Assembly (NCBI GenBank): GCA_020437395.1
Contig: JAGQWJ010000002.1
Span: forward strand, 62,001-126,000
From: Ignavibacteriota bacterium
GTDB lineage: Bacteria; Bacteroidota; Ignavibacteria; Kapaibacteriales; UBA2268
Length of the DNA: 64,000 nt
Direction of reading: 5' to 3'
This document shows, in pieces, positions 1-64,000 of the stretch (position 1 is the stretch's first letter; each line of letters begins with the position of its first letter). The notes under the pieces were generated by a model. That model was not told the origin of the DNA. It ran no database searches and saw nothing but the letters and a program-made list of their open reading frames with translations. The position numbers were made by a program, and so were the translations under genes.

Positions 1-650
1 GAGTAGCAATGCAAACATAATATTCATTATCAAACATAAGATTTAATAATTTCTTATAATTGTCACGAATCTCTTCTTTTCCTTTGTATGCTAATGATGG
101 TGATTCATTATATATTCCTTTACAAAGTCTAGTACTTGGTTTGTAATTGCTCATTGATTCGATATCAGTTATGCTTCGTTTTAAGTAAGCTTGTATTACA
201 AAACCGACATTGTCAAAGTTCTCTTTTCTAAGTTTTTTATATATATCTAAAGTCTTTGTTGTGTAAGGTGTGTTCTCCATATCTAACCTCACAAATAACC
301 CTAATACTTTTGCTTTTTGTACTATACTTCTTATATTGTCAAAAGCGAAGTCAAAATCTATTTCTAATCCCAATGAAGTTGGCTTTATTGAGAGGTAAGA
401 ATCCAAGGAGTTGTTTTTTATTGCGTCTAACACAGCTAAACTCATTTCTGTTTCTTTTGCTGCTTGATGTTTGGAATTTACAAACTCACCTAGGGTATCA
501 ATAGTAGTACATGCCCCTTTGGACTCCAAGCTTTTACAAACTTCAACTGCCTCTTCTAGGGTGGCTCCTGCTATATATTTTTTTGCGAATAAATAAATAA
601 AAGACTTTGGAAAAAGTGGCAAAGCTTTAGTTATCAGTTTGTTTATCATA
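1..650 (-). CDS. Proline dehydrogenase, C-terminus cut off by window edge
   Basis: Reading the minus strand from an ATG at 650 gives an uninterrupted frame to base 1, so only about 216 residues are seen; the family is usually near 300. It should oxidise proline to pyrroline-5-carboxylate with FAD, the first step of proline catabolism. Family-like segments are an N-terminal helical part (FAKKYIAGATLEEAV), the strand RLDMEN near residue 120, the stretch VIQAYLKRS near 153, and RLCKGIYNES near 175, which matches the substrate/FAD-binding RLVKGAY-type motif of PRODH barrels. No partner P5C dehydrogenase is adjacent. A terminator at 663-700 separates it from the upstream protease gene, so it probably has its own promoter. 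Confidence 0.82.
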
Positions 651-662
651 AATTATTATCCC

Positions 663-700
663 AAAAAAAATCCGCAATTAGAACAATTCCAATTGCGGAA
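663..700 (-). terminator. Rho-independent terminator of the metalloprotease gene
   Basis: Perfect 9 bp arms (671-679 and 691-699) surround an 11 nt loop. On the minus strand the stem is followed by eight T. It lies just past the stop of the minus-strand gene ending at 723. Confidence 0.8.
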
Positions 701-722
701 ATTAACTAAAAATATATTAAAA

Positions 723-3320
723 CTATCTAACAACTTTTAATTGTTTTACATCTTTATATTTATCTGATTCTATCATTAAGTAATAAGTTCCCGAAGGTAA
801 TTCGGATATATCTATTTCAAGTGGTGTTTGACCTGTACCATAAAACTTGTTACCTATTAATTGGTATAATTTACCATCAGTACCAACAATTCTGATACTT
901 GTTTCTACTAGTTGATTTCTACTATTGTTTATAACCAAAGTAAATACATTCCCTGCTGGATTCGGAGTAATTGAATTTATTCTAAATGCTTTTGAATATG
1001 ATTTACCAACAGAAGTTAAACCATCGAAATAGAATATACCTGTTTCGCCAATTGACTCAGTGTTTCCTGATACTTGGGCTCTTAATTCACCCAATTGACC
1101 AGGTATAATATTAGTATCGAATTTCCATTCAAATTCATTATTTTCTAAATCGACTTTATTATTAAATCGGGTCAACTGTTTCCATTCTCCCGATTGGTCA
1201 GCTCTGTAGAATAAATCAAATTCGCTGTTCACAAAATCAACATTGAACTTTACAGTATGTTCTTTCAGGTTAACATTAAGAGTATCGCCCATCATTGGAC
1301 TAGTTATCTCAACGTTCTCCTTACCTAACTCAAAAGGTACTGTTAAATTTACATTAGGAAACTCTTTAGATTCAACTAATAAAATAGCTTTGTCGGTAGC
1401 AATATCGGGGAAATTTACATTATTCAATGAATTGATTTCACCTTTACCTATTTCTTCGAAACTTTCACCATTATTTGTTGACAATTTAACAACAACTTCA
1501 CCTACGTTAAATCGAACCCAGCTTATTCTTTGATTCGCTAAGTATCCAATCTTATCACCTGGTTTTGGAAATTCTGCTGCAATTGAAAAGTCAGTTACTT
1601 CAAAATTTAATTCACTTTCGTCAAATACTGATGGGTCTGATGCTGACTCAATTCTAACTCTATACTTATTCCCAATTTCAGAAGGAATAGTCCAAGTATA
1701 AGTAGTGTCTTTGTCTGAATTTGCTATTCCTATTTCGGTCCAAGTATCTCCTTCATCACGAGAATAAAGCAATTTAGATGAACTCACATTTGCTGCAATA
1801 AATGCAATTTCTTCTTGAGAACCAGAGAAATATGTTTCACCTCCTATAGGACGTACTAATTTCACCACTGGTCCACTTGGTAATTCAACACAGTTTTTCA
1901 ATGCATCTTTTGCAGACTTTCTAATTCTAGCTTTCATTCTAGGATGAAATTTAAACTCGATACCTCCACTGAAATGACAATAACTCATTATTGTACCATT
2001 CTTTTTAGTTCTTCTATCATTATTCGAGATACAGTAAGCATCATCTGCTAATGAAGCTGAAACACAAGAATCAATAATTGTTTCACCCATCAAAGGCCAT
2101 CCGCAGAAATGGGTGTGAGGACAACCAAAATTGTGTCCAAACTCGTGTGCTGCTACTTGTACATCTTGAGAAAATGCAACTCGTGGGAATTCTACCGTAC
2201 CAGTCATCCCTAAAGCAGAATATCCTTGAGAAAAGTTACACAGAGTTCCGCTGTAATTTTGTCCTGAGTAAGCAATACCTAAAGTAGAAGAACCAGATGG
2301 TTGTCTGAAATTATCAGAAAATAAAGTAGCTAAAACTCTATCTTTTGCCTCATTTGGTCTAGCTGACCATATATCTGACATATTGTGTAGTTTTGTTTGT
2401 AAACCTGCTCCAAATAATTTATAATATGGGTCTTGGAATGGACTATTAAATATAGTAACATTGTTAACCTTAATTATTACAGCTACTTCTCGAGTATATA
2501 TTCTCGATACTGCGGACATAACATTTTCTATGTAGTCTATTGTTCTTTGAAGTGATTTTTCGTGATCTTCTTCTGTCATATCCTCAATCCAACTTTCCCA
2601 GTTAGTTCTGCTTCTGTTCATTACAAAAGAACTAAACATTACATAAAGTTCAAAATTACCGTCAGCAGCTATCTTAACTTCATATAGTTCATCTTTTTGG
2701 ATTTCATTATGTGATTTCTCATTTTCGAATTCCAATAATTCTGGTTGAAAATCAGCAAATTCATTCATAGCACAAACTTCAGAAATTTTGTTGTTCATTT
2801 GTCCTAAAGTTGTTTCTGCTATGTTGTGTGCTACTATTTCTTTGTCCAAACTCGTCAAATCTGCTGATATATCATACATTTGACCAGACTCATCTTGAAC
2901 AAAACCAACTAATCCCAAACTAGAGTATGACAAATATACATCAGAATTAGTCTGACCTTCGATAGAACCATAATATTTGTATCTTTGTTTATTCTCGAAG
3001 TCAACTTTTTTTCCATTTTTGAAAACTTTTATCGAAATATCGTCTGTAAATGCACTATTTTGTCTATGCAACACTAGATTTACTTTGTAATTAGGTCTAA
3101 TTGGAAAATCATTGATTTTAATTTGGTTAGAACCAGTATTGAATATTTTTTCAGCTTTCAGACTTACTACATTAAAATCATATCTATTCAAATCCGATTG
3201 AACAAGACTTGCTTTCTTGTTTTCCAAAACAAATTCAGAAGCATTAAATTCCTTTGCTCCTAAATCGATTGTTAGCATTACCAAAATGGCTAACAGTATT
3301 GTTGTACTAAATTTTTTCAC
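723..3320 (-). CDS. Secreted reprolysin-like (metzincin) metalloprotease with T9SS sorting domain
   Basis: The 865-residue protein has an N-terminal signal peptide (hydrophobic residues about 7-20). A propeptide-like region follows, then a metzincin zinc site HEFGHNFGCPH with H392, E393, H396 and H402; a later SYCHF may be the Met-turn equivalent, though the Met is not obvious. After the protease come Ig-like segments (about 490-780). The last ~80 residues form a type IX secretion sorting domain containing ITPNPAGN and ending LPSGTYYLMIE...KQLKVVR. The expected role is an extracellular or surface zinc endopeptidase. It sits 15 bp downstream of tmk on the same strand and ends at a strong terminator, so it may be co-transcribed with tmk although unrelated in function. 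The substrate cannot be told from sequence. Confidence 0.88.
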   Translation of the reverse strand: MKKFSTTILLAILVMLTIDLGAKEFNASEFVLENKKASLVQSDLNRYDFNVVSLKAEKIFNTGSNQIKINDFPIRPNYKVNLVLHRQNSAFTDDISIKVFKNGKKVDFENKQRYKYYGSIEGQTNSDVYLSYSSLGLVGFVQDESGQMYDISADLTSLDKEIVAHNIAETTLGQMNNKISEVCAMNEFADFQPELLEFENEKSHNEIQKDELYEVKIAADGNFELYVMFSSFVMNRSRTNWESWIEDMTEEDHEKSLQRTIDYIENVMSAVSRIYTREVAVIIKVNNVTIFNSPFQDPYYKLFGAGLQTKLHNMSDIWSARPNEAKDRVLATLFSDNFRQPSGSSTLGIAYSGQNYSGTLCNFSQGYSALGMTGTVEFPRVAFSQDVQVAAHEFGHNFGCPHTHFCGWPLMGETIIDSCVSASLADDAYCISNNDRRTKKNGTIMSYCHFSGGIEFKFHPRMKARIRKSAKDALKNCVELPSGPVVKLVRPIGGETYFSGSQEEIAFIAANVSSSKLLYSRDEGDTWTEIGIANSDKDTTYTWTIPSEIGNKYRVRIESASDPSVFDESELNFEVTDFSIAAEFPKPGDKIGYLANQRISWVRFNVGEVVVKLSTNNGESFEEIGKGEINSLNNVNFPDIATDKAILLVESKEFPNVNLTVPFELGKENVEITSPMMGDTLNVNLKEHTVKFNVDFVNSEFDLFYRADQSGEWKQLTRFNNKVDLENNEFEWKFDTNIIPGQLGELRAQVSGNTESIGETGIFYFDGLTSVGKSYSKAFRINSITPNPAGNVFTLVINNSRNQLVETSIRIVGTDGKLYQLIGNKFYGTGQTPLEIDISELPSGTYYLMIESDKYKDVKQLKVVR

Positions 3321-3335
3321 TAATTCCTCTAAAAC

Positions 3336-3941
3336 TTATTTATTAATTAATTTTTCAACTTCATCAACGACTTTCGAGTGAATTTCTTTTACACTTTTGT
3401 TACCATCTATCGTAATGAACCTTGATTCATTTTTTGCTAATTGTTCGTAACCGTGTATTACTTTATCATAAAATTCGTCACCCGAAAGTTCCATCCTATC
3501 CCTGTCCTTGTCCTTATCTCTTTCTATCCCTACATTTCTTTCTATTTTTAAGTAGAATGTCATATCTGGTAAGACACCTAAACTACCTATTTGGTTACTT
3601 TTTTTTATAATTTCCATATCGATACCCCTACCATAACCCTGATATGCAGTTGTTGAGTCAAAATATCTGTCACTTAATACAATTCTACCTTGATCCAATG
3701 AAGGTTTTACTATAGTTTTAACTAAATCGGCTCTTGCCGCTTGGAAAAGCAATAACTCAGAAATTTCAGAAACTTCTAATTTTTTGTTCAATAGAACAGC
3801 TCTTATGTATTCTGATAATTCGGTTCCTCCGGGCTCTCTTAAAGTTACAACCTTATGCCCATTTTTAACTAAGTACTCCCTTAAAAGCAATATTTGAGTA
3901 CTTTTGCCCGAACCATCAATCCCTTCAAATGTAATAAACAT
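3336..3941 (-). CDS. tmk: Thymidylate kinase
   Basis: The 201-residue protein is typical family length. It phosphorylates dTMP to dTDP with ATP in the cytoplasm, a required step in dTTP synthesis. The P-loop GIDGSGKS is at residues 7-14, the DR(Y/F) motif appears as SDRYFDSTTAYQGYGRG, and the REPGGTELSE segment matches the dTMP-binding loop. A charged run of alternating D, K and R near 155-165 falls in the LID region. The ATG at 3941 gives the expected N-terminus MFITFEGIDG. The secreted protease gene begins 15 bp downstream on the same strand. Confidence 0.96.
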   Translation of the reverse strand: MFITFEGIDGSGKSTQILLLREYLVKNGHKVVTLREPGGTELSEYIRAVLLNKKLEVSEISELLLFQAARADLVKTIVKPSLDQGRIVLSDRYFDSTTAYQGYGRGIDMEIIKKSNQIGSLGVLPDMTFYLKIERNVGIERDKDKDRDRMELSGDEFYDKVIHGYEQLAKNESRFITIDGNKSVKEIHSKVVDEVEKLINK

Positions 3942-4002
3942 ATTTCTACCGTTGAAAAAACTTAAATTTACGTAATTTTTTTATTATTTCTTGAAAAGTA
4001 TC

Positions 4003-4692
4003 TTATTTTTTATTCTTATCTATTATGATTACAAACTCACCTTTCAATGTCAATTCATTAAGTTTTGTCTGTATATTTTCAATTGTATCTATTATATACT
4101 CCTCAAACTTTTTGGTCAATTCTCTTGCCAAGCAAATTCTAAAATCGTCCTCTTTCATTTTGTTTAAGTCCTTCAAAAACCGTTTTACTCTGTTTGGTGA
4201 TTCATACATAATTAGTGTACAATCTTCCTCTAAAAGTGATTCTAAAAATTTTTTTCGACCTCTACCATTAGGAACGAATCCGAGGAACTTAAATTGGTGT
4301 GACGGAAAACCAGAAGCACTAATTGCTGTTACAAATGCACTTGCTCCTGGTAAAGCAATTACATCGATTCTTTCTTCGCGACACTTTCGGACCAAAGGAA
4401 AACCCGGGTCGGATATCAATGGAGTACCTGCATCGCTCACTAACGCTACTGCTTTACCTCTGAATATTTCATTGACAAGAAAATCTACTTTTTGTGATTC
4501 ATTGTATTCATGATAACTTACCATAGGTGTATTTATCTTATAGTAGAACAATAGTTTACCTGTAACTCTTGTATCTTCACAAGCGATAATATCCACACTT
4601 TTTAATATTCTTACGGCTCTGAATGTCATATCATCCATATTGCCAATTGGTGTGGGCACTATATAAAGTGCTGGTCTAACTTTTTCTGACAT
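4003..4692 (-). CDS. rsmI: 16S rRNA 2'-O-ribose C1402 methyltransferase RsmI
   Basis: The 229-residue protein is an SAM-dependent tetrapyrrole-methylase-fold enzyme that 2'-O-methylates C1402 in the 16S rRNA decoding centre. Signature segments are YIVPTPIGNMDD (about 9-20), ACEDTRVTGKLL, the glycine-rich VSDAGTPLISDPGFPLV and the GASAFVTAISASG stretch. Its start overlaps the 3' end of tadA by 17 bp, so the two are translationally coupled; both modify RNAs used in decoding. Length and motif order are normal. Confidence 0.95.
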   Translation of the reverse strand: MSEKVRPALYIVPTPIGNMDDMTFRAVRILKSVDIIACEDTRVTGKLLFYYKINTPMVSYHEYNESQKVDFLVNEIFRGKAVALVSDAGTPLISDPGFPLVRKCREERIDVIALPGASAFVTAISASGFPSHQFKFLGFVPNGRGRKKFLESLLEEDCTLIMYESPNRVKRFLKDLNKMKEDDFRICLARELTKKFEEYIIDTIENIQTKLNELTLKGEFVIIIDKNKK

Positions 4693-5149
4693 TTCTTTCT
4701 CTTATCTTTTTGAAAAAATTTTTCAATAATTCAGAAGATTCTTTTTCATCAATACCAAAATATACTTCACATCTGTGATTCAATAATGGATTGTTGGTTA
4801 TTTCTAATATACTCCCACTTGCTCCTGATTTTGGGTCTCGTGTTGCTATTATTAATCTTTTAACCCGCGATAACACAATTGCACCTGCACACATTGCACA
4901 TGGTTCTAGAGTTACATACATATCGCAATCTAACAAGTGCTTATAACCAATCTTGTTTTGAGCCTCTCTTATTGCTATTAATTCTGCGTGAGCTGTTGCA
5001 TCTTGATTTTTCTCAACTTTGTTGTGAGCTTTTGCAATTATCTCACTATTTTTAACTAATACGCAACCTATTGGCACATCATCGTGTTCAATTGCTTTTT
5101 TTGCTTCTTCCAAAGCCAATTTCATATAATTATGATCTATTCTAACCAA
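4676..5149 (-). CDS. tadA: tRNA-specific adenosine-34 deaminase TadA
   Basis: This 157-residue zinc deaminase converts adenosine 34 to inosine in tRNA-Arg(ACG). The catalytic HAE motif is H54-E56 (TAHAELIAI) and the second zinc site is PCAMC with C84 and C87. Size and spacing fit TadA rather than guanine or cytosine deaminases, although closely related cytidine/deoxycytidylate deaminase families cannot be fully excluded by eye. It leads the tadA-rsmI pair and overlaps rsmI by 17 bp. Confidence 0.93.
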   Translation of the reverse strand: MVRIDHNYMKLALEEAKKAIEHDDVPIGCVLVKNSEIIAKAHNKVEKNQDATAHAELIAIREAQNKIGYKHLLDCDMYVTLEPCAMCAGAIVLSRVKRLIIATRDPKSGASGSILEITNNPLLNHRCEVYFGIDEKESSELLKNFFKKIRERNVRKS

Positions 5150-5227
5150 TATTTAAAATTTCTCTAAATTAAATTTTATTTGTTGCGTCTTGAAGGCATT
5201 AACTAATTTAAAAATTTGTGTCTTATT

Positions 5228-5659
5228 ATGAATGAAATGTTAAAAATTGCGATTGTTACTAAAAATGGAGAATCTATTGTTGGTACTTTTGGTTCTTCTC
5301 AATACTTCAAAGTGTATGAAATAGTGGATAATAAAATTATAAAAGAAGAATTGCGTGAAGTTTACGTTGACAAAGCTGAAGAAGATGTTCCATCAATTAT
5401 CTCGAAAAATAACGGTCTTAATGGAAAAGGTGCTTTTTCGCTGAACGTCGTTGATGCCAGTAAGGATAAGCACATGAGAATAGCAAAATCTATCTCGGAC
5501 TGCCATGTTGTAATTGCTCGTGGTATGTGTGCCAATGCTTGGGACAGCATAGAACAATTCAAAATGGAACCAATTATTACTACCAACAAACAATTCGAAG
5601 AAACTGTAGAACAATATTTAGATAAATCATTAGTAAACCATAAAGACAAAGTTCATTGA
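5228..5659 (+). CDS. NifX/NifB-type (FeMo-cofactor biosynthesis family) protein
   Basis: The family fold (dinitrogenase iron-molybdenum cofactor biosynthesis, ribonuclease-H-like) is recognisable from LKIAIVTKNGESIVGTFGSSQYFKVYEI at the start and the later CHVVIARGMCANAWDSIEQF...PIITT. The frame opens with a TTG at 5216, but the ATG at 5228 gives the conserved start and is chosen. No nitrogenase genes are in the window, so a general metallocluster-binding or redox-related role is more likely than nitrogen fixation. Its stop overlaps the ATG of the next gene by one base (TGATG), so it is probably coupled to that FAD protein. A weak promoter-like pair (TTTG at 5179, TAATTTAA at 5204) lies upstream. 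Confidence 0.75.
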   Translation: MNEMLKIAIVTKNGESIVGTFGSSQYFKVYEIVDNKIIKEELREVYVDKAEEDVPSIISKNNGLNGKGAFSLNVVDASKDKHMRIAKSISDCHVVIARGMCANAWDSIEQFKMEPIITTNKQFEETVEQYLDKSLVNHKDKVH

Positions 5660-6252
5660 TGAAAAATTATGATTTAGCAATTATTGGCGGAGGAATTTCA
5701 GGGCTTTCAGCGGCATTGATTCTCTCTGCTGGAATCAAAGCAAATGGAAGTTTAAAAGATAAGTCCATAGCTATTTTTGATGCTGGCGGTTCTGATGCCT
5801 TGAAGGCAAAATTTTTCAATGCACCTGGTGTAAAGCAAGGAACTTCAGGTAAAAAAGCAATCAGTAAATTGGTTGACCAAGTTCAATCTTATGGAATAGC
5901 AAAGTTATATAATACCAGAGTTACTGAAATTATTAGGAATGAAGAATGTTTTAATATCAAAACTAAGAAGGAAAAGGAGTTTTCGGCTTCTAACTTGCTA
6001 TTAGCAACTGGTTTCCGTAATTGGAATATAGAGGGGTTAGATTTGCCAATTAAGCCTTTTACTAGAACTGATAATAATTCGAGGGTTGCTATTGAGCATA
6101 AGGAATATAAAGTCAAAGATAATATATATGTTTGCGGATTACTCTCTGATGTCAGCTCACATTATCCAATCGTTGCAGGCACAGGTGCACAAGCTGCTAT
6201 TAATATAATGTATGATTGGTCTGGTCAATGGATTGTAATTCATGATAAGTAA
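5659..6252 (+). CDS. Small single-domain FAD-dependent oxidoreductase (thioredoxin-reductase-like)
   Basis: The N-terminal dinucleotide motif GGGISGLSAAL (about residues 9-19) binds FAD. LLLATGFRNW and the C-terminal YVCGLLSDVSSHYPIVAGTGAQAAI match the second half of the thioredoxin-reductase FAD domain. At 197 residues it lacks the inserted NAD(P)H domain and the CxxC pair of true thioredoxin reductases (about 310). It is therefore a stand-alone FAD domain and must receive electrons differently or act on another partner. The ATG at 5659 overlaps the preceding TGA by one base, which ties it to the NifX-like gene. The reaction is unknown. Confidence 0.75.
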   Translation: MKNYDLAIIGGGISGLSAALILSAGIKANGSLKDKSIAIFDAGGSDALKAKFFNAPGVKQGTSGKKAISKLVDQVQSYGIAKLYNTRVTEIIRNEECFNIKTKKEKEFSASNLLLATGFRNWNIEGLDLPIKPFTRTDNNSRVAIEHKEYKVKDNIYVCGLLSDVSSHYPIVAGTGAQAAINIMYDWSGQWIVIHDK

Positions 6253-6290
6253 CCACTTATTTACTATAGATTAGACTTGCAAATTAAGAG

Positions 6291-7421
6291 CTAATCCAAA
6301 ATTGAATTCTCGTGATTGTAAACACCAGCTTGTTTTGAGATATTTAGCAGTACACCAATAGCGATAGAGTAAATAATAATAGCAGTACCACCAAATGAAA
6401 TAAAAGGAAGTGGTAACCCAGTAGTAGGAAGTAAGCCCGTATTAACTCCAGCGTTAACGAAAACGTAAATTGAGAATGTAACTACAATTCCTACTGATAA
6501 GAAATAACCGAAAGCATTCGGTGCTTTTCTTGCTATTAGCATACCACGATAGAAGATAAAGCCGAATATAGCAATTACGAAGAATAGCCCGATGAACCCA
6601 AATTCTTCACCAATTATAGAGAATATGAAGTCACCATAAGATTCTGGTAGAAACATGTGGCTTTGGCGAGATTGACCCACACCAACTCCAGAAACTCCTC
6701 CATTCCCAATAGCTATTAGTGCTTGCTTTAGTTGGTATGATACAGCTTCTCCACCTGCGTCTTCTCCTCCCAAATATGTTTGAATACGTGCTAGTCTATA
6801 TGGAGCAGAAACCGCATAAACTCCAGCTAATACAACACCAATTATGCCTGTATAGATTAGATAGAGTAGATTGACATTTCCAATGAACATCATCGCAAAT
6901 GAAATCATAAAAATAACAATCATAGTAGAGAAGTTAGGTTGTAAAGCTATGAGAATGCAAATTACTAATGTCCAAACTATAAAGGGTACAAACCCAGTTT
7001 CGAAATCTTTTATAAATTCTTGTTTTTTTTCTAACATTGCTGCAAAATGGAATATCATGGCAAATTTTGCAAATTCTGAAGGTTGAATACTTACTCCTCC
7101 TAAGTTTATCCACCTTGATGCTCCTTTAGCCGATGATCCGCCGACTAAAACTATTATTAATAAGATTATTCCAATAATCATAGCTGGTTTTGTGAACTTT
7201 TTATAAATGTTGTAATCTATTCCAGATACAACAATCATTGCTAAAATACCAATTGCTATTTTCCCCAAATGACTTAAAAAAAGAGTCTCAGTTGAGCCTG
7301 TTTTTAATTCAGAAATTGTTGAAGATGCAGTATATACTACAGCTAAACTGAACAGCATCAGAGCTATAATTGAAATGAATAGATACCAGTCTATTCTATT
7401 TTTTGGGGCTTTTGTTTCCAC
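6291..7421 (-). CDS. ftsW: Cell division SEDS protein FtsW (peptidoglycan glycosyltransferase)
   Basis: The 376-residue polytopic membrane protein is of the RodA/FtsW/SpoVE family. About ten hydrophobic segments are visible, and conserved blocks include GASRWINLGGVSIQPSEFAK, LPESYGDFIFSIIGEEFGF and the C-terminal GLLPTTGLPLPFISFGGTA. It polymerises lipid II at the septum together with a class B PBP. The call FtsW rather than RodA rests on position: it directly follows murD and overlaps the murD stop by one base, as in the mur/fts cluster. The rest of that cluster (mraY, murG, murC, ftsQAZ) is not in the window. Confidence 0.88.
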   Translation of the reverse strand: METKAPKNRIDWYLFISIIALMLFSLAVVYTASSTISELKTGSTETLFLSHLGKIAIGILAMIVVSGIDYNIYKKFTKPAMIIGIILLIIVLVGGSSAKGASRWINLGGVSIQPSEFAKFAMIFHFAAMLEKKQEFIKDFETGFVPFIVWTLVICILIALQPNFSTMIVIFMISFAMMFIGNVNLLYLIYTGIIGVVLAGVYAVSAPYRLARIQTYLGGEDAGGEAVSYQLKQALIAIGNGGVSGVGVGQSRQSHMFLPESYGDFIFSIIGEEFGFIGLFFVIAIFGFIFYRGMLIARKAPNAFGYFLSVGIVVTFSIYVFVNAGVNTGLLPTTGLPLPFISFGGTAIIIYSIAIGVLLNISKQAGVYNHENSILD

Positions 7422-8800
7422 TATACAAAACTATTAACTACTTGTTTGAATACATCACCACGGTGTTCAAAATTCACAAATTCATCAAAGCTCTTGCAAG
7501 CTGGTGAAAGCAATACTGTGTCGCCTGGTTTAGCGGCTACTGCTGCTTCTTGGGTTGCTTCTATAAGATTATTTGCTAAGAAACATTTTACTTTACCTGA
7601 GAATTTGTCGAACAATCGGTTCTTTTCCTCACCAAAGCAAATCAAATATTTTACTTTGCTTTCTACTAATTCACTTAATATACTGTAGTCATTTCCAGAC
7701 AGCAAACCACCTGCTATCCAAACTATATTCTCGTCAAATGAGTTCAATGCGTACCAAGAAGAGTTCACATTAGTTGCTTTAGAATCGTTGATAAAACGTA
7801 CACCGTGCAAATCGCGCACTACTTCCAATCGGTGTTGAACTCCTTTGAATGAAGCTACTGCATCTCTGATGTCTTCGTTTCTTATTTGTAAGTATTTCGC
7901 TGCTATTACTGTAGCGAATGTATTATACAGATTATGCTCACCATAGAGTGGCACATTGTTAGTCGGCATTATTTCCTCTTTTTGCTGCTGTGATCGATAT
8001 ACTATGTTCCCGTTTTCTTGGGATACCCCAATAGTATTTATTTTGCTGCTATCTAATGAAATAAACCCAATTTTTGCCTTAGTTTCTAATATTTCCCCAC
8101 CAGAAACTTGCGGCTTCTTATCAATAATTGAGCTTAAAATCTCATCGTCACAATTCAAAACTAATAAATTATCTGCAATTTGGTTGGAAGTAATTTTCCA
8201 CTTTGCTTTCGTATATTGTTCATAACTGCCATGATACGACAAATGATCTTCTGTTATATTCATAATTACTGCTACATCTGGGCGGAATTTATCAATCCTA
8301 TCTAACTGGTAACTCGACAACTCCACTACTAATATATCATCTTCAGTAACCGAGTCAGCAACTTCTGCCATTGGCAACCCTACATTGCCAACTAGTTTTA
8401 CACTTCTACCCGAATGTGCTATAATATGAGCCATCAAAGTCGCAGTTGTAGTTTTGCCGTTAGTTCCAGTTATTCCTATTATCTTTACTTTTGCAGATAG
8501 ATTTAGGTAAGCAAATTCTATTTCAGATATTATCTGAATTTTTAGATATTCTAATTCTTTGATTATAGGAGCATTTGGAGGTACACCCGGCGAGGTAATA
8601 CATAAATCGTATTGACCTAAATCTTCCAAACTATTCTTCCCAAATTCATAGCCAATTCCATTCTCTTCTAATTTTTGTGTTAATTCAGGTGTTTCAGCAC
8701 TCGAGTTCAGCTCGGTCAAAAACACGCTGTGTCCTTTTCTAACTGCCAATAATGCAGCGGATAAACCACTTTTTCCAGAACCAATAACTAATATCTTCAT
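7421..8800 (-). CDS. murD: UDP-N-acetylmuramoylalanine--D-glutamate ligase MurD
   Basis: The 459-residue Mur ligase adds D-glutamate to UDP-MurNAc-L-Ala in the cytoplasm. It shows an N-terminal Rossmann-like part (KILVIGSGKSGLSAALLA), the ATP loop GITGTNGKTTTATL (about 110-123), and ELSSYQLDRI followed by NITEDHLSYHGS. The C-terminal domain holds VRFINDSKATN, WIAGGLLSGNDY and LLSPACKSFDEFVNFEHRGDVF, which are diagnostic for MurD. Its last base is the first base of ftsW, indicating a coupled operon. The divergent def gene starts 70 bp away. Confidence 0.96.
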   Translation of the reverse strand: MKILVIGSGKSGLSAALLAVRKGHSVFLTELNSSAETPELTQKLEENGIGYEFGKNSLEDLGQYDLCITSPGVPPNAPIIKELEYLKIQIISEIEFAYLNLSAKVKIIGITGTNGKTTTATLMAHIIAHSGRSVKLVGNVGLPMAEVADSVTEDDILVVELSSYQLDRIDKFRPDVAVIMNITEDHLSYHGSYEQYTKAKWKITSNQIADNLLVLNCDDEILSSIIDKKPQVSGGEILETKAKIGFISLDSSKINTIGVSQENGNIVYRSQQQKEEIMPTNNVPLYGEHNLYNTFATVIAAKYLQIRNEDIRDAVASFKGVQHRLEVVRDLHGVRFINDSKATNVNSSWYALNSFDENIVWIAGGLLSGNDYSILSELVESKVKYLICFGEEKNRLFDKFSGKVKCFLANNLIEATQEAAVAAKPGDTVLLSPACKSFDEFVNFEHRGDVFKQVVNSFV

Positions 8801-8870
8801 TTTAATCGTCTTACTTTTTTATATTGAACTTTATTTTTTTACAATTTACGAATGAAATTTAAGTATTTAT

Positions 8871-9458
8871 ATGTCTATTTTACGAATATATAATTGTTTT
8901 CACCCAATATTAAGGGAAAAAGCTCAAAAAGTAGAGAAGTTTGACCAAGAACTGAAAGAATTTACTGACAATATGTTAGCTACTATGTATAATGCTGACG
9001 GTATTGGCCTAGCTGCTAATCAAGTTGGAGATAGACGGGCTATTTGTATTGTGGATATAAATTCGGGTGATGAAGACAAATCTAATTATACACCAATTGT
9101 TATGATAAACCCGACTATAATTTCATTCGATGATGAGATAACCACTTATCAAGAGGGGTGTCTGAGTATTCCTAAGTACTACGAAGATGTAGATAGACCA
9201 GCTGCAGTACAAGTGCAATATACTGATATAGATATGAAGCTACATACACTTGAAGCAGATGATATATTAGCTAGGGTTATACAACATGAGTATGATCATC
9301 TGAAAGGGATTTTATTTTTCGATAGGATATCTCAAATCAAAAAAGCTTTAGGCAAAAAGAAATTGAACAAAATAAAAAGGGGAGAGTTAGATACTTTTTA
9401 CCCTATGATAAATCCTGATGGCTCGGAGTTTGACCCGATGGGAAGCAAGGAAAAATAA
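8871..9458 (+). CDS. def: Peptide deformylase
   Basis: This 195-residue metal-dependent enzyme removes the formyl group from the initiator methionine of nascent proteins. All three motifs are present: GIGLAANQVG (44-53), EGCLSIP with metal ligand C97, and QHEYDH with H139, E140 and H143. The C-terminal tail (about 20 residues, rich in charged residues) is slightly longer than the core enzyme. It is transcribed away from murD. A partner fmt gene is not present in the window. Confidence 0.96.
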   Translation: MSILRIYNCFHPILREKAQKVEKFDQELKEFTDNMLATMYNADGIGLAANQVGDRRAICIVDINSGDEDKSNYTPIVMINPTIISFDDEITTYQEGCLSIPKYYEDVDRPAAVQVQYTDIDMKLHTLEADDILARVIQHEYDHLKGILFFDRISQIKKALGKKKLNKIKRGELDTFYPMINPDGSEFDPMGSKEK

Positions 9459-9512
9459 AATATTTTTCTTTGCTAATTGTTCTAATATAAAAAAAACGGA
9501 CACAATCCGAAA

Positions 9513-10175
9513 ATGAATAAAAAGAAACTCATGCGACTGATAGAGGGTGGTGAGACCTCTACGGTGGAGTTCAAAAGGAAACTGACAGAAACCCACAAAA
9601 TAGCCAAGGAGCTATGCGCATTCGCCAATACAAAGGGCGGGGTGCTTATAGTTGGTGTGGATGATGACGCTACTATCTGTGGAGTTATGAGTGAGAAAAC
9701 AGAAGCCGAGCTAATTAGAACAGCTTGTGATTTTGATTTGGAACCACCTATTATTCCTAAAATAACACATCTAAATTTAATGGGGTTAGAAATAGTAGTA
9801 GCCGAAATAGAAGAGAGCACAAACAAACCTATAAACCTACTTACCAAAAACGAACAAGGCCAGACTATAAAGAGAGCTTATATAAGAGTAGGCGAAAAAT
9901 CTGTGATGGCAAGCAGCGAAATGGCTCGGGCGCTACGATTCTTAAATAAAGATGATAGCTACTCAGAAGATGACGGAGTAAAGATAGTAATAGGCCGCAA
10001 CGAAAAGGCACTGTTCGAGTATCTAGAGAAAAATGAAAGAGCGACAGTGAACGACTTTGCAAAGCTAGTTAATATATCACGCCGCCGAGCAGAACGCCTA
10101 ATGATACGAATGATGAGAGCCGGAGTACTCCAAATCCATCAAGATACTGCCCACGACTATTTTACTGCGGTGTAA
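9513..10175 (+). CDS. AlbA_2 (Schlafen-type) domain protein with C-terminal winged helix
   Basis: Residues about 10-140 match the AlbA_2 divergent AAA/Schlafen-like domain: STVEFKRKL, ELCAFANTKGGVLIVGVDDD and KRAYIRVGEKSVMAS. The remaining segment (about 165-220, ATVNDFAKLVNISRRRAERLMIRMMRAGVL) looks like a winged helix-turn-helix. Such proteins are often called transcriptional regulators or accompany mobile or defence genes, but the molecular activity of this form is not settled. The gene is visibly richer in G and C than the AT-rich genes that follow, so it may have a different history. It lies at the left border of the toxin-like island. Confidence 0.75.
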   Translation: MNKKKLMRLIEGGETSTVEFKRKLTETHKIAKELCAFANTKGGVLIVGVDDDATICGVMSEKTEAELIRTACDFDLEPPIIPKITHLNLMGLEIVVAEIEESTNKPINLLTKNEQGQTIKRAYIRVGEKSVMASSEMARALRFLNKDDSYSEDDGVKIVIGRNEKALFEYLEKNERATVNDFAKLVNISRRRAERLMIRMMRAGVLQIHQDTAHDYFTAV

Positions 10176-10310
10176 AAAGAGAGTATTCTCTGTAATTTCT
10201 TTCGAAATACTTCTAATTTATATCAATTATCCACATGTTGTCGGAATTATCATTATAAATTACTATTTATCCAGTTGCGCATATCAAAATTATTATACAA
10301 TTTAAATCTT

Positions 10311-11336
10311 ATGAAACGAAATCTAATATATTTATTATTATTCTCTTGCTTTTTGGATTCCTGCTCAAATTTAAAGCAGAATGAAACGATATCATTAAGT
10401 AATAATAGCTATAATATTGCCTTTCAAAAATTAATGTTAATGAACGAAAATCCTGATTTTTTTTCATTTAAAGATGCTGTACTACTTAATGAAAATGCAT
10501 TTCATAATGATACACTTAATTTAGTTGATTTCAATAATAGAATTGATTCCATTGCGAAATTATTGAATGAGTATATCAAAAAGAATAATTACGAAAACTA
10601 CCTAACTGCTCCCAACTTTGCAGTATATAAATGGATGACAAAGCCAAATGAATTAAATAATTTTAAAAAATGCTCTTATAACTTTGAAGATTTTATGGGT
10701 GATTCTTCACAAACAAGTCACTTTGTAACGAAACTTTTAGATACTAAAACTGGAAATTGTGTTTCTCTACCATACTTGTATAAAATACTCGTAGAAGAAA
10801 TGGGTGGAGAAGCAAGATTATCTTTAGCACCAAATCATGTTTTTATAAAACATCAAAAAGAAGAAGGTGGCTGGACAAATGTTGAGCTAACTAATGGTGG
10901 TGATTTTCCAAGGGATGAATGGATAATAGTCAATAGTAATATATCTGAGAAAGCATTGGAAACTGGAATTTATATGAAACCTTTGAATAACAAAGAGACG
11001 CTTTCATTGTGTGTTTTCAACCTTGCACAATCTTATATTTATAAATATGGTTATGATGATAATGTAACTAAGATTATAGATTATTCACTTTTAATAGATA
11101 GTAATAATGTCAACGCTATATTAATCAAAATGAACGTAATCAACAATGAGTGTATTAGGTTATCAAAAACTCCGAACAAAGTTGCTCTTGATTCCGTTAA
11201 TAATAAGTGGTTAAGTTATAAACAAAGGATTGATGAACTTGGTTATATCAAGTCAGGATTAGAAGAATACAAGGACTTTATAAAGAGTAATAACCCAGAA
11301 GCTAAGAAAATTATTGAGGTGAAAAATGAAGACTAG
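10311..11336 (+). CDS. Lipoprotein with transglutaminase-like fold, coupled to RHS-core gene
   Basis: The open frame begins at 10275, but the ATG at 10311 yields a clean lipoprotein signal (KRNLIYLLLFSCFLDSC, lipobox LDSC with C18), so that start is chosen. The middle shows transglutaminase-like features: TKTGNCVSLPYLYKILVEEMG with a candidate catalytic Cys, then PNHVFIKH with a His and NVELTNGGDFP with an acidic residue. The C-terminal third is helical (SYIYKYGYDDN...NAILIKMNVINNE), possibly TPR-like. It would sit in the periplasm anchored to a membrane. Its last 11 bases overlap the start of the secreted RHS-core gene, which implies translational coupling and perhaps a maturation or support role; that role is inference. 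Confidence 0.7.
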   Translation: MKRNLIYLLLFSCFLDSCSNLKQNETISLSNNSYNIAFQKLMLMNENPDFFSFKDAVLLNENAFHNDTLNLVDFNNRIDSIAKLLNEYIKKNNYENYLTAPNFAVYKWMTKPNELNNFKKCSYNFEDFMGDSSQTSHFVTKLLDTKTGNCVSLPYLYKILVEEMGGEARLSLAPNHVFIKHQKEEGGWTNVELTNGGDFPRDEWIIVNSNISEKALETGIYMKPLNNKETLSLCVFNLAQSYIYKYGYDDNVTKIIDYSLLIDSNNVNAILIKMNVINNECIRLSKTPNKVALDSVNNKWLSYKQRIDELGYIKSGLEEYKDFIKSNNPEAKKIIEVKNED

Positions 11337-12477
11337 AATACTATTTTTTCTATTTTTAGCAGTTAGCTTGACTAATGCTAAAAACCCTTACGAGCATTTC
11401 GGATATGATAATTCCGAAATGGAATCTAAAATGGAAAATCTAAGGCAAAACAAATTTATACTGGTTAATGAAGATTCAACTTCTGAAATTTCTGCCTTAT
11501 TCTTTGATTTCAATCTTGCAAAAGTGTCGATTATAGCTAGAAGTGGAAATGTCGAAGAAAAAGAAATACCTGAAGAAATGCAGTTAAGGTGGAATAGTGT
11601 TGATCCTATGTCTGAAGAATATCCATCATTAAGTCCATATTCATTTGTTGCAAATAATTGCATAAATGCAATTGACCCAGATGGAAGAAAAATCATTTTC
11701 GTGAACGGGTATTACAATAGTGGTGATGGAACAATGCCTAAAAGTATTGTTGACCGTATTGGTACTACCGGAGGGCGTGGATATTGGGGTTCTGAATTAA
11801 TTTCTGGAGCTAAAACATTTTTTGATGACACTAAATCGGGTTTTGTTGATGGAACTGGTGCTTGGAACTCTAGTGGAGAGGATAGATTTAGTGCTGGTTA
11901 TGCTTATGCAAAAGCAAATTTAGCTACAATAACTGCAGGAATGGTGGAAGGAGAAACGATTAAAGTTGTTTCTCACAGCATGGGTGGAGCATATTCAGAA
12001 GGAATGATAAAGTATTTACAAGAGAAAAAAATTGCAGTAGAAAAAGTTGTACATTTATCTCCATCAGATCCTAGCGATTTTCAAGTAAGTTCGGTCTATA
12101 CTTTACAGCTGAATATTGAGAATGACTTAGTTTTAATGTGGAAAAACAGTAGTAGTAATTATATGATTCCAGGTGTTGATCGATATGGACAGGTAAGCAC
12201 AGAAAGGAATTTTTTATCTGATTATGAAAATAGTCATGGGGATACTAAACTTGAGGGAAGTACTTGGAATATGGTTAATGATTTACAAAATATTAATATG
12301 AGTATTTCCCATGGTTACAATATGTCTTTACCATTTGGAACTTACTCTGGATTTAGTAATATCTATAGAGCAAGTGGAAATAGCAATGGTACTCAATTTA
12401 ATGACTTAAATATAAATGGAAATTCGTATTCTGGAATAGGTGATACTGATAAATATCAAGGTCCTATGAAAAGATAA
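11326..12477 (+). CDS. Secreted RHS-core protein with lipase-like C-terminal domain (putative toxin 1)
   Basis: This 383-residue protein has three parts. Residues 1-18 are a signal peptide. Residues about 19-121 end in the RHS-repeat-associated core signature seen in Bacteroidota (QLRWNSVDPMSEEYPSLSPY...INAIDPDGR). The third part is a variable C-terminal domain that resembles an alpha/beta hydrolase: strand KIIFVNGYY, nucleophile elbow SHSMGG with S218, candidate acid D267 in NIENDLVLM, and candidate His at 304 or 329. No YD repeats precede the core, unlike full RHS/polymorphic toxins. A GAGG Shine-Dalgarno at 11316 precedes the ATG. It overlaps the upstream lipoprotein gene by 11 bp and is followed one base later by a small membrane-protein gene, a likely immunity partner. 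A phospholipase-type toxin is plausible but unproven. Confidence 0.75.
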   Translation: MKTRILFFLFLAVSLTNAKNPYEHFGYDNSEMESKMENLRQNKFILVNEDSTSEISALFFDFNLAKVSIIARSGNVEEKEIPEEMQLRWNSVDPMSEEYPSLSPYSFVANNCINAIDPDGRKIIFVNGYYNSGDGTMPKSIVDRIGTTGGRGYWGSELISGAKTFFDDTKSGFVDGTGAWNSSGEDRFSAGYAYAKANLATITAGMVEGETIKVVSHSMGGAYSEGMIKYLQEKKIAVEKVVHLSPSDPSDFQVSSVYTLQLNIENDLVLMWKNSSSNYMIPGVDRYGQVSTERNFLSDYENSHGDTKLEGSTWNMVNDLQNINMSISHGYNMSLPFGTYSGFSNIYRASGNSNGTQFNDLNINGNSYSGIGDTDKYQGPMKR

Positions 12478-12478
12478 T

Positions 12479-12814
12479 ATGAATATAATTAAATTCATCT
12501 ATTTATTAATCAAATCAATTCTCTTAGTTATAGGTAGTTTTGCAATTCATTTCGTTATTTTTTTTAATTTGATATCCGAAGAAAAGTTAGCTGCTTTAAT
12601 CAAAGAAAATTTTTGGAGCTTTTTTAACGGTACTTTTCTGCTAGGTTTAGTAGTTGGTTTAATTTTTTATTTTTTCTCAATTTTAACGAATTATTTATTT
12701 CGTAATAAATTAAATTTTACTAAAAAGAGATTGCTATTACTTGCATTAATAGAATTTATTTATATTGTTCTCTTCTCTTTAGTATTGACTTTAATGTTTA
12801 TATCTATAGACTAA
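12479..12814 (+). CDS. Small integral membrane protein, candidate immunity partner of lipase-like toxin
   Basis: The 111-residue protein has three strongly hydrophobic segments (about residues 5-32, 47-70 and 84-108) and no recognised family. Its ATG begins one base after the stop of the RHS-core lipase-like gene, the usual arrangement for an effector followed by its immunity gene, and a membrane location would suit protection from a lipid-cleaving enzyme. The immunity role is inferred from position and topology only. Confidence 0.55.
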   Translation: MNIIKFIYLLIKSILLVIGSFAIHFVIFFNLISEEKLAALIKENFWSFFNGTFLLGLVVGLIFYFFSILTNYLFRNKLNFTKKRLLLLALIEFIYIVLFSLVLTLMFISID

Positions 12815-12822
12815 TCATATAA

Positions 12823-12894
12823 ATGAAAAACTTACTCTTCATAATACCTATTTTATTAATAATAAATTATGTCTGTGCTAATGAGAAAATCTAG
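12823..12894 (+). pseudogene. Signal-peptide-only remnant between the two cassettes
   Basis: A short frame from the ATG at 12823 reads KNLLFIIPILLIINYVCANEK and then stops. It looks like a complete secretion leader with nothing after it. The following bases to 12951 have no coding frame of note. It is probably the leftover start of a deleted secreted protein; a real 23-residue peptide is less likely. Confidence 0.4.
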
Positions 12895-12951
12895 AGAAGA
12901 ATGGATATGAAAACCACAGAAAATACTTGAAGCAAATTATGGAGGCAAAAA

Positions 12952-13998
12952 ATGAAGACTAGAATACTATTTTTTCTATTTTTAGCAGTTAGCTTGACTA
13001 ATGCTAAAAACCCTTACGAACATTTTGGATATGATAATTCAGAGATAGAAGCCAAGATGGAAGTGCTAAGACAAAACAAATTTATGATAGTAAATGAAGA
13101 TTCTACTTCTGATATTTCTGCACTTTTATTTGACTTCAATCTTACAAAAGTATCTATAGTTGATAAGAATGGTAATATAGAAGAGAGACAAATACCTGAA
13201 GAAATGCAGTTGAGATGGAATAGTATTGACCCATTAACATCTAATCGACCGTACAACTCTCCATACTCCTCAATGGGTGGAAATCCAATTTTCTATATTG
13301 ACCCAGACGGTAGAGACTATTTTAAGAATAATAATAATGAAATAAATTGGTTTGATAATGATTCTAAAGGCTTTTCTGATACTGAAGCGGGAAGTACTTG
13401 GGAGAATATTGGCAAAGAATATTTATCCTTTGATGGAGAGATTTTGAAGTACAATTTTCAAACTGGTAATTCAGAGGGGAATTATAAAGATAATTCAATT
13501 AATTTCAATTGTGTTTCTGGTAAAGGTAAACCTGATGGTACTAATTGGGATGATGTTGTTTTACAGCAAATTACGAAATTTGATTATTCAATAGAAAATC
13601 AAAAAAAACGAAATGAAGGGCCAATACCCGAAGGACTTTATTCAATAAATAAGAATAAAATTCAAAAAATTGGAGAACAATCTAAGTTAAAACAATTTCT
13701 AAATGAATTTGGATTGGGATCGTTTCCAGGTGGAATATCATCTTGGGGAATAAATAGATGGTGGATTAATGCGGAATCAGATACTGAAACATTTGGTCGT
13801 GGAGGGTTTTCTTTACATGGTGGTGCCATTTGGGGTTCTAGAGGATGTATAGATCTATGTAAGAATCTAGGTGATTTCACAAAAATGTTCTTGGATATAA
13901 ATCAAAATCAAAGCAAAACTTATTTGAAAGTCAATTATGATAATAACGTTATTAGAATTAATAGACAAGGATCTGTATGGCAAGAATTTCAAAAGTAA
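12952..13998 (+). CDS. Secreted RHS-core protein with L,D-transpeptidase-like (DUF2778/Tlde1-type) C-terminus (putative toxin 2)
   Basis: The first 121 residues are a paralogue of the gene at 11326: residues 1-30 are identical, about three quarters match overall, and there are no gaps. They include the signal peptide and the RHS core ending IDPDGR. The C-terminal domain is unrelated to that of the paralogue. GPIPEGLYSI at about 223-232 and FSLHGGAIWGSRGCIDLC with H289, S296 and C299 fit the His/Cys catalytic signature of DUF2778/Tlde1 L,D-transpeptidase-fold effectors, which act on peptidoglycan. A GGAGG Shine-Dalgarno is at 12941. The gene's end overlaps the following small membrane-protein frame by 22 bp. 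Peptidoglycan-targeting toxin activity is the best inference. Confidence 0.75.
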   Translation: MKTRILFFLFLAVSLTNAKNPYEHFGYDNSEIEAKMEVLRQNKFMIVNEDSTSDISALLFDFNLTKVSIVDKNGNIEERQIPEEMQLRWNSIDPLTSNRPYNSPYSSMGGNPIFYIDPDGRDYFKNNNNEINWFDNDSKGFSDTEAGSTWENIGKEYLSFDGEILKYNFQTGNSEGNYKDNSINFNCVSGKGKPDGTNWDDVVLQQITKFDYSIENQKKRNEGPIPEGLYSINKNKIQKIGEQSKLKQFLNEFGLGSFPGGISSWGINRWWINAESDTETFGRGGFSLHGGAIWGSRGCIDLCKNLGDFTKMFLDINQNQSKTYLKVNYDNNVIRINRQGSVWQEFQK

Positions 13999-14565
13999 AA
14001 ACTATTACAATTGGATTCATAATTTTTTTTATATGTGGTATATATTTTTACATCTTTTATATGCCAGAGAATTATATGTGGCAGCCAAGTTATAATAATT
14101 ATGCAAAACTAGAAAAATCTTGCTATTTGATTATTACCACAAAGACAATTCTATGGGCGTTATTTTATATTTTTATTTTTTTTACTTTAACTAAATTTAA
14201 TATAGGTAGATGGAAATAGATATTAATTTTTATAATAGTATATATTATTGGTTTCTTTTTCATCAGAACATTCGATAGATTTATTAACGCAAATAATTTT
14301 TACAATATTTTCATCAATCAATCTGTTTCTGAAGATTATATACTAGTTCCTATAATAGATGGAGGGTACTTTGTAGGGAAATATTTAAATAATAATATTT
14401 TAGATACTAATATGATGAATAGAAGATATGCAATTGAAGGTTTAGGCTTGATCAAGTATAAACCTGCAATTGAAAACTTAGAGTCAATAATTGAAAATAA
14501 TGATACAGAAGATTATATAAAAGAAAGTGCAACAAAGTCTTTATTTATACTTAATTCTGATTAAT
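13977..14565 (+). pseudogene. Broken membrane protein with HEAT-like tail, candidate decayed immunity gene
   Basis: An 80-residue membrane frame runs from the ATG at 13977 to a TAG at 14217-14219. The same frame continues directly after the TAG with another hydrophobic segment (LIFIIVYIIGFFFI) and about 100 more residues. Near 14519-14523 a run of five A appears to shift the frame: in frame the protein ends in a poor tail at 14555. With one A removed it would finish a convincing HEAT-type repeat (RRYAIEGLGLIKY...ESATKSLFIL) ending at 14565. One nonsense change and one slippage explain the whole 14220-14565 stretch. The position after a toxin-like gene suggests an immunity gene that has been lost. 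Amber read-through or sequencing error are alternatives. Confidence 0.6.
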
Positions 14566-14672
14566 TTTTTTTCAGTTTCATTTTTAAATATGTGAATATC
14601 AAAGCAACCCCCACATTAGAATTCTCCCCACTTTTATTTAATTTGCATTTTTAAGAACAACAATTAAAAGAG

Positions 14673-15362
14673 ATGTCAAAACTAGCAGTAGTATTACTCA
14701 GCGGTGGGATGGATTCGGCAGTGACAGCGGCTATCGCCAAAGAAAGCGGTTACGATATAGCTTGCCTCCACTTGAACTACGGACAGAGAACAGAAAAGCG
14801 AGAGCTAAAGCAATTCGATAAGCTCTGTGAGCACTTTGGGGCGGTCAGCAGCATGGTGACTGATGTGCGTTTCCTATCGCAGATAGGCGGCTCTAGCTTG
14901 ACTGATGAAAGAATAGAGATAACTGACGCTAACCTCGATTCTACAGAAATACCGTCTAGTTATGTACCATTCAGAAATGCTAATATATTGGCTATGGCTA
15001 CTAGTTGGGCCGAGGTAATAGGCGCTAGTGCACTTTACATAGGTGCTGTTTACGAAGATAGTAGTGGATACCCTGATACTCGCCGTGATTTTTTCGATGC
15101 TTTCGAGAAGGTGATAGAAAAAGGAACAAAACCTGATACGAATATTAAAATAATTACACCTATTATAGATATGGGTAAAGATGAGATAATTAGCAAGGGG
15201 TTGGAATTGGGCGTACCTTTTGATAAAACATGGAGCTGTTACAAAAACAACGAAAAGGCCTGTGGCAGGTGCGACTCTTGTGGTCATCGCTTAAGAGCAT
15301 TCGAGATATTAGGTATTTCGGACCCTGTTGAATATGAAATAAGACTAAGCTACAAAAAATAA
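14673..15362 (+). CDS. queC: 7-cyano-7-deazaguanine synthase QueC
   Basis: The 229-residue enzyme converts 7-carboxy-7-deazaguanine and ammonia to preQ0 with ATP, a step in queuosine synthesis. It has the PP-loop SGGMDSAVTAA (about 9-19), LHLNYGQRTEKRELK, VPFRNANILAMATSWAE, YEDSSGYPDTRRDF and the zinc-binding CYKNNEKACGRCDSC (four Cys). The length is normal. The first third is noticeably richer in G and C than the island to its left, marking the return to core genome. Other queuosine genes are not in the window. Confidence 0.96.
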   Translation: MSKLAVVLLSGGMDSAVTAAIAKESGYDIACLHLNYGQRTEKRELKQFDKLCEHFGAVSSMVTDVRFLSQIGGSSLTDERIEITDANLDSTEIPSSYVPFRNANILAMATSWAEVIGASALYIGAVYEDSSGYPDTRRDFFDAFEKVIEKGTKPDTNIKIITPIIDMGKDEIISKGLELGVPFDKTWSCYKNNEKACGRCDSCGHRLRAFEILGISDPVEYEIRLSYKK

Positions 15363-15397
15363 AATTTAGATAAAGTTTTGAATAAGATTTATTTTTC

Positions 15398-15428
15398 TTT
15401 GTAAATTATATATAAGCTATTATATTTG
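15398..15428 (+). promoter_or_regulatory. Bacteroidota-type promoter of rpsD
   Basis: TTTG at 15398-15401 and TATATTTG at 15421-15428 are separated by 19 bp. This is an exact fit to the Bacteroidetes primary-sigma consensus TTTG-N19-21-TAnnTTTG, with rpsD starting about 45 bp beyond the predicted start site. Confidence 0.7.
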
Positions 15429-15478
15429 TAGTCTTATTAGAATTAATAAAATAAAAAACAAAATTTTTTGGTAATACA

Positions 15479-16081
15479 ATGAACTATACTGGACCAAAAG
15501 TTAAGTTATCCCGTAAAATAGGGATTAACATGGACGCAAAAGCAGCAAAAGTTGCTGGCAAAAAACCGTATCCTCCGGGACAACACGGTAACAGCAAGAA
15601 ACGTAAGAAAATGTCTGACTACGGAACTCAATTGCTTGAAAAACAAAGACTAAAATTACAATATAATGTCAGCGAAAAGCAAATGCTTAAAGCTTACAAA
15701 GAAGCTACTAGGTTAGATGGTAACACTGGTACTTTGATGATGCAACAACTTGAGCACAGATTAGATGCACTAGTTTTCAGAGCTGGTTTTGCTCGTACTA
15801 TGTATGCTGCTAGACAATATGTTGCTCATGGTCACATATTAGTAAATGGTAAAAAAGTAGATAGACCATCATACTTTACTAAAGTAAATGATGTTATCTC
15901 TGTTAAACCAAAAGCTCAAAAAATGGATGCTATGCAAGAAGCTGTCCGTGGTTCTGGTAATCCTTCTTATTTAGATGTAAACAAAGCGGACTTTACTGCT
16001 AAATTATTACAAGTTCCTGATATTGAAGATATCCCAGTTAAAGTTGAAATTCCATTAGTAGTAGAGTATTACTCTAGATAG
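15479..16081 (+). CDS. rpsD: 30S ribosomal protein S4
   Basis: The 200-residue protein is of normal size. It nucleates 30S assembly by binding the 5' domain of 16S rRNA. The sequence contains the S4 RNA-binding domain at about 90-150 (LEHRLDALVFRAGFARTMYAARQYVAHGHILVNGKKVD) and the conserved C-terminus PVKVEIPLVVEYYSR. It lacks the N-terminal zinc cysteines of the C+ form. It stands alone with its own promoter and terminator instead of sitting in the alpha operon between rpsK and rpoA. Confidence 0.97.
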   Translation: MNYTGPKVKLSRKIGINMDAKAAKVAGKKPYPPGQHGNSKKRKKMSDYGTQLLEKQRLKLQYNVSEKQMLKAYKEATRLDGNTGTLMMQQLEHRLDALVFRAGFARTMYAARQYVAHGHILVNGKKVDRPSYFTKVNDVISVKPKAQKMDAMQEAVRGSGNPSYLDVNKADFTAKLLQVPDIEDIPVKVEIPLVVEYYSR

Positions 16082-16090
16082 AATTTACAT

Positions 16091-16130
16091 AAAAAAAAAG
16101 AATCCTGCATTTTTTGCAGGATTTTTTTTT
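16091..16130. terminator. Bidirectional terminator between rpsD and the convergent flippase-like gene
   Basis: Arms 16101-16109 and 16115-16123 (AATCCTGCA / TGCAGGATT) close a 5 nt loop. An A-run lies on one side and a T-run on the other, so the hairpin can work on both strands. Confidence 0.88.
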
Positions 16131-16165
16131 GGATATTTCAATCAAATCATTGAGTTGTTTTTAAA

Positions 16166-17191
16166 TTAACTAATTATATTTTTTTCTAAATCTTGTTCTG
16201 AAGGTATTTCCTTTATATTCTCTCTTATAAAGAAAAGTCCGCCAAGTAGCAATTCCATCAATTTAGATGCTGCATGTGCTACTGTAGCATAGGCAAGACC
16301 TGTCTCAGAGTCAATCCCATAAAGTTGGACCAAAGCTGTTGTCACAAGGTAATGATAAACACCAATTGCACCTGGAGTTGGAGCAATAGTTACACCAATT
16401 CCTGAAACTATAACCAATAGCAGTGCATCTTCTAATCCTAGCGAATAAGAATTCTCGAACCCAAATGCAAAAAAGAGTAAATAGAGTGGAAGAGCGTACA
16501 AGATCCATATAAATAAAGATTCTACGGCTATTCGTGCATATTTGGAAGGTCTCTTGATAATTGCAAATCCCTGTCTGAACTTGTCAAACAAGTCAGCTAA
16601 TTTCAAATATATTTTCTCAGATACAGGTTTAATTATTTTTTCTAAAAAGAATTTTATTGTGGGAGGATAAAGAGAAAAGAACATAAGTAGCAGTATTCCT
16701 GCTGAAATAATTACTAATTTCATCGGATCCGTATCTTCGGGAAAAGCTTTCAGTACTTGTTCACTATTCCACGATAGTACAACCGCAATAAGAACTCCCA
16801 ATGTAATCAGATCTAATATACGTTCCACAAGAATTGTTGCAAAAGTACTTGAATAAGATATTTTCTCTCTTTTGCTATATATATAAGGTCTAACAAGTTC
16901 TCCGCCTCTTGGCGATACATTATTAAATAAGTAACCTACCATAGTTGCAGAAAAAAGATTAAGTACCGAATTTGCTTTGTGGAATGGAGAAAGTAATAGT
17001 TTCCAACGTATTGCTCTCATAAGATGAGATAGAACTACAATCGGTAAGGGAGCAATAACCCAAAAATAATCAATATTCAATATTGCAGAATAGAGCTTCT
17101 TAAAATCTATACCATCGACTGTAAGATAGATGGATATGACTAATAATATTAGTGAAACCCCATATTTCAATATAGTTTTAGCTTTAGCCAA
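16166..17191 (-). CDS. Flippase-like membrane protein (LPG_synthase_TM / UPF0104 family)
   Basis: The 341-residue protein has about eight hydrophobic segments and family-typical stretches: LMRAIRWKLLLSPF, NNVSPRGGELVRPYIYSKREKISYSSTFATILVERILDL and TIAPTPGAIGVYHY. The family corresponds to the membrane part of lysylphosphatidylglycerol synthase and is proposed to flip lipids; the soluble aminoacyl-transfer domain is absent here. The start is a TTG at 17191, immediately after the pepT stop codon with no gap. No upstream ATG is available and the N-terminal helix would be lost with later starts. Substrate unknown. Confidence 0.8.
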   Translation of the reverse strand: MAKAKTILKYGVSLILLVISIYLTVDGIDFKKLYSAILNIDYFWVIAPLPIVVLSHLMRAIRWKLLLSPFHKANSVLNLFSATMVGYLFNNVSPRGGELVRPYIYSKREKISYSSTFATILVERILDLITLGVLIAVVLSWNSEQVLKAFPEDTDPMKLVIISAGILLLMFFSLYPPTIKFFLEKIIKPVSEKIYLKLADLFDKFRQGFAIIKRPSKYARIAVESLFIWILYALPLYLLFFAFGFENSYSLGLEDALLLVIVSGIGVTIAPTPGAIGVYHYLVTTALVQLYGIDSETGLAYATVAHAASKLMELLLGGLFFIRENIKEIPSEQDLEKNIIS

Positions 17192-18430
17192 TTATATTTT
17201 TTCTTTGCCCCATAGTTCGACTAAGTTAATCATTGTTTCAATTGTTTTTTCAAGGAAGTCAAGAGAAAGCCATTCTTTGTTACTATGGAAATTTTGTCCA
17301 CCAGTATATATATTTGGAGTTGGCAATCCCATCTCTGTTAATCGCGAACCATCTGTACCACCTCTGATTGGCTCCCATTCTGGATTAGTCCCCGCCATCT
17401 CTGCAGCTTTATAAAGAAGATCTAAACCTTTCGGATTCTCCATTAATACATCGTACATATTTCTATATGACTTAGTAACTTCTAATTCAATTTTTGCTTT
17501 CGGATAATTCGGTTGAACTTCAGATATTATTTTTTCTACAATTTCTTTTTGAATAGTTAATCCATCTGTATTAAAATCACGAAATAGCAAATGAAGCGTG
17601 GATTTGCCAACTCTTGCATCTACTTCGTGTGGATGAATATATGGTTGATAACCTTCAGTTGTTTCGGGTGCCATATCTTTTGGTAATTTCGCGATAATCT
17701 CGCTAATTACTCTTATAGAGTTTACCATTCTGTCTTTTGCCTCACCCGGATGAATTTCGTTTCCTGTAACAGTTACAAACGCACTATCTGCACTGAAAGT
17801 CTCTTTGTTTATTTCACCCGGTAACCCACCATCAATTGTGTATGCATATTCACATCCAAATTTTTCAATATCAAATTTATCAGCACCTCTCCCAATTTCT
17901 TCATCAGGTGTGAAACCAATTTTCACGGGGCCATGCTTTATAGTATCATCATACATCAATATTTCTGCCATTTTCATAATAGCAGATACTCCAGATTTAT
18001 CATCTGAACTTAATAATGTTGTACCGTCTGTTGTTATTATAGTATGTCCAATACATTTCCTCAAATTCGGATTGTCTTTTTCAAGTATGAACTCATTGGA
18101 ATTCCCCAATCGAATGTCACCACCCTGATAATTCTCAACTATTTGCGGATTTACTCCAGTGGCATTGAAATCTGGCGAAGTATCCATGTGTGCTACAAAT
18201 CCAATAGTAGGAAGATTGTTGCCATTCAATATGTTGCTTGGAATAGTAGCGTAAATATAACACTCATCTGTTAGCTCTACATCCTTTATTCCCATTTCTT
18301 TAAGTTCTTTTACAAGTATATGAGCTAAGTCAAATTGTTTTTGAGTTGATGGAATTGTCTGACTTTTAGGGTCAGATTGAGTGTCAATTTTTGCATATCG
18401 TATGAATTTATCGAGTACTTTTTCTGCCAT
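17192..18430 (-). CDS. pepT: Peptidase T (tripeptide aminopeptidase)
   Basis: This 412-residue M20-family zinc aminopeptidase releases the N-terminal residue from tripeptides in the cytoplasm. Landmarks are DTQSDP near the start, GFVAHMDTSPDF with a zinc His and catalytic Asp, TDGTTLLSSDDKSGVSAIM, the general-base FTPDEEIGRGADKF, the dimerisation segment GNEIHPGEAKDRMVN, and IRGGTDGSRLTEMGLPTPNIYTGG near the C-terminus. Length is normal. It is followed with no gap by the flippase-like gene. A long palindrome at 18449-18468 lies just upstream of the start. Confidence 0.95.
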   Translation of the reverse strand: MAEKVLDKFIRYAKIDTQSDPKSQTIPSTQKQFDLAHILVKELKEMGIKDVELTDECYIYATIPSNILNGNNLPTIGFVAHMDTSPDFNATGVNPQIVENYQGGDIRLGNSNEFILEKDNPNLRKCIGHTIITTDGTTLLSSDDKSGVSAIMKMAEILMYDDTIKHGPVKIGFTPDEEIGRGADKFDIEKFGCEYAYTIDGGLPGEINKETFSADSAFVTVTGNEIHPGEAKDRMVNSIRVISEIIAKLPKDMAPETTEGYQPYIHPHEVDARVGKSTLHLLFRDFNTDGLTIQKEIVEKIISEVQPNYPKAKIELEVTKSYRNMYDVLMENPKGLDLLYKAAEMAGTNPEWEPIRGGTDGSRLTEMGLPTPNIYTGGQNFHSNKEWLSLDFLEKTIETMINLVELWGKEKI

Positions 18431-18448
18431 TTCTTTTTTAAAATTTGA

Positions 18449-18468
18449 AATTTGATAATTATCAAATT
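18449..18468. promoter_or_regulatory. 20 bp perfect palindrome between pepT and the DUF4139 gene, candidate operator
   Basis: A perfect 20 bp palindrome with core TTTGATAATTATCAAA lies in the 122 bp divergent gap, 19 bp before the pepT start and 84 bp before the DUF4139 gene. The TGATAATTATCA core loosely resembles Fur/PerR-family operators. The site is AT-only except for one G and one C, so chance cannot be dismissed. Confidence 0.4.
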
Positions 18469-18552
18469 AATAATTTCAAGCTTAAATATTAACTATAAAC
18501 AAATAAAACCGTATATTAATAAGTCAAAAATTAAAATTATGGTAGAATTAAT

Positions 18553-19896
18553 ATGAAAAAAGTATTAATATTATTATTAGCAACAAGTCTGATAGCTATT
18601 GCACAAGACAGAAAAGAGGTTGCCGTAACAATTTATAACTCAAATCTTGGAGTAGTAAAGGAGACTAGAGAAGTTGAATTAAAATCTGGTTTGAGTGAAG
18701 TGCTAATTCGAGATGTACCTTCACAAATTAATCCATCGAGTGTTAAGATTAACTTAGACGGGACAGTAATAGAACAAAATTATAGATACGATTTAGCTAA
18801 TAGCTTTTCACTAATGCAGCACTTTATTGATAAAAAAATTACATTAATTGGCGACAAAATTATTGAAGGAACACTTATTTCTGCCGCAAATAACTCAATT
18901 GTTATCAAATCAGAAAATGGTGGGCTTGTAATACTTCCTTCTTTAGAAGGGTACAATATATCTCTTGACTATATGCCTGAAAATCTTCTAACAAAACCCA
19001 CTCTTGTTTGGAAGGTTAAATCGAATAGTGGCGGTAAGAAAGATGCTGGATTGACTTATCAAACTGAAGGTATGAGTTGGAAGGCCGAATATGTCGCTAC
19101 TTTGAATAAAGATGATAATAGATTGGATCTTAACGCTTGGGTAAACATAACTAATAATTCTGGTGGCTCATTCAAAAATGCAAAAGTAAAGTTGATTGCC
19201 GGAGATATAAATAGGGCAAACAACTATCAAGTTGGTGGCTATATTTATGAGGACAGAATGTATGCTAAATCAATGTCTGCAGAAGAGGAATTAGTATCAG
19301 AAAAATCATTTTTCGAATACCATATATATGAGTTAGCTAACAAATCAGATTTACTTCAAAATGAAGACAAGCAAATTGGTCTATTCAACGCATCAGATAT
19401 CAAAGTTCAGAAGAAATTTATATATAACTCCAACGGCTCAAATTCGGAAAATAGAAAGCCATCTGTTAGCGTAGAATTCAAGAATGCAAAGGACAATAAC
19501 TTAGGAATGCCACTACCAAAAGGAATTGTGAGAATATATAAAAACGATGGCGAGGCAGTAGAACTAATTGGTGAAGATAATCTTGAACATACTCCTAAGA
19601 ATGAGGAAGTAGAACTTAAAATCGGAGATGCTTTTGATATTACAATTGATGAAAAAATAGTAAAATCTACTAAGATTACCGATAAAGTTCGCGAGTTTGA
19701 ATATGAAGTTACTATACACAACAGCAAGGAAGAGCCAGTAACAGTAGAAGTAAACAGAAATCTATGGGGCAATTGGACAGTGCTAGAAAAAAATATAGAT
19801 TACGAAAAAGAAAATGCTAATAAAATCACTTTCAAAGTGGAAGTCCCAAAAGAAAAAAAGACAACTCTTACATATAAAGTAAGATTTGTTTATTAA
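18553..19896 (+). CDS. Secreted DUF4139-domain protein
   Basis: The 447-residue protein has an N-terminal signal peptide (KKVLILLLATSLIAIAQ). The N-terminal segment VAVTIYNSNLGVVKETREVEL...VPSQINPSSVKI and the central GLTYQTEGMSWKAEYVATLN...LDLNAWVNITNNSGGSFKNAKVKLIAGDIN are typical of the DUF4139 / mucoidy-inhibitor-A-like family. The C-terminal half is beta-rich and ends with ANKITFKVEVPKEKKTTLTYKVRFVY. It probably works in the periplasm or at the outer membrane. The biochemical function is not established for the family. It is followed 55 bp later by a lipoprotein gene on the same strand. Confidence 0.82.
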   Translation: MKKVLILLLATSLIAIAQDRKEVAVTIYNSNLGVVKETREVELKSGLSEVLIRDVPSQINPSSVKINLDGTVIEQNYRYDLANSFSLMQHFIDKKITLIGDKIIEGTLISAANNSIVIKSENGGLVILPSLEGYNISLDYMPENLLTKPTLVWKVKSNSGGKKDAGLTYQTEGMSWKAEYVATLNKDDNRLDLNAWVNITNNSGGSFKNAKVKLIAGDINRANNYQVGGYIYEDRMYAKSMSAEEELVSEKSFFEYHIYELANKSDLLQNEDKQIGLFNASDIKVQKKFIYNSNGSNSENRKPSVSVEFKNAKDNNLGMPLPKGIVRIYKNDGEAVELIGEDNLEHTPKNEEVELKIGDAFDITIDEKIVKSTKITDKVREFEYEVTIHNSKEEPVTVEVNRNLWGNWTVLEKNIDYEKENANKITFKVEVPKEKKTTLTYKVRFVY

Positions 19897-19951
19897 ATTG
19901 TAACTAAATTTAGTTTAATGTTATTATTAATTAAAAAAGGATATTAAAAAT

Positions 19952-20749
19952 ATGAAAAGACAGTTATTAACTCTAACAGCCCTACTTGGATTGTCACTTA
20001 TGCTTTTCAGTTGTAGCGATGATGATAAAACAACTGGTCCAGATGTTGAAAAAGATGTGGTTTATATAAATAACAATGTAAATACTTATGTATATGATGA
20101 ATATGATTTAGATTCTGATGGAAAACCGATAGCGGAAACTACTCACAAGGATTCTTTAAACTTTGAACAAGAAGTAAATAAAGATGGAAAATCAGCCAGA
20201 GAATATAAGACTTTTACTAATGAATCTGGCTCTTATGAGGAAGCTGAAACAACTTATTACTCAAGCGAAAAGAATAAACTTTATATTCACTCATCTGTTC
20301 TATTATCTACTTTTGGTTCATTGCAAGCAGAAGGTATTTCATTAGGAGATATTCTTACTTTTGGAAATGAATGGTTTTTATTGGCTGATGCAAAAGCAGC
20401 AGCTGGAGTCAAAAAAACTATTTATACTGATGAAGTAACTACCGATTTTAACGAAGTTAATGTAACAGCTGATATTAAAGCTGAGACATTCAGAGATGGA
20501 ACTAAAAGTGTAATGGTAAACAATGAAAGTAAAGAAGCTCACATATATAAAGTAAATGTAAATGTTAGCGTTAATAGTATAGCTTCATTCGATATCCTTG
20601 CTGAATTTTACGTAGTACCAGAATTAGGTATTGTAAAAAGAAAAGTAATTCCATTTAGTTTTACTATTCCATTTGCGGGTACAACATCTGTTAATGGTAT
20701 TGAACAAGTGTTAGTTAATTATTATATGACTGTACAAGCGGATAGTTAA
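19952..20749 (+). CDS. Lipoprotein of unknown function
   Basis: The 265-residue protein starts with a lipoprotein signal peptide (LTALLGLSLMLFSC, C21) followed by an acidic linker SDDDKTTGPD common in Bacteroidota lipoproteins. The rest is predicted beta-rich with no motif I recognise. An AAAGGA sequence 10 to 15 bases before the ATG may act as ribosome binding site. It lies downstream of the DUF4139 gene and upstream of a strong terminator, so the two may form one transcript. Confidence 0.6.
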   Translation: MKRQLLTLTALLGLSLMLFSCSDDDKTTGPDVEKDVVYINNNVNTYVYDEYDLDSDGKPIAETTHKDSLNFEQEVNKDGKSAREYKTFTNESGSYEEAETTYYSSEKNKLYIHSSVLLSTFGSLQAEGISLGDILTFGNEWFLLADAKAAAGVKKTIYTDEVTTDFNEVNVTADIKAETFRDGTKSVMVNNESKEAHIYKVNVNVSVNSIASFDILAEFYVVPELGIVKRKVIPFSFTIPFAGTTSVNGIEQVLVNYYMTVQADS

Positions 20750-20774
20750 TAATTTATTATTAATTCCTTATATT

Positions 20775-20802
20775 ACAGGACGGCAAATGCCGTCCTTTTT
20801 TA
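20775..20802 (+). terminator. Rho-independent terminator after the lipoprotein gene
   Basis: Nine-base arms AGGACGGCA (20777-20785) and TGCCGTCCT (20788-20796) close a tight loop, followed by a T-run. GC-rich against a very AT-rich background. Confidence 0.9.
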
Positions 20803-20826
20803 TTTTAAATAATAAACAGATTCAGA

Positions 20827-22338
20827 ATGGAACAATATAACAATTATATAAACAGCGTTTGGCGTCAATCTCGTAGTCAAAGAACTTTCAATAATATTTC
20901 ACCAGCTAACAAAAATGATATAATAGGAGAATTCCCCGAATCGAATATTGCCGATTTAGAGGAAGCTGTTACTGCATCCAAATTTGCTTATGATAAATGG
21001 AAGCGAATGCCAGCTCCCAAGAGGGGAGACATATTAAGAAAAGCAGGTGATATATTTGCAGAACGTAAAGATGAACTCGCAAAGATTATGACTCGCGAAA
21101 TGGGGAAACCAGTTTTCGAAACAAAAGGTGATATACAAGAAGCAATAGATACTTGCTACTATGCAGCCACCGAAACTAGAAGACTTTTTGGGCATAATAC
21201 ACCTAGTGAGATGCCAGATAAAATGAATCTGTCTTTCAGAGTTCCAGTGGGTATATGCGGTATTATTACTGCTTGGAACTTCCCAATAGCTGTTCCATCT
21301 TGGAAGATTATACCAGCTCTAGCCGCAGGTAATGTAGTTATATTTAAGCCGAGTGAAGATAGCCCTTTGTCAGCAAATGTTTTTGCAGAGATAATGGAGC
21401 AAGCTGGATTACCAAAAGGTGTGTTCAATGTACTACATGGTGCCACAGAAATAGGTGAAGCAATTGTCAACCACCCAGATATTAATCTAATTGGCTTCAC
21501 TGGTTCCACAGATACAGGTAAAAGCATTGCCTCTAAATGTGGTTCACTTAATAAAAAAGTTTCGTTAGAGATGGGTGGGAAGAATGCTCAAATTGTAATG
21601 GATGATGCCAATATAGAATTAGCAATAGAAGGTGCTTTGTGGGGTGCTTATGGTACAACTGGACAGAGATGTACGGCTACTTCTAGAGTTTTACTTCATT
21701 CCTCGATTTATGATAAGTTTATAGAAATATTCAAAGAGAGAGTAAAAAAACTTAAGCTCGGTGATGGTCTAAACCCCAAAACAGATGTTGGACCAGTAAT
21801 CAATCAAAAGGCAATTGACAAAATATTGAAATATATAGAAATTGGTAAATCAGAAGGAGCTAATTTGGTTTTTGGAGGCAAGAGAGCAGACAACGGCTAC
21901 AATAGATCTGACGATAATTTCGATTTAAATAATGGAAATTTTATCCAGCCGACTTTGTTTACAGGTGTGACTAAAGAAATGCGAATATTTCAAGAAGAAA
22001 TATTCGGCCCTGTTCTTTCAATCTCAAAATTTGATACTTTAGAGGAAGCGATCGAATTATCAAATTCAGTTAATTATGGGTTGTCATCTTCTATCTATAC
22101 TAATAATGTGCGTAATAGTTGGGTTGCTGTAAGAGAATTGGAAGCAGGAATTACTTATGTGAATGCACCTACAATTGGTGCAGAAGCTCACATGCCTTTT
22201 GGAGGAGTCAAAGGGACGGGGAATGGACATAGGGAAGGGGGTTGGACTGTATTTGATATCTTTACCGAATGGAAAACAGTATATATTGACTATTCAGACA
22301 AATTACAAAGAGCACAAATTGATAACTACGATGAATAG
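20827..22338 (+). CDS. NAD(P)-dependent aldehyde dehydrogenase
   Basis: The 503-residue ALDH-superfamily enzyme has all key elements: PVGICGIITAWNFPIAVPSWKIIPALAAGN, the cofactor-binding GFTGSTDTGKSIA, general base E248 in LEMGGKNAQIV, nucleophile C282 in GQRCTATSRVL, and EEIFGPVLSI followed by PFGGVKGTGNGHREGG. The overall pattern is close to semialdehyde-type enzymes such as ALDH7, ketoglutarate-semialdehyde or succinate-semialdehyde dehydrogenases. The exact substrate cannot be fixed by eye and no pathway genes flank it. It is monocistronic, bounded by terminators at 20775 and 22369. Confidence 0.92.
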   Translation: MEQYNNYINSVWRQSRSQRTFNNISPANKNDIIGEFPESNIADLEEAVTASKFAYDKWKRMPAPKRGDILRKAGDIFAERKDELAKIMTREMGKPVFETKGDIQEAIDTCYYAATETRRLFGHNTPSEMPDKMNLSFRVPVGICGIITAWNFPIAVPSWKIIPALAAGNVVIFKPSEDSPLSANVFAEIMEQAGLPKGVFNVLHGATEIGEAIVNHPDINLIGFTGSTDTGKSIASKCGSLNKKVSLEMGGKNAQIVMDDANIELAIEGALWGAYGTTGQRCTATSRVLLHSSIYDKFIEIFKERVKKLKLGDGLNPKTDVGPVINQKAIDKILKYIEIGKSEGANLVFGGKRADNGYNRSDDNFDLNNGNFIQPTLFTGVTKEMRIFQEEIFGPVLSISKFDTLEEAIELSNSVNYGLSSSIYTNNVRNSWVAVRELEAGITYVNAPTIGAEAHMPFGGVKGTGNGHREGGWTVFDIFTEWKTVYIDYSDKLQRAQIDNYDE

Positions 22339-22368
22339 TTAATCTTCACATAATTCTATATTAAAACT

Positions 22369-22398
22369 AAGGTTTCATATTTATGAGACCTTTTTTTA
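22369..22398 (+). terminator. Rho-independent terminator after aldehyde dehydrogenase
   Basis: Arms 22370-22379 and 22382-22391 pair with one G-U and are followed by TTTTTTT. The stem is AT-rich but well formed. Confidence 0.75.
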
Positions 22399-22474
22399 TA
22401 TCATTAAAATTTATTAACTTACGTTATTCAAACAAATAGAAAAATGTTTTTTTATTAAAAATATGGAGTAACTT

Positions 22475-22843
22475 ATGGCTAACACATTAAGACCAAGGTA
22501 TCAGAGGGGAAAAGTACAAATAATTATTAAAGGTGGGGGAGGAACTCCTCAAGGAATAATAGGAGCTGCTTGTGAGGAAGATGATGGCTCTACTACAACC
22601 GTAGCATTTGGTTATAGTACAGAAATAGCACAAGAGATTCCGCCTAATGTAGTTTCAGCAGTTGTTTTGACAGATATTAACCCTGGTAATGTCAATGCAT
22701 TAGATCAACTTTATCATGAAAAACAACCCAAAAAAGAATTAGCAATAGAAGCAAATTCAGAACAAGCATTGTTCAATGAACTGCAAATTCTTTTTAATTG
22801 GAATGGAAGTTTAAGTAATTATTTTGATGTAAAATATATTTAG
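22475..22843 (+). CDS. Hypothetical protein, 122 residues
   Basis: I do not recognise this protein. It has no signal peptide or membrane segment. It contains a glycine run (KGGGGTPQGIIG at about 19-30), an acidic patch EEDDGS, then PPNVVSAVVLTDINPGNVNALDQLYHEKQ and an end rich in aromatic residues. A GGAG Shine-Dalgarno at 22465-22468 sits 6 bases before the ATG, which is unusual here and supports the start. It is bounded by a terminator upstream and converges with trmH with a 1 bp gap. Confidence 0.6.
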   Translation: MANTLRPRYQRGKVQIIIKGGGGTPQGIIGAACEEDDGSTTTVAFGYSTEIAQEIPPNVVSAVVLTDINPGNVNALDQLYHEKQPKKELAIEANSEQALFNELQILFNWNGSLSNYFDVKYI

Positions 22844-22844
22844 A

Positions 22845-23432
22845 TTATTTTTTTTTCCATAATTCTATATTTTCTTCAAGCACAGAAGCTGTAAGTTGAG
22901 GAGAATCATAGAGTTTGGATACATAACGTTGTCTAAATGCTTCATATAAGCTTACGGCACAAGCGACTGAGATATTTAAACTTTGAATCATTCCAACTTG
23001 TGGAATATTAAAGTTTCCGTCTGCTAATTCAATCGCTTCTTTAGAAACTCCTTCGTGTTCGTTCCCGAAGCAGAGAGCTACGCCCTGTGTCAAATCTAGG
23101 TTATAAAGTGATTTCGATTTGTCTCCAAGTGCAGTTGTGAAAACTTTCATCCCTTTGGATCTAATGGTTTCAAAGCACTCGTTTACATTATAAAATCGAT
23201 GAATATTTAACCATTTTGTCGCACTCGCAGCAGCATTCCTACCTAATTTACGTTCTGGTTGAGTCCCGTGATATAATATATAAACATCGCTCACACCAAC
23301 TGCATCGCACGATCTTAAACATGCAGCTAAATTATGCTTGTCATTAATGTTCTCTAATACAATAGTCAGATTCGGTTGCCTTTTACTGAGTACAGACGTA
23401 ATTTTTTCTAATCTGTTTGTTGTTCGTCCCAT
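22845..23432 (-). CDS. trmH: tRNA (guanosine-18-2'-O)-methyltransferase TrmH
   Basis: The 195-residue SPOUT-class enzyme methylates the ribose of G18 in tRNA with SAM. It has the TrmH-type N-terminus (RLEKITSVLSKRQPNLTIVLENINDKHNLAACLRSCDAVGV) and the three SpoU motifs: the N...R motif just quoted, VALCFGNEHEGVSKE, and IPQVGMIQSLNISVACAVSLYEAF. The start segment favours TrmH over TrmL or RlmB. It is convergent with the hypothetical gene at 22475 and separated from nuoD by a terminator. Confidence 0.88.
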   Translation of the reverse strand: MGRTTNRLEKITSVLSKRQPNLTIVLENINDKHNLAACLRSCDAVGVSDVYILYHGTQPERKLGRNAAASATKWLNIHRFYNVNECFETIRSKGMKVFTTALGDKSKSLYNLDLTQGVALCFGNEHEGVSKEAIELADGNFNIPQVGMIQSLNISVACAVSLYEAFRQRYVSKLYDSPQLTASVLEENIELWKKK

Positions 23433-23437
23433 AATGT

Positions 23438-23470
23438 AAAAAAGCAGCCCTATATTCTAGGACTGCTCTC
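23438..23470 (-). terminator. Terminator downstream of nuoD
   Basis: Arms GCAGCCCTA (23444-23452) and TAGGACTGC (23458-23466) pair with one G-U and a 5 nt loop. On the minus strand the stem is followed by six T. It lies between nuoD and trmH. Confidence 0.8.
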
Positions 23471-23489
23471 TGTTAGATTCTTTTAATAT

Positions 23490-24764
23490 TTATTTATCGG
23501 CTTCACCCATGATAGGGTCAATTGATCCAATTATAGCAACAACATCCGATAACATAGACCCTTCTACCATTGGTGCAAGTCCTTGTAAGTTTGAAGCACA
23601 TGCTGATCGAATTTTCAATTTCCAAGGTTCACCAGTACCATCGGAGACGATGAAGAATCCTAATTCTCCTTTCGGCGATTCAATTGCAGTGTATGTCTCG
23701 CCAATCTCTGGAGCAGCACCGTAGTTAATTAACATGAAATCAGATATCATTTCTTCCATTTTAGTATAAACATCTGCTTTCTTAGGTAGAGTTTTATTTG
23801 GTATGTTCGATCTAATTTCACCTTTCGGGATTTTGTCTAGTACTTGGTGAATTATTTTCAATGATTCGCTCATTTCTTTTATTCTAACCATATATCTAGC
23901 CATTGTATCACCGTCTTTCTCAGTTATAACATCGAAATCTAATTCAGGATATACTAAATATGGGTCATCTCTTCTTAAGTCTCTATTAACTCCCGAGCCA
24001 CGTAGAACCGGACCAGTAAGACCAAGGTCTATACACTGCTGAGCAGTCATAACGCCTACACCTGCCATACGATCAACAAAGATTCTATTCTTATGAACTA
24101 CTTTCCCAAAATAATCTAATTCTGCTGGGAACTGATTGGCCCATGATCTTATATGAGCTAAAGTCTCATCGTCAATGTCATTTGCAACACCACCTATTCG
24201 AGTATAGCTCGTTGTAAAACGTGCACCACAAATCTTCTCAAAAATATCATACAACTTTTCTCTTTCTGTGAATGCCCATAGTAGCAACGTCAAAGCACCT
24301 GTATCCATACAAGTTGCCCCCATTGCCATTAAGTGGGAAGAAATTCGTGCTAATTCAGAAACCAATACTCTAACCCATTTTGCTCTATCCGGAATATCAA
24401 TACCCATAGCATTCTCGATAGCTAAAGCGATAGCAACATTATTCATCATAGGTGCCAAATAGTCTAGTCTATCTGTATGAGGTATAAATTCATGATAAGT
24501 TGTATTTTCTGCTAATTTCTCATACCCTCTATGTAAGTAACCAAGTTCAGGCACACATTTGATGATTGTTTCGCCGTCCAATCGCAGCAATACTCTAAGT
24601 ACTCCGTGTGTAGCTGGGTGTTGAGGCCCCATATTTAAGACCATGTCATTGTCAAGTGCATCGTCAAATATTAACTCTGCGTCTTTATCTAGTAATTCTT
24701 TATAAATCTTTTCCTGACGCTCATCATTGAGCTTTACTATTTCTAATTGAGATTGTAAATTCAT
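23490..24764 (-). CDS. nuoD: NADH-quinone oxidoreductase subunit D
   Basis: The 424-residue 49 kDa-type subunit of complex I helps form the quinone site in the peripheral arm. Characteristic stretches are NMGPQHPATHGVLRV, LGYLHRGYEKLAE, PHTDRLDYLAPM, RVLVSELARISSHLMAMG, RFTTSYTRIGGVANDI and GSGVNRDLRRDDPYL; the C-terminal part SIDPIMGEADK replaces the usual ...DR end. No other nuo gene is adjacent: rsgA lies upstream and trmH downstream, with a terminator at 23438. It therefore appears as an isolated subunit gene, and the rest of complex I must be encoded elsewhere. Confidence 0.95.
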   Translation of the reverse strand: MNLQSQLEIVKLNDERQEKIYKELLDKDAELIFDDALDNDMVLNMGPQHPATHGVLRVLLRLDGETIIKCVPELGYLHRGYEKLAENTTYHEFIPHTDRLDYLAPMMNNVAIALAIENAMGIDIPDRAKWVRVLVSELARISSHLMAMGATCMDTGALTLLLWAFTEREKLYDIFEKICGARFTTSYTRIGGVANDIDDETLAHIRSWANQFPAELDYFGKVVHKNRIFVDRMAGVGVMTAQQCIDLGLTGPVLRGSGVNRDLRRDDPYLVYPELDFDVITEKDGDTMARYMVRIKEMSESLKIIHQVLDKIPKGEIRSNIPNKTLPKKADVYTKMEEMISDFMLINYGAAPEIGETYTAIESPKGELGFFIVSDGTGEPWKLKIRSACASNLQGLAPMVEGSMLSDVVAIIGSIDPIMGEADK

Positions 24765-24896
24765 ATCAAATTTATGTTTGTGGTTTCTTCTTTTCTCGTA
24801 CTCAGAATGAAATTATTTTAAACTTCATTGTGAAACTATTAATTTTTACAAATTAAACAAAAAACCAATATTTTAAAAGTATTAGGAACCGTATTG

Positions 24897-25907
24897 TTAT
24901 AAAGTTTCTAATATTGATAAATAAGATTGATATCGTTCAATATCTATCTCGCCGTCTTCAACCGCATTTTTTACCATACAACCCGGTTCATGAGTATGAG
25001 TACAAGGTGTGAATTTGCACTCTTCTCTATATCCAGTAAAATCCTTGAAATACATTTGTAGTTCCAGTTTGTCAAAATTCCAAATTGCTAACTCTCTTAA
25101 TCCGGGCGAATCTACTATTCTTGTTGTACCGTTAACATCAAACATCTGCACAAAACTAGTTGTATGTTTACCTTTCATATACTTTTCTGATATTTCACCC
25201 ACAGCTAGTACATCTTCGCCCAATATATAATTAATAAATGTAGATTTACCTACTCCAGAAGGACCAGTTACTAATGTAGTCATTCCATCTAATTTTGAAG
25301 ATATTTCATCTAAGTTTTGTTTTTCCTCCATTGATATATAAGTAATACTGTATCCCAAATCTTGATAAGGTTGCAAATCTTCTTTTATCAAATCCATATC
25401 CATAAGTTCTATTTTATTGAAACAAAGAATAGTTGGAATGCCATACATTTCGCAAGATATTAAGTATCTATCAAGTAAACCTTTGTTATAGAAAGGGTCT
25501 GCAACTGACATAAATATTATAATTTGATCTATATTAGAAGCAATTATTTGTTCTGTTTCTGACTTTTTTACAGATTGTCTTGATAATTTACTGTGTCTTT
25601 CTCTGATTTTTAAAATGACCGCTTGATTATTCTGATCGGATGTCTGATAATAAACTCTATCACCAACCGCAGCAATATTAATATTTTCATAAGGAGTAAT
25701 TACCGTACCTCCTAATATGCATTCGACAAACTCATCGGTTTTTTCATCTTTAACTCTGTAATTTGAACCTAACGCAAGATAAATCGTGCCTTTTTTTGCC
25801 TCATCAGGTATTTTACCTGATTTTTTTGTCAAAATTCTCTTTGCAGATTTAGACTTTCTGAAAGGTTCTTTACTGAATATTTGCTTGTTTTTTTTCTTTT
25901 GAGCCAT
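24897..25907 (-). CDS. rsgA: Ribosome biogenesis GTPase RsgA
   Basis: The 336-residue circularly permuted GTPase matures the 30S subunit. The G motifs occur in permuted order: CFNKIELMD (G4) precedes GPSGVGKST (G1) and DSPGLREL (G3). An OB-fold N-terminal domain and a C-terminal zinc knuckle with C-(P/T)-C-THTHEPGC residues complete the family pattern. A lysine-rich N-terminal extension (KKKNKQIFSKEPFRKSKSAKR) is somewhat longer than usual. Divergent from recJ; a short hairpin lies just upstream of the start (25919-25938). Confidence 0.94.
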   Translation of the reverse strand: MAQKKKNKQIFSKEPFRKSKSAKRILTKKSGKIPDEAKKGTIYLALGSNYRVKDEKTDEFVECILGGTVITPYENINIAAVGDRVYYQTSDQNNQAVILKIRERHSKLSRQSVKKSETEQIIASNIDQIIIFMSVADPFYNKGLLDRYLISCEMYGIPTILCFNKIELMDMDLIKEDLQPYQDLGYSITYISMEEKQNLDEISSKLDGMTTLVTGPSGVGKSTFINYILGEDVLAVGEISEKYMKGKHTTSFVQMFDVNGTTRIVDSPGLRELAIWNFDKLELQMYFKDFTGYREECKFTPCTHTHEPGCMVKNAVEDGEIDIERYQSYLSILETL

Positions 25908-25918
25908 TTTTTTTATGT

Positions 25919-25938
25919 GTGTGTAATTAACTACACAC
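25919..25938. promoter_or_regulatory. Hairpin in the rsgA-recJ divergent gap
   Basis: Perfect 7 bp arms GTGTGTA and TACACAC surround a 6 nt loop, 12 bases upstream of the rsgA ATG and just before the recJ promoter. It would be in the 5' leader of rsgA or at an operator. It is in the wrong place for a terminator because the genes diverge. Confidence 0.4.
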
Positions 25939-25943
25939 TTTTT

Positions 25944-25975
25944 CTTGTTAGGATAATATTAATTCGTTAGATTTG
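25944..25975 (+). promoter_or_regulatory. Putative Bacteroidota-type promoter of recJ
   Basis: CTTG at 25944-25947 and TAGATTTG at 25968-25975 are 20 bp apart: full match at -7, three of four at -33. The predicted start site near 25982 places the recJ TTG codon about 20 bases downstream. Confidence 0.5.
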
Positions 25976-26002
25976 CTAAAATATAAAATAATCGGTTAAA
26001 AT

Positions 26003-27700
26003 TTGTATTATCGTTGGAAATTTAAAGATAAACCAAATGAAGAAACAGTACACAACTTAGCGAAATCACTTAAAATACCAAAGACTTTGGGAAGAGTTTT
26101 AGTTGGACGGGGTATAAATACCCCCGAAGATGCAAAAAAATTCTTTGTACCTTCAAAGCAAAATATACATAACCCTTTCTTAATGAAAGATATGGATAAA
26201 GCAGTTGAGCGTATAATAAAAGCCCGAGAAAACAATGAGTCTATTTGGATACATGGTGATTATGATGTCGATGGAACGTGCAGTACAGCTGCATTATATA
26301 AGTTTCTTGAGAGTCTAGGATGTAGAGTTCAGTTTTTCATTCCTGATAGGTTTCAAGATGGCTACGGACTGTCAGAACGTAGTATTTTGGGTGCTAAAGA
26401 ATTCGGTGCGACTGTGCTGATAACAGTCGATGTAGGAATAACAGCCATAAATATATCTCAAGATGTAAAAGATGCGGGCATGGATCTCATAATTTGTGAT
26501 CATCACGAACCTGGTGATGAATTGCCTACTGCCTATGCCATATTAGACCCTATAAGAAAAGATTGTGAATATCCCTTCAAGAATCTTGCCGCATGTGGAG
26601 TTGTTTTCAAGCTAATCCAAGGATTATCCCAATCCCTCGGGATTCCTGAAAGAGCTTATGAATATTTAGATTTTGTTGCAATGGCAAGTGCTGCCGATAT
26701 GGTACCACTAATAGGTGAAAATAGAACTTTAGTTTATTATGGATTAAAGTTGATAAATGAAAAAACTAGACCAGGTCTAAAAGGTTTAATTCATTGTACT
26801 AATCTGAAGATAGGCTCAATTACTGCCACGAATATTGTTTTCGCAGTCGCGCCAATAATTAATGCCGCCGGACGAATGGGTGAGGCACTTAGGTCTGTGA
26901 ATATGATGATTCAAGATGATGAAATACATGCGTTCCAAATTGCTCAGCAATTAGAAGATGAGAATAGAAAACGAAGATATATTGACCAACAAACTTTTGA
27001 GGAAGCAATTCCTTTGGCAGAGAAACAACTACAAGATGGGGCTCGATCTTTAATTATTCATCAACCACATTGGCACGCAGGAGTTATTGGTATTGTTGCC
27101 TCTAGATTAGTAGATAGGTTTAATGTACCTACTATATTGATGACAACTATTCATGGTTTTGCGAAAGGTTCTTGTCGTAGTCCTAATAACTTTGATATAT
27201 ATTCGGCTCTTAAAAGAGCTTCTCATTTATTGATTGAGTTCGGAGGTCATCGCCATGCCGCTGGACTGACATTACAAGAATCAGACGTCCCTGAGTTAAG
27301 AAAGATTATAAACTCTTGTGCTGATGAAAATATTTCTTCTGATATGCTTACTCATGAAATGGAGATAGATTCGGAATTGAAACTTAATGAGCTATCCCCT
27401 AATTTTATATCATCTCTCAACAAGTTTGCTCCTTATGGCTATGCTAATTATAAGCCGATTTTCTTTTCTAGAGGAGTTACTTCGTCTAATGGTGTTAAGA
27501 TTGTGGGTCAGAATAATTTAAAATTCAGAGCATTTCAGAATAATTTTGCTATTGATGCTATTGCTTTCGGTTTAGCAAATAAATATGATATAGTCACTAC
27601 TGGTAAGCCATTTAAAATTCTATATAATTTAGAAATTAATACATTTAACGGACAAAACACACCACAACTTTTTATTCGAGATATAAAGCCGCAAGACTAG
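26003..27700 (+). CDS. recJ: Single-stranded-DNA-specific exonuclease RecJ
   Basis: The 565-residue DHH-family 5'-3' ssDNA exonuclease acts in recombination and mismatch repair. The metal-binding motif I is HGDYDVDGTCS with D86, D88 and D90, and the DHH motif is ICDHHEPGD. The DHHA1 domain contains FGGHRHAAGLTL. An OB-type C-terminal domain follows. The only sensible start is the TTG at 26003, since it gives the family-typical YRWKFKDKPNEETVHNLAKSL and no ATG exists until residue 61; a matching promoter lies upstream. The next gene, a Dna2-like nuclease-helicase, starts 2 bp after the stop. Confidence 0.94.
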   Translation: MYYRWKFKDKPNEETVHNLAKSLKIPKTLGRVLVGRGINTPEDAKKFFVPSKQNIHNPFLMKDMDKAVERIIKARENNESIWIHGDYDVDGTCSTAALYKFLESLGCRVQFFIPDRFQDGYGLSERSILGAKEFGATVLITVDVGITAINISQDVKDAGMDLIICDHHEPGDELPTAYAILDPIRKDCEYPFKNLAACGVVFKLIQGLSQSLGIPERAYEYLDFVAMASAADMVPLIGENRTLVYYGLKLINEKTRPGLKGLIHCTNLKIGSITATNIVFAVAPIINAAGRMGEALRSVNMMIQDDEIHAFQIAQQLEDENRKRRYIDQQTFEEAIPLAEKQLQDGARSLIIHQPHWHAGVIGIVASRLVDRFNVPTILMTTIHGFAKGSCRSPNNFDIYSALKRASHLLIEFGGHRHAAGLTLQESDVPELRKIINSCADENISSDMLTHEMEIDSELKLNELSPNFISSLNKFAPYGYANYKPIFFSRGVTSSNGVKIVGQNNLKFRAFQNNFAIDAIAFGLANKYDIVTTGKPFKILYNLEINTFNGQNTPQLFIRDIKPQD

Positions 27701-27701
27701 G

Positions 27702-30700
27702 ATGATAGCCAAGGAAAAAGCTCTTTCTTTTGAAGAGGAAATAAAGCTAAAACTATATGATTTCGAAAATACCCATACGTTTCGCACATTGCAAGCGTAT
27801 GATATTTTCAAACAGATTGTGAATTCTGCTTTAATTGATGAAAAGTCATATTTTTCTGGCCTACATGCTAAATTGCTTTATTTATTTAACAAACTCAACT
27901 TAACTCAAGAACTAATTGATAAAATAAATAGTTACAGAAAGTATATAAATAAGCTAATTACAACGCCAACTCTCTATTGTTCAAAAGAGGATATGGAATC
28001 CTCATTCAGAATTGCACTTGCTATATTAGAAATTACTTCTAATGGAATTTTAGACAATGATTTGAAAAAATTTCTTTCTGAAGAACCTATTTTAACCTAT
28101 GTTCATTCAACTGATGTTGAATTGAATTCGTTCAAATTAGTAGTTACCGCTAAGAGTAAGCCTGGAAGTGAACATAGAATAATATTTGGTGAAAGTGTAG
28201 AGCAAGGAAAAGTTGCAATTTATCTTAATAAAACGTGGGAATCACTTTGGAAGTATATTAGAAACTATAGTGAAATCAATGTTGTAGAAGTAGAAAAAAA
28301 TCATCAGAAAAATGGTTATAATGTTTTCTATTGTAATCCTAATACTTTTCTGGTTTATGAAAGTGACTATCTTATTGATGTTACAGAAATAGCAAGCTGC
28401 TTTCAAAATAATGGGCAATCCGAATATTTTGCTTTATTAAATTGGTTGAGTGTATCTTATCCATCAACTCCTATGATGATAGGAAATATTGTAAACAATC
28501 TCTTCGATGCTATTATATCTGATGAAGAAGTAGATACTAATCTTTTTATCGAAAATGAGTTATCGAAATCACCTTTGCAAAATATTTTTCTTAATAAATT
28601 TGATAAACAAAGCATTGGGAATATCAATAATGATGTTGAATTAATTTTTCAAAAGTTAAAAAGAACAATAATCGATATACCCAATGGTGAGACTTTTATT
28701 GAACCGAGTTTTATTTCACCAAAATTTGGTTTACAAGGCCGACTTGATGCAATGGTAGTAGATAGTAAAGATGATAATAAAAAAGAAGTAATAGAATTAA
28801 AATCTGGAGGTTTTCCGTCTAAGAATGTTCCGGTTAAAACCGGAAACGATATTGAATACTCATTATCAACTTGGCGGAATCATTATGTCCAAGCAAGTTG
28901 CTACAATTTAATTTTAAAATCAGTCTATCCAGAGAGGTATGGTAATTCTTCTATTTATTATGCCAAAGATGATAAAAAGCCATTTCGGAATGCACCAATT
29001 TTATCTGGAAATTTTCAAGAGATAATCGACTTAAGAAATAGAATAGTTGGGTTGTACTTTGATATTGCAAATAGAAACTTTAGTTCTATTGCAAATCTGG
29101 TTGATGAATTAGGCAAATTCCCACCGAGCTATTGGCAAAAAGACGTAGATTCATTTATTAATAAGTTGAATAATTCCAGTTCATTAGCGCATGAGTATCT
29201 GAAAGAAATGCTTTCTTTTGTTTTCCGCGAATTAATAAGCAATAAAGTTGGGAAATACTCAGCGAACCCCGAAAGAGCATACAGTAATCTTTGGTTAGAA
29301 GAACGGAAAAGTAATAGTAGAAATACATTACATTCGTTGCAATTAAACCAAGATGAGTCAAATTTTGATAATTACCATCTAAGGTTTGATAGATATGATT
29401 CGAGTGATTTGAATTTTAGGAATGGAGATCAAATAGTAATATACCCTACCACGGAAGATGGAATAACTCTTTTGCTGAAAGAACAATTGCTAAAAGGAGT
29501 TATAAAGCAAATTGATAAATCTCATGTTTTGATAAGTCTTAGAAATAAATTGTTAGGTAAAAAATTCCTTGAAAAGTATAGTAACTGGGCTATAGAAAGC
29601 GATTTCCTAGAACATTCGTTTAAGAAGTTGCCTTCCGTTTTATTTGACTTTATAGACGATGAAAATTTTGAAATTAAAGTAGGTAAAATAGAACAAAAAA
29701 TTGATCAAATAGATTACAGTTGTAATTATCTTAACGAAATGCAATCACAAATTGTAAAGGCTGCTATTTCAACTAAGAATTATTATCTTATTCAAGGGCC
29801 ACCAGGTACTGGGAAGACTTCTTTTGTTCTTAGAGCAATTTTAGAATATTATTATAATAATAGTGATAATAGTATATTACTTACTGCTTATACAAACCGT
29901 GCGGTCGATCAGATTTGTACGGTATTGAAGGAAAAAACAAATATTGATTTTATTCGGCTAGGATCCAAAGAATCATCAGAACACGGAGATGTATTACTTT
30001 CTAACCTCAGCACAGATTACAGTATTGCAGAACTTAAAGATAAATTTGAGTCAACAAGAGTAGTAGTTTCTACTGTTTCTTCTTTGCTTTCTCATCAAGA
30101 ATTATTTAAGCTTAAAAAATTTGGTATAGCAGTAGTTGACGAAGCAGCTCAGATTCTGGAGCCATTCGTTATAAAAATAATAAACTACGCTCAGAAGTAT
30201 ATAATGATAGGGGATGAGAAGCAACTGCCTGCTATTGTTACTCAAGCAGAATCAAATCATCAAATTGAAAATGATTTGTTGTCCACGATTGAAATGACAA
30301 ATATTTCGGAATCATACTTTGAGAGAATGTTGAGAAATGCGAAGAAAAACGGTTGGGATAATTCCTATGGTATGTTAACACATCAAGGTAGAATGGGACA
30401 GAAAATTATGGAATTAGCTAACAATTTATTTTACCAAGGAAAATTATTAAATATTGCATCGGAATCAAAGGCAATAGAAATTTTAGAATTTCAAAATGTA
30501 GAACCAGAGAATGTACCATATCTCAACAACGCAGAAGCCGATTATATTGTTAAAAAAATTGAAAATCTAATTGAAAATAATGAAACAAATGAGTTTGAAA
30601 TTGGTGTAATTAGTCCTTTCAGAAGTCAATGTGCATTAATAAGAAACAAGCTCCCATTTGAAATACGTGATAAAGTTGCAGTTGATACGGTAGAAAGGTT

Positions 30701-30929
30701 TCAAGGAAGTGAAAGAGACATTATTTTTATCTCTTTTGCTGTTAATAAGCCACATCATATTGTTAATATGTCATCTCCGATAATAATAGATGATATAGAA
30801 ATTGATAGGAAATTAAATGTTGCTATTACTAGAGCAAAACAACGATTATATGTAACAGGGTGTAGAGAAATATTAGTTCAATCGCCAATTTATAAAAAAT
30901 TCATAGATTTGTTAGTTAAAGAAAATTGA
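27702..30929 (+). CDS. Dna2-like nuclease-helicase (PD-(D/E)XK plus SF1B helicase)
   Basis: The 1075-residue protein combines two enzymatic parts. A PD-(D/E)XK-type nuclease is suggested by GRLDAMV (about 346-352) and IELKSGG (about 364-370) followed by HYVQASCYNLIL. A superfamily 1 helicase covers residues about 680-1075: Walker A GPPGTGKTS near 700, TAYTNRAVDQI, Walker B VVDEAAQ near 811, GDEKQLPAI, HQGRMG, DTVERFQGSERDII and the motif VI-like LNVAITRAKQRLYVTGC. This order matches eukaryotic/archaeal Dna2 and related bacterial proteins. Four cysteines of a possible FeS cluster around the nuclease are not evident. It is 2 bp after recJ, so the two probably process DNA ends together. Confidence 0.82.
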   Translation: MIAKEKALSFEEEIKLKLYDFENTHTFRTLQAYDIFKQIVNSALIDEKSYFSGLHAKLLYLFNKLNLTQELIDKINSYRKYINKLITTPTLYCSKEDMESSFRIALAILEITSNGILDNDLKKFLSEEPILTYVHSTDVELNSFKLVVTAKSKPGSEHRIIFGESVEQGKVAIYLNKTWESLWKYIRNYSEINVVEVEKNHQKNGYNVFYCNPNTFLVYESDYLIDVTEIASCFQNNGQSEYFALLNWLSVSYPSTPMMIGNIVNNLFDAIISDEEVDTNLFIENELSKSPLQNIFLNKFDKQSIGNINNDVELIFQKLKRTIIDIPNGETFIEPSFISPKFGLQGRLDAMVVDSKDDNKKEVIELKSGGFPSKNVPVKTGNDIEYSLSTWRNHYVQASCYNLILKSVYPERYGNSSIYYAKDDKKPFRNAPILSGNFQEIIDLRNRIVGLYFDIANRNFSSIANLVDELGKFPPSYWQKDVDSFINKLNNSSSLAHEYLKEMLSFVFRELISNKVGKYSANPERAYSNLWLEERKSNSRNTLHSLQLNQDESNFDNYHLRFDRYDSSDLNFRNGDQIVIYPTTEDGITLLLKEQLLKGVIKQIDKSHVLISLRNKLLGKKFLEKYSNWAIESDFLEHSFKKLPSVLFDFIDDENFEIKVGKIEQKIDQIDYSCNYLNEMQSQIVKAAISTKNYYLIQGPPGTGKTSFVLRAILEYYYNNSDNSILLTAYTNRAVDQICTVLKEKTNIDFIRLGSKESSEHGDVLLSNLSTDYSIAELKDKFESTRVVVSTVSSLLSHQELFKLKKFGIAVVDEAAQILEPFVIKIINYAQKYIMIGDEKQLPAIVTQAESNHQIENDLLSTIEMTNISESYFERMLRNAKKNGWDNSYGMLTHQGRMGQKIMELANNLFYQGKLLNIASESKAIEILEFQNVEPENVPYLNNAEADYIVKKIENLIENNETNEFEIGVISPFRSQCALIRNKLPFEIRDKVAVDTVERFQGSERDIIFISFAVNKPHHIVNMSSPIIIDDIEIDRKLNVAITRAKQRLYVTGCREILVQSPIYKKFIDLLVKEN

Positions 30930-30937
30930 CGATTTTG

Positions 30938-30945
30938 TATTTTTG
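30938..30945 (+). promoter_or_regulatory. Possible -7 element upstream of yebC
   Basis: TATTTTTG fits TAnnTTTG and lies 48 bp before the yebC ATG. No good TTTG partner is seen 19-21 bp upstream, so the call is weak. Confidence 0.3.
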
Positions 30946-30992
30946 TGTTCTATCATAAATCAAAGAAATTAAAAAAATAAGGTAAAAAGAAT

Positions 30993-31745
30993 ATGGCTGG
31001 ACATAGTAAATGGGCAAATATAAAGCATAGGAAAGGAAGACAAGACGCCCTAAAAGGAAAAATATTCACACAGATGGGAAAAGAGATTACGATTGCTGCT
31101 CGCGAGGGTGGTGGTGACCCAGATATGAATCCTCGTTTGCGTTTGGCAGTTAAGAAAGCACGTGAGAATGATATGCCTAAAGATAACATAGAGCGTGCTA
31201 TAAAAAAAGGTACAGGGGAATTAGAAGGTCAAGCATTTGAAGAATACACTTACGAAGGCTATGCACCCAATGGAGTAGCAATAATAGTTGAAACAATTTC
31301 TGATAATAAGAACAGAACCGTTTCTGAAGTCAGGGCTTGTTTTAGTAAATATGATGGTAATATGGGAGAAACGAACTCAGTTGCGTGGAATTTTGATAGA
31401 AAGGGAGTAGTGACTATTAAAACTTCAGGTGCTAGTGAAGATGATTTGATGATGGAAACATTAGAAGCAGGAGGAGAAGATGTGGAATATAGCCCTGAAA
31501 CATCTAGAATAATATGTGCGATGACGGATTTTAATACTGTTAATGATTATTTTGAAAAGAGTGTTTTCGAAATAAAAGATAGTCAATTAGAATATATAGC
31601 CAAAAACAAAGTGAAGATAACTGATGTTGCTATAGCTAAAAAAGTTATGCTTTTCTTAGATAAAATGGAAGAAGTTGACGATGTTCAAAATGTATATAAT
31701 AATGCTGATATAGACGACTCTGTTTTCGATCAGTTAGATTTGTAA
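30993..31745 (+). CDS. yebC: YebC/PmpR family protein
   Basis: The 250-residue protein has the universal family start AGHSKWANIKHRKGRQDALKG, then RLAVKKARENDMPKDNIERAIKKGTGE and YEGYAPNGVAIIVE. Members were annotated as transcriptional regulators and more recently linked to ribosome function at difficult sequences; which applies here is unknown. The terminal A of its stop codon is the first base of ruvC, and the yebC-ruvC pairing is common in bacteria. Confidence 0.95.
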   Translation: MAGHSKWANIKHRKGRQDALKGKIFTQMGKEITIAAREGGGDPDMNPRLRLAVKKARENDMPKDNIERAIKKGTGELEGQAFEEYTYEGYAPNGVAIIVETISDNKNRTVSEVRACFSKYDGNMGETNSVAWNFDRKGVVTIKTSGASEDDLMMETLEAGGEDVEYSPETSRIICAMTDFNTVNDYFEKSVFEIKDSQLEYIAKNKVKITDVAIAKKVMLFLDKMEEVDDVQNVYNNADIDDSVFDQLDL

Positions 31746-32284
31746 TGAGAGTTATTGGCATAGACCCTGGTTCTGTAATCTGCGGCTATGGCGTTGTGGA
31801 TATGGAGGGTAGTAGTTTTAAACTTGTCGAATATGGAGTTATTAAAGCAAAAATTCAATCTGATGATTTCAATGGTAGATTGAAAATACTCAATGACTCT
31901 GTTGATAGGATTATTAAAAGAACTAAACCAGATATTAGTGCTTTTGAAACTATATTCTATGCTAAAAATGTTCAATCATTAGTTAAGCTTTCGCATGCAA
32001 GAGCTGCGGCAATATTATCTGCTTCACACAATAAGATACCTATATTCGAATATTCACCTAATGAGATTAAAAAATCGGTTACTGGCAAAGGTAAAGCAGC
32101 CAAAGAGCAAGTTCAATTTATGGTGAAGAAAATACTCAATATTGATGAGACCCCAGAGTTTTTAGATTCTACCGATGCCCTTGCTATTGCAATATGTCAT
32201 TGTTTAAAGCAAGGAAATTCGAATACTAAGAAAGTTTCTAATTGGTCACAATTCGCTAAAGATAATCCAGATAGAATTAAGTGA
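31745..32284 (+). CDS. ruvC: Holliday junction resolvase RuvC
   Basis: The 179-residue RNase-H-fold endonuclease cuts Holliday junctions as part of RuvABC. It begins RVIGIDPGSVICGYGVV with catalytic D7. A second acidic site is in FETIFYAKNVQSLVKLSHARAAAI, and the C-terminal pair is in STDALAIAICH. The ATG overlaps the yebC stop by one base. It is convergent with the lectin gene at 32301 with a 16 bp gap and no clear terminator. Confidence 0.95.
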   Translation: MRVIGIDPGSVICGYGVVDMEGSSFKLVEYGVIKAKIQSDDFNGRLKILNDSVDRIIKRTKPDISAFETIFYAKNVQSLVKLSHARAAAILSASHNKIPIFEYSPNEIKKSVTGKGKAAKEQVQFMVKKILNIDETPEFLDSTDALAIAICHCLKQGNSNTKKVSNWSQFAKDNPDRIK

Positions 32285-32300
32285 TGTCTATTTAATGCGT

Positions 32301-35300
32301 CTATTCAAATTTTATAAATTTATATAAATTACTTAACCCTTTATACTCAACTCTAACAAAATAAACGCCTGATGCAAGATTTGTTAAATCAATTTCACTT
32401 GAATTATCAACTTCTATGACATAACCAAATACTGTTGCACCACTTAAATTTGTTATTGTTAACTCTACATCTAGGCTTTCTGATGAACCATTTTTTTGTA
32501 TTATTAACCTATTACTCCCTACTTCATAAAATGTGCTGATATTTTCATAGCTTATTTCAACTACTCTATACTCATGAGTGCAAATTGTATCTAACCTAAT
32601 CCAGCCATTGATAATTTCACTCTCAATAAATTTATTCTTCCACTCTAATGTATCGACAATTAAATGTTTTTTACTAAGATCAGTAAGTAACACTGTACCA
32701 CTAGGATTTTCGATTATTTGTTCCGAACTGTTTAGATTCCAGTCCTTGCCAAATGCCATTGGATTTGTTTTATTCTCGAAAAAGATAATTTCACTATCAA
32801 ATTTCAAATCAAATTGATAATAGTCATTTAAGTTTATATTGCTTCTTAATTTTATTGGTATATCAACAACATCACCAGGATAAGCAATAATTTGAGGCAA
32901 TTCTAGTACTACTTTAGTATAAACTTCACCAACTACATATACATAGAATGTATCTAGACATGGCTGTTCTACAACAAATTCAATGGTGTTATTATAAACC
33001 CCAATCTTAACAGGTGTAAAGGAATAATCTAATACTCTTTTATCCTGTAATTCAAATCTTTTCTGGTTACCATCAAAAAACGATGATATATCTATTGACT
33101 TTGTGAACTTAGACTTGAGTTCAACTTGAAAACTTACTTTGTCTGCTAAGTAAACCTTACCAAAGTTTATAGTATCTTTATATTCTAATTCCTTTTTAAT
33201 ATCAATTAATTCTACGAATACTGTATCATAACCAAAGCAGCCAAGTTCTGATTCGACTTCAATTGAGTAAATACCACTTTCTTTCACATAGATGCTATTT
33301 TCGTCACTACCGTTTGACCATTTTATTGACTTATAATCTCCTTCAACGAATAAAATTGTGCTATCAGGAAAACATACTTTCAAGCTTCCTAATATTTTGG
33401 GATTAGGTATATCACCTTTTTTTATTTCATAAAATAAAGTATCTATACAACTGTTATTTTTTGTTACTACAACAAATCCCTTTGCATTATCTTTAAACTT
33501 AGCTTTTGAATCAACACTTCCGTCTATCCATTCATAAGAACAATCCAAACAACCAATTACTTCAAGTTCTGTTACTTCACCTTCACAAATTGTCGTATCA
33601 CCAACTAATTCAGGGTAGAACCCATTTACAATTTCAACTTTTAGTTTACTTGTCTTTTCACACCCACTTTTAGCGTCTTTCAAAGTTATTGAATAAAGAC
33701 CATCTTTAGTCACCCAAATCGTGTCTTCTGTGGAATTATTAGACCATTCTACAGTATAATCAGATGAGTTAGTCTCATAAGTTAACATAGCAGAGTCAGT
33801 ATTACAACCTCCTTTGCTAATAATATTCACATAAATTGAATCAAACGAAACTACGTTGATGCTATCGTACGCTACGCATCCATTCCTATCTGTTGCTTTT
33901 AACCAATATAATCCAGGAGAATTAATGTTTATATTTGTGGCATTGCTACCTGTTGACCATTTATATTTTTCAAATTTTGTATCAGTACGTAAGTTAATAA
34001 AATCACCATTCTTGCATATAATAGAATCACCTGTTATATTAAAATCTAACTTAGGTAACATAATTACCTCTAGTGTATCATAAAATATGCAGCCCTCACC
34101 AGCTTCTATTTCTAAAGTATATATTCCAGCCTCTGTTATAGTAATCGATTTCGTTGACTCACCTGTTGACCATAAGTATTTTGATGCTTCTATTTCTGAC
34201 TCTACTTCAATACTATCATTGTGACAAATTTCTAATTTGGAAGGGAGTAAATTCATATTATTTTTAGAAAAATCTGCAAAAATTGATTTACTGATAAAAC
34301 ATCCATTTTTCAAATCTATATTCAAATCATATCTACCTTCAGTAATAACTATAGCTATATATCCTTCTGGGAATTTGCCTTCAACGAAATCATCTTGCGA
34401 TTTTGGTGAAAACCAAAATAATTTTTGTATCTTATCTTCTGCTAAAGGTATCTTATGATCCTTATCTTCAAATACTTTTACCTCAATGTAAGCTGTGTCT
34501 GCACATGGTGAATATGTAATTATTTCCTCAAAGTAATAATTCTCCTTAATTACTGTAATTTCTTTTTCATCGGAGCAAATGTTATTCAAATCATCTTTAA
34601 CCGAAGCAGTTACTACAAAAGTTATAGTATCACTATCACTATTTTTCAAATAAATTCTCTCTTTATCAGTAAGTTCCCCCTTATTCACAATGTATTCTTT
34701 GTTTGTCCAATCCCATTCGACTAAATCCGAATTGTCAACCTTTTTACCATCAATGATCATATCAAAATCAATTTCGATTTCATTTGATTGACACAATCTT
34801 ATAGTATCTAATTTTTCAGCTATTTCTATTCCTTTTGCATTAATTAAAAATTCATCTTTTGCAATACAACCGTTAGAATAATATACCGTAACTTCAACAA
34901 TGTCATTATCTTTCATTAGTAATCTGACTTTGTCTTTCTGTGAATTCAATGGTGCTATATTAGTGTTGTTGTTTTTTGATTGCCAAACTATATTATCAAT
35001 CGGTAATTTTGTCGTTGTCAAACTAAGTTCTATCTGACTATCCGGATTTTCTTTGCAAACTGATATTTCTTCATATCCACAATTGGGATTTGAAGTATCT
35101 AAGGGAGTGTCTTTATATATCTCAACAAAGCATGCCTCGTTTTCTCTTGTTATCTGGTCAAATCTCACCATGTGGATGTTGTCTCTCGTTGCAGTACCAG
35201 TAGTGAAACCCCAAAAAGCTAAATCCGTTTGTATTATAGAGTTTAATGAACGATTAGTTGAACCATCAAATCGTTCAGTCTTTCTCAACTGACCATCTAA

Positions 35301-35912
35301 GTAACTTGATAGTTCTTTTGTCTCTGTATTCCAAAAGAATTTCACACAGTGGAATGTGCTATCTTCAATATTTAACGGTCTATTTTTTATATCTTCTTTC
35401 GCGTTTCTATCTATACCAATTCTATCCATAAGATTCCCGTTAACAACGTAGCCAAAGTGGTCCTCAGGGTTTACATCAACGGCGGGGGGAGACCCCGGAT
35501 AGTTGAACCAAGTATCTAGTTCAATACCAAGTGAAGGAGAAACTTTCTTGTTTCCATCGTAAATATTCGCAGCGTAGCCCATACCGACTCCAAGACTACC
35601 TAATTTATCGTCTCCATCTGATTGTAGTACGAAAGCTATTCCATCGGCACCTTCTTTATCTTTGTACCCCAAATAATACTCTGCTTCAACTAGAAAATTC
35701 TTGTTAATATCAATTTTTTCAAACCCTGCTATTGAACTATTATTCCAAATTGCAGTTGCTTGCATCCTATTACTACCATCTGTTAATTGGTGTGCATTCT
35801 CTTTATTATTAAAACTATAATTTTTAGGGTTGCTTTGAACCACTTTGAATTGTGCTAATAAAAAAAATTGACAAAAGTAGAAGATTGATGCAAGTAGTAT
35901 TAATTTATTCAT
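32301..35912 (-). CDS. Large secreted protein: L-type lectin domain, WSxGS repeats, cohesin-like module, T9SS sorting domain
   Basis: The 1203-residue protein begins with a signal peptide. Residues about 22-270 resemble bacterial L-type (legume-like) lectins: DGIAFVLQSDGDD, LGVGMGYAANIYDG, PSLGIELDTWFN and FHCVKFFWNTETKELSSYLDG. From about 575 to 890 at least five repeats follow the form xxWSxGSxxxxIxVxxxGxYxxxV, each about 85-90 residues. A segment near 1000-1130 (YPGDVVDIPIKLRS...YYQFDLKFDSEIIFFEN) looks cohesin-like. The final ~70 residues (NLSGATVFGY...LTNLASGVYFVRVEYKG) are a type IX secretion sorting domain. Likely a cell-surface or released carbohydrate-binding adhesin; ligand unknown. 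Confidence 0.82.
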   Translation of the reverse strand: MNKLILLASIFYFCQFFLLAQFKVVQSNPKNYSFNNKENAHQLTDGSNRMQATAIWNNSSIAGFEKIDINKNFLVEAEYYLGYKDKEGADGIAFVLQSDGDDKLGSLGVGMGYAANIYDGNKKVSPSLGIELDTWFNYPGSPPAVDVNPEDHFGYVVNGNLMDRIGIDRNAKEDIKNRPLNIEDSTFHCVKFFWNTETKELSSYLDGQLRKTERFDGSTNRSLNSIIQTDLAFWGFTTGTATRDNIHMVRFDQITRENEACFVEIYKDTPLDTSNPNCGYEEISVCKENPDSQIELSLTTTKLPIDNIVWQSKNNNTNIAPLNSQKDKVRLLMKDNDIVEVTVYYSNGCIAKDEFLINAKGIEIAEKLDTIRLCQSNEIEIDFDMIIDGKKVDNSDLVEWDWTNKEYIVNKGELTDKERIYLKNSDSDTITFVVTASVKDDLNNICSDEKEITVIKENYYFEEIITYSPCADTAYIEVKVFEDKDHKIPLAEDKIQKLFWFSPKSQDDFVEGKFPEGYIAIVITEGRYDLNIDLKNGCFISKSIFADFSKNNMNLLPSKLEICHNDSIEVESEIEASKYLWSTGESTKSITITEAGIYTLEIEAGEGCIFYDTLEVIMLPKLDFNITGDSIICKNGDFINLRTDTKFEKYKWSTGSNATNININSPGLYWLKATDRNGCVAYDSINVVSFDSIYVNIISKGGCNTDSAMLTYETNSSDYTVEWSNNSTEDTIWVTKDGLYSITLKDAKSGCEKTSKLKVEIVNGFYPELVGDTTICEGEVTELEVIGCLDCSYEWIDGSVDSKAKFKDNAKGFVVVTKNNSCIDTLFYEIKKGDIPNPKILGSLKVCFPDSTILFVEGDYKSIKWSNGSDENSIYVKESGIYSIEVESELGCFGYDTVFVELIDIKKELEYKDTINFGKVYLADKVSFQVELKSKFTKSIDISSFFDGNQKRFELQDKRVLDYSFTPVKIGVYNNTIEFVVEQPCLDTFYVYVVGEVYTKVVLELPQIIAYPGDVVDIPIKLRSNINLNDYYQFDLKFDSEIIFFENKTNPMAFGKDWNLNSSEQIIENPSGTVLLTDLSKKHLIVDTLEWKNKFIESEIINGWIRLDTICTHEYRVVEISYENISTFYEVGSNRLIIQKNGSSESLDVELTITNLSGATVFGYVIEVDNSSEIDLTNLASGVYFVRVEYKGLSNLYKFIKFE

Positions 35913-35970
35913 ATTCGGATCTCTGTTTATATTATTCTATTCTATCTATTTTTTAGTACCATCTCAAATT

Positions 35971-35978
35971 CAAAGTTA
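35971..35978 (-). promoter_or_regulatory. Possible -7 element of the lectin gene
   Basis: On the minus strand this reads TAACTTTG, identical to the -7 elements of nirK and the cytochrome operon. It is 59 bp before the ATG. No clear TTTG is found at the proper distance, so only half the promoter is supported. Confidence 0.4.
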
Positions 35979-36023
35979 TATATTTAGGGACAGTTGAAAA
36001 GGTTAAAAGTTACAATTTGAGTA

Positions 36024-36057
36024 AAAAAAAACAGACTTAAAAAAAAGTCTGCTTTTT
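36024..36057 (-). terminator. Terminator of the nirK operon
   Basis: Arms CAGACTT (36032-36038) and AAGTCTG (36045-36051) with flanking A and T runs lie just past the stop of the last operon gene (36083). On the minus strand the stem is followed by nine T. Confidence 0.8.
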
Positions 36058-36082
36058 CGATTTTTATAATATTAAAAATATA

Positions 36083-37345
36083 TTAATTTGATGAGAAAAA
36101 CTCTGGAGTTACTACTAACATAGCCCAAATCCAAGTAGAATTTTCACCGTTAGGCCTACCTTGTACTATCTTCAATGCATCAGCAGGGATCATATAAGAA
36201 TAGCCCATCTGTAATTTAATGTCGCTTGCAATTGTGTGAGTTAGTACTAAATCTATTTCACTTGCAAGTCCTTTCTCAGTTAACTTTGCATTAGAAGGAT
36301 TTATAATCGCTTTTTCTAATGAAAAGCTATGAAAATCCAATGCCGCACTCCATTTTGGAACAAAATCATACTTAATTTTAGCATAAATATCAACTAAACC
36401 ACCTCCAGCAGTATGAGCCGGTATATTCAGGAAGTGATCCATTAATCCATAAAACTTATGATTTGTTCCATAAAGAGTATTGAATGCCGTATATTCATTG
36501 GAATTTGGGTTCTCAGAATCGTTACCTGATAGATAATCGATACCAGCTCCAATTTTAAATTTATCAAACTTATAATGTGCTTGCAATGAGAACATATATG
36601 CTGCAATATCTTGGGCAAGTGTAGTTTGTCCTAATTGATAAAATCCTGTTCCTTGTAGTTCAAAAGATTGAGAGTTATAATAGTAATTACCACCAAAAGT
36701 GTATCGGAAGTAATTATAATTATTCGTGTCATTCTCTTGGAAAGCATCAGTAACTCCCAATATAGTATAACGCATATTTGAATCTATAATGTTTTCAAAC
36801 CAAAGGAATCCTAATCCTTTGTAATTGTTCAATGGGTAAGTAGTACTGAATAAGTTTTGACCACTTTGATTAAAAGCTCCACCAAGGTGTAACTTCATAT
36901 TATCTGATTCATATTTTCCAACAAAGGCATCATGGCTTCTACCTGTTTGAGCCCAATCTACATTACCTAATATCCTATGGTCATCATATACAAGCTCCTG
37001 TCTTCCAACTTTTAGACTAATTAATGAATCTAATTTAACATCTACCCATGCCTCGTGTAGTGCTATTCTCGCTGCACTTGCCATTTGAGTCTCATCACCC
37101 CAAACTCTCACATCTTGAGCTGAAATTCTTGAGTTAATATTCTGATTCGAATATCCAAAAATTAATCTAGTTCTTTGAGATACAAACGATGCTGGGTGAA
37201 GGTCATCAGTTGTTAATTTTGCATAACCATCTCTGAATTCATATCTTGGTTTAAACTGACTGTTTAATGTGAATTTCGCAATAAGCTCCGAAGAACTTAA
37301 AAATAAACAAATTAATATAGTGGTTCCTAAAATTCTCTTAACCAT
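36083..37345 (-). CDS. Outer-membrane porin, alginate-export family
   Basis: The 420-residue protein has a signal peptide and a beta-barrel pattern ending in an aromatic-rich last strand (WAMLVVTPEFFSSN is atypical in that it ends in N). The stretches QFKPRYEFRDGYAK, SQRTRLIFGYSNQNINSRISAQDVRVWGDE, LHEAWVDVKLDSLISLKVGRQEL and DDHRILGNVDWAQTGRSHDAF are typical of the alginate_exp porin family. It is the last gene of the nirK operon, 2 bp after the SCO gene. It may provide a path for nitrite or another small anion; the solute is inference from context. Confidence 0.8.
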   Translation of the reverse strand: MVKRILGTTILICLFLSSSELIAKFTLNSQFKPRYEFRDGYAKLTTDDLHPASFVSQRTRLIFGYSNQNINSRISAQDVRVWGDETQMASAARIALHEAWVDVKLDSLISLKVGRQELVYDDHRILGNVDWAQTGRSHDAFVGKYESDNMKLHLGGAFNQSGQNLFSTTYPLNNYKGLGFLWFENIIDSNMRYTILGVTDAFQENDTNNYNYFRYTFGGNYYYNSQSFELQGTGFYQLGQTTLAQDIAAYMFSLQAHYKFDKFKIGAGIDYLSGNDSENPNSNEYTAFNTLYGTNHKFYGLMDHFLNIPAHTAGGGLVDIYAKIKYDFVPKWSAALDFHSFSLEKAIINPSNAKLTEKGLASEIDLVLTHTIASDIKLQMGYSYMIPADALKIVQGRPNGENSTWIWAMLVVTPEFFSSN

Positions 37346-37347
37346 AA

Positions 37348-37977
37348 CTAATCCTCATTAGTATATTTCAAAACTTCTTTTATTATTTTTTTCTTATCGC
37401 TATCGAATCCATTTATTTGCTGTACTATCTCTCCTTTTGGATTAAGCACAGTTATCAAATTAGAGTGAGCATAATCCATTAGTGAAGATTTCTTATATTT
37501 GAAACCTAAGACTGCAGCTAGTTCACGTATTTTTGTTTCGGTTCCAGTTAGCATTGTCCAATATTTTTCATCCATTTTCTCTTTCTTCATAAATCTAGAA
37601 AGTGTATCAGGTCTATCATGAATCGGATCTATGCTGACAATTAGAAAGTTAACTTGTTCTTTTCTTTTATCAGGAATTAACGAGTGTAACTCTTTCATAT
37701 CAGCCGTAATCAGAGGACAAGAATATTCGCAGTGTGTATATATCATTGCCAATATTGTTGGTTTACCTCCTATTAAACTTAATTTAACTGTGTCTCCATT
37801 TTGATTTTCCCAATCACTATTTAGGTTGAAAATAGATTCTTCAGAAGGCTCAAATTCCTCACCTTCGTAAGCGTTTTCTTCTTTAAATTTCTCCATATCA
37901 AAAGAATCATCTTCTGAACAACTTGATATTAAAAAAATAGAAAGTAATGCTATTGTTATAATTTGTCTTTTACGCAT
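37348..37977 (-). CDS. SCO1/SenC family copper-binding lipoprotein
   Basis: The 209-residue thioredoxin-fold protein has a lipoprotein signal with C20 (FLISSC). The copper site is CEYSC with C83 and C87 plus H171 in DYAHSNLI. SCO proteins deliver copper or reduce thiols for cuproenzyme maturation, usually the CuA site of cytochrome oxidase. Here the copper enzyme NirK is encoded two genes upstream, so maturation of NirK or another copper centre is likely. Its start lies inside the last 22 bp of the FGE-like gene, giving tight coupling. Confidence 0.92.
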   Translation of the reverse strand: MRKRQIITIALLSIFLISSCSEDDSFDMEKFKEENAYEGEEFEPSEESIFNLNSDWENQNGDTVKLSLIGGKPTILAMIYTHCEYSCPLITADMKELHSLIPDKRKEQVNFLIVSIDPIHDRPDTLSRFMKKEKMDEKYWTMLTGTETKIRELAAVLGFKYKKSSLMDYAHSNLITVLNPKGEIVQQINGFDSDKKKIIKEVLKYTNED

Positions 37978-38741
37978 CTAAAACCTAAGTTTCTTATACA
38001 ATATTTAGCTTGTAAACTACTCCACATCGAGTATCTTACGAATGCTGAATAGTTAGAAGGATCTACATTACCAATACTACCAGCGGCACAAAACAATTTC
38101 CCATCTTGGTTCGTTTTTTCTCTGGAATCAGTAGAAACAATTACAGAATTAAAATCTCTGGTCCACTCCCAAACTAATCCATGCATATCATAAACCCCAT
38201 AAGCATTCTTGAATCGTTGTCCTACATTTGGTAGAGGTATTTTGGGTAATTTCTCATACATTTTAAGTAATGTGGATGAAAATTCATCACTATTATAAGC
38301 ATTCTTTGATGTTTTACTAGCACTTGCTACATATTCCCATTCACTCATATCAGCTAACCTTCCGCCAAGCCAATTACAATAAGCACTAGCTGCAAACCAA
38401 GATACCATGACTACAGGTGCATTGGGAGGCGCTTGTTTACCTAAAACAGTATCAGATTTCCAATACTTTAAATAACTACTTTCAGCAAATAGGGATTTAA
38501 TCTTACTTCTTCTCCATTTGGGATTTGCTTTCACAAACTCTAAAAATTGAGCGTTAGTAATCTGAGTCTCTGTAATAAAAAACCCATCTATTTTGATGGG
38601 TTTGACTGTATCAGCAAAAAATGGAAAAAAATCACCTGAAGGAATTGATTTCCACTCAATTTTACTTGGGGGCTCTGCAATTAAGGAAGAGCTACCCACA
38701 AGTAAAATAATTAATATTAATATATATGCTTTTTTTATCAT
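37956..38741 (-). CDS. Secreted formylglycine-generating-enzyme-like (SUMF1/FGE-sulfatase fold) protein
   Basis: The 261-residue protein has a signal peptide and the SUMF1 fold markers: PIKIDGFFITETQITNAQFLEFVKAN, VVMVSWFAASAYCNWLGGRLADMSEWEYVA, YGVYDMHGLVWEWTRDF and a final YCIRNLGFRCVKD. This family includes the formylglycine-generating enzyme and non-heme-iron or non-catalytic relatives. No sulfatase is in the window, so true FGE activity is doubtful. It is 20 bp downstream of nirK and overlaps the SCO gene, so a role in assembling or assisting NirK is plausible but unproven. Confidence 0.85.
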   Translation of the reverse strand: MIKKAYILILIILLVGSSSLIAEPPSKIEWKSIPSGDFFPFFADTVKPIKIDGFFITETQITNAQFLEFVKANPKWRRSKIKSLFAESSYLKYWKSDTVLGKQAPPNAPVVMVSWFAASAYCNWLGGRLADMSEWEYVASASKTSKNAYNSDEFSSTLLKMYEKLPKIPLPNVGQRFKNAYGVYDMHGLVWEWTRDFNSVIVSTDSREKTNQDGKLFCAAGSIGNVDPSNYSAFVRYSMWSSLQAKYCIRNLGFRCVKDKL

Positions 38742-38761
38742 ATCTAATTCGAAATTAAATT

Positions 38762-40240
38762 CTAGTGTCCGCCGTTGCCCGCTGAACCCGAAGCTCTTAC
38801 TTTCTTAACTTGATCAGGAGAAACTTCTCCACCCTTATTACCAAAGTTATTCAGTAAATAAGTTACAACGTTTGCAACTTCTTCATCACTCAATGCTTGA
38901 GCAGGCATTGCACTGTTATAAATTTCACCATTGACAGTAATCTTACCTGACAATCCATGTACAATTGCACTTATCGCTTTATTATGGTCGTCAGCAAAAT
39001 AATCAGATTTAGCTAATGGTGGGAATACACCCTTCATACCTTTTGCGTCTGGTTGATGACAAGCTTGACAAAGGTTTTTATAAACATTCTCACCCATTTT
39101 AATTCTCTCTGCTTTGCTACCTGCCAGTTTTTCATTTGAACCTTTAGCCGATGGCAACGTTAGTGATCTACCACCTTCTGCCATATAAACTTTATCTTCC
39201 AGTTGACCACTGTAAATAACTTGATCTTCGTCTCCAGTTACCACTAGAGAGCCAAGAGCACCTTTGTTGAATGCTCTGAAAATAGAGTGATCAACTAAAT
39301 GTAAACTACCTGGGACTTCTACCTTGAATGTTACCATAGCAGCACCGCCAGCAGGTATTAAAGTTGTTTGTACATTCTTGTTTATCATATCGCCCCCTTC
39401 AACACTAACTTCGTCAAAGATCTCACCGATTACGTGGAACGAAGATACTAAGTTTGGACCACCATTCCCCACATAAAGTCTTACTGTCTCTCCAACTTTA
39501 GCAGTCAATGCTTTGTCTCCTGCTATTGCTCCTACTGAACCATTAAATACTACATAATCAGGATTTTCTTCCAATGCTTTATCCATATCAAATGGTTGAT
39601 GACCAGCTTCACCATATCTACCTGCAGTATAAAAATCACCTTGCATCACATAGTATTCTTTGTCAACTTTTGGTAAACCACCTTTTGGTTCTACTAATAT
39701 TAAACCATACATACCATTAGCTATGTGCATACCAACTGGAGCAGTTGCACAATGGTAAACATAAAGACCTGGATTCAATGCTTTGAAAGAGAAAACTGTT
39801 TCGTGACCTGGTGCTGTAAATGAAGATGCAGCTCCACCACCCGGACCAGTTACAGCGTGTAAATCTATATTGTGTGCAAATTTATTATCAGGATGATTTT
39901 TTAAATGAAATTCTACTTCATCACCTTCTCTAATTCTTATAAATTGTCCCGGTACAGACCCACCAAATGTCCAATAAGTGTAGGTTACACCGTCCATCAT
40001 TTCTCCTTCGTGTTCTAATACTTCCATGTTAACAATCTGTTTAGTAGCTGCTCTGTGCGGATCTATTGGAGCAGGTACGTGTGGTGGAAGTGTTAACTCA
40101 GCTATTGTTTCTCCTACAACTTTCTCATCGGCAGGATTATAATCGCCTTTACCACCATCACAGGCAGCAAATGAAAATGCTACTATTATTAGTAACACCA
40201 TAGTTAATTTATTTTTTATTAAACTCATCATGAACCCCAT
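38762..40240 (-). CDS. nirK: Copper nitrite reductase NirK, lipoprotein form fused to C-terminal cytochrome c
   Basis: The 492-residue protein reduces nitrite to nitric oxide. It has a lipoprotein signal with C27 (FSFAAC). The two cupredoxin domains keep expected ligands: H123, C164, H172 and M177 for type 1 copper; H128, H163 and H318 for type 2; and active-site D126 and H269. Residues about 375-465 form a class I cytochrome c with C391-QA-C394-H395 and likely Met445, giving a built-in electron donor. A glycine-rich tail follows. The start may be 40240, 40231 or 40228. It leads an operon with FGE-like, SCO and porin genes, behind a good Bacteroidota-type promoter. Confidence 0.95.
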
Positions 40241-40277
40241 TAAATAATTTAAAATTACTTTGAAATAAATATTAGGA

Positions 40278-40309
40278 CAAAGTTAAATAATAGAATTATT
40301 AAATTCAAA
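40278..40309 (-). promoter_or_regulatory. Bacteroidota-type promoter of nirK
   Basis: On the minus strand TTTG (40306-40309) and TAACTTTG (40278-40285) are 20 bp apart, an exact consensus match. The predicted start site is about 30 bases before the nirK ATG. Confidence 0.65.
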
Positions 40310-40349
40310 AGAAAAAAGAGTTTTTTATCTTAAATAATGATATTTATTT

Positions 40350-40368
40350 GTTTTGAGGTTCCCAAAAC
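40350..40368. promoter_or_regulatory. Inverted repeat upstream of the nirK promoter, candidate operator
   Basis: GTTTTG and CAAAAC are separated by 7 bp, about 41 bp upstream of the nirK -33 element and 36 bp beyond the stop of the DUF5777 gene. There is no T-run, so a protein-binding site fits better than a terminator. Confidence 0.3.
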
Positions 40369-40404
40369 GCAGATAAGTGTTATGAAATATTGACAATACA
40401 ATGT

Positions 40405-41253
40405 TTATAAGTTTCTTGTAATTTGGAAACCAAAGTGTAAATTATTTTTTTCCTCACTACCCAAAAAGGCACTTTGAGCACCAGAATTGAATTGTTGAAT
40501 ATTTATTGCTGTATTATTAGAAACTGAGAATTTGAAAAAATGACCACCTGTTTCCATTGAGAAACCGACTGTGTATGAATCGTATTTATTTCTCCATCCA
40601 GTTATAGTAGGATTAGTTTCAATTAAGATACTATACATATCATCTAAGTAGTACTCAGCATAAGCACCTAGAGTGATACTATTCTCTATTTCTGGACATT
40701 GTAGATGAGAATTATAAGAGAATGTAGGTGTAATACCAATTCCTAGCTTATCACTAATTAAAGTATTGATTATAGCAACTCCATAGAAATGCCAATCTCT
40801 ACCTGATTCTAACTCTTGACCACCTACTAATGTAGGTTTGCTAGAGTATGCTACACCACCTAAAAAGCTAATTAATATAGGTAATGATTCATTTCTTATT
40901 TCAATAGCTTTGTATTTTGTTTCGAACCACCATTGTGATTCTCTATTACTTCTGCCTAGATTTAGAAAAATATCGTCCGTTAAACCATAACCTAAATTCA
41001 TCATATTAATAACAGGACCATCTATACCAAATAGTTGTTCGAAGCCAGATGAGACAGGAAGTGTAAATCTATGTGAAATTCCATATAAATAGTCACCTTG
41101 TTTCAATGTTTCTGCCGTAGGCAATGCATAGGCATAAGTACTATGGAATAATTGTAAAGGTGGCTCAACAACTTCTGATTTCCTTTGCCAAGATTGTGAG
41201 AATAGCAAAGTCGGAATAAATATAGTAATAAAAAAAGTAGAAATATATTTCAT
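40405..41253 (-). CDS. DUF5777 family outer-membrane beta-barrel protein
   Basis: The 282-residue protein has a signal peptide (FFITIFIPTLLFS) and alternating barrel strands. Early sequence HSTYAYALPTAETLKQGDYLYGISHRF and DGPVINMMNLGYGLTDDIFLNLGRSNRE fit the DUF5777 family, as does the last strand FGFQITRNL. The family is often found with YceI and small cytochromes, as here. The function is not known. It is the third gene of the cytochrome-YceI-barrel operon, with 1 bp between it and the yceI stop. Confidence 0.78.
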   Translation of the reverse strand: MKYISTFFITIFIPTLLFSQSWQRKSEVVEPPLQLFHSTYAYALPTAETLKQGDYLYGISHRFTLPVSSGFEQLFGIDGPVINMMNLGYGLTDDIFLNLGRSNRESQWWFETKYKAIEIRNESLPILISFLGGVAYSSKPTLVGGQELESGRDWHFYGVAIINTLISDKLGIGITPTFSYNSHLQCPEIENSITLGAYAEYYLDDMYSILIETNPTITGWRNKYDSYTVGFSMETGGHFFKFSVSNNTAINIQQFNSGAQSAFLGSEEKNNLHFGFQITRNL

Positions 41254-41254
41254 A

Positions 41255-41824
41255 TTATTGAGTTACCTCTTTTAAGAAAAAATCTAACCTTAAATCCATA
41301 TCAGGATCTATTTTTACTAACATAAGAGATGGTACTTCTATCTTATGGTCAGTCAAAGTTACTACAAATTTAGTTTTTACGTGATAAATCTCACCATATA
41401 CATATATATCGGCTTCTATTGTCTTCTCTTTTGAAACACCATGAACTTGGAACATTCCTTTTGCCTTCACTTCATAGTGCTTTTCATCGATTTTCTTTGA
41501 TTCAATTATTTTTCCTTCGAATGTAGTCATTGGGTATTTATCAGTATGAAGATAATTTTCTCTCATATGTCTATTTCTAAGACCATTGTCAGTATCTACA
41601 GTATTCAAATCCACTTCGAAGTAAAACTCTGTCCCTTTGAAGTCACCTTTTTCACCTAACATGTATCCATCTATTGAGCTTGTAATACCCTCGAAATCCT
41701 CAACAGGAGCATCGGAGATAAACTTAACAACATTTTTTTTGCTTTTATCCACCTGATGTTCAACCTTTGCAAAAGTGTTGGAATAGATAAAAACTAATAA
41801 AGCAATTAGTATTAAATTTTTCAT
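41255..41824 (-). CDS. YceI family periplasmic protein
   Basis: The 189-residue protein has a signal peptide (LILIALLVFIYSNTFA) followed by the lipocalin-like YceI fold: VKFISDAPVEDFEGITSSIDGY, FYFEVDLNTVDTDNGLRNRHMRENYLHTDKYP and GMFQVHGVSKEKTIEA. YceI proteins bind polyisoprenoids and are widespread near cytochrome genes. It is the middle gene of a three-gene operon, 16 bp after the cytochrome and 1 bp before the DUF5777 barrel, so it may serve periplasmic electron transfer or lipid handling. Confidence 0.9.
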   Translation of the reverse strand: MKNLILIALLVFIYSNTFAKVEHQVDKSKKNVVKFISDAPVEDFEGITSSIDGYMLGEKGDFKGTEFYFEVDLNTVDTDNGLRNRHMRENYLHTDKYPMTTFEGKIIESKKIDEKHYEVKAKGMFQVHGVSKEKTIEADIYVYGEIYHVKTKFVVTLTDHKIEVPSLMLVKIDPDMDLRLDFFLKEVTQ

Positions 41825-41840
41825 AATTTATTTCCTTTGT

Positions 41841-42266
41841 TTAATTATTCTCAGCGCCATTATCAATCCATACTTTAATCGAATCTAAAATACTTTGATT
41901 AAGTTTTGGACCACCTCGTGGCATCAAACTTCCACCTTCTCCTAATAATCTTTTGTAAAGATAACTACTTGTACTATTACCTTGCTCTATTAATTTCATA
42001 GTTCCAGTACTATTATTTTTGCCTACTATGTTAGTATAAGCATTCTCTTTTTCTAAATTAGGATAAGAAAAAAAAGAACCTCCGTGGCAACCACTAGTAG
42101 CACAGCTAGGGGTAAACACTTTTTCCTGAATATCTTTGAATGATGCTCTCATTTGATTATCAACCTTAATGTCCGTTTCGCATTCCGAGACAATACTCTC
42201 GGAACACGAAACAAACAAAAAAGTAATAATCAAAGTTGTGAATAATTGTAATTTTGTTTGTTTCAT
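41841..42266 (-). CDS. c-type cytochrome lipoprotein with CX4CH haem motif
   Basis: The 141-residue protein has a lipoprotein signal with C21 (FLFVSC). It carries a single haem-attachment motif C55-ATSG-C60-H61, which is CX4CH and not the usual CXXCH, in the form common to Bacteroidota/Planctomycete-type small cytochromes. A later SLMPRGGPKL supplies a possible Met ligand. It begins the cytochrome-YceI-DUF5777 operon. The adjacent nirK operon suggests a role in the same respiratory chain; no data fix its redox partner. Confidence 0.82.
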   Translation of the reverse strand: MKQTKLQLFTTLIITFLFVSCSESIVSECETDIKVDNQMRASFKDIQEKVFTPSCATSGCHGGSFFSYPNLEKENAYTNIVGKNNSTGTMKLIEQGNSTSSYLYKRLLGEGGSLMPRGGPKLNQSILDSIKVWIDNGAENN

Positions 42267-42344
42267 ATTTCTTTTACGTGGTGTTTGCTAATTTAGATTA
42301 TTATTAAATAATATATCCATATTTTATACTATACAATAACCCTT

Positions 42345-42376
42345 CAAAGTTAGAAAAGTAACATGGTTTCTATAAA
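42345..42376 (-). promoter_or_regulatory. Bacteroidota-type promoter of the cytochrome-YceI operon
   Basis: TAACTTTG on the minus strand (42345-42352) and TTTA (42373-42376, three of four) lie 20 bp apart, 79 bp before the ATG. The -7 octamer is identical to that of nirK. Confidence 0.5.
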
Positions 42377-42393
42377 AAATATAGGTACAAGTC

Positions 42394-42417
42394 AATTAGT
42401 TGACATAACAACTAATT
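42394..42417. repeat. Perfect inverted repeat after the porin stop codon
   Basis: AATTAGTTG and CAACTAATT flank a 6 bp loop, 6 bp beyond the stop of the porin gene and 18 bp upstream of the -33 box of the cytochrome operon. It lacks a T-run on the minus strand, so it could be a weak terminator or an operator. Confidence 0.45.
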
Positions 42418-42422
42418 AAATT

Positions 42423-43592
42423 TTATAGCTGTAGTTCTACTTGAAATCTGTATCTAATTAATTCATTATCTAGATTATCAAAAAGTTCGAAATAAGAAAA
42501 ATCAGATTGAATCTTTAGTTTGTGATTTGATAGATACTTGGAAATGCCTATCGTATATTCACCTAATTCATCAATATCAGATTCAATATTATCAGGTCTA
42601 ACATAACTATATCTTCCAGCTAATTCCCAATAATTGTCAAATAAATATCCTAATTGAATATTAATTGATTCGCCGGTTCTAAATTTTTTTTCTAGATTCG
42701 GAATAAGCTTATTAACTTCTTTTTTTGCGGCCTCAATCATTAAACTTACACCTTTGTATTTGTAATGTAAATCAAGAAAATAGCTAGTCATGTCATTGTT
42801 TATTAAAGACCCAGATGTATCATAAATGAATGAACCAATCTGACCACCTTGACGGTTCGTACCCTCATTAAAACTAAATGTTCCACCTATAGCAAGTTTG
42901 TGTTCATCATACATTTTATGAGCTGAGGATACATAATCATCAAAATCACCAAAAGGTAATAATTCCGTTCTATATGTATAGGCAAACCCACCTGCATTAT
43001 TAACTGTAATATTCCTTCCTTCACCTAATGATACTGAAAAGATTGGTTTTACTACAAAGTCATTACCGAATTTATAGCGCAACTGGATACCAGCGTCACG
43101 ATCAATATTAAGATTAGAATTTAGTAATGAACGATCAACAAATTGTAAATCACCAGATGATATGACACGCTCTCTATTGCCGGGTAACTTAGTTTGGCCG
43201 AACCAGATATCAAAATCTTCGAATAAATAATATTTTACGACTGCATCTAAGATAATATTAGATCCCGAATTACCAAATGCACCTGTTGCAGAATTGCCTT
43301 GGTCTCGATTAGAAAATCCTAACTCTAATTTATATCTTAAATCGGGGCTAATAGCATAACCACCAAATTTTAATCTCCATCTTCTTACTAAAAGTCGAGT
43401 ATCAGTTTCATTAGAAAAGTCGTTGTAATCTACTTCCAACAAGTTCTGCATTCTAACGTTTATTTTAATTGATGCTGTGGAATCTTTGGCCATAATATTA
43501 ACACCTTTGCCTAATCCAGGATAAGAAATATCTTGTGCAACTGCTTGTAAATATGTCAGTAGTATTAAAATAGTAGTCAAAATTCTAATCAT
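42423..43592 (-). CDS. Outer-membrane porin, OprO/OprP (phosphate-selective porin) family
   Basis: The 389-residue protein has a signal peptide (ILTTILILLTYLQAVAQ) and family blocks RLLVRRWRLKFGGYAISPDLRYKLELGFSNRD, FEDFDIWFGQTKLPGNRERVISSGDLQFVDRSLLNSN and DRDAGIQLRYKFG. The barrel ends RYRFQVELQL. The family passes phosphate, pyrophosphate or other anions; the actual ion is unknown. It is monocistronic and just upstream of the cytochrome operon on the same strand, with an inverted repeat between. Confidence 0.82.
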   Translation of the reverse strand: MIRILTTILILLTYLQAVAQDISYPGLGKGVNIMAKDSTASIKINVRMQNLLEVDYNDFSNETDTRLLVRRWRLKFGGYAISPDLRYKLELGFSNRDQGNSATGAFGNSGSNIILDAVVKYYLFEDFDIWFGQTKLPGNRERVISSGDLQFVDRSLLNSNLNIDRDAGIQLRYKFGNDFVVKPIFSVSLGEGRNITVNNAGGFAYTYRTELLPFGDFDDYVSSAHKMYDEHKLAIGGTFSFNEGTNRQGGQIGSFIYDTSGSLINNDMTSYFLDLHYKYKGVSLMIEAAKKEVNKLIPNLEKKFRTGESINIQLGYLFDNYWELAGRYSYVRPDNIESDIDELGEYTIGISKYLSNHKLKIQSDFSYFELFDNLDNELIRYRFQVELQL

Positions 43593-43651
43593 TATTTACT
43601 CTTTTTTTAATTTTGAATATATAGCAATTGCAAACTAATATAAATTTTTGT

Positions 43652-44320
43652 CTAAAGATATTTTGATGCTTCACGAATGCTTAAATTTTGGAGTTCGTTT
43701 TCATTCAAAAACTTAATTACGGTTGAAGGATTTATCTTGGAATATTCTCTCAGTGCCCAGCCGATTGACTTTTTTATAAAGAACTCTTTTTGGTGTGAAT
43801 GAAGTCGTATATTACTTTTCAACAATTCGAAATTTGTTTTCTCTTTGTATTTTAATTGGAAGAGGATTGCAGTTCTAATTAGCCATATATTATCAGAGCT
43901 TATCCATTTAGCATTATAATATTCTATTTTTTCTGGATGTAATTTCAAAAATTGTCCGGCGCAGTTAACAGCTAATGCATCTACGGTGTCCCACCAACTT
44001 TTATTAACTATTAACCATTCTGTTAATTCTATTGATTTCGGGTTTTCCCAATAGCGTTTATGTCTAAGTATATCTTGTATAAAGTAATTGACTTCTCGGT
44101 TGCAAATGTTCCAAACTTCTTTAATTTCGTTAGAAGCAATATTAGGTGGTAGTTTACCATTGTCAGAGAGAAATTGTTTTTGCAGTTCTTTTCTTAAAGG
44201 TGATTTTATTCCATAAAAAGAGAATTTATTTTTCATATACGCTGCCATTTTTATGGCATTTTCATCGTTCTTATAAGCTTCGAATAAGTCAAGTAGGGGA
44301 GAGAAGTAATTTGTTTTCAT
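43652..44320 (-). CDS. DNA alkylation repair protein (AlkD-like, HEAT-repeat)
   Basis: The 222-residue all-helical protein matches AlkC/AlkD-type glycosylases: FYGIKSPLRKELQKQFL, WNICNREVNYFIQDILRHKRYW, WLIVNKSWWDTVDALAVNCAG and IRTAILFQLKYKEKTN followed by FIKKSIGWALREYSKINP. The conserved Trp-Trp-Asp (WWDTVD) and the late GWALREY arginine/aspartate region are those used by AlkD to excise 3- and 7-alkylpurines. It starts 2 bp after the stop of the SprA-related gene, so it is the last gene of that operon. Confidence 0.88.
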   Translation of the reverse strand: MKTNYFSPLLDLFEAYKNDENAIKMAAYMKNKFSFYGIKSPLRKELQKQFLSDNGKLPPNIASNEIKEVWNICNREVNYFIQDILRHKRYWENPKSIELTEWLIVNKSWWDTVDALAVNCAGQFLKLHPEKIEYYNAKWISSDNIWLIRTAILFQLKYKEKTNFELLKSNIRLHSHQKEFFIKKSIGWALREYSKINPSTVIKFLNENELQNLSIREASKYL

Positions 44321-44322
44321 TC

Positions 44323-44850
44323 TTATGCTGTTACTGAGAATTGACTTTCTTTGTATTCTTTATTGTAGATACTAAGTATTCCGCTTTTAACTTTTTCATC
44401 TTCTTGATTTTTAGGATTAGAAAGCTCAGCTCTAGCTTTCGCTTCTTCTCTTGATGCTTGAGCCGCTACTGACCTATCTTGGCTCGAAGGATTAGCAGGT
44501 GCCAATGCAGCTTTTCTTACTTGTTGCATTCGCCTAATAGTTTCTTTGGGGTTTCCTTCTACAGGTGATATTTCTATATTTACCTCTCCTCCTGTTGCAT
44601 ACCTTTTACCATCAGGTCCCTTCGTGTAAGTAAATGTAGCTCCACCTCTGGCTAATCCACCAGCAGCCGCCAAATGTGCTTGCTCGTGAGTTCTTACTTC
44701 ACGATCTATCTTCTTTAACTCTTGAACTCTTTTCTCTTCATTTTCTGAAAGCTCTTCTTTCCCAGTAGAGTTTTCTTTCTCTTTTTTGAAATGAGAAAAC
44801 TCAATTTCCAAGTATGTAGGTTTTGTAATATTTATATTACTAGTTATCAT
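44323..44850 (-). CDS. SprA-related / CJM1_0395-type putative metalloprotease
   Basis: The 175-residue protein has no signal peptide. It contains the family hallmark EVRTHEQAHLAAAGGLARGGATFTYTKGPDGKRYATGGEVNIEISP with an HEQAH zinc-protease-like motif near residues 55-59, followed by ETIRRMQQVRKAALAPANPSSQDRSVAAQA. The family is annotated as putative metalloproteases, but activity is not shown to my knowledge. Its ATG overlaps the stop of the upstream sialidase-like gene (ATGA), and the AlkD-like gene follows 2 bp later. Confidence 0.78.
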   Translation of the reverse strand: MITSNINITKPTYLEIEFSHFKKEKENSTGKEELSENEEKRVQELKKIDREVRTHEQAHLAAAGGLARGGATFTYTKGPDGKRYATGGEVNIEISPVEGNPKETIRRMQQVRKAALAPANPSSQDRSVAAQASREEAKARAELSNPKNQEDEKVKSGILSIYNKEYKESQFSVTA

Positions 44851-47741
44851 TTTATAATAGTTATCTTCTCTATTTTCGAGTGATTTTTATAATTTAACTT
44901 CAATATATAAACACCAGAAGACAAGTTAGTTAGATTTAATGACTTTCCAAAATATTCTGTATTTCTTAATACAATATTACCATTCATGTCCAAAAGCTCA
45001 ACTTCCAATGGTAAATTGTCCTTGTTAACTATGTTCAAATAGTTTGAAGTTGGATTGGGATATACACCCAGTTCTGATACTATATCTTCTTCAACGCTTG
45101 ATTTGATTGTGTGAGGACTAAACTCTAAGTTATCTAAATACCAACCATTCTTATTGACAACTGCATTTGTGACTAATCTAAATCGTGTATAAACTATTTC
45201 AGCTCCACCTATAGTAACGGGTATTGCTTCAGTATTAATCCAATCTTCTTGAGTCAAGTTATTATCTTTCCATTGTTCGTAATCATCTGAACTATACTGC
45301 TTTACAATAGTCCAATTCTTCAGATCATTACTAGATTCAATTACTGCACTATCTAGCGGATGGACTTCGCATATTTGGTCAAATGTAAGTTTGTGCGACA
45401 AAATATCTCCATTTCCAATAGTCAAAATATCAATTTTAGTTGGTTGTAAATACAAGGTATATTCACTTCTAGGCTTGTAATTCCCATTTGGAGATGTAGA
45501 TATACTATTTGTAGGTGACGCCGCAATCTCATCAGTAACTTCCCATTCTTGTGAATAGTAAATCCCATTATTATCATCAAAATTTATTTCTCTATCTGCA
45601 TTTAAGCCAATTAGTTCACCTTCATAGCCCAATACACTATTCGAAGTATCACTAAACTGTTCTCCAAGACCCTGATTCTCATAACCAGCTACTAATACAC
45701 AACTAAGATTAGAGAAGTTACCTAATTCTTGAGTTATATTAACTGCTACCGTAGTCCCAATTTCTTCATTTACTAACGGGAAGATTCTTAAAAATTCACC
45801 GTCACCAAATATTTCTAATCTTTTGACTTTAGTAAGAGGAGTAACTTTATCAGCTCTTTTGTCTGGAATTTTTACGAAAAGTCTAGTTGATACGTGGTCA
45901 CCATTATCAACATAAGTTTCTATATTAGTTATAAATACTGAATCTGGTTTCTCAGTACCTCCAGCATAGCTATAAGCGTATCTATAAATACTAGAATCAT
46001 TTTCGCTTTTCGCTCTTATCTTATAGTCGTATCTCTGGTACGGCGTAAGTCCAGTATCAGTAAATACCTCATCTTCAGGACTTAATGTTTTAATTAGTAC
46101 ATCATCTCTGAATAATTGTAAATTAAAATCCTCTTTCTGCAATTGCTTACCGAAAGAGCTTTCTAATACTGTTGTCCAACTCAAATTTAATTTCGTAGGG
46201 TCATTCGGGATTATAGAAACAGTTAAGTCATTAACAGGTGATGGTTGATCTACTCTGATAATAGCTGAGTAAACGTCATTATCATTTATATTTCCATCTG
46301 GCCCTACTGTATTTCGCATATCAACCCAACTAGGGAATATAACTCCGTCATAAAAATCAAGACCACTATAGTCTCCTGCGAAAACGTTCCCATCGAACGG
46401 GTTATTACGAATGTCAGAAGGAACGTCCGATATTTGTCTATCTATCCAAGTTTCTCCTCCATCTGATGAGTAACTAACAAAGCACTCTACCATTATATTA
46501 TCAGGGTCATTCCTACTATCCAAATACATAACAGCTAAATCGCCATTAGTTGGGTCAACTCCCATCCACGTCCAAAATTGGTCACCTTTCGTCTCGGCAT
46601 GTACTATCTTAGGTTCAGACCAAGTCTCACCTTCATCGGTTGATTTGGAGAAATAAATATTTGGAATACTATCGGCTGCCCAAACCACATAGACGTTACC
46701 TCTGTTTGGACCATTGCTATAATCTGTTTTTATAACTGGGTATGCCTCAGCTCTTACTTTTCCTTTGACAGTATGTCTCCAACCCTGTGACAATAACTTA
46801 GTTGTTCCGAAAATATTATATTGATGGATTATACCAGGAGTACCCCAAGTAATACCACCATCAGTTGATTTGTTGAACCCTACTGCATGCTTAATACCAT
46901 GATTCCAGACGGCATATACATTACCCTCTGGACCTGTGGAAACTAATGGAAAACTCTGACCAAATGTTGTATCTTCGGAACTTCCGCTTAACCTTTCACT
47001 TATATTAACTGGCTCTAACCAAGTTTCACCTTTATCAGTTGACTTAGCTAATACTATTTGAGTAGCACTATCGGCTGCTGTTACTCTCTTCCAAGGAATA
47101 TATAGATGACCTCTATAAGGAGACTCATCAGAATTATCTACTTCTATATAATACTTATCTTCGAAATAAGTTAATGGATCATCGGGCAATTTGTGTTCTA
47201 TTACGGCTATGTGGTCACTCCAAGTTATTCCTCCATCCGTAGATTTATTAAGGTAAACTCCGTTCTCTCCGCTTCCATTTGCAGGGAAAGCACCGTGTAC
47301 AAGATAGCCAGTACCGTCTTTGTCGAACATTACAGATGGATCATTAGAAGAACGCCATCCATTTGCTTTACCTAGATTCTTGTTCTCCCAAGTTCTACCA
47401 CCATCTATAGATACATATACCCAAGATGATGAGTTGTCTCTATAATCTACTGCCGATGAGATAACTATATTAGGATTGTTTGGGTTTACAGCTATACTTG
47501 ATTCGTTTTGAGTCGGTTGCCCTTGTGAGTTACCTTCATCTACTGATGGTGCAATATTGAAGAATTTGGACTCACCTTGTATCTTGTAAGGTATTTTAAA
47601 TTGATATTTGTTGAATTCCTTCACCGCCGATGGGGAAGGAGTTGGATGAGCTGATTCCGCTTGACGTCGGAAAAAATCCTTGTCTGTAGCACTTAACTGA
47701 AGACTTATAAATATAATTAAAGTGGTAACTAAAGTTTTCAT
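44847..47741 (-). CDS. Secreted sialidase-like protein with Asp-box repeats and T9SS sorting domain
   Basis: The frame opens at 47780, but the ATG at 47741 gives a proper signal peptide (KTLVTTLIIFISLQLSA) and is preferred, leaving 964 residues. At least six Asp boxes of the S-x-D-x-G-x-T-W type are visible (SIDGGRTW, STDGGITW twice, STDKGETW, STDEGETW, SSDGGETW), forming a beta-propeller over about residues 85-480. A fibronectin-like region and a jelly-roll-like region follow. The end ELGVYPNPTSNYLNI...LTNLSSGVYILKLNY is a type IX sorting domain. Sialidase catalytic Arg triad and Tyr were not located, so it may bind rather than cleave glycans. Confidence 0.82.
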   Translation of the reverse strand: MKTLVTTLIIFISLQLSATDKDFFRRQAESAHPTPSPSAVKEFNKYQFKIPYKIQGESKFFNIAPSVDEGNSQGQPTQNESSIAVNPNNPNIVISSAVDYRDNSSSWVYVSIDGGRTWENKNLGKANGWRSSNDPSVMFDKDGTGYLVHGAFPANGSGENGVYLNKSTDGGITWSDHIAVIEHKLPDDPLTYFEDKYYIEVDNSDESPYRGHLYIPWKRVTAADSATQIVLAKSTDKGETWLEPVNISERLSGSSEDTTFGQSFPLVSTGPEGNVYAVWNHGIKHAVGFNKSTDGGITWGTPGIIHQYNIFGTTKLLSQGWRHTVKGKVRAEAYPVIKTDYSNGPNRGNVYVVWAADSIPNIYFSKSTDEGETWSEPKIVHAETKGDQFWTWMGVDPTNGDLAVMYLDSRNDPDNIMVECFVSYSSDGGETWIDRQISDVPSDIRNNPFDGNVFAGDYSGLDFYDGVIFPSWVDMRNTVGPDGNINDNDVYSAIIRVDQPSPVNDLTVSIIPNDPTKLNLSWTTVLESSFGKQLQKEDFNLQLFRDDVLIKTLSPEDEVFTDTGLTPYQRYDYKIRAKSENDSSIYRYAYSYAGGTEKPDSVFITNIETYVDNGDHVSTRLFVKIPDKRADKVTPLTKVKRLEIFGDGEFLRIFPLVNEEIGTTVAVNITQELGNFSNLSCVLVAGYENQGLGEQFSDTSNSVLGYEGELIGLNADREINFDDNNGIYYSQEWEVTDEIAASPTNSISTSPNGNYKPRSEYTLYLQPTKIDILTIGNGDILSHKLTFDQICEVHPLDSAVIESSNDLKNWTIVKQYSSDDYEQWKDNNLTQEDWINTEAIPVTIGGAEIVYTRFRLVTNAVVNKNGWYLDNLEFSPHTIKSSVEEDIVSELGVYPNPTSNYLNIVNKDNLPLEVELLDMNGNIVLRNTEYFGKSLNLTNLSSGVYILKLNYKNHSKIEKITIIK

Positions 47742-47815
47742 ATCAATCCTATTGTATTTTTTCTTTTTCAATAGAGACAAGATAATAAAAAAATTAGTTT
47801 TTACAGAGAGATAAT

Positions 47816-48439
47816 TTATTTAATGAATTTACAAACGAGGTTTTGGTTATGTGATAATATGTATTTCCCATTTGGCAAATCACTAATATCTATGGAATAA
47901 TTTTCATCATTGAGTATTTTGATATTAGGGTGGATTGTCCTGCCATCAAGACTAATTAAAGTTAGTTGACTTTGTATTGGGATTGGCGTTGTAATAACTA
48001 TTCTATTCTCTTGCAACTCATAGCTAAAAATTTGTTTGTTGTCTGACTCGATTACAGATGATTGGACACTTGGAGTATAAACAATTAGATTATTAAAAAC
48101 CTGAACGGTTCCATCCAAAGTTACAGTTGATAACCTATAATAATAGGAATAATTAAAATCTAATGTGCTATCTATCGACGTATATTTCTTATTTGTTATA
48201 GAAGTTTTAGCTCCGTCTAATGTATCTATAATTTCAAATTCTAATTTCTGATGATCTAAAGATCTTTCAAGTAAAAAATATTTATTATTAAATTCAGTTG
48301 CGGTTTCCCATTGAATAACTAATGTACTATCGACTCTTGATAGTTCAAATAATTCTAATTCTACTTCACTGATACTTTTAAAATCGGTTGAGTACAAAAA
48401 AGGTGATAAGATAAACAATATTAAGATGGCTAATCTCAT
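47816..48439 (-). CDS. Secreted protein with fibronectin-like domain and T9SS-like C-terminus
   Basis: The 207-residue protein has a signal peptide (RLAILILFILSPFLYS). The segment VIQWETATEFNNKYFLLERSLDHQKLEF...YYYRLSTVTLDGT resembles the FN3-like unit that precedes sorting domains in many Bacteroidota proteins. The end TLISLDGRTIHP...ISDLPNGKYILSHNQ looks like a short sorting domain. It is small for a type IX substrate, so it may be a reduced anchor-type protein. It follows the biotin carrier gene by 2 bp; the functional link is unclear. Confidence 0.6.
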   Translation of the reverse strand: MRLAILILFILSPFLYSTDFKSISEVELELFELSRVDSTLVIQWETATEFNNKYFLLERSLDHQKLEFEIIDTLDGAKTSITNKKYTSIDSTLDFNYSYYYRLSTVTLDGTVQVFNNLIVYTPSVQSSVIESDNKQIFSYELQENRIVITTPIPIQSQLTLISLDGRTIHPNIKILNDENYSIDISDLPNGKYILSHNQNLVCKFIK

Positions 48440-48441
48440 AA

Positions 48442-48966
48442 TTACTCTATCTCAATCAGTACCGTTCCTTTATCTACAGCTTTACCTTCTATTGCATTTA
48501 TTTTTTTGACAATACCAGAAAGTGGAGAAGCAAGTGCATTTTCCATTTTCATTGCTTCTACTATGACCAACTTATCGTTCTCTAATATCTGATCACCTAC
48601 TGCACAGTTCACTTTCACGACCATACCTGGCATAGGTGCAACTATACCATTGACCTTGTTTTTACCCTTTCCACTTTGGCGAACAAATTGCTCTAAAAGT
48701 GAAGATGTTGCAGTTTTTATTTCGTATTTATAGCCGAAACCTGTAGTTAATATTTCTATACTTTCTTGATTCTCTTGATTAATCTTAACTGTAAATATTT
48801 TGTTGTTGACGGAGATTACTTTTACATTATCTTCATATTCTTTCAAGATTTTAAATTCATACAATTTCTCATTCAAAAAAACTTTTGATGTATCAGTATG
48901 ATCGAATGCAGCTGAGAAAATTTTTTCACCTGACACAAGTTTTATTTCTCCTTGAATATTATTCAT
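48442..48966 (-). CDS. Biotin carboxyl carrier protein-like (acyl-CoA carboxylase subunit)
   Basis: The 174-residue protein ends in a biotinyl domain with MVVKVNCAVGDQ and the attachment motif EAMKMENA, biotinyl lysine K140. The N-terminal ~90 residues resemble the linker of propionyl/acetyl-CoA carboxylase alpha chains. It begins 2 bp after the biotin carboxylase stop, so the two make a split alpha subunit. The carboxyltransferase partner is not in the window. The substrate acyl-CoA cannot be assigned. Confidence 0.87.
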   Translation of the reverse strand: MNNIQGEIKLVSGEKIFSAAFDHTDTSKVFLNEKLYEFKILKEYEDNVKVISVNNKIFTVKINQENQESIEILTTGFGYKYEIKTATSSLLEQFVRQSGKGKNKVNGIVAPMPGMVVKVNCAVGDQILENDKLVIVEAMKMENALASPLSGIVKKINAIEGKAVDKGTVLIEIE

Positions 48967-48968
48967 TT

Positions 48969-50468
48969 TTAAAATTTCCTCATATTATTTAATCTTTTTG
49001 ATTTCCAATCATTTGGTTTCGGATTAACAGCTGATACTTTTTTAGTATTTTTATTTTTATTGTAGATGAAAGCAGCTATTGCAGCAGCAAACTTATCACC
49101 TTTTCCTTTCATCTCGTCGAGTACTTTAAAGTCAAAATCTTTCTCTATAAAGCCCGTATCAAAATAGTGATTACGAAATCTGTCAGATTGCATTACCGCC
49201 TTCAGAAAAGGAATAACAGTTCTAGAACCAACTACTTTGTACGAAGACAAAGCCGCATCCATTTTTTCTATTGCTTCCTCTCTATCCTGACCGAAAACTA
49301 TTAGTTTTGCCAACATAGGGTCGAAGTTTATACTAACTTCATCGCCTCGCTCTATTCCACCATCTACTCTTACACCGATTCCATCGGGGTTTCTAAGGTA
49401 TGAAATTTTACCAATGTCAGGCATAAAATTGTTCAAAGGGTCTTCTGCATAAATTCTTGCTTCAATTGCATGACCAGAAATAACTATATCATCTTGTTCA
49501 AATGGCAATGGGTATCCAGCAGCTATTTTGATTTGTTCTTTTGCGAGATCAACTCCAGTAATAAGCTCCGACACAGGGTGTTCTACTTGCAATCGAGTAT
49601 TCATTTCTAAGAAATAGAAATTTTTATCCTTATCTAGTAAGAACTCGATAGTTCCAGCATTTACATATTGACAAGCTTTAGCTGCATCTACGGCTACTTT
49701 GCCCATAGCTGCTCTTAGCTTTTCGTCCAATACTGTCGATGGTGCTTCCTCAATTACTTTTTGGTGGCGTCTTTGGATTGAGCAATCTCTCTCTGCTAGA
49801 TGAATACAATTTCCGTGTTCATCCGCCAATACTTGTATTTCAATATGCTTAGGATTGACTATATATTTTTCCATATATATAGTGTCATCACCGAAAGCAT
49901 TTCTGGCTTCTCTTTGAGCAGCATTGTAGCTGTCAATAAAATCGGATTCATAATCAACTTTACGCATACCCTTTCCACCTCCACCAGCAGCTGCTTTTAG
50001 TAGTATAGGATAACCGATTTCATTAGCTATTTCTTTTGCCAAAACTAGATCTGTAATTCGCTCTTTAGTTCCGGGTACGATTGGTACTCCGGCTTTTTGC
50101 ATTAGTTCACGAGCGGCGGTTTTATTACCCATAACTTCTATAGCATATTCATTTGGGCCGATGAACTTAATCTCAGCATCTTTACATGCTTTGCTAAAGC
50201 TAGCATTTTCTGAAAGAAAACCATAACCTGGGTGTATGGCTTCGCAACCATTCTCAATAGCTAAGCTAATAATCTGAGCCGCATCCAAATACGCTTGCTT
50301 AGGTGTGTCGCCTACAATCTCCAAAGCATAGTCGGCAGATATAGTATGCAACGAGTGTTTATCTACTTCATGGTAAACGGCATAAGTTTCTATGCCCAAC
50401 TCTCGAGCAGCATTCATCACTCTGATGGCTATCTCGCCTCTATTCGCAACTAATATTTTTTTAAACAT
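48969..50468 (-). CDS. Biotin carboxylase (AccC-type) of an acyl-CoA carboxylase
   Basis: The 499-residue ATP-grasp enzyme carboxylates biotin on the carrier protein using bicarbonate. Motifs: FKKILVANRGEIAIRVMNAARELGI, HPGYGFLSENASFSKAC, GNKTAARELMQKAGVPIVPGT, KAAAGGGGKGMRKV, ERDCSIQRRHQKVIEEAPS and FYFLEMNTRLQVEHPVSELITG. The last ~35 residues are a lysine-rich extension beyond standard AccC (about 450). Gene order carboxylase-carrier suggests a propionyl- or acetyl-CoA carboxylase; the name accC is likely but the substrate is open. The 600 bp upstream gap separates it from the tricorn-like gene. Confidence 0.93.
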   Translation of the reverse strand: MFKKILVANRGEIAIRVMNAARELGIETYAVYHEVDKHSLHTISADYALEIVGDTPKQAYLDAAQIISLAIENGCEAIHPGYGFLSENASFSKACKDAEIKFIGPNEYAIEVMGNKTAARELMQKAGVPIVPGTKERITDLVLAKEIANEIGYPILLKAAAGGGGKGMRKVDYESDFIDSYNAAQREARNAFGDDTIYMEKYIVNPKHIEIQVLADEHGNCIHLAERDCSIQRRHQKVIEEAPSTVLDEKLRAAMGKVAVDAAKACQYVNAGTIEFLLDKDKNFYFLEMNTRLQVEHPVSELITGVDLAKEQIKIAAGYPLPFEQDDIVISGHAIEARIYAEDPLNNFMPDIGKISYLRNPDGIGVRVDGGIERGDEVSINFDPMLAKLIVFGQDREEAIEKMDAALSSYKVVGSRTVIPFLKAVMQSDRFRNHYFDTGFIEKDFDFKVLDEMKGKGDKFAAAIAAFIYNKNKNTKKVSAVNPKPNDWKSKRLNNMRKF

Positions 50469-50594
50469 AATATTCTATTCGATTTCATAATAATCATTTA
50501 CAAATAATCCTGATTTCCACAGATTACTCTACCGCAATATAATAAAATCTGAAAGATAGTTACGAAAAATACAATCTTCACTGCTGAGATTTGA

Positions 50595-50822
50595 CAAAAG
50601 CAATTCGAATCATTGCTATTTGTTGAATATGATTATCATTTAAAGCATAAGAGTAAAATCTACTTTTTAGATTATAATACTGATATTATATATATACTGG
50701 GTGAATCGGGTAATTACACTGAACTAAAATGACCAGTAAATAAAGTGGTAAATTTTTGATTAGATAATGGCTATCTTTACGTAGCTAATAATGAAGAAAT
50801 TTACCGACTCAAGCTAGAGTAG
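50595..50822 (+). pseudogene. Degraded gene fragment (propeller-like C-terminus) in the 50.5-51.0 kb gap
   Basis: In one plus-strand frame the bases read a protein-like string (FVEYDYHLKHKSKIYFLDYN... then YNTDIIYILGESGNYTEL) broken by TGA at 50731 and TGA at 50755. It resumes as LDNGYLYVANNEEIYRLKLE and ends at TAG 50820-50822. The pattern of YFLD and YLYVANNEEIYRL resembles blades of a beta-propeller. With two stops and no start it is a remnant. The rest of the 50469-51071 gap holds the REP-like hairpin and a terminator; I see no other gene. Confidence 0.5.
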
Positions 50823-50914
50823 GTTTTTGTGTTCAGAGGTAGTAAAAACAACTACAACAATGGTTGCAACATCTTGTTGCTAATTATCATCTTGTTATCT
50901 TGTTCTAACATTTG

Positions 50915-50935
50915 GAGACGTCTGCAATACGTCTC
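50915..50935. repeat. REP-like hairpin GAGACGT-N7-ACGTCTC
   Basis: A perfect 7 bp inverted repeat surrounds CTGCAAT. Similar GTAGAGACG...CGTCTCTAC elements are dispersed in many bacterial genomes. It is preceded by repeated ATCTTGTT motifs (50870-50906). Only one copy is present in this window. Confidence 0.5.
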
Positions 50936-50992
50936 TACATATTTATTTTTAACCAATCCTAAAAATTCTTAAATCCTGAAAATGCTGATTTA

Positions 50993-51026
50993 TAAAAAAA
51001 GCTGCCTAGTTTTAGACAGCTTTTTC
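50993..51026 (-). terminator. Terminator of the tricorn-like protease gene
   Basis: Arms AAAAGCTGCCTA (50997-51008) and TAGACAGCTTTT (51013-51024) pair with one G-U and a 4 nt loop, flanked by A and T runs, 46 bp past the stop at 51072. The symmetry allows function on both strands. Confidence 0.82.
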
Positions 51027-51071
51027 GGTTTCAACTCTTACAACAAGGGGACTTTTCCCTTGCCACTTTAT

Positions 51072-54000
51072 TTACTTCTTCTTGCTCTTATCTGGGAAAG
51101 GAGGTAAAACAGGAAGTTTCTTGTTCTTATCGAAAGTTTTCATTTCTTTTTGAACTTCTTCTATTGCTCTTTCTAACTGTTGGTCTATTCCTTCCATTAC
51201 TTTTGCAGGATGATTGTCAACTTCTATGTCTGGAGAGATACCAGTTCCTTCTAATACCCAATCGCCTCTTGCACCTAAGTTTGCAAACTCCGGACGTGTC
51301 AAATAACCACCATCAATGAAAGGCAATGAACCACGAATACCGATTACGCCACCCCAAGTTCTCTTACCGATAAGTTTACCTAATCCGTAATATCTGAATT
51401 GGTAAGGAAATAAATCACCATCTGACATTGACATTTCGTTAATCAAACAAACCATTGGCCCCATAAAAGTTGCATCTGGTTTTGCTGATATATCTTCTTG
51501 GTTTCTTATGTGTTGAGCTATTGCTATATATCTTCTCAATCTCTCAATTATCATAGGAGATACGTTACCACCACCATTATATCTGTCATCAATTATAAGT
51601 CCTTCTTTATCTAGTTGAGAGTAAAAAGTTTTAGCAAATTCGTTCAAACCATTGCCAACTCCCATATCAGGAATGTGAATATAACCGATTTTACCGCCAC
51701 TTTTCTCGTCAACAATCTTTCTTCTTCCTTCAACCCAATCAAAATAGCGCAAATCATTATCACTTTTGATAGTTTTGATGTAATACTCTTTAGCACCACT
51801 CATAGATGCACTAGAATTAACTGTAATTTTCACCAATTTATTGGCTTTATTTTCCAAAGCCATATTTGGTGTGAACTCATCGTTAACTTTAACATCATCA
51901 ATTGCTAATAAATACATACCCTCTTTAATATCTAACCCTGGTTCTGTTAATGGAGAGCGTTTGCTTTCTTCCCAATTCCTTCCAACAAGTATATTAGAGA
52001 TTTTCCAATTTTTTCCTACTAATTCCAAATCGGCTCCAAGTTGACCAATAGCAATTGTTTTAACTTTTGGCATATCACCCCCACCTACATAAGCATGACC
52101 TACATTAAGTTCTGAGATTAATTCGCCCAAGACATAAGTCAAATCGGTTCTGTGTTGAACATAAGGTAACATAGACTCATATTTAGTATTCATTTCGTCC
52201 CAATCAACTCCGTGCATACCTGGGTCGTAGAAGAAATCTCTCATCTGTCTCCAAGTCTCCGAATATATCTGAAGCCATTCGCTACCTGGGTAGATTTTCG
52301 TTTGCATATTTGATAAGTCCAGCTTGTCTTTTGAAGATACTTCAATTTTGTCAGCTAATGGCTGGATATAATAATTATCGCCAGATTTGATAAAAATGTT
52401 CTTAGCATCAGGAGTGATATCCCATTGGTAGAAACTACCAACTTGTTTTTCTTCTTTATTATTGAAGTCATAAACATAAGTAGATGGCGAATTTCCACTA
52501 TTTGTTCTAACATAATACATTTTGTGATCTTTAGTCAGAGTCATACCAAAATAATTTCCTGCCGGAGTTGGTACATCGAAAACTCTGTCTTTAATTCCAT
52601 CGAAGTCTATCTCTACAGAGACTTCCTTTTCTTTTTTATCTTTATCTTCTTCCTTCTTATCTGCAAAACCTTCGAAAACAAAAGGAGACTTTATATCTTT
52701 TTTCAATGGAACTCCATAGATTTTATTCAGATCTGAATATGAATAGTTCCACTCTAAATTGTTTATATCTGCGTTAAACGTACGGCTTGAATTATAGAAC
52801 AAAAAGTTTCCTCCTGGAGAGAATACACCAGAACTTGCGTTAAAGAATTTATTTGAAACTAATTCATTTTTACCGCTTACAGTTGAGTGAACAAATACAC
52901 CTGAAATATTCGGATTCAAATTGTCAGTATAAACAATCCATTTGCTATCTGGAGACCAATTATAATCTCTAATCTCCCAACTTCTTGATTTAGTTACTTC
53001 TTTTCTATTTCCGTTAGGAACAGAGTAGTAGTAAAGTTTCATAGATTTGTCTGAAGTCAATATGTATTTGCTATCAGGTGACCATTTCATCTCGTAACGA
53101 TAAGATTCAAAGTCATTGGTAAGTTGCTTTGTTTCTGAACCATCAGGTTTCACTAAAAATATTTCATACTCACCACTGAAATCACTCATATAAGAAATCC
53201 ACTTACCATCTGGTGACCATACAGGGTTTCTATCGTGGGCGTTGGATGTGTTCGTCAGATTTTTAGTGATTCCTTCTTCTTTTGAAACTACGAAAATGTC
53301 ACCTCTTGCAGAGAATAATGCCCACTTACCATCAGGAGAGACTGTGCTTCCAGATATTTCGTCGCTTACGTCTTCTATCCTTGGTCTTGCTGTTGGAAAA
53401 TCATCATGAACAGATATATTTACTTTATTTATTGTTTCTGTCGCATAATCCATCAAATAGATTTCTCCACCCATCTCGTATGCAATGTGTTTTGTCCCTT
53501 TCGATGGGAATTTTACGTCGTAATAAGAAGTATTAGTAATCTGTTTTTCTTCTTTAGTTTTAGTATTATAACTAAACAAATTCATTGTTCCAGTTCTGTC
53601 AGAGATGTAATAGATTTTATCGCCATTCCAAATCGGCATAATATCTTGAGCATCATTATTAGTTACTTGAGTAAGTTCTTTAGTATTAAAATCATAAATC
53701 CATACTTCAGCAACTTGACCACCTCTATATCTTTTCCAAGTTCTATAGTCACGGAATATTCTATTATATGCAATCTTGGTTCCATCTGGTGAAAGTGAAG
53801 CATAGCCAGAGTTAGGCAAATCTAAAGTTTTTGGTATTCCAGTCACTGCTGGTACTGTGAAGATTTTACCTTCCAATACATGCCAACTTTCTTCTCTTGA
53901 TCGATATACTATGTCCTTGCCATCATTTGTCCATTCTAATATAATTTTATTAGGCCCCATTCTTTCAGGGAGTCCTTCTACATCCATATTGAAGGTTCTT

Positions 54001-54308
54001 TGTATTGGCATTCCGCCTTCTGAAGGCATTACAAAAACTTGTTGGTTTCCGTTGTACTCTCCAGCAAATGCAATTTTCTTTCCATCTGGTGAAAACCTTG
54101 GGAACATTTCTATTCCTTCTGAAACTGTCACACGTCTTGCTATACCACCAGTAATTGGGACAGTGAAAATATCACCGGCATGAGTAAAGGTTATTTGACT
54201 ATCCGAACTGTTGGGAAATCGGAGAAGTTTAGATTGACTGAACATCATTGAGTATGTTGCAAGCATAACTATAGTAGCGAGGAAGTATTTTCTCATTATC
54301 CACTTCAT
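51072..54308 (-). CDS. Tricorn-like protease (S41 family, TolB/WD propeller plus PDZ)
   Basis: The frame opens at 54323. ATGs at 54308 and 54296 both give a signal peptide (RKYFLATIVMLATYSMMFS); I give 54308. Residues about 30-330 and 335-660 hold propeller repeats such as FPRFSPDGKKIAFAGE, NPVWSPDGKWISYMSD and KWSPDSKYILTSD. A core domain, a PDZ domain (LDIKEGMYLLAIDDVKVND) and an S41 catalytic region follow, with GLIIDDRYNGGGN and NEMSMSDGD near residue 965 (numbered from 54323) containing the candidate nucleophile Ser. Such proteases degrade oligopeptides; a signal peptide puts this one in the periplasm or outside. An acidic and lysine-rich loop (about 565-585) is unusual. Confidence 0.9.
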   Translation of the reverse strand: MKWIMRKYFLATIVMLATYSMMFSQSKLLRFPNSSDSQITFTHAGDIFTVPITGGIARRVTVSEGIEMFPRFSPDGKKIAFAGEYNGNQQVFVMPSEGGMPIQRTFNMDVEGLPERMGPNKIILEWTNDGKDIVYRSREESWHVLEGKIFTVPAVTGIPKTLDLPNSGYASLSPDGTKIAYNRIFRDYRTWKRYRGGQVAEVWIYDFNTKELTQVTNNDAQDIMPIWNGDKIYYISDRTGTMNLFSYNTKTKEEKQITNTSYYDVKFPSKGTKHIAYEMGGEIYLMDYATETINKVNISVHDDFPTARPRIEDVSDEISGSTVSPDGKWALFSARGDIFVVSKEEGITKNLTNTSNAHDRNPVWSPDGKWISYMSDFSGEYEIFLVKPDGSETKQLTNDFESYRYEMKWSPDSKYILTSDKSMKLYYYSVPNGNRKEVTKSRSWEIRDYNWSPDSKWIVYTDNLNPNISGVFVHSTVSGKNELVSNKFFNASSGVFSPGGNFLFYNSSRTFNADINNLEWNYSYSDLNKIYGVPLKKDIKSPFVFEGFADKKEEDKDKKEKEVSVEIDFDGIKDRVFDVPTPAGNYFGMTLTKDHKMYYVRTNSGNSPSTYVYDFNNKEEKQVGSFYQWDITPDAKNIFIKSGDNYYIQPLADKIEVSSKDKLDLSNMQTKIYPGSEWLQIYSETWRQMRDFFYDPGMHGVDWDEMNTKYESMLPYVQHRTDLTYVLGELISELNVGHAYVGGGDMPKVKTIAIGQLGADLELVGKNWKISNILVGRNWEESKRSPLTEPGLDIKEGMYLLAIDDVKVNDEFTPNMALENKANKLVKITVNSSASMSGAKEYYIKTIKSDNDLRYFDWVEGRRKIVDEKSGGKIGYIHIPDMGVGNGLNEFAKTFYSQLDKEGLIIDDRYNGGGNVSPMIIERLRRYIAIAQHIRNQEDISAKPDATFMGPMVCLINEMSMSDGDLFPYQFRYYGLGKLIGKRTWGGVIGIRGSLPFIDGGYLTRPEFANLGARGDWVLEGTGISPDIEVDNHPAKVMEGIDQQLERAIEEVQKEMKTFDKNKKLPVLPPFPDKSKKK

Positions 54309-54545
54309 TCTTAAATTTAACAATATTGAATTTTCAATTTTTTAATACGTACTCCAAAATTTATAGTTTTAATTTTTGGAAAAAAAGCAATATCTTACAA
54401 AAATTGAGTAAGTACAAGTATGCAATTTAATCATAGATTTGGTAGTCACAAAGTTTCTATAAAAATCATAACTATTCAAAAATAAGAAAAATTTAATTTC
54501 GTTATTTTGACGAAAATTTATTCATAAATGTAGAGTGTTATAAGT

Positions 54546-55172
54546 ATGAACTTTATAAACGTATTTGAAAATAATAAAAAATGGGTTGCTGATAAATTAG
54601 ATAAAGACGAAAATTATTTTAGTAATCTTTCAAAAGGGCAGAATCCCGAATTACTCTACATTGGTTGTTCAGATAGCCGAGTTACGGCTGAAGATTTGAT
54701 GGGAGTTCAACCAGGTGACGCCTTTGTTCATAGAAATATTGCCAATATGGTTATCAATATTGACTTAAACACAATGTCTGTCGTCGAATATGCCGTCAAA
54801 CATTTGGAGGTTAAACACGTTGTAGTCTGTGGTCACTACTATTGTGGTGGAGTAAAAGCAGCTATGCAGTCTGCTGATTTAGGGGTACTTAATCCTTGGC
54901 TAAGAAATATAAGAGATGTTTATAGATTACACCAAGACGAATTAGACACAATTACAGATGAAGAATCCAGATATAAAAGGTTAGTCGAGTTAAATGTACA
55001 AGAGCAATGTGTCAATGTTATTAAAACGGCAGTTGTTCAAAAAGCGATTAGAGAAAGAGACTTAACAATCCACGGATGGGTTTTTGATATTCATACGGGT
55101 AAGTTAATTGATTTGAATATTGATTTCAAAGAAATATTAAAAGATATAATGAAAATTTATACTTTAAAATAA
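54546..55172 (+). CDS. Beta-carbonic anhydrase
   Basis: The 208-residue enzyme interconverts carbon dioxide and bicarbonate. Zinc and catalytic residues are C41, D43 and R45 (CSDSRV), H97 and C100 (GHYYCGGV). The sequence continues with NPWLRNIRDVYRLHQDEL and HGWVFDIHTGKL, usual for the plant/bacterial-type class. No signal peptide, so cytoplasmic. It may supply bicarbonate to carboxylases such as the biotin carboxylase at 48969, though the genes are not linked in an operon. A TTGACG-TAGAGT-like pair lies just upstream but is weak. Confidence 0.95.
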   Translation: MNFINVFENNKKWVADKLDKDENYFSNLSKGQNPELLYIGCSDSRVTAEDLMGVQPGDAFVHRNIANMVINIDLNTMSVVEYAVKHLEVKHVVVCGHYYCGGVKAAMQSADLGVLNPWLRNIRDVYRLHQDELDTITDEESRYKRLVELNVQEQCVNVIKTAVVQKAIRERDLTIHGWVFDIHTGKLIDLNIDFKEILKDIMKIYTLK

Positions 55173-55218
55173 TAATTATTTATATACCCTCGTTTTAATT
55201 CAATTTGAGACGGGGGAA

Positions 55219-56355
55219 TTATAAGAAATTTAAAAACTTACTTGTGATAGAATCGCACAGGGCATAGCCCTTTGAAGTTAATTTGAAATGAGTATTTGAA
55301 TCAGCAATAAATTCTTTTTTTAGTAGCTCTTCTATGAATAATTGAGATTTTTCGAAGAAAAGCGGCATTTGTTTTTCAATTTTGGCTTTATTTAATCCAG
55401 TAGCTCTCAATCCCAGCACAATCAACTCTTCTGAATAATCAGAATCATTTAACTTCTCTGAATCGATAATTGGTAATTTCCCATTGCTAATCATCTCGTA
55501 ATAGATCTGAAGATTACTTATATTTTTGTATCTACTACCCTCAAAAAAACCGTGCGATGAAACTCCAAATGCTAAATATTCTCCGCTATTCCATGTGTTA
55601 AGATTGTGCCTACACTTGTTATTAAATTTTGCAAAATTCGAAATTTCATAATGGTCAAATCCATATTTGGTAAGTATTTCAATTGCAGTGAAATACATAA
55701 ACTCATCTACTTCATCATTATATTTCACTACTTTGCCAGTTTGCATTTTATTCCATAATGGTGTGTTCTCCTCAAAAGTTAAGTTATAAGTTGAAAAGTG
55801 ATTTGTTCCCAAATCAAGTGCTTTTTCTATTGAATACGTCCATGAAGCAAGAGATTGACCCGGAATCGAAAATATTAAATCTAAGTTTACAGTTTCAATA
55901 CCACTTTTAACTGCATCGCTAACAATTTTCTCTGCTAATTTCGGCGAATGATTTCTTTTTAGGATTCCCAATTCTTTTTTTACAAAACTCTGCACTCCAA
56001 TACTAATTCGGTTAATTCCAACAGATTTATATTCGTAAAGTTTTAGTTTATCAATAGAAGCAGGATTTGATTCCATACTGATTTCAGCATTTGGTAATAC
56101 CTCGAAGCATTCCTTGACTTTATGAATTATAGTAGCCAATTGAGAGGGTGATAAAAGTGACGGAGTACCACCCCCTAAAAAGATATTATCAATTATAATT
56201 TCTGTAGAATGTAACGATTTGAATATTTCAAATTCCATTAACAGATATTCCACGTATTTTTCAATGTAAGTATCCTGATTTTTGATAATATAAAAATCGC
56301 AATAACTACAAATAGTGGCACAAAACGGTATATGTATGTATAATCCTCTGAGCAT
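55219..56355 (-). CDS. hemW: Radical SAM haem chaperone HemW
   Basis: The 378-residue protein has the radical SAM cluster motif C12-x3-C16-x2-C19 (FCATICSYCDFY), LGGGTPSLLSPSQL, EISMESNPASID, GINRISIGVQSFVKKELGILKRNH and NLDLIFSIPGQSLASW. HemW-type proteins lack coproporphyrinogen oxidase activity and insert haem into respiratory proteins. The C-terminal wing domain is present. Transcribed away from the phosphoesterase gene, with an AT-rich inverted repeat (56389-56419) in the gap. Confidence 0.88.
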   Translation of the reverse strand: MLRGLYIHIPFCATICSYCDFYIIKNQDTYIEKYVEYLLMEFEIFKSLHSTEIIIDNIFLGGGTPSLLSPSQLATIIHKVKECFEVLPNAEISMESNPASIDKLKLYEYKSVGINRISIGVQSFVKKELGILKRNHSPKLAEKIVSDAVKSGIETVNLDLIFSIPGQSLASWTYSIEKALDLGTNHFSTYNLTFEENTPLWNKMQTGKVVKYNDEVDEFMYFTAIEILTKYGFDHYEISNFAKFNNKCRHNLNTWNSGEYLAFGVSSHGFFEGSRYKNISNLQIYYEMISNGKLPIIDSEKLNDSDYSEELIVLGLRATGLNKAKIEKQMPLFFEKSQLFIEELLKKEFIADSNTHFKLTSKGYALCDSITSKFLNFL

Positions 56356-56388
56356 TGAATAATTGAATTGTTTTCTGAAAAGAGAGTA

Positions 56389-56419
56389 ATTATAAATTAC
56401 AATTTAACCAATTTATAAT
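56389..56419. repeat. AT-rich inverted repeat between hemW and the phosphoesterase gene
   Basis: Ten-base arms ATTATAAATT (56389-56398) and AATTTATAAT (56410-56419) flank an 11 bp spacer in the divergent gap. Being A/T only, it could be a chance match or an operator. Confidence 0.3.
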
Positions 56420-56477
56420 GTGTAGGCATAATTTGTTATATTGATTTATGATTACTAACTAATCAAAAGATAAATGA

Positions 56478-57464
56478 TTGAACAAAATTAGACATATTCT
56501 AATGTTATTAGTTATTTTACTTAGTGGATGTAAGTCCAGTATTGTATATAATAATCCGCCTACTTACTTTAACTTAAAAAGTTCACTTGAAAATACTGAT
56601 CTGCCAAATTCATTTATTCTTATTGGTGATACACAAAGGACGGGATGGTTTGAGAGTACTTTACTCTTTCGTGAATCAAGTGATTCTGTACAATTCGAAT
56701 TATTTAGTAAAATAGCATCATTAGATAATAAGCCTTCATTTATTGTACATCTAGGAGATCTAGTATATGACGCTTCTTCTGATAGCGATTGGGAATATTT
56801 TGATAGTTCCACATCGATGATTAGAAAAGAGAAAATTCCTATAGTACCATTGCTAGGTAATCACGAGTATTTTGGAGATTATGAGAAAGGTAATTTGAAT
56901 ATTACAAGTAGATTTCCAGAATTTAAAGATTCATCTTGGAAGTCCTTCAAATTCAAGAATGTCGGGTTCATTTTACTTAATACCAATATTGAGCTATCGG
57001 AAAAGTTGAAAAAGAGACAAAAGGAATGGTATAACAATGAATTAGAAAGATTCGATTCTGATACGGGGACTAATCATATTATAATTGCTACTCATCAGCC
57101 GCCTTTCACGAATGGAAATGGTTTAGGTTTTGGTGACGATGAATATGTAAAACATAATTTTATCGAATCGTATAAAAAATATAGTAAAGCTAAACTTTTC
57201 GTATCAGGACATTGTCATAATTATGAGCATTTGCTTATAGACAATAAACACTATGTAGTAACTGGAGGTGGGGGAGGCCCGAGAAGAACTATCGATTTAG
57301 AAGGTAGATATAAAGATATCACTAATGGAATAGATAAGGATAAATGCTTAAGAGATTTTCACTTTATTAGTGTAGAAGTTAAAAAGGACTCATTAGTTCT
57401 TGTAGTACACAATTATAATATGGCCACAAAAAAGTGGGGGATAGGTGATAAATTCAGTTTATAA
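56478..57464 (+). CDS. Metallophosphoesterase lipoprotein (calcineurin-like)
   Basis: The 328-residue protein starts at TTG 56478, giving NKIRHILMLLVILLSGC, a lipoprotein signal. The only alternative ATG (56502) would leave a very short n-region. The calcineurin-like signature is intact: ILIGDTQRTGWFES, HLGDLVYDAS, PLLGNHEYF, IATHQPPF and SGHCHNYEHL, in metal-binding order. It resembles purple-acid-phosphatase-like enzymes. It lies in the periplasm on the membrane; substrate unknown. It is convergent with the small signal peptidase gene (5 bp gap). Confidence 0.85.
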   Translation: MNKIRHILMLLVILLSGCKSSIVYNNPPTYFNLKSSLENTDLPNSFILIGDTQRTGWFESTLLFRESSDSVQFELFSKIASLDNKPSFIVHLGDLVYDASSDSDWEYFDSSTSMIRKEKIPIVPLLGNHEYFGDYEKGNLNITSRFPEFKDSSWKSFKFKNVGFILLNTNIELSEKLKKRQKEWYNNELERFDSDTGTNHIIIATHQPPFTNGNGLGFGDDEYVKHNFIESYKKYSKAKLFVSGHCHNYEHLLIDNKHYVVTGGGGGPRRTIDLEGRYKDITNGIDKDKCLRDFHFISVEVKKDSLVLVVHNYNMATKKWGIGDKFSL

Positions 57465-57469
57465 TCCTT

Positions 57470-57877
57470 TCACTCGTTTAAGAAATCAACCGAAAACGTC
57501 GAAAAATTAAATTTAATAATTGCTTTACCTTCTAAGTCAGATTTGCGAACGTAACCAAAATTTCTTGAGTCTATGCTATTATTCTCATTATCACCAATTA
57601 CGAACATTTCTCCTTGGCTATTGACATCTTTTATACGCTTGATTAAATGTTCATTATTATGATTGAAAGTGATAATATCTGATGATTTTGGTACATTATA
57701 TTCTATCCCAATTATATCGTAAGCAAGCTTACTAATTATAATTATATCGCCTTTTTCTAATGTAGGTTCCATCGATTCAGAAGCAACTACTTTAAAATCG
57801 ATGATATAAGTCTTAATAAAAAAAATAAGACATACTGCTAAAACTAATGCAAACAGTATGTCTTTAATAGATTTCAA
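57470..57877 (-). CDS. Small signal peptidase I (S26 family)
   Basis: At 135 residues this is much shorter than the neighbouring LepB. It has one N-terminal membrane segment (ILFALVLAVCLIFFI), the serine motif ASESMEPTL with S35, the lysine motif LIKRIK with K80, and GDNENNSIDSRNFGYV. Serine and lysine form the dyad, so it should be active. It lies 10 bp after the larger lepB, so the two are probably co-transcribed with lepA. Confidence 0.85.
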   Translation of the reverse strand: MKSIKDILFALVLAVCLIFFIKTYIIDFKVVASESMEPTLEKGDIIIISKLAYDIIGIEYNVPKSSDIITFNHNNEHLIKRIKDVNSQGEMFVIGDNENNSIDSRNFGYVRKSDLEGKAIIKFNFSTFSVDFLNE

Positions 57878-57887
57878 AATAAATTTT

Positions 57888-58805
57888 TTAGTCTATCAGA
57901 TTGCCAATTCTATTGAATCTGATTGTGGTTAATTTATCAAAAAAGTTACCAAATGGCATATTCGTATCCCATGACCAATACACAATTACTGGTGTACCAG
58001 TGACATTCTCATAAGGAATAAAACCCCATGAGCGACTATCAAGACTGTTGCGTCTGTTGTCTCCCATCCCGAAACAATAATCTCTTTCTACTTTGTAACT
58101 AGTAACGGGTTTATCGTCAATAAATACAGTTTCACTGTCAAAAGTAACTTTGTGGCCTTCTCTTAGAATAAATATTCTCCATCTTTCTATATTTTCTCTT
58201 GTTATTGGGATTACGTCACCTTCCTTTGGTATAACTAATGGGCCATAATTCGCTTGAGTCCAATCAGTCCCAATAGGGAAAGCTGCAGGAGCATTTGGAT
58301 TATTACTAGAGCTGAAGTTTGCATTCTTTGGTAAAGGTTGTTTTTCGCCATTAATATATATAACTTCATTTATTATCTGTATGGTGTCTCCTGCAGTTGC
58401 TACACACCTTTTAAGATAATATTGAAACTCCTGAGCTTCTATCAAATCTCTATCACCTGGATAGATAAATACTATTACGTCACCTTTTTCAGGGTCTTTA
58501 ATCCCAGGGAATTGAATAAATGGTAATTCTTGATTAATAAAAGGTATTACTTGAGGTGTAGTAGGGCCATAAATGAATTTATTTACAAACAAAAAATCAC
58601 CAGTCATTACTTCATTTTCCATTGAACCTGTTGGTACAACAAATGAAGCTACTAATAATCCATTAATAATCATTACTACAATTATAGCACCGATTAGTGT
58701 TTTACCAAATGAAAAAATCTTTTCTCCAAAAGACATATTTTTCATTTTTTCTTTCTGAATTTCTTTCTTCTTCTTTCTTTTTGCCAAATAATCTTTCAGA
58801 GACAT
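57888..58805 (-). CDS. lepB: Signal peptidase I
   Basis: The 305-residue enzyme has a cytoplasmic lysine-rich N-terminus (DYLAKRKKKKEIQKEK), one membrane segment (LIGAIIVVMIINGLLVASFV), catalytic S61 in PTGSMENEVM and K132 in YLKRCVA, plus the box GMGDNRRNSLDSRSWGFIP. It removes signal peptides from exported proteins, many of which are encoded in this window. It lies directly after lepA, as in many genomes, and before a second smaller paralogue. Confidence 0.93.
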   Translation of the reverse strand: MSLKDYLAKRKKKKEIQKEKMKNMSFGEKIFSFGKTLIGAIIVVMIINGLLVASFVVPTGSMENEVMTGDFLFVNKFIYGPTTPQVIPFINQELPFIQFPGIKDPEKGDVIVFIYPGDRDLIEAQEFQYYLKRCVATAGDTIQIINEVIYINGEKQPLPKNANFSSSNNPNAPAAFPIGTDWTQANYGPLVIPKEGDVIPITRENIERWRIFILREGHKVTFDSETVFIDDKPVTSYKVERDYCFGMGDNRRNSLDSRSWGFIPYENVTGTPVIVYWSWDTNMPFGNFFDKLTTIRFNRIGNLID

Positions 58806-58817
58806 TTTATTCCTTTC

Positions 58818-60617
58818 TTAATCAATTGAAAGTACAGCATGGAATGCTTCTTGAGGTACTTCCACGCTACCAATTTGTTTCATACGTTTTTTACCTTCTT
58901 TTTGTTTCTCTATTAGTTTACGCTTACGGCTGATATCACCACCATAGCATTTTGCAGTAACGTTCTTTCGCATAGCACTAATATTAGTACGAGCAACAAT
59001 CTTATTCCCTATACCAGCTTGAATAGCAACGTCAAACATCTGTTTTGGTATAAGCTCTTTTAGCTTTTCACAGATTTTTTTACCCCATGCGTGGGCTTTG
59101 TTTCTATGAACTATGTATGACAATGCGTCAACCTTTTCTCCATTTAGCATAATATCTAATTTTACTAAATCACTTTCTTTTTCTTTAGAAAATTCATAGT
59201 CTAACGACGCATAGCCACGAGATGTTGATTTCAATTTGTCATAGAAATCGAATACGACTTCAGAAAGTGGAATCTCAAATATAAGCTCTACTCTTGTCTC
59301 AGATAGATATTTTTGATCAACAATTTCTGCCCTTCTTTCCATACATAGTGACATAACATTACCTACATATTGGTCTGGTGTTATTATCTGAGCTCTTATA
59401 TATGGTTCTTTGAGCGATACTATTGCGACTCTATCAGGCATCTGTGCGGGATTGTCGATTTGCACTACATCTCCGTTCGTTTTAGTAACTCTATAACGTA
59501 CGTTAGGAACAGTAGTTACTATAGTCTGATTAAATTCGCGTTCTAATCTTTCTTGTACAATCTCCATATGGAGTAGCCCTAGGAATCCACATCTGAATCC
59601 AAAGCCAAGTGCAGTAGATGATTCAGGTTCAAAAGTAACAGCACTATCATTAAGAGAAAGTTTAGATAATGCTTCTCTCAAATCTTCGAATCCATCTGAA
59701 TCTGACGGGTAAATACCCGAGAATACCATAGGTTTTACTTCTTTGAAACCACCAATAGGTTCTGTTGCACCGCCTTTCTGATGAGTAATAGTATCACCAA
59801 CTTTAGTGTCTGACAGTCCTTTAATAGCTGCCGTGATATAACCTACATTACCAGCAGAGAGTGATTTTGTTCTTTCTCTCTTCATTTTCATAACTCCAAC
59901 TTGCTCAACTATATGTTCAGTTTTGTTGGACATAAACATGATTTTATCATTTTCTTTAATTTCACCGTCCATAACTCTAATATTGACAACTACCCCTTGG
60001 TAGGGGTCAAATATCGAATCATAGATTAGTGCTTTCAAAGGAGCTTCTGGATCTCCCTTAGGAGGGCCTATTCTTTCAACTATTGCTTCTAATATATCTA
60101 TAACACCTATACCCGATTTACCAGATGCCTCTATTATATCTTCTTCTTTTCCGCCAATTAGCTCTAAGACTTGCTTTTTCACATTGTCCTTAGTTGTAGC
60201 TGCGGCAGGTAAATCTATTTTATTCAATACTGGTATTATCTCTAGGTCATTCTCGATTGCCATATATAGATTGCTTATAGTCTGAGCTTCCACCCCTTGT
60301 GTAGCATCTACTACAAGTATAGCCCCTTCGCAAGCAGCAAGTGAACGCGATACTTCGTAGGAGAAATCCACGTGACCAGGTGTATCAATAAGATTCAACT
60401 TATATATTTCGCCATTCTTCGCCTTATAGTCCATCTGAATAGCGTGTAACTTGATTGTAATACCTCTTTCTTGTTCAAGAGCATTATTATCTAAAATCTG
60501 AGCGTGAACCATTTCTCTTTGGCTAATGGCTCCCGTAACTTCAAGTATTCTATCAGCTAAGGTCGATTTGCCATGGTCGATGTGGGCAATTATGCAAAAG
60601 TTTCTAATGTTTTTCAT
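58818..60617 (-). CDS. lepA: Elongation factor 4 (LepA)
   Basis: The 599-residue translational GTPase has [16 protein letters not shown] (G1), RGITIKL (G2), [15 protein letters not shown] (G3) and LNKIDLPAA (G4), then the LepA-specific C-terminal domain ([30 protein letters not shown]...[28 protein letters not shown]). The frame opens with TTG at 60620, but the ATG at 60617 matches the family start. A Bacteroidota-type promoter is at 60641-60672. It heads the lepA-lepB-small signal peptidase operon. Confidence 0.97.
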
Positions 60618-60640
60618 CAATATCCGAATTATGTAAGTTA

Positions 60641-60672
60641 CAAAGATAATAAAGCGTTGCGTCTAATTCAAC
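60641..60672 (-). promoter_or_regulatory. Bacteroidota-type promoter of lepA
   Basis: On the minus strand GTTG (60669-60672, three of four) and TATCTTTG (60641-60648) are 20 bp apart, ending 24 bp before the lepA ATG. Confidence 0.5.
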
Positions 60673-60771
60673 GTATTATTTCATTTTTTATCGGATTGAT
60701 GGTGAATATTTGTTTGTTTAAAAGGATTAAAAGAGTAAAAATATATTGAAAGTGTGAAAAAATATCAAAAT

Positions 60772-61152
60772 TCAATCCAAATACTCAACCACAAATGATA
60801 GTTTCTTATTGTCTGGGGTAAATACTACATCCCATTTGGTATCTTCATTTATGCCTTTCTTCTGATAATAGTCAGATACTTTTTTGAATCCATTTTTCCT
60901 AAGATAGTTTTGAACTCTGTCCTCATCTATATCCAATGTAAAACTAGATTCTTTGATCTTCCCATCACATTTACAATCACCATCTTTTACATTTGGTATA
61001 TTGACATGTGCTCTTATTTCTAAGTTATCAATGTTGAATCGCTCACAATCTTTCCTATTGTATATATGGCTTCTTAGTGACAAGAAAGATACCGCAAACA
61101 AAGTAAAGAATAGCCCTGTACTAATTATCGCTATTAATATTTTCTTTTTCAT
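60772..61152 (-). CDS. Hypothetical protein with N-terminal membrane anchor
   Basis: The 126-residue protein has one hydrophobic segment (KKKILIAIISTGLFFTLFAVSFLSL) that can be a membrane anchor or uncleaved signal. A soluble part follows with three Cys in CERF and DGDCKCDGKIKESS and a charged end. I do not recognise a family. It lies on the same strand as the endonuclease gene, 62 bp downstream of it. Confidence 0.55.
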   Translation of the reverse strand: MKKKILIAIISTGLFFTLFAVSFLSLRSHIYNRKDCERFNIDNLEIRAHVNIPNVKDGDCKCDGKIKESSFTLDIDEDRVQNYLRKNGFKKVSDYYQKKGINEDTKWDVVFTPDNKKLSFVVEYLD

Positions 61153-61214
61153 TCTTGTATGTGATTTATAGTTTGAGAATGAAAATTAATACGAGGTAAA
61201 ATGATGTAAGTTAC

Positions 61215-62009
61215 TTACTTGATTTTCCAGAACAAAGAATCAATTTTACTTTCAATTTTAGCTTCAATATTATCATTAAGATTATAAAAAAGATCATAAC
61301 CAAGAATTGATTCCAATGAATCTGTGGTTAAAATAAATTTTTGTAACTCACTTTCTTTGGTGTACTGATACAAATAAAATGAGATAGTTGATTGATTTTT
61401 ACCATCAAAAACTAAAAGAGACTTAAAATAATGATCAGGGATTGCTACTTTGCTTTTACCTAATCTTGTTAGCTCATTGTGGAGTAAAGCTCCAGTAATC
61501 ACATAGATTGAATCGTAATCACAAGCCCAATCTCTCACTTGTTCTTCTAACTTCTTCCATATCCCTCTGTTAAATTCAGGAATCTGTGGTGATACGTTGG
61601 ACATAAGGAAACTATCGTGCATCGAAAGCGAATCAGCTTTATTGTCGGCAGCCGGTATAAGGTGTCCTTTATCATATCCCGAAGCATAGTAATCATCAGT
61701 GCTTGGACTATATTTGCGTAATATCTGGTCTTCTCTGAAGTAATTACTTCTTGGTATTTCACCTTTAGTTTCACTACAGTTTAGCTTATATGCAACCCAA
61801 TAGGGGTGCCTGTACTTTTTGGAAAAACCTACTGTAAATCCATGCTTTGTGAGAATAGTTGCATCCTCAATATAGCTAGGTAACTCAAGGTCATTTATTT
61901 TAGAATATTCAGTATCTTCAATAATATTTCTGTTTTCATCGAAATCATTAAAAATTAGGCTGAATAATATCATTATAAATATACTAATTATCATAACTAC
62001 TTTTTTCAT
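61215..62009 (-). CDS. Secreted DNA/RNA non-specific endonuclease (NUC1 family)
   Basis: The 264-residue protein has an N-terminal signal or anchor (VVMIISIFIMILFSLIF). The beta-beta-alpha metal nuclease core is clear: GYDKGHLIPAADNKA with catalytic H116 (the family motif is DRGH; here DKGH), SFLMSNVSPQIPEFNRGIWKKLE with N138 and N147, and YVITGALL. It may use extracellular nucleic acids as nutrient or act in defence. Its ATG overlaps the MFS gene stop by 4 bp. Confidence 0.9.
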   Translation of the reverse strand: MKKVVMIISIFIMILFSLIFNDFDENRNIIEDTEYSKINDLELPSYIEDATILTKHGFTVGFSKKYRHPYWVAYKLNCSETKGEIPRSNYFREDQILRKYSPSTDDYYASGYDKGHLIPAADNKADSLSMHDSFLMSNVSPQIPEFNRGIWKKLEEQVRDWACDYDSIYVITGALLHNELTRLGKSKVAIPDHYFKSLLVFDGKNQSTISFYLYQYTKESELQKFILTTDSLESILGYDLFYNLNDNIEAKIESKIDSLFWKIK

Positions 62010-63247
62010 TCTGCTAAAAACTCTTTTTGAAATTTATCTAATGGAGAAAAATGAGCTATTAGTGCCACTATTGTCAGCATTACAAAAGAAATTATAAAAT
62101 TCATTTCCATACCAAACAATGAACTTACTACTCCAGCAAATAGAAAACTAATAAGTGAACCCAAAAGGTTTGCACCAGATGCAAGTCCCATTATTCCACC
62201 TTTTTGTTGAGCAATAGTTCTCTTACTCAATGCCGAATATAAAGTTGGAATTAGTGCTGCGTAGAATATACCAATAACCGCTCGAATCGGAATTAAATAA
62301 TAGAAATTAGGTACAAATATATGTAACAGATACATAAGCGCTGAAATAATAGCTGAGATTTTTAATGTTTTCTGCCAAATTTTAGCATCATTTCTTCTTC
62401 CCCATTTAGGCGAAAAAATAATATTAAAAATAGCTATCACCCCAAAAAGTACACCGGTAACAGTAGCTAACAAATCGTCTGGTGCACCTTTTTCTTCAAC
62501 AAAATATGTAAAAATTGGGATTGTAAATTGTACTCCCATCTGAACTAATACTATAAGGGTCATAAGTTTGAAAAAAACTTTGTCCTTAAATATAAATTTG
62601 AGGTTCCAAACTATACCGTACTTTTTATCTTTCCTTGGTACAAATTCTTTCTCTTGTAACGAAACCATAACAAGTATTGCAGCTAAAGTGCAAAGCAGAC
62701 CAACAACTAAAAATACATATCTTATACCAACAAAGTCTGCCATCAACCCACCAAAAAATGGTCCGAATACTTGTCCTGCAGCTATAGAGCTTTGTAGCCA
62801 ACCGATTGCGTAGCCAGATTTGTTTTCTGGTGTATTAGCACTTACAAAAGATAGGGAAGATGCAATCATCCCACTCATAGTGCCTTGGAGTACACGAAGG
62901 AAGAAAAGCTGATATACATTTTGGGCAAATGCCATAAGTACAACCGATAGTGCTAAACCAAAAATAGCACGTACGGTCATAAATTTTCTTCCGTATTTAT
63001 CCCCTAATGAACCCCAGATTGGAATCATTATTACTGCAGAGATATAAACCCCCGCAAATACCATCCCAGACCAAAACTTAGCTTCATCTGGGTTTGATAC
63101 TCCCAAATCACGTACATAGAGTGGTAAAAAAGGGAATACTCCACTCATACCAATTAACGCTATAAACTGTGCTATACAAAGGATAACTAAGTTTCTTCGC
63201 CAGATATTATCTTCTTCGGAAGAAAGGAGTTCTTTAATGTTTATCAA
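62006..63247 (-). CDS. MFS transporter (multidrug-efflux-like)
   Basis: The 413-residue protein has about twelve membrane segments. The MFS loop 2-3 motif GSLGDKYGRKFMTVRA is intact and LGDKYGRK fits the family consensus. The N-terminal FIALIGMSGVFPFLPLYVRDLGV and RVLQGTMSGMIASSLSFVSANTP resemble drug:proton antiporter groups such as MdtG/TetA. The start is TTG at 63247, overlapping the glycosyltransferase stop (TTTTGA), with no better ATG near. Substrate unknown. Confidence 0.85.
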   Translation of the reverse strand: MINIKELLSSEEDNIWRRNLVILCIAQFIALIGMSGVFPFLPLYVRDLGVSNPDEAKFWSGMVFAGVYISAVIMIPIWGSLGDKYGRKFMTVRAIFGLALSVVLMAFAQNVYQLFFLRVLQGTMSGMIASSLSFVSANTPENKSGYAIGWLQSSIAAGQVFGPFFGGLMADFVGIRYVFLVVGLLCTLAAILVMVSLQEKEFVPRKDKKYGIVWNLKFIFKDKVFFKLMTLIVLVQMGVQFTIPIFTYFVEEKGAPDDLLATVTGVLFGVIAIFNIIFSPKWGRRNDAKIWQKTLKISAIISALMYLLHIFVPNFYYLIPIRAVIGIFYAALIPTLYSALSKRTIAQQKGGIMGLASGANLLGSLISFLFAGVVSSLFGMEMNFIISFVMLTIVALIAHFSPLDKFQKEFLAE

Positions 63248-63948
63248 AAGTTATGGATTCTTTTTATTCTCATTATCTCTAGAAGCATACTTATTGAATC
63301 AGTAATCGGGTTGACCTTGCTTCTGTCATCATTGTACCATTCTACTGGTACTTCGTCAATTTTGTATCCTGCTTTTCTTGCCAAATATAGGATTTCAACA
63401 TCAAAACTAAATCCATCAATTTTCGCTTTACTAAATATATCTTCCGCTGCTTCTGCTGTAAATCCTTTGAATCCACATTGAGTATCTTTGATGCCTTTGA
63501 TGACCATCAGCTGAACAAACTTATTAAAAGTCTTACCCATAAATTCGCGGTAAAATGGCTGATGTTCTTTGACCATACCATAGTCCAAAGCTCGCGATCC
63601 TATTACAATATCAAAATTGTTTTTCAAACTGTAGATTATTTTTTCTATTTCGTAGATAGGAGTCGAGAAATCTGCATCGGTGAATATTCTTATCTCACCA
63701 GTAGCTTTGAGCATACCCATACGAACAGCAGCACCTTTCCCAGTGTTTTTAGGCAATGCATAAGCTTTCACTTTATCACCGAATTTATTAGCTATAGCTA
63801 CTGTATTATCTGTAGAGCCATCGTCAGCAACTATAATCTCATACTCGTAATCCTTTTGTCCGAGGTAATCCACGGCTTTTTGGAGAGATGCTTCTATTCT
63901 ATCAGCTTCGTTATATGCTGGTATTACGATAGATAAGTATGGCTTCAT
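63244..63948 (-). CDS. Family 2 glycosyltransferase (dolichyl-phosphate glucosyltransferase-like)
   Basis: The 234-residue protein is of the GT-A fold: YLSIVIPAYNEADRIEASL, VADDGSTDNTVAIA, GKGAAVRMGMLKATGEIRIFTDADFSTP (the DxD is TDADFS), and QCGFKGFTAEAAEDIFSKAKIDGFSFDVEILYLARKAGYKIDEVPVEW. The pattern is that of ALG5/polyprenyl-phosphate glucosyltransferases. No membrane segments at the C-terminus. The frame opens with TTG at 63951, but ATG 63948 is preferred. Its stop overlaps the MFS start. A TATCTTTG element at 63982-63989 on the minus strand may be its -7 box; the partner lies past the window edge. Confidence 0.88.
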   Translation of the reverse strand: MKPYLSIVIPAYNEADRIEASLQKAVDYLGQKDYEYEIIVADDGSTDNTVAIANKFGDKVKAYALPKNTGKGAAVRMGMLKATGEIRIFTDADFSTPIYEIEKIIYSLKNNFDIVIGSRALDYGMVKEHQPFYREFMGKTFNKFVQLMVIKGIKDTQCGFKGFTAEAAEDIFSKAKIDGFSFDVEILYLARKAGYKIDEVPVEWYNDDRSKVNPITDSISMLLEIMRIKRIHNF

Positions 63949-64000
63949 CAATGATAATCAATTAAATGCAGTTTTAAAATACAAAGATAATGGATTAAGA

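Follow-up and report, generated by a model that had tools for sequence, protein, structure and literature searches.

The gene directly downstream of recJ in this bacterium encodes a predicted Dna2-like enzyme in which a nuclease is joined to an SF1 helicase. A preliminary description of the locus proposed that the two gene products form a DNA-end resection unit different from AddAB or RecBCD. To judge this proposal, the gene run, the Dna2-like protein, the remaining repair genes of the genome and the corresponding loci of related genomes were analyzed. The window, i.e. the whole stretch of 64,000 nucleotides under study (G000:C59:62001-126000), belongs to a genome of 2.94 Mb in 136 contigs. 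The source organism most likely falls in the Kapaibacterium group of Bacteroidota; a Candidatus Kapaibacterium MAG (L037) is one of the named records that hold a relative of the Dna2-like protein. The window contains the following features:

24897..25907, minus strand: rsgA, divergent neighbour of recJ (PF03193; tblastn in relatives)
26003..27700, plus strand: recJ, 5'-3' single-strand exonuclease of 565 aa with DHH, DHHA1 and OB domains (TIGR00644, 529.4 bits; Pfam DHH, DHHA1 and RecJ_OB)
27702..30929, plus strand: dna2, predicted Dna2-like helicase-nuclease of 1075 aa lacking the iron-staple cysteine trio (PF08696, AAA_11 and AAA_12; DNA2 entries of the PDB by sequence and fold; cysteine test)
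27702..28121, plus strand: N-terminal helical extension, aa 1-140, of low model confidence (AlphaFold2 helices at aa 10-126; alignment occupancy)
28701..28904, plus strand: predicted PD-(D/E)xK nuclease motifs, aa 334-401, comprising E334, G346-R347-x-D349, E365-x-K367 and Q397-x3-Y401 (invariant in 68 of 68 aligned rows)
29730..30866, plus strand: predicted SF1 helicase core of the UPF1/DNA2 type, aa 677-1055, Walker A at about aa 699-706 (AAA_11/AAA_12; invariant residues)
30993..31745, plus strand: yebC/TACO1-type gene, third in the run (PF01709, PF20772)
31745..32284, plus strand: ruvC, Holliday-junction resolvase (PF02075, 167.2 bits)

The order on the plus strand is thus recJ, dna2, yebC, ruvC. 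Only 1 bp separates the first two genes, not 2 bp as previously described (the recJ stop codon TAG ends at 27700 and the dna2 start codon ATG begins at 27702), and the last base of yebC is the first base of ruvC. Co-transcription is predicted from this tight spacing alone, because a promoter and terminator scan of positions 25700-32500 returned hits that were not above those of shuffled sequences. Beyond ruvC, on the minus strand (32301-35912), lies a gene for a secreted-looking protein of 1203 aa whose C-terminal part resembles, by eye only, a secretion sorting domain.

The identity of the two genes agreed with the preliminary description. With 529.4 bits against a TIGR00644 cut-off of 396.9, the recJ product ranks as an equivalog, i.e. 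as canonical RecJ. In the 1075-aa protein, PF08696 (Dna2) matched aa 170-350 with 39.4 bits (curated cut-off, 22.4), and both SF1 helicase halves, AAA_11 and AAA_12, were recognized by Pfam. DNA2 was the top hit of a single-sequence PDB search (E = 1.3e-35) and was favoured over Sen1 in a profile search (8.4e-64 vs 9.6e-49). An AlphaFold2 model built from the protein and 13 relatives reached a mean pLDDT of 80.2 and a pTM of 0.79. When this model was submitted to Foldseek, three DNA2 structures ranked first (1.5e-43 to 9.5e-42), followed by UPF1 (1.2e-28). In VIA-align, residues 142-1075 of the model were superimposed on mouse Dna2 (5eaw) over 834 residues that span nuclease and helicase (4.4 A, Z = 24.9). 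Ighmbp2 and UPF1 gave Z scores of up to 34.8, but these alignments covered some 510 to 530 residues within the helicase part. Sequence and model together class the protein as a predicted RecB-family nuclease (N-terminal) fused to an SF1 helicase of the UPF1/DNA2 group (C-terminal). The higher Z scores of UPF1-type RNA helicases (34.8 vs 24.9), which concern the helicase part, leave room for RNA substrates, which the protein may also use. In the N-terminal extension the 10-residue mean pLDDT ranged from 35 to 75. This extension is short or missing in eight of nine f2 rows and in the single f6 row of the family alignment, and the dna2 genes of these rows still lie near recJ.

The family alignment comprised 68 rows (the protein of the window and 67 other ORFs) with pairwise identities never above 90%. 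Eight nuclease residues (E334, G346, R347, D349, E365, K367, Q397 and Y401) and the helicase residues K705, T706, D813, E814 and R897 were unchanged in all of them. A dead nuclease can therefore be ruled out at the level of sequence. A different result was obtained for the iron staple, which is a defining feature of DNA2 and Bad according to the available portion of PMC7430649. Membership was judged by four cysteines, of which the last three form a CxxC...C arrangement that follows the nuclease motifs. None of the 68 rows contained the trio CxxC-x(3-10)-C in the interval from Y401 to residue 560; three rows have three cysteines there, at other spacings. The most common cysteines were C739 in the helicase (58/68) and C233 at the start of the nuclease (53/68). 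A related trio pattern was detected in six other fetched ORFs, five of which carry a helicase P-loop (L050, L077, L088, L098 and L105), so that the absence from the Dna2-like family cannot be put down to the search method. Since the trio is missing, the protein, a DNA2 by its predicted plan, fails as a member of the iron-staple DNA2/Bad group and seemingly lacks an Fe-S cluster.

A search of the whole genome with PDDEXK_1 (PF12705; E <= 0.001) returned two proteins, encoded on contigs C65 and C74. AddAB is hence absent from the window, as had been noted, and both candidates lie on other contigs. The first protein (1183 aa; UvrD plus PDDEXK_1) scored 244.5 bits with TIGR02785, below the cut-off of 707.65. 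The second (1032 aa) scored 60.8 bits with TIGR02773, below the cut-off of 903.7, and 44.4 bits with PDDEXK_1, above the cut-off. On the basis of architecture and these partial TIGRFAM matches they are referred to as AddA-like and AddB-like. The nuclease motif of the AddB-like protein fits the motif pattern; the AddA-like protein gave no pattern match, and a WDWKT run was seen by eye. An AddB-like match was found in 54 of 60 genomes of the same order. Among the six genomes missed by this query, four (family f2) contain PDDEXK_1 in frames of 943-1030 aa with CxxC...C tails, and for two (G026 and G040) both searches came back without an AddB-like match. The AddA query matched in 60 of 60 genomes, but the matches in G029 and G031 were confined to a PcrA-sized frame (711 and 739 aa), and therefore no AddA was assigned to these two. 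As to cysteines, no CxxC...C trio is present in the last 160 residues of the AddB-like protein of the window's genome (L003:2237-5335). The f2 AddB-type proteins (L146-L153) have it in eight of eight cases. Judged by sequence, the iron staple was possibly lost separately in the former protein. The genome further encodes RecQ (873 aa, with RQC and HRDC, contig C89), RecF and RecR (both above cut-off), and a Pol I 5'-3' exonuclease domain in a 943-aa frame. RecQ-family matches were obtained in 60 of 60 genomes, 55 of them above cut-off.

Presence of dna2 and its linkage to recJ were then considered across genomes. The Dna2-like protein and recJ were each matched in 58 of the 60 same-order genomes, the window's own genome included. 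Genes were scored as adjacent when the matched stretches lay on one strand, less than 1.5 kb apart and with recJ first; intervening ORFs were inspected in a subset of the loci. By this measure recJ precedes dna2 in 35 of the 57 genomes having both (own genome included) and in six of ten families, so that chance adjacency can be ruled out. In 19 of the remaining genomes the two genes are on different contigs, and in three they are apart on one contig. Linked genomes are distributed as follows: f1, 25/34; f2, 3/4; f3, 3/3; f5, 2/2; f6, 1/1; f9, 1/3. Linkage was seen in 0/3 genomes each of f4, f7 and f8, and in 0/1 of f10. Several scores depend on local circumstances. In G013 and G017 (f1), scored as unlinked, a gene lies near a contig end, and these may be broken pairs. 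G059 (L167) was scored as non-adjacent with a gap of 1.7 kb that holds one ORF of 485 aa. Locus L038, labelled Chloroherpeton thalassium (Chlorobiota), is linked, and its recJ nests inside f1 in the recJ tree; its label may therefore be wrong. Downstream of dna2, ruvC was found within 1 kb in five of 17 loci (L158-L174), from families f1, f2 and f3. In 152 pairs from 18 linked loci, median identity was 55% for recJ and 31% for dna2 (Spearman, 0.54), indicating that dna2 diverged fast while its position was kept.

In a draw of 247 genomes from the phylum, 32 matched the Dna2-like protein at E 1e-80, 20 of them from its own order and 12 from outside. The draw added linked loci in f2 (5/5) and none in f9 (0/2), and linkage among the 12 outside-order carriers was 0/12. 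Five of these carriers (G101, G119, G210, G213 and G228) gave no recJ match.

Gene order may be inherited irrespective of function, and rsgA, which has no known recombination role, served as control. It neighboured recJ at 11 of the 17 loci examined (L158-L174) and at 14 of 20 loci in which dna2 is unlinked. The latter sample covered the recJ side in 20 of 23 unlinked genomes (G049, G054 and G058 left out), and several of its stretches stop at a contig end. As rsgA has stayed next to recJ with about the same frequency, part of the recJ-dna2 linkage is inherited gene order. In six of the 20 unlinked loci (families f4, f8 and f10) recJ, yebC and ruvC form a run without dna2. Together with the rsgA control, these runs lead to the conclusion that dna2 joined, or left, an older recJ-yebC-ruvC run. 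A purely functional explanation of the linkage is weakened by both controls. The linked state is clustered on a 39-row tree of recJ, where it required eight changes, as compared with a mean of 13.3 after shuffling (three of 500 shuffles were as low), and f4, f7, f8 and f10, all unlinked, formed one group (support 94/93). A partially shared order of spoU, nuoD, rsgA, recJ, yebC and ruvC was observed in several families (L165-L170, L192-L194 and L196-L198).

With a probability of about 0.5, we interpret dna2 in the recJ-dna2-yebC-ruvC run as an added branch of 5'-strand processing beside AddAB and not as its substitute; since AddA-like and AddB-like proteins are encoded in the same genome, the Dna2-like enzyme is an extra one. 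From what is known of the family, this DNA2/Bad relative without iron staple would load onto single strands with a 5' end, be it at resected ends, gaps, flaps or reversed forks. Its SF1B motor would move 5'-3', and the 5' strand would be cut endonucleolytically. RecJ would trim 5' ends exposed by RecQ or by the Dna2-like motor, the 3' strand would pass to RecFOR/RecA, and junctions would be resolved by RuvC, while AddAB would handle double-strand ends in the same cell. Polarity, substrate and cooperation with RecJ are thus transferred from relatives, co-transcription is predicted from the map, and a joint RecJ/Dna2-like resection unit is what we infer from gene adjacency. According to the available portion of PMC1193525, systematic clustering of recombination genes is, with few exceptions, restricted to those whose products form stable complexes. 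The added branch is supported by this clustering rule, the activities described for Bad, the full-length DNA2 match, the invariant sites, the presence in 58 of 60 genomes, the recJ linkage, ruvC downstream, and RecQ, RecF and RecR in the genome. Against it stand the similarly frequent retention of rsgA, the recJ-yebC-ruvC runs without dna2, the lack of adjacency in f4, f7, f8 and f10 (0/10), the unlinked members outside the order, the higher Z scores of UPF1-type RNA helicases over the helicase part, and a literature search that found no biochemistry on the enzyme of the Kapaibacterium-like clade.

Three other explanations were weighed against the added branch. That RecJ and the Dna2-like protein act as a stand-alone resection unit in place of AddAB or RecBCD is very improbable. 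Two 5'-strand nucleases encoded side by side would suit such a unit, as would G026 and G040 with their missing AddB-like match, yet G026 also lacks Dna2-like and recJ matches. For the source genome replacement is rejected, given the AddA-like and AddB-like proteins encoded there, and the 54 AddB-like matches plus the PDDEXK_1 frames in the four missed f2 genomes argue against it in the order. The preliminary description had named, as what would count against its proposal, complete AddAB or RecBCD in a genome without conserved recJ linkage, or an inactive nuclease site. AddAB-type proteins are indeed present, and the claim that the pair takes their place falls with them; the linkage to recJ, however, is conserved, and no nuclease motif is disrupted. 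In the survey across genomes the linkage recurs (35/57 genomes, 6/10 families), and AddB-like matches occur in 54 of 60 genomes.

A role in the maturation of Okazaki 5' flaps or the processing of stalled or reversed forks, with the place beside recJ and ruvC being incidental, is rather unlikely. Bad and DNA2 prefer 5'-flap substrates (available portion of PMC7430649), dna2 is nearly universal in the order and sits elsewhere in the unlinked families, e.g. beside CTP synthase in f8, and the rsgA control illustrates that gene order can last without shared function. However, the Pol I 5'-3' exonuclease domain provides an ordinary enzyme for flap removal, and dna2 adjoins recJ in genomes of six families. 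A helicase-nuclease of anti-phage defence or restriction, resembling Mokosh or in line with the role suggested for Bad, is disfavoured and decidedly unlikely. The PADLOC MkoA model matched with E = 9.7e-62, best over aa 783-1060 of the helicase part, NCBIfam PLuB_AAA scored 209.5 bits (far below its cut-off of 999), and the distribution outside the order is sporadic; for Bad, a restriction role was proposed from an adjacent methyltransferase in the available portion of PMC7430649. Carriage by 58 of 60 same-order genomes speaks against defence, and none of nine recurrent neighbours scanned with Pfam is a known defence gene or methyltransferase. Those outside the order were GH3, Big_5, DUF3108, TatC, Mur ligase/alanine racemase, an SRP54-type GTPase and one protein without match; those in unlinked same-order families were a chemotaxis receptor and CTP synthase.

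A bolder form of the added branch is speculative and rather doubtful: an iron-free DNA2 could act with RecJ and RecQ, like BLM-DNA2, as a dedicated second machine for end or fork resection beside AddAB, encoded in one operon with RuvC. In the eukaryotic BLM-DNA2 pair, a RecQ-type helicase works with DNA2 in resection. If true, the bacterial system would be a counterpart of eukaryotic long-range resection in which the Fe-S cluster was lost or never present. With a Dna2-like gene that is nearly universal in an order and often lies among recombination genes, the role of a bacterial DNA2 can be studied in its natural context, and a version possibly free of Fe-S may purify more easily.

Among known systems, eukaryotic DNA2 (5eaw/5ean/5eax) shares with the Dna2-like protein the order of nuclease, barrel and SF1B helicase, the fold match over 834 residues, and the run IExSxxSPxFGLxGxxD...ELK(S/T)G. 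The Dna2-like protein differs from DNA2 in (i) lacking the CxxC...C trio; (ii) having an added N-terminal helical region; (iii) carrying Asn in 61 of 68 rows where the DNA2 His aligns, in a weakly matching segment (-1.5 bits). The AddB nuclease domain, which has an iron staple, is likewise a RecB-family PD-(D/E)xK nuclease associated with SF1-type helicase action in break repair, but it belongs with another helicase subfamily, and AddA-like and AddB-like proteins are encoded separately in this genome. In the RecF pathway of E. coli the RecQ helicase works with RecJ in 5'-strand removal. RecJ with a helicase partner is thus common to both, whereas the gene next to recJ here encodes helicase and nuclease in one polypeptide, with RecQ encoded on contig C89. 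Mokosh is a two-gene or PLD-fused defence locus; MkoA and UPF1-type helicases have an SF1 helicase core like that of the Dna2-like protein, but the stretch best matching MkoA falls within the helicase part only, and no known defence gene was seen among the recurrent neighbours that were scanned. Searches of open-licence PMC papers, judged mostly from titles and abstract openings, turned up no report of a recJ-dna2 operon or of DNA2 in Bacteroidetes, and the nearest report is that on Bad of Geobacillus (PMC7430649). In its available portion, Bad is described as a 5'-3' helicase and ssDNA endonuclease that prefers 5' overhangs, and bacterial DNA2-like enzymes as rare, sporadic, Fe-S containing and of unknown role. 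Bad is bacterial and has the same domain plan, but it possesses an Fe-S cluster, occurs sporadically and has a methyltransferase neighbour in Geobacilli, whereas the trio is missing from the present family, which is close to universal within one order and often adjoins recJ. Compared with that portion of the Bad report, the near-universality in one order (58/60) and the absence of the iron-staple trio (0/68) are new.
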